A stretch of 20,401 nt of DNA from a virus: positions 1 to 20,401 of the IMG/VR virus record IMGVR_UViG_3300007516_000199; one strand, written 5' to 3'. The notes beneath the pieces were generated by a model that had not been told where the DNA came from, made no database searches, and saw only the letters and a program-made list of their open reading frames with translations. Every line of letters begins with the position of its first letter. The stretch's first letter is position 1. The position numbers were made by a program, and so were the translations under genes. This document shows, one piece after another, positions 1-20,401 of this stretch.

Positions 1-2
1 AA

Positions 3-53
3 AAAGGAGAAAGAGTTATAGAAGAAGTTAAACTAAATACTTCCTCAACTTAA
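3..53 (+). CDS. C-terminal end of an upstream gene (partial)
   Basis: One frame is open from the left edge to a TAA at 51-53 and encodes KGERVIEEVKLNTSST; the other two forward frames stop at 19-21 and 29-31. The position, just before a strong terminator at 89-118, fits the 3' end of a gene whose body lies outside the window. Sixteen residues are too few to assign a family, and chance openness over this length is quite possible. Confidence 0.45.
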   Translation, partial: KGERVIEEVKLNTSST

Positions 54-88
54 ACTCTATCTAAAACACATCTGAATTAATATTACTG

Positions 89-118
89 AGGAGTCTCCAC
101 AGAAGGAGGCTCCTTTTT
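89..118 (+). terminator. Rho-independent terminator
   Basis: AGGAGTCTCC (89-98) pairs with GGAGGCTCCT (105-114) over ten positions, with one G-U wobble, around the six-base loop ACAGAA, and is followed directly by a T run (114-118). It lies between the likely upstream gene end at 53 and the sigma-like gene at 159, so it should stop readthrough into that gene. A GC-rich stem in such AT-rich surroundings stands out clearly. Confidence 0.85.
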
Positions 119-158
119 ATGTAAAAAGACCAAATTCTTATACTTAAGGATTAGAAGT

Positions 159-848
159 ATGGCAAAGAAAAAGAAAAATAACATGTACTTCACTTTGGAT
201 GTGGACGATGCTATCACAGAACTCAATTCATTATCAAATTTAGAAGAACTAAAGCGCAACTCTCTTTATAACATACGCATATATAAACCTATGCGTGAGA
301 TGTGCTTAAACATAATTAACACTTTCAAATTTTATGAATCATGCGAAGAATCAACAGATGATTTGATAAATGATTGTTTAGGATTTTTATACAGCAAATT
401 TCCAAAGTTCCATGGGAACCGGGGAAAGGCTTTTTCGTATTTTAGTGTTGCATGCAAACGCTATTTGATTCAAAAATCTACCAGCCAAAAGAAAAAAAGA
501 TACAAAATTGTTTCGGTTGATGAAATGGATATGAATAAGGAATATGATGAAGGTCTTTTTTTTGTATACGATTACGAAGCTAAGGATGCAAAAATATACA
601 AACTTAAACTTGTGGATTGTATCGAGGAGTTTATTAATTCATCTAAAAAGAAAAATGATGTACTTTTAGCTAAAGCTTTGTTAATTATTATTAAGAACCC
701 TGATTTCGTTGATATATATAATAAGAAGATAGTCTATGCTCTACTTCGTGAAATGACAGGACTTAAAACCAAAGCAATCACACGCATCGTTAAGAAAATA
801 GAAAACACAGCATACGAAAAATACAAGGAATTTCGCAAAAATGAATGA
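159..848 (+). CDS. gp55-like late-transcription sigma factor
   Basis: Predicted 229-residue phage sigma factor that would bind host RNA polymerase core and direct it to late phage promoters. Residues about 41-105 look like the sigma region 2 core of the T4 gp55 family: an IYKPMREMCLNIINTFKFY helix, an acidic DDLINDCLGFL helix, then KFHGNRGKAFSYFSVACKRYLI, the aromatic/basic stretch typical of this family. A lysine-rich block (109-116) follows. The C-terminus (about 192-215, YALLREMTGLKTKAITRIVKKI) resembles a helix-turn-helix, possibly a region-4 remnant. T4 gp55 is somewhat shorter (185 residues). The start has a TAAGGA Shine-Dalgarno at 145-150, eight bases upstream. The gene follows a strong terminator, so it probably has its own promoter or leaky readthrough. 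Family assignment rests on pattern recognition, without an alignment. Confidence 0.75.
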   Translation: MAKKKKNNMYFTLDVDDAITELNSLSNLEELKRNSLYNIRIYKPMREMCLNIINTFKFYESCEESTDDLINDCLGFLYSKFPKFHGNRGKAFSYFSVACKRYLIQKSTSQKKKRYKIVSVDEMDMNKEYDEGLFFVYDYEAKDAKIYKLKLVDCIEEFINSSKKKNDVLLAKALLIIIKNPDFVDIYNKKIVYALLREMTGLKTKAITRIVKKIENTAYEKYKEFRKNE

Positions 849-1263
849 AGAAGTTAAGAAAGTAGATATGCTACTCAACGACTTATTTGTAGGTGACAAG
901 ACTCTCGAAAGTTTTTTACAAATAATCGAATCTTGGGCAACAGAAGATAGGCAATCAATTAATAGAGTCATTGAAATTTGTACGCATAATCTTGAAATAA
1001 CCGAAGACCCAGAAGAACAAACTATGCTCGGTAATACCCTTGCAGCACTTTACCGAGTCAAGCAAGCTAATACAGAATCAGTTATTCGAGTAGCAGATAC
1101 TCTTAAAGATTTAACTAAGTTTAAGAATCAAGGTATTCAACACGGTAATTCAACATTCATTATAACTGATGAGCAACGTGATGCTATTCTAAAAGACCAA
1201 CCTTCCGCCAATTTGAGATTGGAAATAAAAAATGAACGAATCGAAGAGCCTAAACAGCAATAA
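841..1263 (+). CDS. hypothetical protein, helical, 140 residues
   Basis: I do not recognise this protein. It overlaps the end of the sigma-like gene by 8 bp, which suggests translational coupling. The sequence is acidic and mainly helical, with no transmembrane segment or signal peptide. Residues about 50-95 (around EDPEEQTMLGNTLAALYRVKQ and SVIRVADTLKDLTKF) form two amphipathic helices that might mediate oligomerisation. The C-terminal part is charged (ATLRLEIKNER-like composition). Small terminase subunits of T4-like phages also have a helical oligomerisation core of this general character and size, but the resemblance is too weak to make that call. A tail or baseplate assembly factor is equally possible given the genes downstream. 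Confidence 0.8.
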   Translation: MNEEVKKVDMLLNDLFVGDKTLESFLQIIESWATEDRQSINRVIEICTHNLEITEDPEEQTMLGNTLAALYRVKQANTESVIRVADTLKDLTKFKNQGIQHGNSTFIITDEQRDAILKDQPSANLRLEIKNERIEEPKQQ

Positions 1264-1450
1264 TATTATCACTACACCTAATTTTTCTTATCTTGACAGT
1301 GAAGGTTTGAATATTGAAATTAGTAGAGTAGAATCAAGCTTACAAGATATATCTAAACCGCTTGGTGAAATGTTACGTAAATATGCTGATGCCCGAAGAG
1401 AATATGAATTGTTAGTTACTGAAAGAAAAAAAAGAATTAATAATGAGTAA
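1232..1450 (+). CDS. small coiled-coil hypothetical protein, 72 residues
   Basis: This short gene starts 32 bp inside the preceding gene and ends 8 bp inside the hub/peptidase gene, so all three are probably co-translated. The ATG at 1232 is chosen as the only in-frame ATG near the 5' end; its Shine-Dalgarno is weak. Residues about 28-70 (IEISRVESSLQDISKPLGEM, then KYADARREYELLVTERKKR) have heptad-like spacing and strong charge, fitting one long helix or coiled coil. In T4 several small baseplate hub assembly proteins are encoded next to hub and gp25 genes, so an assembly role is a reasonable guess from position only. No family is recognised. Confidence 0.7.
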   Translation: MNESKSLNSNNIITTPNFSYLDSEGLNIEISRVESSLQDISKPLGEMLRKYADARREYELLVTERKKRINNE

Positions 1451-2537
1451 AACTTATCGTAATATATTTCCTGAATCCATTCTGTATAAAATTCTTCGCG
1501 AAGCTGATAACAAAATCAATCATGAAGAATTTAATCCAAGAGGACCACATAGAGCTATTGTTCTTGAAGTATGTAAAGTTCCATTTAATCCTGATATACA
1601 CGGCTTAAGAGGTAACAATAAAGTTGTGTGGAAAGGCATGGGAAATGATAATTTTTATAAAGATGAAGAAAAACAAAGCTTACAAAACAATGATGGCACA
1701 ATAAGTTGTATCGTTGATAAAACGGCTAACAACAAATATTATCTTCCATATCCAAAAGGATATATTCGAGCATATGTTGATGGCTTAGATGTAGGAATGC
1801 CTTTTGAATTTTGTAGAGTATTTCGTCCAGCCGAAGATATTCCTGATGCAATTAATGCAATTCACCGTGGCGATATGATTAATGTTGAGTTTGATGACCC
1901 AATTCATTTTTCACAAGGAAAATGGGGAGGTAAGCTTCCAGAATCAGTCAATCCAGATAATTTGCCTGTCGGATTGGAATGGGAAACTGTTGATTCTTAT
2001 TTTGGCGGTGTGGATAATCAAAATATACCATCAGAACCATTTAAGGATATAATAGTCGAGAGACCAATTGGAGAAGAAATTGATGAATTAAGCAACGCTG
2101 TAGTTTTAGCTTGGCCTGTTGATTCAACGCAGAAATACATAACTTCAGAATTTGGTGTACCTCGCACCGGTCGCATACATAAAGGTACTGATATAAGAGC
2201 ACCCGAAGGTACAATTGTTCTCGCCGCTGGGAACGGGCAAGTTAGAACGGCTCAATTCACAGATACTACATTCAGTTATTTTATTGAAATTGAACATAGT
2301 GGATATATGACTCGATATTTTCATTTAGGTTCAAATCTTCAAGTTTATCCGGGTATGTACGTTCAAAAAGGACAAGCAATAGGCCAAGTTGGTCCAAAGG
2401 ATAGAGTTTCAAGTGGTCCACATCTTCATTTTGAAGTACGAAAAGTCAATCAAGGCCAAGAAAGAACGAATGGTATTGCTCTGGCAGCATTAAATCCAAT
2501 TAATAATAATACGGCGATAATAAAGGTTTATTCATGA
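1443..2537 (+). CDS. baseplate hub / tail protein with M23 peptidase domain
   Basis: The 364-residue protein joins an N-terminal gp5-like hub region to a C-terminal zinc metallopeptidase of the M23 (LytM/lysostaphin-like) family. The M23 domain spans about 228-352 and shows the expected ligands: H246 and D250 in HKGTD, and HLH at 327-329 (PHLHFEV), with H294 in RYFHLG; by family knowledge H246, D250 and H329 bind zinc. The N-terminal part, with PKGYIRAYVDGLDVGMP (104-120) and RRGD/VEFDDP-like strands (142-153), looks like the OB-fold region of phage hub proteins. M23 enzymes cut peptidoglycan cross-links, so the protein likely opens the cell wall during injection. It has no signal peptide, consistent with delivery in the virion. 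It overlaps its neighbours by 8 and 4 bp. T4 gp5 carries a lysozyme domain at the equivalent place. The OB assignment is less sure than the peptidase. Confidence 0.9.
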   Translation: MSKTYRNIFPESILYKILREADNKINHEEFNPRGPHRAIVLEVCKVPFNPDIHGLRGNNKVVWKGMGNDNFYKDEEKQSLQNNDGTISCIVDKTANNKYYLPYPKGYIRAYVDGLDVGMPFEFCRVFRPAEDIPDAINAIHRGDMINVEFDDPIHFSQGKWGGKLPESVNPDNLPVGLEWETVDSYFGGVDNQNIPSEPFKDIIVERPIGEEIDELSNAVVLAWPVDSTQKYITSEFGVPRTGRIHKGTDIRAPEGTIVLAAGNGQVRTAQFTDTTFSYFIEIEHSGYMTRYFHLGSNLQVYPGMYVQKGQAIGQVGPKDRVSSGPHLHFEVRKVNQGQERTNGIALAALNPINNNTAIIKVYS

Positions 2538-3292
2538 TGGCATTTGAACTTAAACAAGAATTAAAGAACAAAGTTAAAGTTCTTAGCTTAGCTACGTTAC
2601 CCGGCGATGAAGAATTGAGTTCACCTGTTGGTTCGACATTACTCTTATCACACGAAAAATATAATGCTAATGTTTCTATCATAGTTGGTAGATATAATAA
2701 TAGACCTGATATTAATAAAGATTCGGCAACATTTTTTGCTTCTGAATATGGCAGAATTGATAAACTTTTATTGAGTTCGCTGAAATCAGCGCCAGACCGT
2801 GGAGAATCATCATTAGCAATAATTAATGCTGACAAACTAAGATTGAATAGTAAGGTAGGAAGTATATCAATAACATCATCTGATAATTTATTTACAACTT
2901 GCCTAAGCAATAGAATCGATACCGTTGGTGGTGACATGGAATTAACAGTATCAGGAAATGTTAAAATAAACGTCGTTGGTAATGCTGAAATAAATGTTAG
3001 CGGTGATATAAAATCAAAATCAAAAAATCTTTTACTTGAAGCTAACAACAATGTTAAAATCAAAGCTGGTAATGCTATGGAATTAATATCACCTAAGGTT
3101 ATTGTTGATGGTAGAGATATTTCACTCGGAAAAAATGCAACTCAACCCATGGTGCTTGGCAATAATTTGGTAAATTGGGCACAGATTCACGCTCACATTA
3201 GCGTGGGAGGTTCACCAATATCTCCAATTCCAACAACTCCAACAACCACACCAGCAACATTGATATTAAGTCGTAACGTTAGGGTTAAATAA
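2534..3292 (+). CDS. gp5C/VgrG-like beta-helical tail spike
   Basis: Predicted 252-residue membrane-puncturing spike at the tip of the tail tube. Residues about 139-186 show consecutive octads (VSGNVKIN, VVGNAEIN, VSGDIKSK, then degenerate copies) like the VxGxxxxx repeats that build the triple-stranded beta-helix of T4 gp5C and VgrG proteins. After the helix, residues 205-221 (PMVLGNNLVNWAQIHAH) and GGSPISPI (225-232) match the closing segment of phage spikes, where an HxH motif (H219, H221) can bind an iron ion at the apex of the trimer, as known for P2 gpV. A Thr/Pro stretch (231-241) and a short strand end the protein. It overlaps the hub gene by ATGA and the gp25-like gene by TAATG. Together these two genes appear to replace a single gp5. 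Confidence 0.82.
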   Translation: MMAFELKQELKNKVKVLSLATLPGDEELSSPVGSTLLLSHEKYNANVSIIVGRYNNRPDINKDSATFFASEYGRIDKLLLSSLKSAPDRGESSLAIINADKLRLNSKVGSISITSSDNLFTTCLSNRIDTVGGDMELTVSGNVKINVVGNAEINVSGDIKSKSKNLLLEANNNVKIKAGNAMELISPKVIVDGRDISLGKNATQPMVLGNNLVNWAQIHAHISVGGSPISPIPTTPTTTPATLILSRNVRVK

Positions 3293-3723
3293 TGCCTCAG
3301 AATAGAGAAAGTCACTTTGGTGACTCAAATAGAACTAACATAACAATTCGTATTCCGTTGAGAAATGGTAGAGATGGATGGTTTGATAACATTGATAAAA
3401 CAGTGGACGCTATTGAGCAAGACATCAGAGCATTTTTATTTACCAACAAAGGCGAACGAGTTATGCGTCCTGACTTTGGAGTTGGTTTTATAAAATATAT
3501 ATTTGACCCTAATGATGGATTAATGGAAAGTCGAGCTCGTCAGGAAATTGAAGATGGTTTTCGTCAATATTTTCCTTTTGTTAAACTTAAAAAAGTAGAA
3601 GTTAAAAGAAAACCTAATGATGATTCTTTATCCGAAAATGAATTAAGAATTAAAGTTGAAGCTGAAATAAATTTTCCAGATGACATCAAAATGATAACCA
3701 TCGATAAGGTATTAACATACTAA
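3292..3723 (+). CDS. gp25-like baseplate wedge protein
   Basis: The 143-residue protein fits the GPW/gp25 family, a core wedge component that initiates sheath assembly in contractile tails (related to TssE of type VI secretion). Residues 37-50 give the leading helix (VDAIEQDIRAFLF), and NKGERVMRPDFG (52-63) is the family hallmark turn. The following FIKYIFDPND, a helix over about 77-93, and the beta strands to the C-terminus match the usual fold and length (T4 gp25 is 132 residues). The start shares one base with the preceding stop (TAATG), and the end shares one base with the gp6-like start, so the three are translationally coupled. The order spike, gp25, gp6 is a classic baseplate order in myophages. 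Confidence 0.93.
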   Translation: MPQNRESHFGDSNRTNITIRIPLRNGRDGWFDNIDKTVDAIEQDIRAFLFTNKGERVMRPDFGVGFIKYIFDPNDGLMESRARQEIEDGFRQYFPFVKLKKVEVKRKPNDDSLSENELRIKVEAEINFPDDIKMITIDKVLTY

Positions 3724-5633
3724 TGGACCCAAAGAATCTAAAAATAACAGATAAAACTCCCCGTCAAGAGCGTTCAATTAGGTATATTACTAAAGACTTC
3801 GTCGGATTCAGAAACAATCTAATGAAGTATCTTAAGTCTTATTTTCCCGATACTATAAAAGATTTTCATCCAGCTTCGTCTGGTATGATGATGTTAGAAC
3901 TTGATGCTTATGTTGGTGATGTATTAGCTTATTATATCGAAACTGCATTTCACGAAATGTTTCTTGAAGATGCAGTTGAAAGAAAAAATGTATATAGACG
4001 AGCTAATTTCCTTGGATATACCCCACCAGTAAAAGGCGCTGCACAAGTAAGCTTAGATGTTTACGCTGTAGTTCCAGCAATAATGTTAGAATCAATATAT
4101 GTACCAAATGAAAACTATACGCCGTATATTCAACATGGAATGAGAGTCCAATCTAATAATCCACATGGTTATTTTGAAACTACTGAACCTGTTGATTTTT
4201 CGATAAATACGCAAACTTCACCGCGTCAAGATATGATTTACGAATATAGCGGCGCAACACCAATAAGATTTTTGTTGAAAAAATCAATACCAGCTGTTGC
4301 CGGACAAACAAGACAATTTACATTCACAATTGATAATCCTCAGGAATTTTTGAAAATTAAAGTTCCTGACTCTGATGTAATTGACATTATAAGCGTCAAA
4401 GATTCTCAAGACAATACATGGTATGAAGTTGATTATTTAGCACAAGATACAGTATTTTATGAAAATAGAAATATTCAAGCCAACAATGCTGAATATTTTG
4501 AATACGAAGATGATGTTCCATATTTGCTTCGCTCTAAAGTGACTAACAAAAGATTTACCACTGAGTGCGACCATATAGGCAATTTACACATGAGATTCGG
4601 TGCAGGTGTATCATTTAATACTGACGATGAATTAATAGATAATCCTTATTCATTTCCATTGCCTATTATTAGTGCATCTTTTATTGATAAAAATATAGAC
4701 CCTAATAATTATCTAAAAACAAAAACTTTAGGCGAAGCTCCATTTAATACAACCTTTACGATTGATTATAGAGTTGGTGGTGGTAAAAACACAAACGTGC
4801 CATCAAACACTATTACATCAATTAATAAAATTCAAGTGAGCATGGCCAAACCAAATAATATTGTTACTCAAAGCGACCCTGACAGAATAAATACATTAAG
4901 TTCTATAACTGTCAATAATCCAAATCCGGCTACTGGTGGTTCTGATTTTGAAAATCTTGAACATACTAAGCATTATGCATCAGCATTTTTTGCTGCTCAA
5001 AATCGTGTAGTTACTGCACCTGATTATATTGCGAGAGTTATGTCAATGCCGTCAAGATATGGAGCGGTTGCTAAAGTTAATGCAGCGCCTACATATTTAG
5101 CTCAAAATGATTCATCGCCATCAAAAAAAAGACTTGATACCAATCCATACGGTATCAATTTGTATGTTTTATCATATGATAATAATGGAAAATTAGCAAT
5201 AGCAAATAATGCTTTGAAAAGTAATATTAAAAATTATTTAAGCCGTTATCGTATGTTAACCGATGGAATTAATATACTTGACGGAAAAATAATTGATATA
5301 CGTATTAGGTTTCATGTTAAGGTTTTACCATCATACAATAAAAATATAGTTTTAACAGAATGCATTTCAAATATTGCTAAATTTTTCAATACTAAAAATT
5401 GGCAATTTAGTCAGCCAATAATAAAATCGGAACTTGTATATGTATTACAACAAATCGAAGGAGTTCAAGCAGTAAAAAATATAACAATTGAAAATATTTA
5501 TGGTGGTAATTATTCGAATGCTGTTTATGATATTCAATCAAATACTTACGATGATACAATCTATCCATCACGACAAATAAGTATTTTTCAAGTACGATTA
5601 CCAGAAAACGATATTCTGGGAACTGCTTCCTAA
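3723..5633 (+). CDS. gp6-like baseplate wedge protein (Baseplate_J family)
   Basis: The 636-residue protein matches the T4 gp6 / P2 gpJ wedge family, which forms the ring that holds the baseplate together around the hub; T4 gp6 is 660 residues. The N-terminus (about 15-102) contains the family's opening: RSIRYITKDFVGFRNNLMKY, FHPASSGMMMLELDAYVGD, and a helix with AVERKNVYRRANFLGYTPP. Central beta segments include LHMRFGAGVS (about 288) and IDYRVGGGKNTNVPSNTI (about 346-363). The helical segment HYASAFFAAQNRVVTAPDYI (about 417-436) is also typical. The C-terminal part (about 490-630) has the alternating helix/strand pattern of the gpJ C-terminus. It starts on the last base of the gp25-like stop codon. 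A 36-bp gap without an obvious terminator separates it from the next gene. Confidence 0.93.
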   Translation: MDPKNLKITDKTPRQERSIRYITKDFVGFRNNLMKYLKSYFPDTIKDFHPASSGMMMLELDAYVGDVLAYYIETAFHEMFLEDAVERKNVYRRANFLGYTPPVKGAAQVSLDVYAVVPAIMLESIYVPNENYTPYIQHGMRVQSNNPHGYFETTEPVDFSINTQTSPRQDMIYEYSGATPIRFLLKKSIPAVAGQTRQFTFTIDNPQEFLKIKVPDSDVIDIISVKDSQDNTWYEVDYLAQDTVFYENRNIQANNAEYFEYEDDVPYLLRSKVTNKRFTTECDHIGNLHMRFGAGVSFNTDDELIDNPYSFPLPIISASFIDKNIDPNNYLKTKTLGEAPFNTTFTIDYRVGGGKNTNVPSNTITSINKIQVSMAKPNNIVTQSDPDRINTLSSITVNNPNPATGGSDFENLEHTKHYASAFFAAQNRVVTAPDYIARVMSMPSRYGAVAKVNAAPTYLAQNDSSPSKKRLDTNPYGINLYVLSYDNNGKLAIANNALKSNIKNYLSRYRMLTDGINILDGKIIDIRIRFHVKVLPSYNKNIVLTECISNIAKFFNTKNWQFSQPIIKSELVYVLQQIEGVQAVKNITIENIYGGNYSNAVYDIQSNTYDDTIYPSRQISIFQVRLPENDILGTAS

Positions 5634-5669
5634 CATGGACTTTTTATTTAATATAGAGACTAAAAACTA

Positions 5670-7055
5670 ATGTATTTATACCTAACAGCAAGCTTAGATG
5701 CAACAATATATGAAGGACATCCATCAAGTAATTTTGGTCAATCTTCTTTTTTGAAAGTTGGTCGAGTCCGGGAAGATGATGGATTGAAACGCTATCGTTC
5801 ACTAATAAAATTTGATTTAGATTATGCTTATTCATTATGGAATGGTGGTATTGGTAGTAATTTTATTAATACACATTCGTCAAATCCAACATTTTCTTTA
5901 CATTTATTTGATGTCTACTCGCCACAAGGTAATCAACCATATGGTTTCGAAATTTGTGCAGATAATCTTAGCATCAACAAATTTTCAAACGAAGGACGAG
6001 GAATTGAGGAAGATGGTTATCATACTGGCGCGCCAAGTTGGATTGAACCGATGGGTGGAGTTAGTTGGACAACAACAGGCTCTGACCATTATATTAATGC
6101 TCCTGCTGGTTCAGCATCAATGAGATTTGAATCGGGCGATGAAGATTTACAAATTGATATATGGAATTATGTCGACCTTTACGGTTCTTCAAACAAAGGA
6201 AGGTATGGACTTGTATTGAGATTATCTGACGATGAAACTTCTGATGGTGGATTTGATTCGGAAAATATTGAAGAAGTTAATACTAAAATGTTTTATTCTC
6301 GCCAAACGTCGACAATATTCCAACCAAGACTTGAAATATGGTGGGATAATTCTATTCAAGATGATAAGGGTAGATTCAAGTATGGAGCTTCGAAAAACAA
6401 TTCTCTTGCTTATTATAATTATTCTAAATCAAGATTGCAAGATGTAACAGACAATGACATGTATCTTGAAATTTTTCCGTCAGGTGTTTCACATTTAATT
6501 GGTTCTTATACCGCAGCCCATGTGACAACTGGAATATATCTTGTAGAGAATGTAAATATTACTGGCTCATATGGTACCAGTAATATTGATTATTGGGAAT
6601 TACAATGGAAAAGCGCATCAACGCTTCACAATACCGAATATATAACAGGAAGTAGTGAGGTTAATTATAGCGAGATAAATTCAGACGATGAAATGGTTAT
6701 CAATATAAAAAATCTTAGAAGTATATATTCAGTCGATGAATTTGTCAGATTTGATTTATTTATTAGACCTCGTTATCCAGTATACGGATTTACTTCAGGT
6801 AACGAGCATTTAGGAAATATGATTATACCAGATATGTGGTATGAAATTGTTGACGCTGATGACTTTAGCACAAAATATAAATTTATGCCTTTCAATAATG
6901 TAGCCACTCGATTATCTTACGACAACGGCGGTAATTATTTCAATTTAATGATGTCTTCATTCAATCGTCACCGTACTTATAATATAAAATTAAAATATAT
7001 GTTGAATAATCCAACTATTATACATTCGAAACGATTCTTATTTAAGGTAGTGTAA
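5670..7055 (+). CDS. DNRLRE-type accessory baseplate / surface-binding protein
   Basis: The 461-residue protein is beta-rich and starts directly with a DNRLRE-like module: LTASLDATIYEG (5-16), SNFGQSSFLKVGR (20-32) and RSLIKFDL (43-50). The whole module seems to run to about residue 210, with LVLRLSDDE and a final EIWWD strand. DNRLRE domains are jelly-roll, carbohydrate-binding-like folds found mainly in extracellular proteins. The C-terminal part (about 380-461), with WYEIVDADD, SYDNGGNYFNLMMSSF and a last FLFKVV strand, resembles a beta domain seen at the ends of baseplate-associated phage proteins. Its place between gp6-like and gp7-like wedge genes suggests a virion role, perhaps host surface binding or wedge decoration. 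It shares one base with the next gene. The function is inferred from fold and context. Confidence 0.75.
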   Translation: MYLYLTASLDATIYEGHPSSNFGQSSFLKVGRVREDDGLKRYRSLIKFDLDYAYSLWNGGIGSNFINTHSSNPTFSLHLFDVYSPQGNQPYGFEICADNLSINKFSNEGRGIEEDGYHTGAPSWIEPMGGVSWTTTGSDHYINAPAGSASMRFESGDEDLQIDIWNYVDLYGSSNKGRYGLVLRLSDDETSDGGFDSENIEEVNTKMFYSRQTSTIFQPRLEIWWDNSIQDDKGRFKYGASKNNSLAYYNYSKSRLQDVTDNDMYLEIFPSGVSHLIGSYTAAHVTTGIYLVENVNITGSYGTSNIDYWELQWKSASTLHNTEYITGSSEVNYSEINSDDEMVINIKNLRSIYSVDEFVRFDLFIRPRYPVYGFTSGNEHLGNMIIPDMWYEIVDADDFSTKYKFMPFNNVATRLSYDNGGNYFNLMMSSFNRHRTYNIKLKYMLNNPTIIHSKRFLFKVV

Positions 7056-8107
7056 TGCCAGAAATAGCAATAATAAGTCCAAACGGCGCTAATACACATA
7101 GCGTTGCTCTTGAAAGAAAGAAAAGCAATAAACAAATTTTCACCAATATAATTGATGAAGACTTCATTGAATTTATTATTAAACAAGAGCCATCGGATAT
7201 AGTCATCGAAGATATAGTCATTGAAGATTTAATCAGCGATGAACTATCAAGTACAATGAATGGTTTAAGATTAAGAAAAGGTGCTAACTTAAAATCTTTA
7301 ATAATACCTCAAGTTCTTGCCAAAATTAATGAAAATAATGCTATAACTGTTGAATGCTGGTTCAAGTATAGATTAAGTGGAGAATTTATACCCAATCTTT
7401 ACGCTTATTTATTTTCTTTCGGTAGTCCAAGCACGCCAAATTCATTTACCATTAATCTATCAAGAGATGTTGACATTAGAGGTGTATTAGATATTGCTTA
7501 TGCATCACACAATGTTTTCACGAAAAGAACCAATATTCCCATCAAGAACAATCATTTTTACTACGTATTTTGTTCGATAGGAAGAAGTTTTACTGATTCC
7601 GAAGGTGAAGTTATTCCAGCTGATAGTCAACAGCGAATGATAGTAAACATATATGATTTCACCGATGATATTTGGTATTATAGAAGGACCGAAACAGATA
7701 ATCAATATACACTTTCAAATCCAATAGCTTTTACAGATACTGCTAACAACTTCATTGCAAAAATTGGTGATTTCGTTTTCCCCGAAGCTGCTAATATAGG
7801 CATAAGAGGATTTGATGGCGATGTATTTGGTTTAAGACTATGGAACAAATATGTATCTGATTTTGATGTAATCGACCAATTAAAGCAATTGAAAAATCCA
7901 CTAATAATTAACGGTTTGAATATGACAGAAGACAATTTAATAATTAACATGGATTTTAATGACGCCTCAGGCCAAAATATTTTATATGATATATCTGGCA
8001 AAGGACTTGATATGAATTATCTTAATGCCGACAATCAACCAATACAAGAACAAGATAAGCCACTACCACAATGGATAACTGAAAAATCAATATTTAACGA
8101 TGACTAA
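7055..8107 (+). CDS. LamG/concanavalin-A-like baseplate-associated protein
   Basis: The 350-residue protein looks like a single LamG/ConA-type jelly roll on a short linker. Strands and signatures include LRLRKGANL (about 71-79), NNAITVECWFKY (about 92-103), a FSFGSPSTPNSFTINLS pair, FIAKIGDF, and FDGDVFGLRLWNKYVSDFDV (about 252-271), the last being the usual closing segment of these domains. The tail DNLIINMDFND...DISGKGLDM is also typical. Such folds bind glycans in adhesins and tail fibres. The N-terminal linker (about 36-62) is acidic and carries a tandem DIVIE duplication. It starts on the last base of the previous gene and overlaps the gp7-like gene by 8 bp, and that neighbour contains a similar LamG-like insertion. 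No catalytic site for a glycanase is evident. Confidence 0.75.
   Translation: MPEIAIISPNGANTHSVALERKKSNKQIFTNIIDEDFIEFIIKQEPSDIVIEDIVIEDLISDELSSTMNGLRLRKGANLKSLIIPQVLAKINENNAITVECWFKYRLSGEFIPNLYAYLFSFGSPSTPNSFTINLSRDVDIRGVLDIAYASHNVFTKRTNIPIKNNHFYYVFCSIGRSFTDSEGEVIPADSQQRMIVNIYDFTDDIWYYRRTETDNQYTLSNPIAFTDTANNFIAKIGDFVFPEAANIGIRGFDGDVFGLRLWNKYVSDFDVIDQLKQLKNPLIINGLNMTEDNLIINMDFNDASGQNILYDISGKGLDMNYLNADNQPIQEQDKPLPQWITEKSIFNDD
7196..7225 (+). repeat. 15-bp tandem duplication inside the LamG-like gene
   Basis: Two direct copies of a 15-base unit (7196-7210 and 7211-7225) differ at one base, C against T, and encode DIVIE twice in the acidic N-terminal linker. The third-position difference is silent. 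This looks like a simple slippage duplication that keeps frame. Confidence 0.85.
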
Positions 8108-11100
8108 TATTGTACCATTCACATTAGAGTCATTTACTGGTTCTATAAACATTAATAATATTACCGCTTATTTAATTGATAGGCGAGGCGGTGGACGTAT
8201 TGCCTATACTTTTGTTTCTGGTGAATTTATTGAAGATGAAAGAAGCGTAGGCTCTTATAAACTAAATCTATCGAGACTGGCTAAGTCAGTTCAGCCGGGT
8301 AATTATACGCTCGTTGTTATGGGATTGGAACCACTAATAACCTCAACGATAACTGCTATCAGTCAAGGCAAATATGAAGTAAAAATTTCATTATCTGAAT
8401 TATCTAAATTTGAAGATGTCAAATCAGAATTAATTTTTACGCATGATTTAGTTTCAGATGAAGACACATACACGATTGTTAATGTTTATGTCAACGAAGA
8501 AGAACTTGTTCTTAAGCTTATAAAGCCGTTGACGACAGAAAAAGTCGGCGATAATGTTCAAGTAAGTCGTAGATTATTCGAAAATACAAAAATTCCCGTA
8601 CGTGTCGAAAAAGAAAAAGATGTATTAAATAACCTTGAATTTCTTTTGAATGCCAATACATCAATCATCGAACAACAAACCGATGAATATAGTTTTACGG
8701 ATTTGTTTGGTTCGGGAAATATGTCGGAATCAATAAGACATGAGTTTCTTAGGTTAAAAAATGACACGCAGCTTAATATCGACTATAGTGATTTTAGTAA
8801 TCATACCTATTTTGCATCAGCACAAACTACTCTTGATACTGCTTACAATAAAATTAAACAATTTATTGATTATGAATCAATAAAATTTAATTTCGAAAAT
8901 AGTAATCTTAAATCTATTCATGATAGTTATGATAATTTACAGCGTGAGATGATGCACGATTTCACTGGTTATGAATGGCATGTTTTTAGTACTGGTTATC
9001 CACATTTGGGCGTGGGAACATCATCGCTGCTTCACTATACAACAAGTCAAGTTAGTGGTTGGTATGTTGTACAAAGTTATTCAGCTTCTAAATGGGATGA
9101 TGAAAACGGCGCTCAGTTATGGCAGCATATACCAAATTATTATTTTATGAATGATGATTATTCTTTTATGTATAATATTATTCATGTTAAAGCAACTCAT
9201 TTTGATTACATTAAACAACATGTTGACCAATTAGTTAATTTTGTAAATGCTAATTATGATGGAATTGACATGCCTCCCAATGAATTAATTTGGGTGCTTG
9301 GAAAATTTATAGGTTTTGAACTTCATGATGGAAATTCTCTAAAGTCGTTATCACAATATTTACTTGGTGAAAATGTTTCAGGTTCAAATGCAACGGTGCC
9401 ATTAAGAACAATGACACATAAGCTTTGGCAAAGAATAATCAATAATATAACTTACATTTTCAAAACTAAAGGTTCAAAAGAATCAGTCAGAGCTCTATTA
9501 AATTCTTATGGAATACCAGCAGATGTTCTTCAATTTAATGAAGCCGTTATCGGAGGAGCTACAACAGAGACAGGTTCACTTGAAACATTTTATCATCCAA
9601 TTAAATCATCACGATTTATCAATGTTGGCAATAATGATGGTCAATTGAGTTTTGATATAATAGATTTTATTGGTTCAGGTTCAGATAATAGTGGAGCAAG
9701 AACATTTGAATTAAATTGTAAATTACATCCAAGCGCACTTGGCGGTCTATCTAATATTAATCCTTTATTTACTAATTTACCATTAGAAAATGGAATTTTT
9801 ATTGTAAAAAATACTCCAACTTTAGAACCAGCAATACAATTAATGGGTGAAACTGCCGAAATTGGTGATGGTACATTTTCAGCTTCGCAATTATTTAATG
9901 ATAAGTTTTTCTATATTGCCTTTGGAACTGATAGAGATGACCCTACATTAGCAGTTACGAGTAATTCTTTTTTTAGAATAATACAATACGATGAAGATGG
10001 AATTTTAGCTTATAATACTGGATTTTCTTCTCGAACATTTACCGATGGTCAGCAAATGAGTGGATTTACAAATTACACATCTAATCCAACATGGTCATGG
10101 AATGCTGGTTCTGATTTTGCATCTATGTCAGTTATGGAATTTCGTTTATGGGATAGAGCATTAACAGAAACAGAGATGCTTCAACATGCACAAGATTTCA
10201 AAAGCATTATGCTCGAAGAACCATTGAGTAATTTAGGAACAGTTGATGAAAGATGGAATCTTCGAGACTTACGTGCTCAGTATCATCTTGACGACAATAT
10301 TGATTTGGATATTGATAGTATCAATACTCTAAGAAATTCATCTGTTAATCCAATTGATATCAGAATGACAAATACCAACTACGGTGCCATTTCTCATCCA
10401 ACCGTTTCATATTGGGGAAGACTTGTAAAAAATACAAAAACATTCGTTCCTTCAGTAATCGGAAATAGATATGATAGAAAAATTCGTATTGTATCTGGTA
10501 CTGAATCACCTAACATTAGTGATTTACCTGTAATTGACGCAGTATGGTCACCGGTTCATGCTATCGACCGTGATATACTTGAAACAATTGCCAATCTTGA
10601 TTTTAATGATTTGCTTGGAGACCCTTCTGAATATTATTCTGGAAGTTATCATAAACTAAAAGCATATCGTGACAATTATTTCAATAAGTATTTTGGAAGC
10701 TATGATTACAATAAGTTTATTAAATTAGCTACAAATATGGACCGTAGTCTTAAAAATTCAATTCAACAATTGATTCCTGCACGAGCTAAATTGAATTTCG
10801 GTCTTCAGATAGGCAGTCATATGCTTGAACGTAATAAGTTTCAATTCAGAAATATAAACGTGCAAATTCAACCAAAACCTTCAGGTAGTATCGATGAAGG
10901 TAATTGGTATGCTACTTACGCACAGAGTTATCTTGAACAAATAGGCAATTTTAACTTTGACTCAATGGAATTTATTGGTAAATTTCCTTATATAGTCGTT
11001 CAAGATGGCCACCCGGGTCCTTGGGAACTTAATGTTGAAGGTGAAACACATACAGCTGGTTTATATCAAACTTTTTACCAATCTGCTATATTTAATACGG

Positions 11101-11258
11101 CATCACTTAAAAACTATCAGCAAAATTATATGTACGCATATGAAGAAATAGCATATGCAACATATCTTGGGACTATTAACCGAGATATTGATTACGTAAC
11201 AACAGCATCGGCATGGGTAACAAGTTCTACATTTGGTGAGCAAATTGTTATCAAGTAA
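8100..11258 (+). CDS. gp7-like giant baseplate wedge protein with LamG-like insertion
   Basis: At 1052 residues this is close to T4 gp7 (1032 residues), the large wedge protein that spans the baseplate. The N-terminal 110 residues are beta-rich. Residues about 185-270 hold a conserved helical block (SIRHEFLRLKNDTQLNIDYSDF-like start, then TTLDTAYNKIKQFIDYESIKF). About 434-475, LWQRIINNITYIFKTKGSKE followed by SVRALLNSYGIP is a hallmark of phage tail proteins of the gp7 / tail protein I type. About 530-700 form a LamG/ConA-like insertion, from ARTFELNCKLHPS to MEFRLWDRALTETEM. The C-terminal region (about 859-916, NYFNKYFGSYDYNKFIKLA, then LIPARAKLNFG) resumes the tail-protein pattern. It overlaps the preceding gene by 8 bp. 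The family call comes from motif and context; the LamG insertion could serve receptor binding. Confidence 0.82.
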   Translation: MTNIVPFTLESFTGSININNITAYLIDRRGGGRIAYTFVSGEFIEDERSVGSYKLNLSRLAKSVQPGNYTLVVMGLEPLITSTITAISQGKYEVKISLSELSKFEDVKSELIFTHDLVSDEDTYTIVNVYVNEEELVLKLIKPLTTEKVGDNVQVSRRLFENTKIPVRVEKEKDVLNNLEFLLNANTSIIEQQTDEYSFTDLFGSGNMSESIRHEFLRLKNDTQLNIDYSDFSNHTYFASAQTTLDTAYNKIKQFIDYESIKFNFENSNLKSIHDSYDNLQREMMHDFTGYEWHVFSTGYPHLGVGTSSLLHYTTSQVSGWYVVQSYSASKWDDENGAQLWQHIPNYYFMNDDYSFMYNIIHVKATHFDYIKQHVDQLVNFVNANYDGIDMPPNELIWVLGKFIGFELHDGNSLKSLSQYLLGENVSGSNATVPLRTMTHKLWQRIINNITYIFKTKGSKESVRALLNSYGIPADVLQFNEAVIGGATTETGSLETFYHPIKSSRFINVGNNDGQLSFDIIDFIGSGSDNSGARTFELNCKLHPSALGGLSNINPLFTNLPLENGIFIVKNTPTLEPAIQLMGETAEIGDGTFSASQLFNDKFFYIAFGTDRDDPTLAVTSNSFFRIIQYDEDGILAYNTGFSSRTFTDGQQMSGFTNYTSNPTWSWNAGSDFASMSVMEFRLWDRALTETEMLQHAQDFKSIMLEEPLSNLGTVDERWNLRDLRAQYHLDDNIDLDIDSINTLRNSSVNPIDIRMTNTNYGAISHPTVSYWGRLVKNTKTFVPSVIGNRYDRKIRIVSGTESPNISDLPVIDAVWSPVHAIDRDILETIANLDFNDLLGDPSEYYSGSYHKLKAYRDNYFNKYFGSYDYNKFIKLATNMDRSLKNSIQQLIPARAKLNFGLQIGSHMLERNKFQFRNINVQIQPKPSGSIDEGNWYATYAQSYLEQIGNFNFDSMEFIGKFPYIVVQDGHPGPWELNVEGETHTAGLYQTFYQSAIFNTASLKNYQQNYMYAYEEIAYATYLGTINRDIDYVTTASAWVTSSTFGEQIVIK

Positions 11259-11289
11259 GATAATTAAAATAGATACATAGAAAATATCT

Positions 11290-11295
11290 AAGGAG
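11290..11295 (+). promoter_or_regulatory. Strong Shine-Dalgarno site
   Basis: AAGGAG lies eight bases before the ATG at 11304, in a 45-bp gap. It is the best ribosome binding site in the window; most upstream genes rely on overlapping starts instead. It suggests high, independent translation of the 221-residue structural protein. Confidence 0.75.
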
Positions 11296-11303
11296 AACAA
11301 AAA

Positions 11304-11969
11304 ATGGGATTCTTAAATCCAGAAGAACAAATTGTCAATGCAACATTGACTAAAAAAGGCCGTGAACTACTCGCTAAGGGTGACGGTCGATTCAAAATTT
11401 CTAAATTTGCAATTAGCGATGATGAAATTGATTATTCCCAATGGAATACAGACCATGTTTCAGGTAGTGATTGGTATGGCGAGGTTATCGAAGCATCACC
11501 TATCTTTGAAGCTTTACCTGACGAAACAATAGTTATGCGATATAAATTAGTAACGCTTCCAAAAGGTTCAACTTCAATTCCGTATGTTGTTGTTTCACCA
11601 GCATTCATGTCATTGACTTATCTCGCCCGTGGTATTGTTAAACCTTCAACACTGAATGGTGGTCCGGGATATAATGACGCAAACGGCGGTTATACTTGCA
11701 TTCTCCATAACAAATCCATTGCATCGCTTCGAGCAACAAGAGTTGCACCGGGACAAACTCCAAGAAATTTACAGATTTCAGAAGCGTTTAACGATGAAAC
11801 AGCAGTTAATTCAGAATTTGCTGTTGGTCTCGAATTTGAAATAGTTGCTAAAAATGTTACTAATATAGCAGCAGCTTCTCGTACTTCGCTTATTACTGTT
11901 TATGGTAATGAATCAGGCACAAGTGCTGTGTTGACATTAACAATAACACCACCTCCACACATAAGCTAA
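11304..11969 (+). CDS. conserved phage structural protein, 221 residues
   Basis: The N-terminus FLNPEEQIVNATLTKKGREL (3-22) followed by KGDGRFKISKFAISDDEIDYSQW is a pattern I recognise from uncharacterised structural proteins of large myophages, where it sits near baseplate genes. Residues 1-105 should form a compact conserved domain. From about 106 the sequence changes to a beta-sandwich-like region with low-complexity Ser/Thr/Ala content, ending ESGTSAVLTLTITPPP, which resembles an Ig-like strand ending. The strong AAGGAG at 11290-11295 indicates that many copies may be made. The exact place in the virion is unknown. There is no enzyme motif, signal peptide or membrane segment. Confidence 0.75.
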   Translation: MGFLNPEEQIVNATLTKKGRELLAKGDGRFKISKFAISDDEIDYSQWNTDHVSGSDWYGEVIEASPIFEALPDETIVMRYKLVTLPKGSTSIPYVVVSPAFMSLTYLARGIVKPSTLNGGPGYNDANGGYTCILHNKSIASLRATRVAPGQTPRNLQISEAFNDETAVNSEFAVGLEFEIVAKNVTNIAAASRTSLITVYGNESGTSAVLTLTITPPPHIS

Positions 11970-11982
11970 AAGGAAGATAAAG

Positions 11983-13035
11983 ATGGCTGAAAATAATACA
12001 CAGCAACAAAACAACGCGAGCGTAGCTTTTCCAGCGACAACACCTTCCCAAGTAATTGGTTCATATTCAAATTATTTTAAGATATTTGATATTGATAATG
12101 ATGTTGTCACAAATCAAAATATTGTAACTGCTCCATTGTTTGGCAGCGAAATTACAAAAATCGGTCCTTTCTTTCATCCAGTAGGATTTAATGTATCTGC
12201 ATCGGTAATGCCAATGTACGACGCAGAAGGTTCTTCAACTGCATCTAAAGTATATGATGCAGTATTTGGAGTTTTATCAGGAACTGAAATACTATCGGAA
12301 GTTCAGCCGGAACATCATGCTGCTTATTCTGCATTGAGAATTTCTTTGATTGATAGTCCTACGACATCATCATTGCTTATGAGTGATATATTTGGTAGCA
12401 CTGGTTCAAATGCCGTAGTTGCTATTTCTTTTGCTCGAGCAAATTACAAACAACAACTTGACCCCGGAAACTGGGAAATACAAATTAATAGCGGCGTCGT
12501 TGCTTCTGTTTCAAAAAGCGGCGTTTATATTGATAATAGTTCTGTTGCTACTGGTTCATATGGAAAAGCTGGTTATCGTACACAAATAGTTAGTGGTAAC
12601 CTTGACGCTGGACCATATAATACAGTTGCGCTTGGTTATTGTTATCATGACCTTGGATTATTGTTATTTAATGCTAACGATAAATATATTGGAGCTTCTC
12701 CATTCGGCAAAATCATAATTTCTGCTTCAGCTGTTTCTGCATCTGCAGCATTAGTAGCAGTAATTGAAGGTCGTTCTCTTGTTCGATTAAATTCAACAAA
12801 CTATTTTTGCCGAGCAAATAATAGAGAATTCAATTACTCAACTAATCCAACATTTGCTAATGCTGGAACAGGAGAATTGTACATCACTGAGTTTAAGACA
12901 AATCCGAATACATATTGTACGACAATTGGACTATACAATGATGATAATGAATTACTTGCGGTGGCAAAAATGAGTCAACCTATTCAGAAAAGTTTTGATA
13001 GAGAATTTGTAGTTCGTGTTCGTATGGACTATTAA
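11983..13035 (+). CDS. structural protein with C-terminal GLYNDxNELL domain (paralogue 1)
   Basis: A 350-residue beta-rich protein of probable virion role. Its first 20 residues are Gln/Asn/Thr-rich and likely disordered. The last 90 residues hold NSTNYFCRANNREFNYSTNP (about 269-288) and TTIGLYNDDNELLAVAKMSQ (about 313-332), followed by a charged strand ending VRVRMDY. This module recurs in the next gene and in structural proteins of other large myophages that I recall. An Ala/Ser-rich strand pair (about 245-262) precedes it. An AAAGGAAG-type Shine-Dalgarno sits about nine bases upstream of the ATG. The position after the gp7-like gene suggests a baseplate or fibre-attachment component, analogous in place to T4 gp8-gp10, but no homology to those is visible by eye. 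Confidence 0.75.
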   Translation: MAENNTQQQNNASVAFPATTPSQVIGSYSNYFKIFDIDNDVVTNQNIVTAPLFGSEITKIGPFFHPVGFNVSASVMPMYDAEGSSTASKVYDAVFGVLSGTEILSEVQPEHHAAYSALRISLIDSPTTSSLLMSDIFGSTGSNAVVAISFARANYKQQLDPGNWEIQINSGVVASVSKSGVYIDNSSVATGSYGKAGYRTQIVSGNLDAGPYNTVALGYCYHDLGLLLFNANDKYIGASPFGKIIISASAVSASAALVAVIEGRSLVRLNSTNYFCRANNREFNYSTNPTFANAGTGELYITEFKTNPNTYCTTIGLYNDDNELLAVAKMSQPIQKSFDREFVVRVRMDY

Positions 13036-13068
13036 TTGAACTGTTGCTATTTAACATGCGCTTAAATT

Positions 13069-13983
13069 ATGATTAAAAACTTTGATAGTATAGAAGAAGG
13101 ATTTCCAGTTGTAACTGAAAGTCAAGAAACATCAGCGCAGAAATTTGAAAGAATGGCTGGAGAAGCAACCGTATCTTATTTTCAGCCTCAATTTTATTTA
13201 CCTGTCGAAGATTTTAATGACCGCATATATGAGTTTATTGCTCATAAATCATACAACGTAACAATAACATCGGGCGCGGTAGATAATAATGACATTTTAT
13301 TTTATCAGGTATCTCCAAATAATGCTAATAGTGATAAAGGTTATTATCAAATTCTAAAGACTGCAGCATCTCAATCAGCTGAACGATTTGCTGCTTATCC
13401 AACTACTGGTTCTAATAAAGTTGACATAGCTTCTGGAGGATTACTTATTTCTATTCCTTCAAATAGACTTGGCGAAGGAATAGAAATAGGTTCAGTATCA
13501 GTGACATATGATGTTACTGGATTTACACTTGTTACTACAGATTCTTTACGCGATGACGGACAAGGCAATTTGATTGGTGAGAATTCTTCACCACCTCTTG
13601 TCGGTTCTGTATTTTATGGTCATGGAATTATATTCATACCTGATAGAAATCCTGATTCATTATGGTCAAAATTTGGTGATGATGCTGGTGATTACATTAC
13701 TCTTGAATATCGTTCGAAAGTACCTATTCGAGAACATAATTGGTATTGTCACATTCCTCAAGGAGCGTTTAATTTTAGTTATAATCCAACATCACATGAT
13801 AATCCAGCCAGCGATACTGGAAGTACGGCAATTAAGCGAAAAAATATACCGTTCCAACCATATATTTCATCTGTTGGATTATACAATGATAGAAATGAAT
13901 TACTTGTTATTGCTAAATTGGCGAAACCAATAAAAAAAACAGTCGACATGGATTTGTCATTTCATATTCGTATCGACTTTTAA
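13069..13983 (+). CDS. structural protein with C-terminal GLYNDxNELL domain (paralogue 2)
   Basis: A 304-residue, beta-rich protein whose C-terminal 85 residues are related to those of the preceding protein: NWYCHIPQGAFNFSYNPTS (about 224-242) aligns with its NREFNYSTNP segment, and SSVGLYNDRNELLVIAKLAK (about 267-286) with its GLYNDDNELL segment; both end in a basic-aromatic strand (RIDF against RMDY). The N-terminal two thirds differ. The start is fixed by an in-frame TAA two codons upstream, but there is no clear Shine-Dalgarno in the 33-bp gap. Probably a baseplate or tail structural component forming a pair with the previous product. A hairpin follows its stop codon. Confidence 0.75.
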   Translation: MIKNFDSIEEGFPVVTESQETSAQKFERMAGEATVSYFQPQFYLPVEDFNDRIYEFIAHKSYNVTITSGAVDNNDILFYQVSPNNANSDKGYYQILKTAASQSAERFAAYPTTGSNKVDIASGGLLISIPSNRLGEGIEIGSVSVTYDVTGFTLVTTDSLRDDGQGNLIGENSSPPLVGSVFYGHGIIFIPDRNPDSLWSKFGDDAGDYITLEYRSKVPIREHNWYCHIPQGAFNFSYNPTSHDNPASDTGSTAIKRKNIPFQPYISSVGLYNDRNELLVIAKLAKPIKKTVDMDLSFHIRIDF

Positions 13984-14005
13984 CATAAGAAAAGTAAAAT
14001 GTAAA

Positions 14006-14031
14006 GGAGCGCCTCTATACTGAGGCGTTTC
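14006..14031 (+). terminator. Hairpin, probable weak intrinsic terminator
   Basis: CGCCTC (14010-14015) pairs with GAGGCG (14022-14027) around a six-base loop, and flanking bases 14006-14009 extend the stem with 14028-14031 using two G-U pairs. Only three T residues follow the GC core, so termination may be partial. It divides the structural genes from the resolvase gene, whose Shine-Dalgarno (TAGGAG, around 14037-14042) lies just downstream. A processing or regulatory hairpin is the alternative. Confidence 0.55.
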
Positions 14032-14050
14032 AATTATAGGAGAGCAAAAT

Positions 14051-14626
14051 ATGATTTTAGGTCTTGATATTAGCACAACAGCTGTCGGTTGGTGTTTAAC
14101 TAAGGTTGCTGAAAGTAAAGAAATAATTATCGTTGACGGTGGGTTCTGGAAGAATGATAATAGAGACATCTATGACAACGCAGAAGAGTCAATCAAGCGC
14201 ATAGATGATATTATTGACCGCTTCAAGTCATCAATCAATCTGGTGGTCGTAGAAGACTCTGCAAAGAAATTTACGCAAGGAAAATCAAGTGCCGATACCT
14301 TATTCAAACTTTTTTCTGTAAATTCTATTATTTGTTATCACATATCTAAAATCAGAAAATATAAGGCTATTCGGCTCGCGCCAGCTTCGGCTCGTAAAGC
14401 AGCTTGGGGAACTACATTTTTGTCAAAGATAGAACGCGAAATGACTTTTCCTGATATTGCAAAGACAAATCAGCGTAAACATCAGATTTATCTTGCAGCA
14501 GTTAAAAAATATGGTGAAAGATTAGAAGAGTTTATCGTTATTAACCGAAGGTCAGATAAAATGGTTAAGGAAAACTATGATTTTATTGATAGCTTAACAC
14601 TATCGCGCGCAGGCTGGATAATATAG
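14051..14626 (+). CDS. RuvC-like Holliday junction resolvase
   Basis: The 191-residue protein has the RNase H-like nuclease layout of RuvC. The first strand MILGLDISTTAVGW supplies D6; LVVVED (64-69) supplies E68; and the C-terminal YDFIDSLTLSRAGW supplies a D177-x-x-D180 pair, as in the DxxDA ending of RuvC. These four acids would bind the two catalytic metal ions. RuvC enzymes cut four-way DNA junctions symmetrically; in a phage this would debranch replicating DNA before packaging. T4 uses the unrelated endonuclease VII for the same step. The gene has a good Shine-Dalgarno (TAGGAG) and lies upstream of primase and Mre11-Rad50, forming a DNA-metabolism group. Other RNase H-fold resolvases cannot be excluded. 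Confidence 0.83.
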   Translation: MILGLDISTTAVGWCLTKVAESKEIIIVDGGFWKNDNRDIYDNAEESIKRIDDIIDRFKSSINLVVVEDSAKKFTQGKSSADTLFKLFSVNSIICYHISKIRKYKAIRLAPASARKAAWGTTFLSKIEREMTFPDIAKTNQRKHQIYLAAVKKYGERLEEFIVINRRSDKMVKENYDFIDSLTLSRAGWII

Positions 14627-14663
14627 TTTGCCTTTTTAAGTTAAAGAGTTAGATTATCTTATA

Positions 14664-15602
14664 ATGGAAAATCAGATAATCAAGATTCTTAAAAAGTATT
14701 TAGGTGAGCATAAAAAACATAGCTCTATTCAATATAGCTTTGTTTGCCCTAAGTGTAAAAAGTCCGATAGATATAAACTTCAAGTGAATGTAAAAAAAAA
14801 TATGTTTCACTGTTGGGTTTGCGAATACAAGGGTCGTAATATAGTTAGTTTGCTTAAAAATTTGCAAGCGTCTGTAACAGACATGCAAGAACTCGCAAAA
14901 CTATTAGGTGTACCTGAAATTAAAGAAATTGAAGATACTCAATATAAAAGAATATCTTTACCATGCGATTTTAATTCTTTGTTGATGCCTCGAAAAACTA
15001 TTTATGCTAAAGCAGTTTATGATTACGCTATAAAACGGAAATTAACACCACAAATTATGGCCATGTATAATCTTGGCTATAGTCTTGAAGAAAAATATTT
15101 GAACTATCTAATCATTCCATCTTATAATATAAGTGGAGAGTTAAATTATTTTCAAGCACGTAATATTATTGATGATGATTGGCGTTCAAAATTTCTTAAT
15201 CCGCACGTTGAGCGTAATAAAATAATTCCTTTCGAACTATATGTTGACTGGAATGAACCAATTATCATAGTTGAAGGTTTCTTCGATATTAATCATTACC
15301 TTAATTGTTTACCATTATTAGGAAGTGCAATCGTCAAAAAAGACGAAGGAATACCTAAATTAGTTTTGACATTATTAGAATGCCAAACACCAAAAGTTTT
15401 CATCATGTTAGACCCGGACGCCATAAAAAAAGCGCATGATATTTGTCGTATACTTTATAATTATGGAATCGAAGTGTGGTTTGTTGACATATCACCTCAC
15501 AAAGACCCCGGAGTATTAAGCTATTCACAATATGAACATTTTATAGAAAATGCTATAAAAGTGAATGAGCACGTTTTATTTCAGATGAAAATGAGGAATT
15601 AA
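14664..15602 (+). CDS. DnaG-type DNA primase (zinc finger plus TOPRIM)
   Basis: The 312-residue protein has the two parts expected of a bacterial/phage primase. The N-terminal zinc-binding domain shows C28-x2-C31 and C50-x2-C53 (FVCPKCKKSDR and MFHCWVCEYKG). The TOPRIM fold shows E204 and D207 in IIIVEGFFDIN, the DxD pair D250/D252 in IMLDPDA, and a KDPG turn at 280-283 comparable to the GKDPDE region of DnaG. It would make RNA primers for lagging-strand synthesis. It is near T4 gp61 in length (342 residues) and lacks a C-terminal helicase domain, so a separate helicase must be encoded elsewhere. The gap before it lacks a strong Shine-Dalgarno; only an AAAGAG lies 15 bases upstream. The stop is one base from the next start. 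Confidence 0.88.
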   Translation: MENQIIKILKKYLGEHKKHSSIQYSFVCPKCKKSDRYKLQVNVKKNMFHCWVCEYKGRNIVSLLKNLQASVTDMQELAKLLGVPEIKEIEDTQYKRISLPCDFNSLLMPRKTIYAKAVYDYAIKRKLTPQIMAMYNLGYSLEEKYLNYLIIPSYNISGELNYFQARNIIDDDWRSKFLNPHVERNKIIPFELYVDWNEPIIIVEGFFDINHYLNCLPLLGSAIVKKDEGIPKLVLTLLECQTPKVFIMLDPDAIKKAHDICRILYNYGIEVWFVDISPHKDPGVLSYSQYEHFIENAIKVNEHVLFQMKMRN

Positions 15603-15603
15603 T

Positions 15604-18600
15604 ATGTCCGAAGATAAAAGTCTCGTAATAGCGCACATAGCTGATGTTCACGTAAGGAACATTTCGCGCCATGAAGAGTATAAAAATATTTTTGCCAAAC
15701 TTTACAAAGATTTGAAATCAAGAAAAATTGACCTTATTGTTATTGCAGGCGATATTTTTCATTCGAAGACACAGTTATCACCTGAGTCGCTTGGTTTAGT
15801 CAGCGAATTCTTAAATAATTTAGCCGATATAACTCAAGTTTTAGTTATACCCGGTAATCACGATGCTAACTTATCTAATCAAGATAGAATGGATGCTTTA
15901 TCACCGGTAGTTGAATTGCTTAATCATAAAAATATTTATTATTTTAGTAAATCAGAAATTTGTAGATTTTATGTTACATCAGCTGATATGTTAATCAATC
16001 TTGGTGTATTCAGTTGCATAGACACTTCTGGATATGATAGAGTAAATGAAGAAATCAAAAAAAATACACCTAATGATAAAATAAACATTGCTTTGTATCA
16101 TGGTGCTATTAATCTTGCAAAAACAGATATAGGTTTTACTTTTCATGATGGGCGCAATCCAGAATCATTCGATAATTGGGATTTTGTACTTCTTGGAGAT
16201 ATTCATAAGCGACAAGATGTTAATGAAAAAGGTAATATGAGTTATCCGGGTTCACTGATTCAACAGAATTTTGGCGAATCACTTGATAAGGGATATTTGC
16301 TTTGGACAATTAAATCAAAAACCGATTGGAATAAACAGTTTGTTCGACTTTACAATTCATTAGGTTATTATACGCTTAATATTCGTGATAGTAAAATTTC
16401 ACTTCCAAATTTAACTGATGTACCAGACAATGCACGATTTCGTATTATTTTTCATGATAGTGTAAACATAGCTGACATAAAAAGAATACGATACGAAATA
16501 ACTTCTAAATATAATCCGCATTCGATATCAACAGCCATCAAGCACAATGAAATACAATTATCTAATATTGATGATAATGATGTTGTAAATGTTCGAAATA
16601 AACTAACTCAAGAGAAACTTTTTAGAAATTATTTTGAAATTAGTGACCATATTGTAGATGAAGATATGTTTGCTCAAATTTGGAACATACATGAAGATTC
16701 GTGGAATGAGTTGATGAATACATATGAAGAAGCTGAACGCTTCACAGACTGTAAAATCAAAAAACTTGAATTTGAAAATTTGTTTAGTTATCGTGGCGAG
16801 CATAAAATTGATTTTGAAAAAATGCCCGGAATAACTGGAATATTTGGTGCGAATGCTTCAGGTAAATCAGCTATTGTTGATATTTTATTGTATGTATTTT
16901 TTTGTAATACATCACGATTCATTAGTAAGATTGGCAGAATAGTAAATAACAAAGAAGATGTTAAGGAAGGGTGGGCAAAAGTATATTTTGCTGTCGGCGA
17001 TACAGATTATTATATCTATCGAAAAACAACTAAACTTACAAATAAATATGAAGAATTTATTCGTTTTCGTTCAGATGTTGAATTTTATAGAAAAGACAAA
17101 GATGATAATTGGCTTTGCTTAAATGGTATTCAAAGAACAGAAACAGAAAAAATGATTCGTAATATCATCGGTACGATTGAAGATATTACCGTGACTTCAA
17201 TATCGCCGCAAAATGCTCTTACAAAATTTATTGATTATGGTTCAACTGACAAGAAAAAAATGCTCAATAAATTTCTTGATATTGACGTGTTTAGTGTTCT
17301 TTACGATTTAGCTAAAGAAAAAGCAAATACTGTTGAACGTATTTTGAAAAATTTCAAAAAAACTGATTATAATCAACTTAGAATTCAATGTGAAAAAAGT
17401 AACAAATTATCAGCAATGGAATTAACAAAAATTGATTCCGAAAAAAAATTAGTTGTGCAAGAACTTGAAAATTCAGAACAACATATTATCGAATATAGTG
17501 AAAGAATATATTCTGATATCGAAGACATCGACATATCAAAGATTCATCGCTTACTTGAAGCAAACAATGATAAAATAAAAGAACATCAAAAAGAACTTGA
17601 AGAAACTAAGCAGTGGATTGTTAATAAAAATGATGAGATGAATGAATTAAAAGTTTACTTAAGCGATGACAATCCTATAATGATGAGTATAGCAGTTTTC
17701 AATGAACAATTAAGTAACCAAGTTGATTCGATGGAAAGAATTAACAAAACAATTCATACTATCGAAAGTTCACTTGAACAACAAGCCAAAACTATTAAAT
17801 TTTTCGACAGCAATCGCTGTGATAGCACGGGCTGCAAATTTATGGAAAAAATTGGTAATTTTTTAGAAGAACAACCAACTATAAGAGATAAAGTCGAAGA
17901 ATTAAAAGTTATTCGAACAACACTTGTAAAAGCTATGCAATCAATAGAAAGTCAAATTTCCGAAAAAAGACGTGAACTTAAAGTTAAACGTGATAATTTT
18001 CATAGAATAAAATTATCAATAGCTCAGCGTAAAGTAAAACAAAGTAATGTAGAAAGTGCTATACTTAAAGTTGATAATAACATTGGTATACTTCAACGTG
18101 AAATTGCACGATATGAACTCAATTCTAAAAAAATTGAAGAAAATACGTTTAACAACAAAAAGATTAAGCATGAAAGAATTAATAAAGAGTCTTTGAAGAT
18201 TGATTTGGAATTTATTGATACCAAAATTAATAAAATTCGAACTGAAATTATTGTTAATGAAACAAAAATAACTCAAATTAAAGAACAATTTGAGCAAATG
18301 GAAAAAGTAGAAAAAGAATTTAAGGCTTATTCGTTGTATTTAGAAGCTATTCATCATAAGGGTGTTCCGTATACTATTCTTTTGAAAATGCTTCCTCGTA
18401 TAAATTATGAGATTAATAAAATTTTATCTAATGTCGTACCATTTAATATTGTTATCGAAAATCCTGATGAAGAAGAAAAAAAGACTCTCGAAGTTTGGAT
18501 TGAATATCCAAATGAAGAAAAACGTTTATTAAATCTTGGTTCTGGTATGGAAAAAGTTGTCAGTGCCATTGCTATCAGAGCCGCATTAATGTCTATCTCT

Positions 18601-18825
18601 AATTTACCGAGATTCAACATTTTTCTTATTGATGAAGGATTTGGTGCGCTTGACCCTGAAAATCTCAGCGCTTCACATTCGATGTTTACTTACTTATGCA
18701 ATATTTTTGACAATGTGATTATTATTACTCACATTGACTCATTAAAAGATATTGTAGATTGCACAATTGATGTAAAGCGCGATGATGAAGGCGCATCATA
18801 TTTCTATATAACAGAAGGTAAATAA
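15604..18825 (+). CDS. Fused Mre11-Rad50 (SbcD-SbcC, gp47-gp46) nuclease
   Basis: One 1073-residue chain carries both subunits of the DNA end-processing nuclease. Residues 1-about 370 are the Mre11/SbcD phosphoesterase: HIADVH (D14, H16), AGDIFH (D50), PGNHD (N85, H86), YHG (H166) and GDIH (D199, H201). Residues about 383-1073 are Rad50/SbcC: Walker A GANASGKS (415-422), long coiled coils (about 540-900) broken by a hook with C739 and C744, the signature-like LGSGMEK (978-984), Walker B IFLIDE (1006-1011) with a D-loop LD (1016-1017), and an H-loop H1043. In T4 the separate gp46 and gp47 are needed for recombination-dependent replication. The frame is open throughout with no internal stop. 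Odd points: the fusion itself, C-x4-C instead of CxxC, GDIH instead of GHxH. It starts two bases after the primase stop, with GAGGAATT as ribosome site. Confidence 0.93.
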   Translation: MSEDKSLVIAHIADVHVRNISRHEEYKNIFAKLYKDLKSRKIDLIVIAGDIFHSKTQLSPESLGLVSEFLNNLADITQVLVIPGNHDANLSNQDRMDALSPVVELLNHKNIYYFSKSEICRFYVTSADMLINLGVFSCIDTSGYDRVNEEIKKNTPNDKINIALYHGAINLAKTDIGFTFHDGRNPESFDNWDFVLLGDIHKRQDVNEKGNMSYPGSLIQQNFGESLDKGYLLWTIKSKTDWNKQFVRLYNSLGYYTLNIRDSKISLPNLTDVPDNARFRIIFHDSVNIADIKRIRYEITSKYNPHSISTAIKHNEIQLSNIDDNDVVNVRNKLTQEKLFRNYFEISDHIVDEDMFAQIWNIHEDSWNELMNTYEEAERFTDCKIKKLEFENLFSYRGEHKIDFEKMPGITGIFGANASGKSAIVDILLYVFFCNTSRFISKIGRIVNNKEDVKEGWAKVYFAVGDTDYYIYRKTTKLTNKYEEFIRFRSDVEFYRKDKDDNWLCLNGIQRTETEKMIRNIIGTIEDITVTSISPQNALTKFIDYGSTDKKKMLNKFLDIDVFSVLYDLAKEKANTVERILKNFKKTDYNQLRIQCEKSNKLSAMELTKIDSEKKLVVQELENSEQHIIEYSERIYSDIEDIDISKIHRLLEANNDKIKEHQKELEETKQWIVNKNDEMNELKVYLSDDNPIMMSIAVFNEQLSNQVDSMERINKTIHTIESSLEQQAKTIKFFDSNRCDSTGCKFMEKIGNFLEEQPTIRDKVEELKVIRTTLVKAMQSIESQISEKRRELKVKRDNFHRIKLSIAQRKVKQSNVESAILKVDNNIGILQREIARYELNSKKIEENTFNNKKIKHERINKESLKIDLEFIDTKINKIRTEIIVNETKITQIKEQFEQMEKVEKEFKAYSLYLEAIHHKGVPYTILLKMLPRINYEINKILSNVVPFNIVIENPDEEEKKTLEVWIEYPNEEKRLLNLGSGMEKVVSAIAIRAALMSISNLPRFNIFLIDEGFGALDPENLSASHSMFTYLCNIFDNVIIITHIDSLKDIVDCTIDVKRDDEGASYFYITEGK

Positions 18826-18830
18826 ATGAA

Positions 18831-20261
18831 ATGGCACCAATTAAGCAGATAACATTTCCTTTACCAAAGGGATTAAGCGAGCTTAATACGATTGATATTG
18901 AAGATTTAAGTGTAAATTCACCTCAATATTTTAATGTGTCTAAGCTAAAATTAATATACGGTTTGGGTTATCATTCGATAGTTATTAGAGGGAGCAATAC
19001 ACTTAAGAAGTTTTCAATTATAAATTATGAGATGTATGATTCCTACAGCGTACAAATTCCTTGCCAAGTTAAGGTAAATAATATAACTGTTGGTGCTACA
19101 AGTGCTTTGCTTTCATTTTACATAAACAATATTCATTCGAATGGTGAATGTACATTGATTCTTGTTGGTAGCGAAAAAACAGGCCGTCATTCAACTCGTG
19201 ACCCAGCTGTATCAAATGTTAGATGGGTACAAAAATTAACAATTGATAAATATCGTAATAATGACGATGATTTGATTTTTAATGGTTTACCCGAATTATT
19301 GTATTCCGAAACTGCAAATGGAGTTGTTAATGATAATGGTGATGAAGTAACTCTCGCTAATGTTGACCTTAGTTTATTAACTCCATTCTCTGGTAAACTT
19401 GAACGTGTTTCAATTTATTCACGTCTATCTAATACTGAAAACGATTTTGGTCTATCAACAATATATAATCTTAGACCAAGTTCAGAAACTACTGGTAGCA
19501 TTGTTGATGTAGATTTAAGTGAGTATGTACAATATGCATCGGAATCACAAATCACTAATGAAGTAAACGATTCGAATATCAATTTTAGTGTGCCACTTGT
19601 TATAATAGATAAGCCAACTTATTATGATTTGAAAGTAACTTTTGACGATGGCAAAGATTCGTTTGCGCGCAATGATATCGGGGAACCATTATCTATTATA
19701 CTTAAAAATATACCATTCAGTGGCGTAGAATCAGTAGCTTCATTAAATTACGAAAATGTCATAGGTGTTCCTAATGTTAAATGGGTAAATTCACCAAACG
19801 AAGAAAATACTGAATCAGGCACGCTCGGAACTTTTAATACTGCAATTGAACTTACTTGGCTTGATATAAATTTATTATCGCTGGGTTCATTTCCACTAAG
19901 AACAACAGATATTTATGGTATTCCAAGAGATTTAACATATCGTAACGCTCGTACGGCAAGCAAATATGCTGTATGGATGTTTATAAGCAATGAAAGAGAA
20001 TATTCACCTGACTGGCAACATCCGGGTCGAGTTGTTTTATATAACGCTAATTTATTTAATCAATCATTGTTTAATCAAAAATCGCTTCCTACACCTGATG
20101 GAAAAGGCGCATGGTATTTTAAGGGTTTCTTTGGAACAAATTACGCAACAATCGACGTACCAAGAGGTCATACAGTATCTTTTTGGGTTGGTATTATTAC
20201 AAAATCAACTAAAATACCTACTCTTGATTACTATCGTCCAAATCTAAACCCAGCAATATAA
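18831..20261 (+). CDS. hypothetical beta-rich, probable structural protein, 476 residues
   Basis: I do not recognise the family. The protein is rich in Asn, Ser, Thr and alternating hydrophobic residues, as in beta-sandwich virion proteins, with few Cys and no membrane segment or signal peptide. Two related spots, SNVRWVQ (about 128-134) and PNVKWVN (about 314-320), lie 186 residues apart, each followed after 30-50 residues by a DLSLL/DINLL strand, hinting at two similar domains. The C-terminal part (about 390-460) contains YAVWMFISNERE, GAWYFKGFFG and TVSFWVG, aromatic strands typical of receptor-binding or fibre proteins. It follows the Mre11-Rad50 gene after five bases; an ATG at 18826 opens only eight codons and is not the start. 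A tail, fibre or decoration role is an inference from composition. Confidence 0.7.
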   Translation: MAPIKQITFPLPKGLSELNTIDIEDLSVNSPQYFNVSKLKLIYGLGYHSIVIRGSNTLKKFSIINYEMYDSYSVQIPCQVKVNNITVGATSALLSFYINNIHSNGECTLILVGSEKTGRHSTRDPAVSNVRWVQKLTIDKYRNNDDDLIFNGLPELLYSETANGVVNDNGDEVTLANVDLSLLTPFSGKLERVSIYSRLSNTENDFGLSTIYNLRPSSETTGSIVDVDLSEYVQYASESQITNEVNDSNINFSVPLVIIDKPTYYDLKVTFDDGKDSFARNDIGEPLSIILKNIPFSGVESVASLNYENVIGVPNVKWVNSPNEENTESGTLGTFNTAIELTWLDINLLSLGSFPLRTTDIYGIPRDLTYRNARTASKYAVWMFISNEREYSPDWQHPGRVVLYNANLFNQSLFNQKSLPTPDGKGAWYFKGFFGTNYATIDVPRGHTVSFWVGIITKSTKIPTLDYYRPNLNPAI

Positions 20262-20262
20262 T

Positions 20263-20401
20263 ATGACACTTATTATTTCTTCATCATACCCATATAAACT
20301 TGACACTGATTTGACGTTAATTATTGCTTCAAACAGTCAATATGCTATACTCGATACAACTATGTCATCCAGCTGGATTGAACATGAAAATAGCTATCAA
20401 T
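20263..20401 (+). CDS. 5' end of a further gene (partial)
   Basis: An ATG one base after the preceding stop opens a frame that continues to the right edge, 46 complete codons beginning MTLIISSSYPYKLDTDLTLI. The close spacing matches the coupling seen elsewhere in the window, so it is likely a real gene. The visible residues are Ser/Thr-rich and beta-prone, like the preceding protein. No family can be named from this much. Confidence 0.65.
   Translation, partial: MTLIISSSYPYKLDTDLTLIIASNSQYAILDTTMSSSWIEHENSYQ

Follow-up and report, generated by a model that had tools for sequence, protein, structure and literature searches.

Fusions of Mre11 and Rad50 into a single chain were described in 2011 by Yoshida, Claverie and Ogata in Mimivirus R555, five bacterial strains (some of them plasmid-borne), six eukaryotes and Bacillus phage 0305phi8-36, and that study argued that both the domain order and the linker of 9–12 residues suit the Mre11-Rad50 complex (PMC3175470). 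From metagenomic data, where R555 homologues share scaffolds with phage primases, the same authors inferred that such homologues are plentiful among aquatic viruses, phages probably among them; they also concluded that fusions had arisen repeatedly (PMC3175470). T4 gp46/gp47 and the SbcCD proteins of SPO1 and of Staphylococcus phages have the same two domains, a short coil and a replication/recombination gene neighborhood, but in these phages the domains are encoded by two separate genes.

The locus analyzed here is on IMG/VR virus record IMGVR_UViG_3300007516_000199, and “the window” refers to the whole 20,401-base stretch. Its protein is a divergent R555-type Mre11/Rad50 fusion: the sequence is new, while the kind has been known since 2011. 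The novelty implied by an earlier sequence-only reading of this DNA therefore does not stand, both because of the published description (PMC3175470) and because the fused form turns out to be standard in a phage clade. Like R555, the window protein has Mre11 at the N-terminus and Rad50 at the C-terminus of one chain, has the first His of GHxH replaced by Asp (the same change is reported for Mimivirus R555; PMC3175470), is predicted to have a short linker after the Mre11 helix-loop-helix, and lies in a viral setting near a phage primase. It differs from R555, which we compared by its published description, in belonging to a tailed phage, in its length (1073 aa; R555 has 1351 aa) and in its CX4C hook.

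The Fusion Gene and Its Genomic Setting

The window carries myovirus-type tail genes (a gp25 baseplate wedge and a baseplate wedge subunit), and the host of the fusion gene is a myovirus-like phage. The gene itself (15604–18825, plus strand, as are its parts and its two upstream neighbors below) is a single open frame of 1073 aa plus stop, with the SbcD and SbcC families recognized in its respective halves; the region around the join, 16700–16760, where a stop or frameshift had been suggested as the thing to check, contains neither in the sequence of the record. A ribosome-binding site, AGGA (15594–15597), lies 6 nt 5′ of the fusion ATG, and a gap of 1 nt separates that ATG from the stop codon of the gene directly upstream, a DnaG-type primase (14664–15602; PHROG primase, 2.8e-33). 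Further upstream is a RuvC-like Holliday junction resolvase gene (14051–14626; PHROG, 2.7e-07). The same neighbors recur among the 142 relatives with enough upstream DNA, 132 of which have a primase-like ORF 5′ of the fusion and 48 a RuvC-like resolvase ORF upstream, and in SPO1 and Staphylococcus phages the split SbcD and SbcC also lie near a primase and a resolvase. Since the window is a 20-kb piece of a genome, a second, unfused Mre11/Rad50 pair may exist elsewhere in that genome. Two other ORFs of the window, at 8100–11258 (1052 aa) and 18831–20261 (476 aa), had no Pfam match; for the latter, PHROG gave only a weak hit (0.0031), of unknown function.

Proposed Function

We consider it very probable that the gene encodes a phage SbcDC fusion of the R555 type that probably serves, in the manner of gp46/gp47, in end processing for recombination-dependent replication and repair. 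Two fusion chains would probably pair via their Mre11 domains, ATPase heads and hook, and ATP binding and hydrolysis by Rad50 would control whether the active site of Mre11 is open or closed to DNA. As in T4 with gp46/gp47, that site may trim DNA ends to 3′ single strands, which would then be used for recombination-dependent replication and repair. In the fused chain, a short linker would hold Rad50 and the helix-loop-helix of Mre11 together and so fix a 1:1 stoichiometry; this stoichiometry, together with altered ATP gating, is a reasonable inference from the fused arrangement.

It is very unlikely that the fusion mainly degrades host DNA or counters host defence instead of acting in phage replication: by their annotation, T4 gp46/gp47 are needed both for recombination and for breaking down host DNA, but the conserved primase and resolvase neighbors fit replication and recombination, and the two roles are not mutually exclusive.

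Domain Organization and the Join

The N-terminal half of the protein matched Pfam Metallophos (3.5e-13), PHROG SbcD (7.9e-28) and NCBIfam SbcD (1.1e-17), and the C-terminal half matched PHROG SbcC (1.6e-49), NCBIfam SbcC (3.6e-12) and SMC_N (8.8e-10, slightly below the curated cut-off); in a phmmer search against the PDB, the N half matched Mre11 chains and the C half Rad50 chains. The sequence-only reading had proposed one 1073-residue Mre11-Rad50 chain with a phosphoesterase at the N-terminus, an ABC ATPase with coiled coil at the C-terminus and a short join at about residues 370–383. With the frame open throughout and both families recognized by the SbcD and SbcC profiles, the single chain and the identity and order of its domains were borne out, and the predicted structure described below places the join where it had been put.

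The Mre11/SbcD phosphoesterase domain occupies residues 8–240 (15625–16323), as judged by profile and PDB matches and by its metal motifs. A predicted Mre11 helix-loop-helix follows at residues 333–373 (16600–16722), a label given from its position and from comparison with the published analysis, and leads to the join at residues 374–383 (16723–16752), where an 8-residue linker runs into the first Rad50 strand; the join includes the conserved R379 and position 383. The Rad50 N-terminal ATPase lobe (residues 384–561; 16753–17286) contains the Walker A motif GANASGKS at 415–422 and Q536; the coiled-coil arms (residues 562–916; 17287–18351), with the hook in between, are predicted as long helices at 562–736 and 745–916 with short breaks and form a short Rad50 coiled coil; and the C-terminal ATPase lobe (residues 917–1073; 18352–18822) carries the signature at 978–984, Walker B at 1007–1011, D1017 and H1043.

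An AlphaFold2 model of the fusion, built from a 36-sequence alignment, had a mean pLDDT of 80.9 and a pTM of 0.51, a value that makes the relative placement of domains unreliable while the local structure is usable. Locally, the model predicts helices at 333–346 and 353–373, a linker of 8 residues (374–381) and the first Rad50 strand from 382, an order that fits an Mre11 helix-loop-helix leading into the first strand of Rad50 and agrees with the R555-type layout of capping and helix-loop-helix regions ahead of a short linker. Foldseek searches of the PDB gave Mre11-Rad50 complexes as top matches, with SMC proteins also listed. Among viral proteins, the best fold matches were giant-virus exonucleases of DNA repair, from Tupanvirus, Harvfovirus, Yasminevirus and Catovirus among others. 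A further fold alignment, spanning the full length of the model, was to a Listeria phage LMTA-57 protein of 1009 aa named “recombination exonuclease” (BFVD A0A068CB47); this protein may have been fused independently, or it may reflect a sequencing artefact.

Two in-frame ATGs, M355 and M371, lie just 5′ of the Rad50 domain and could allow the full chain to be made together with a separate Rad50 from an internal start. We regard this as very unlikely: the best ribosome-binding-site match is only GGA, at M371, with none convincing, and of 82 relatives only 12 combine an in-frame ATG in that region with a match of at least 4 bases.

Catalytic Motifs and the Hook

The Mre11 motifs were located at D14xH16, GD49-50, H53, GN85H86D, H166 and GD199IH201, and those of Rad50 are intact: Walker A at 415–422, the Q-loop Q536, the signature S980-G981, the Walker B residues D1010-E1011, the D-loop D1017 and the switch His H1043. 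Both halves of the Rad50 ATPase are present; part of it is missing from some published Mre11/Rad50 fusions. The catalytic residues are conserved across the 167 proteins of the fusion family. The earlier statement that all catalytic motifs can be located thus holds for the finding of the Mre11 and Rad50 motifs, but with two departures: motif V has an Asp for a His, and the hook is not CXXC.

Motif V reads GDIH (residues 198–201; 16195–16206), Asp199 replacing the first His of the canonical GHxH, and all 167 family proteins have an Asp at this position. Among other phages, the split proteins of the T5 type have GDLH, and SPO1, T4 and the fused Sphingomonas PAU protein have GHxH, so that the Asp is no marker of fusion alone. 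The hook, CDSTGC (residues 739–744; 17818–17835), is CX4C in place of the canonical CXXC of the Rad50 zinc hook at the apex of the coiled coil; the window is alone in this among the 167 proteins, the others having mostly CX2C, CX6C or CX7C. Because of these two departures, in motif V and in the hook, the nuclease activity of the protein is uncertain. As a separate observation, Mre11 motif I has a Gln (DxQ for DxH) in the jumbo-phage fusions of PTm1, PAU, MA9V-1 and pT24 (L259–L262) and in 12 of 167 environmental members.

Distribution of the Fused Form

A fusion in Microcystis phage Mel-JY01, annotated as one CDS, is 31% identical to the window protein over 99% of its length. A tblastn match to a separately sequenced isolate phage, with E = 6e-127 across 99% of the length, rules out chance resemblance. 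The same architecture is annotated as one CDS in Tenacibaculum phages PTm1 and pT24, Chryseobacterium phage MA9V-1 and Sphingomonas phage PAU, and in a 735-kb phage the fusion is one ORF. A single-protein search of viral contigs gave no close relatives of the window protein (best identity about 35%); it is thus divergent, and profile searches were needed. The full-length profile returned at least 560 relatives from IMG/VR. Since ranking by a full-length profile favors fused forms, each half was also searched alone: the best 80 relatives of the Mre11 half were all fused, as were 79 of the best 80 relatives of the Rad50 half, the exception being cut by a contig end. The search for phages sharing the fusion, proposed as a check in the sequence-only reading, yielded the five named isolates together with at least 174 distinct fused environmental proteins. 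Among plasmids, no record had one place covering 80% of the query, and the matches there were to single domains. Genome contigs gave five fused matches; each came from a metagenome-assembled bin and is probably a viral contig.

Fused chains are the rule in a large clade of phages. The alternative that two neighboring genes were merged in error, during assembly or sequencing, by loss of a stop or a frame change is almost certainly wrong and is rejected for the clade: the record is a short metagenome piece, but the same fusion is a CDS in separately sequenced isolate phages and occurs in at least 174 distinct environmental proteins, and its junction residues are conserved, as those of an artefact would not be.

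Mel-JY01 and the IMG/VR relatives resemble the window protein as single chains of about 1050 aa, with 31–35% identity, a primase upstream and a conserved junction; the window protein differs from them in forming a deep separate branch, in having Cys at 383 and not Trp, and in its CX4C hook where they have CX2C, CX6C or CX7C. The fusions of PTm1, pT24, MA9V-1 and PAU share its domain order, its single CDS and its fused clade, but are about 1300 aa long, with longer coils, CXXC hooks and DxQ in motif I.

The Junction and Its Evolution

R379 is conserved in 164 of the 167 proteins, and Trp occupies position 383 in the same number, with Cys in the window protein. Trees were built from 26 fused and 10 split proteins, for the full length, for Mre11 residues 1–300 and for Rad50 alone; they have several long branches, were made by a quick method, include E. 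coli SbcCD as the sole cellular row and cover neither giant-virus nor plasmid fusions. The fused proteins formed one side of one branch in each, with SH-aLRT support of 99 (full length), 94 (Mre11 1–300) and 98 (Rad50), and in every tree the split T4 gp46/gp47, SPO1 and Staphylococcus SbcCD proteins lay outside this fused group. In a tree with such long branches, the window protein is a deep separate branch outside both main environmental groups. A single fusion event could account for this pattern among the phages sampled. This does not contradict the repeated fusion concluded in 2011, since that conclusion covers a wider set.

More speculatively, all sampled phage fusions may go back to a single ancient fusion that this clade has never reversed, and the conserved junction (N363, R379, W383) might couple Mre11 and Rad50 functionally rather than serve as a passive linker; we hold this only as a tentative possibility. 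If true, this would set the clade apart from the 2011 proposal of recurrent and mutually unrelated fusions, and the window would represent a deep separate lineage with a W-to-C change at 383 and a CX4C hook.

Implications and Insertions in the Gene

Single-chain Mre11-Rad50 is no curiosity, then, but what a large clade of phages normally encodes, although several isolate genomes label it merely “metallo-phosphoesterase” (PTm1, pT24, MA9V-1 and PAU) or “AAA domain containing protein.” Because its stoichiometry would be fixed, a short-coil single chain of about 1050 aa could suit the study of how the ATP state of Rad50 gates Mre11. Hook spacing varies inside this one fused family (L022, L009, relatives and the window protein), with CX2C, CX3C, CX4C, CX6C and CX7C all found, a natural range useful for studies of the hook.

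In two relatives the gene is itself interrupted. In the 484-kb phage LR756508.1 (L003), the Mre11 part is broken at about 8580–9640, directly 3′ of the GDIHKRQ motif, by an insertion, likely an intron or homing element, that carries an ORF for a TnsA-like endonuclease (8677–9594); Rfam searches of this phage and of the window found no intron and no other RNA family. In L076, an insertion at about 6940–7700 splits the Rad50 part at Walker B (FILDEP), and its frame resembles a GIY-YIG homing endonuclease. From these two cases, homing elements seem to enter the fusion gene at conserved catalytic motifs.
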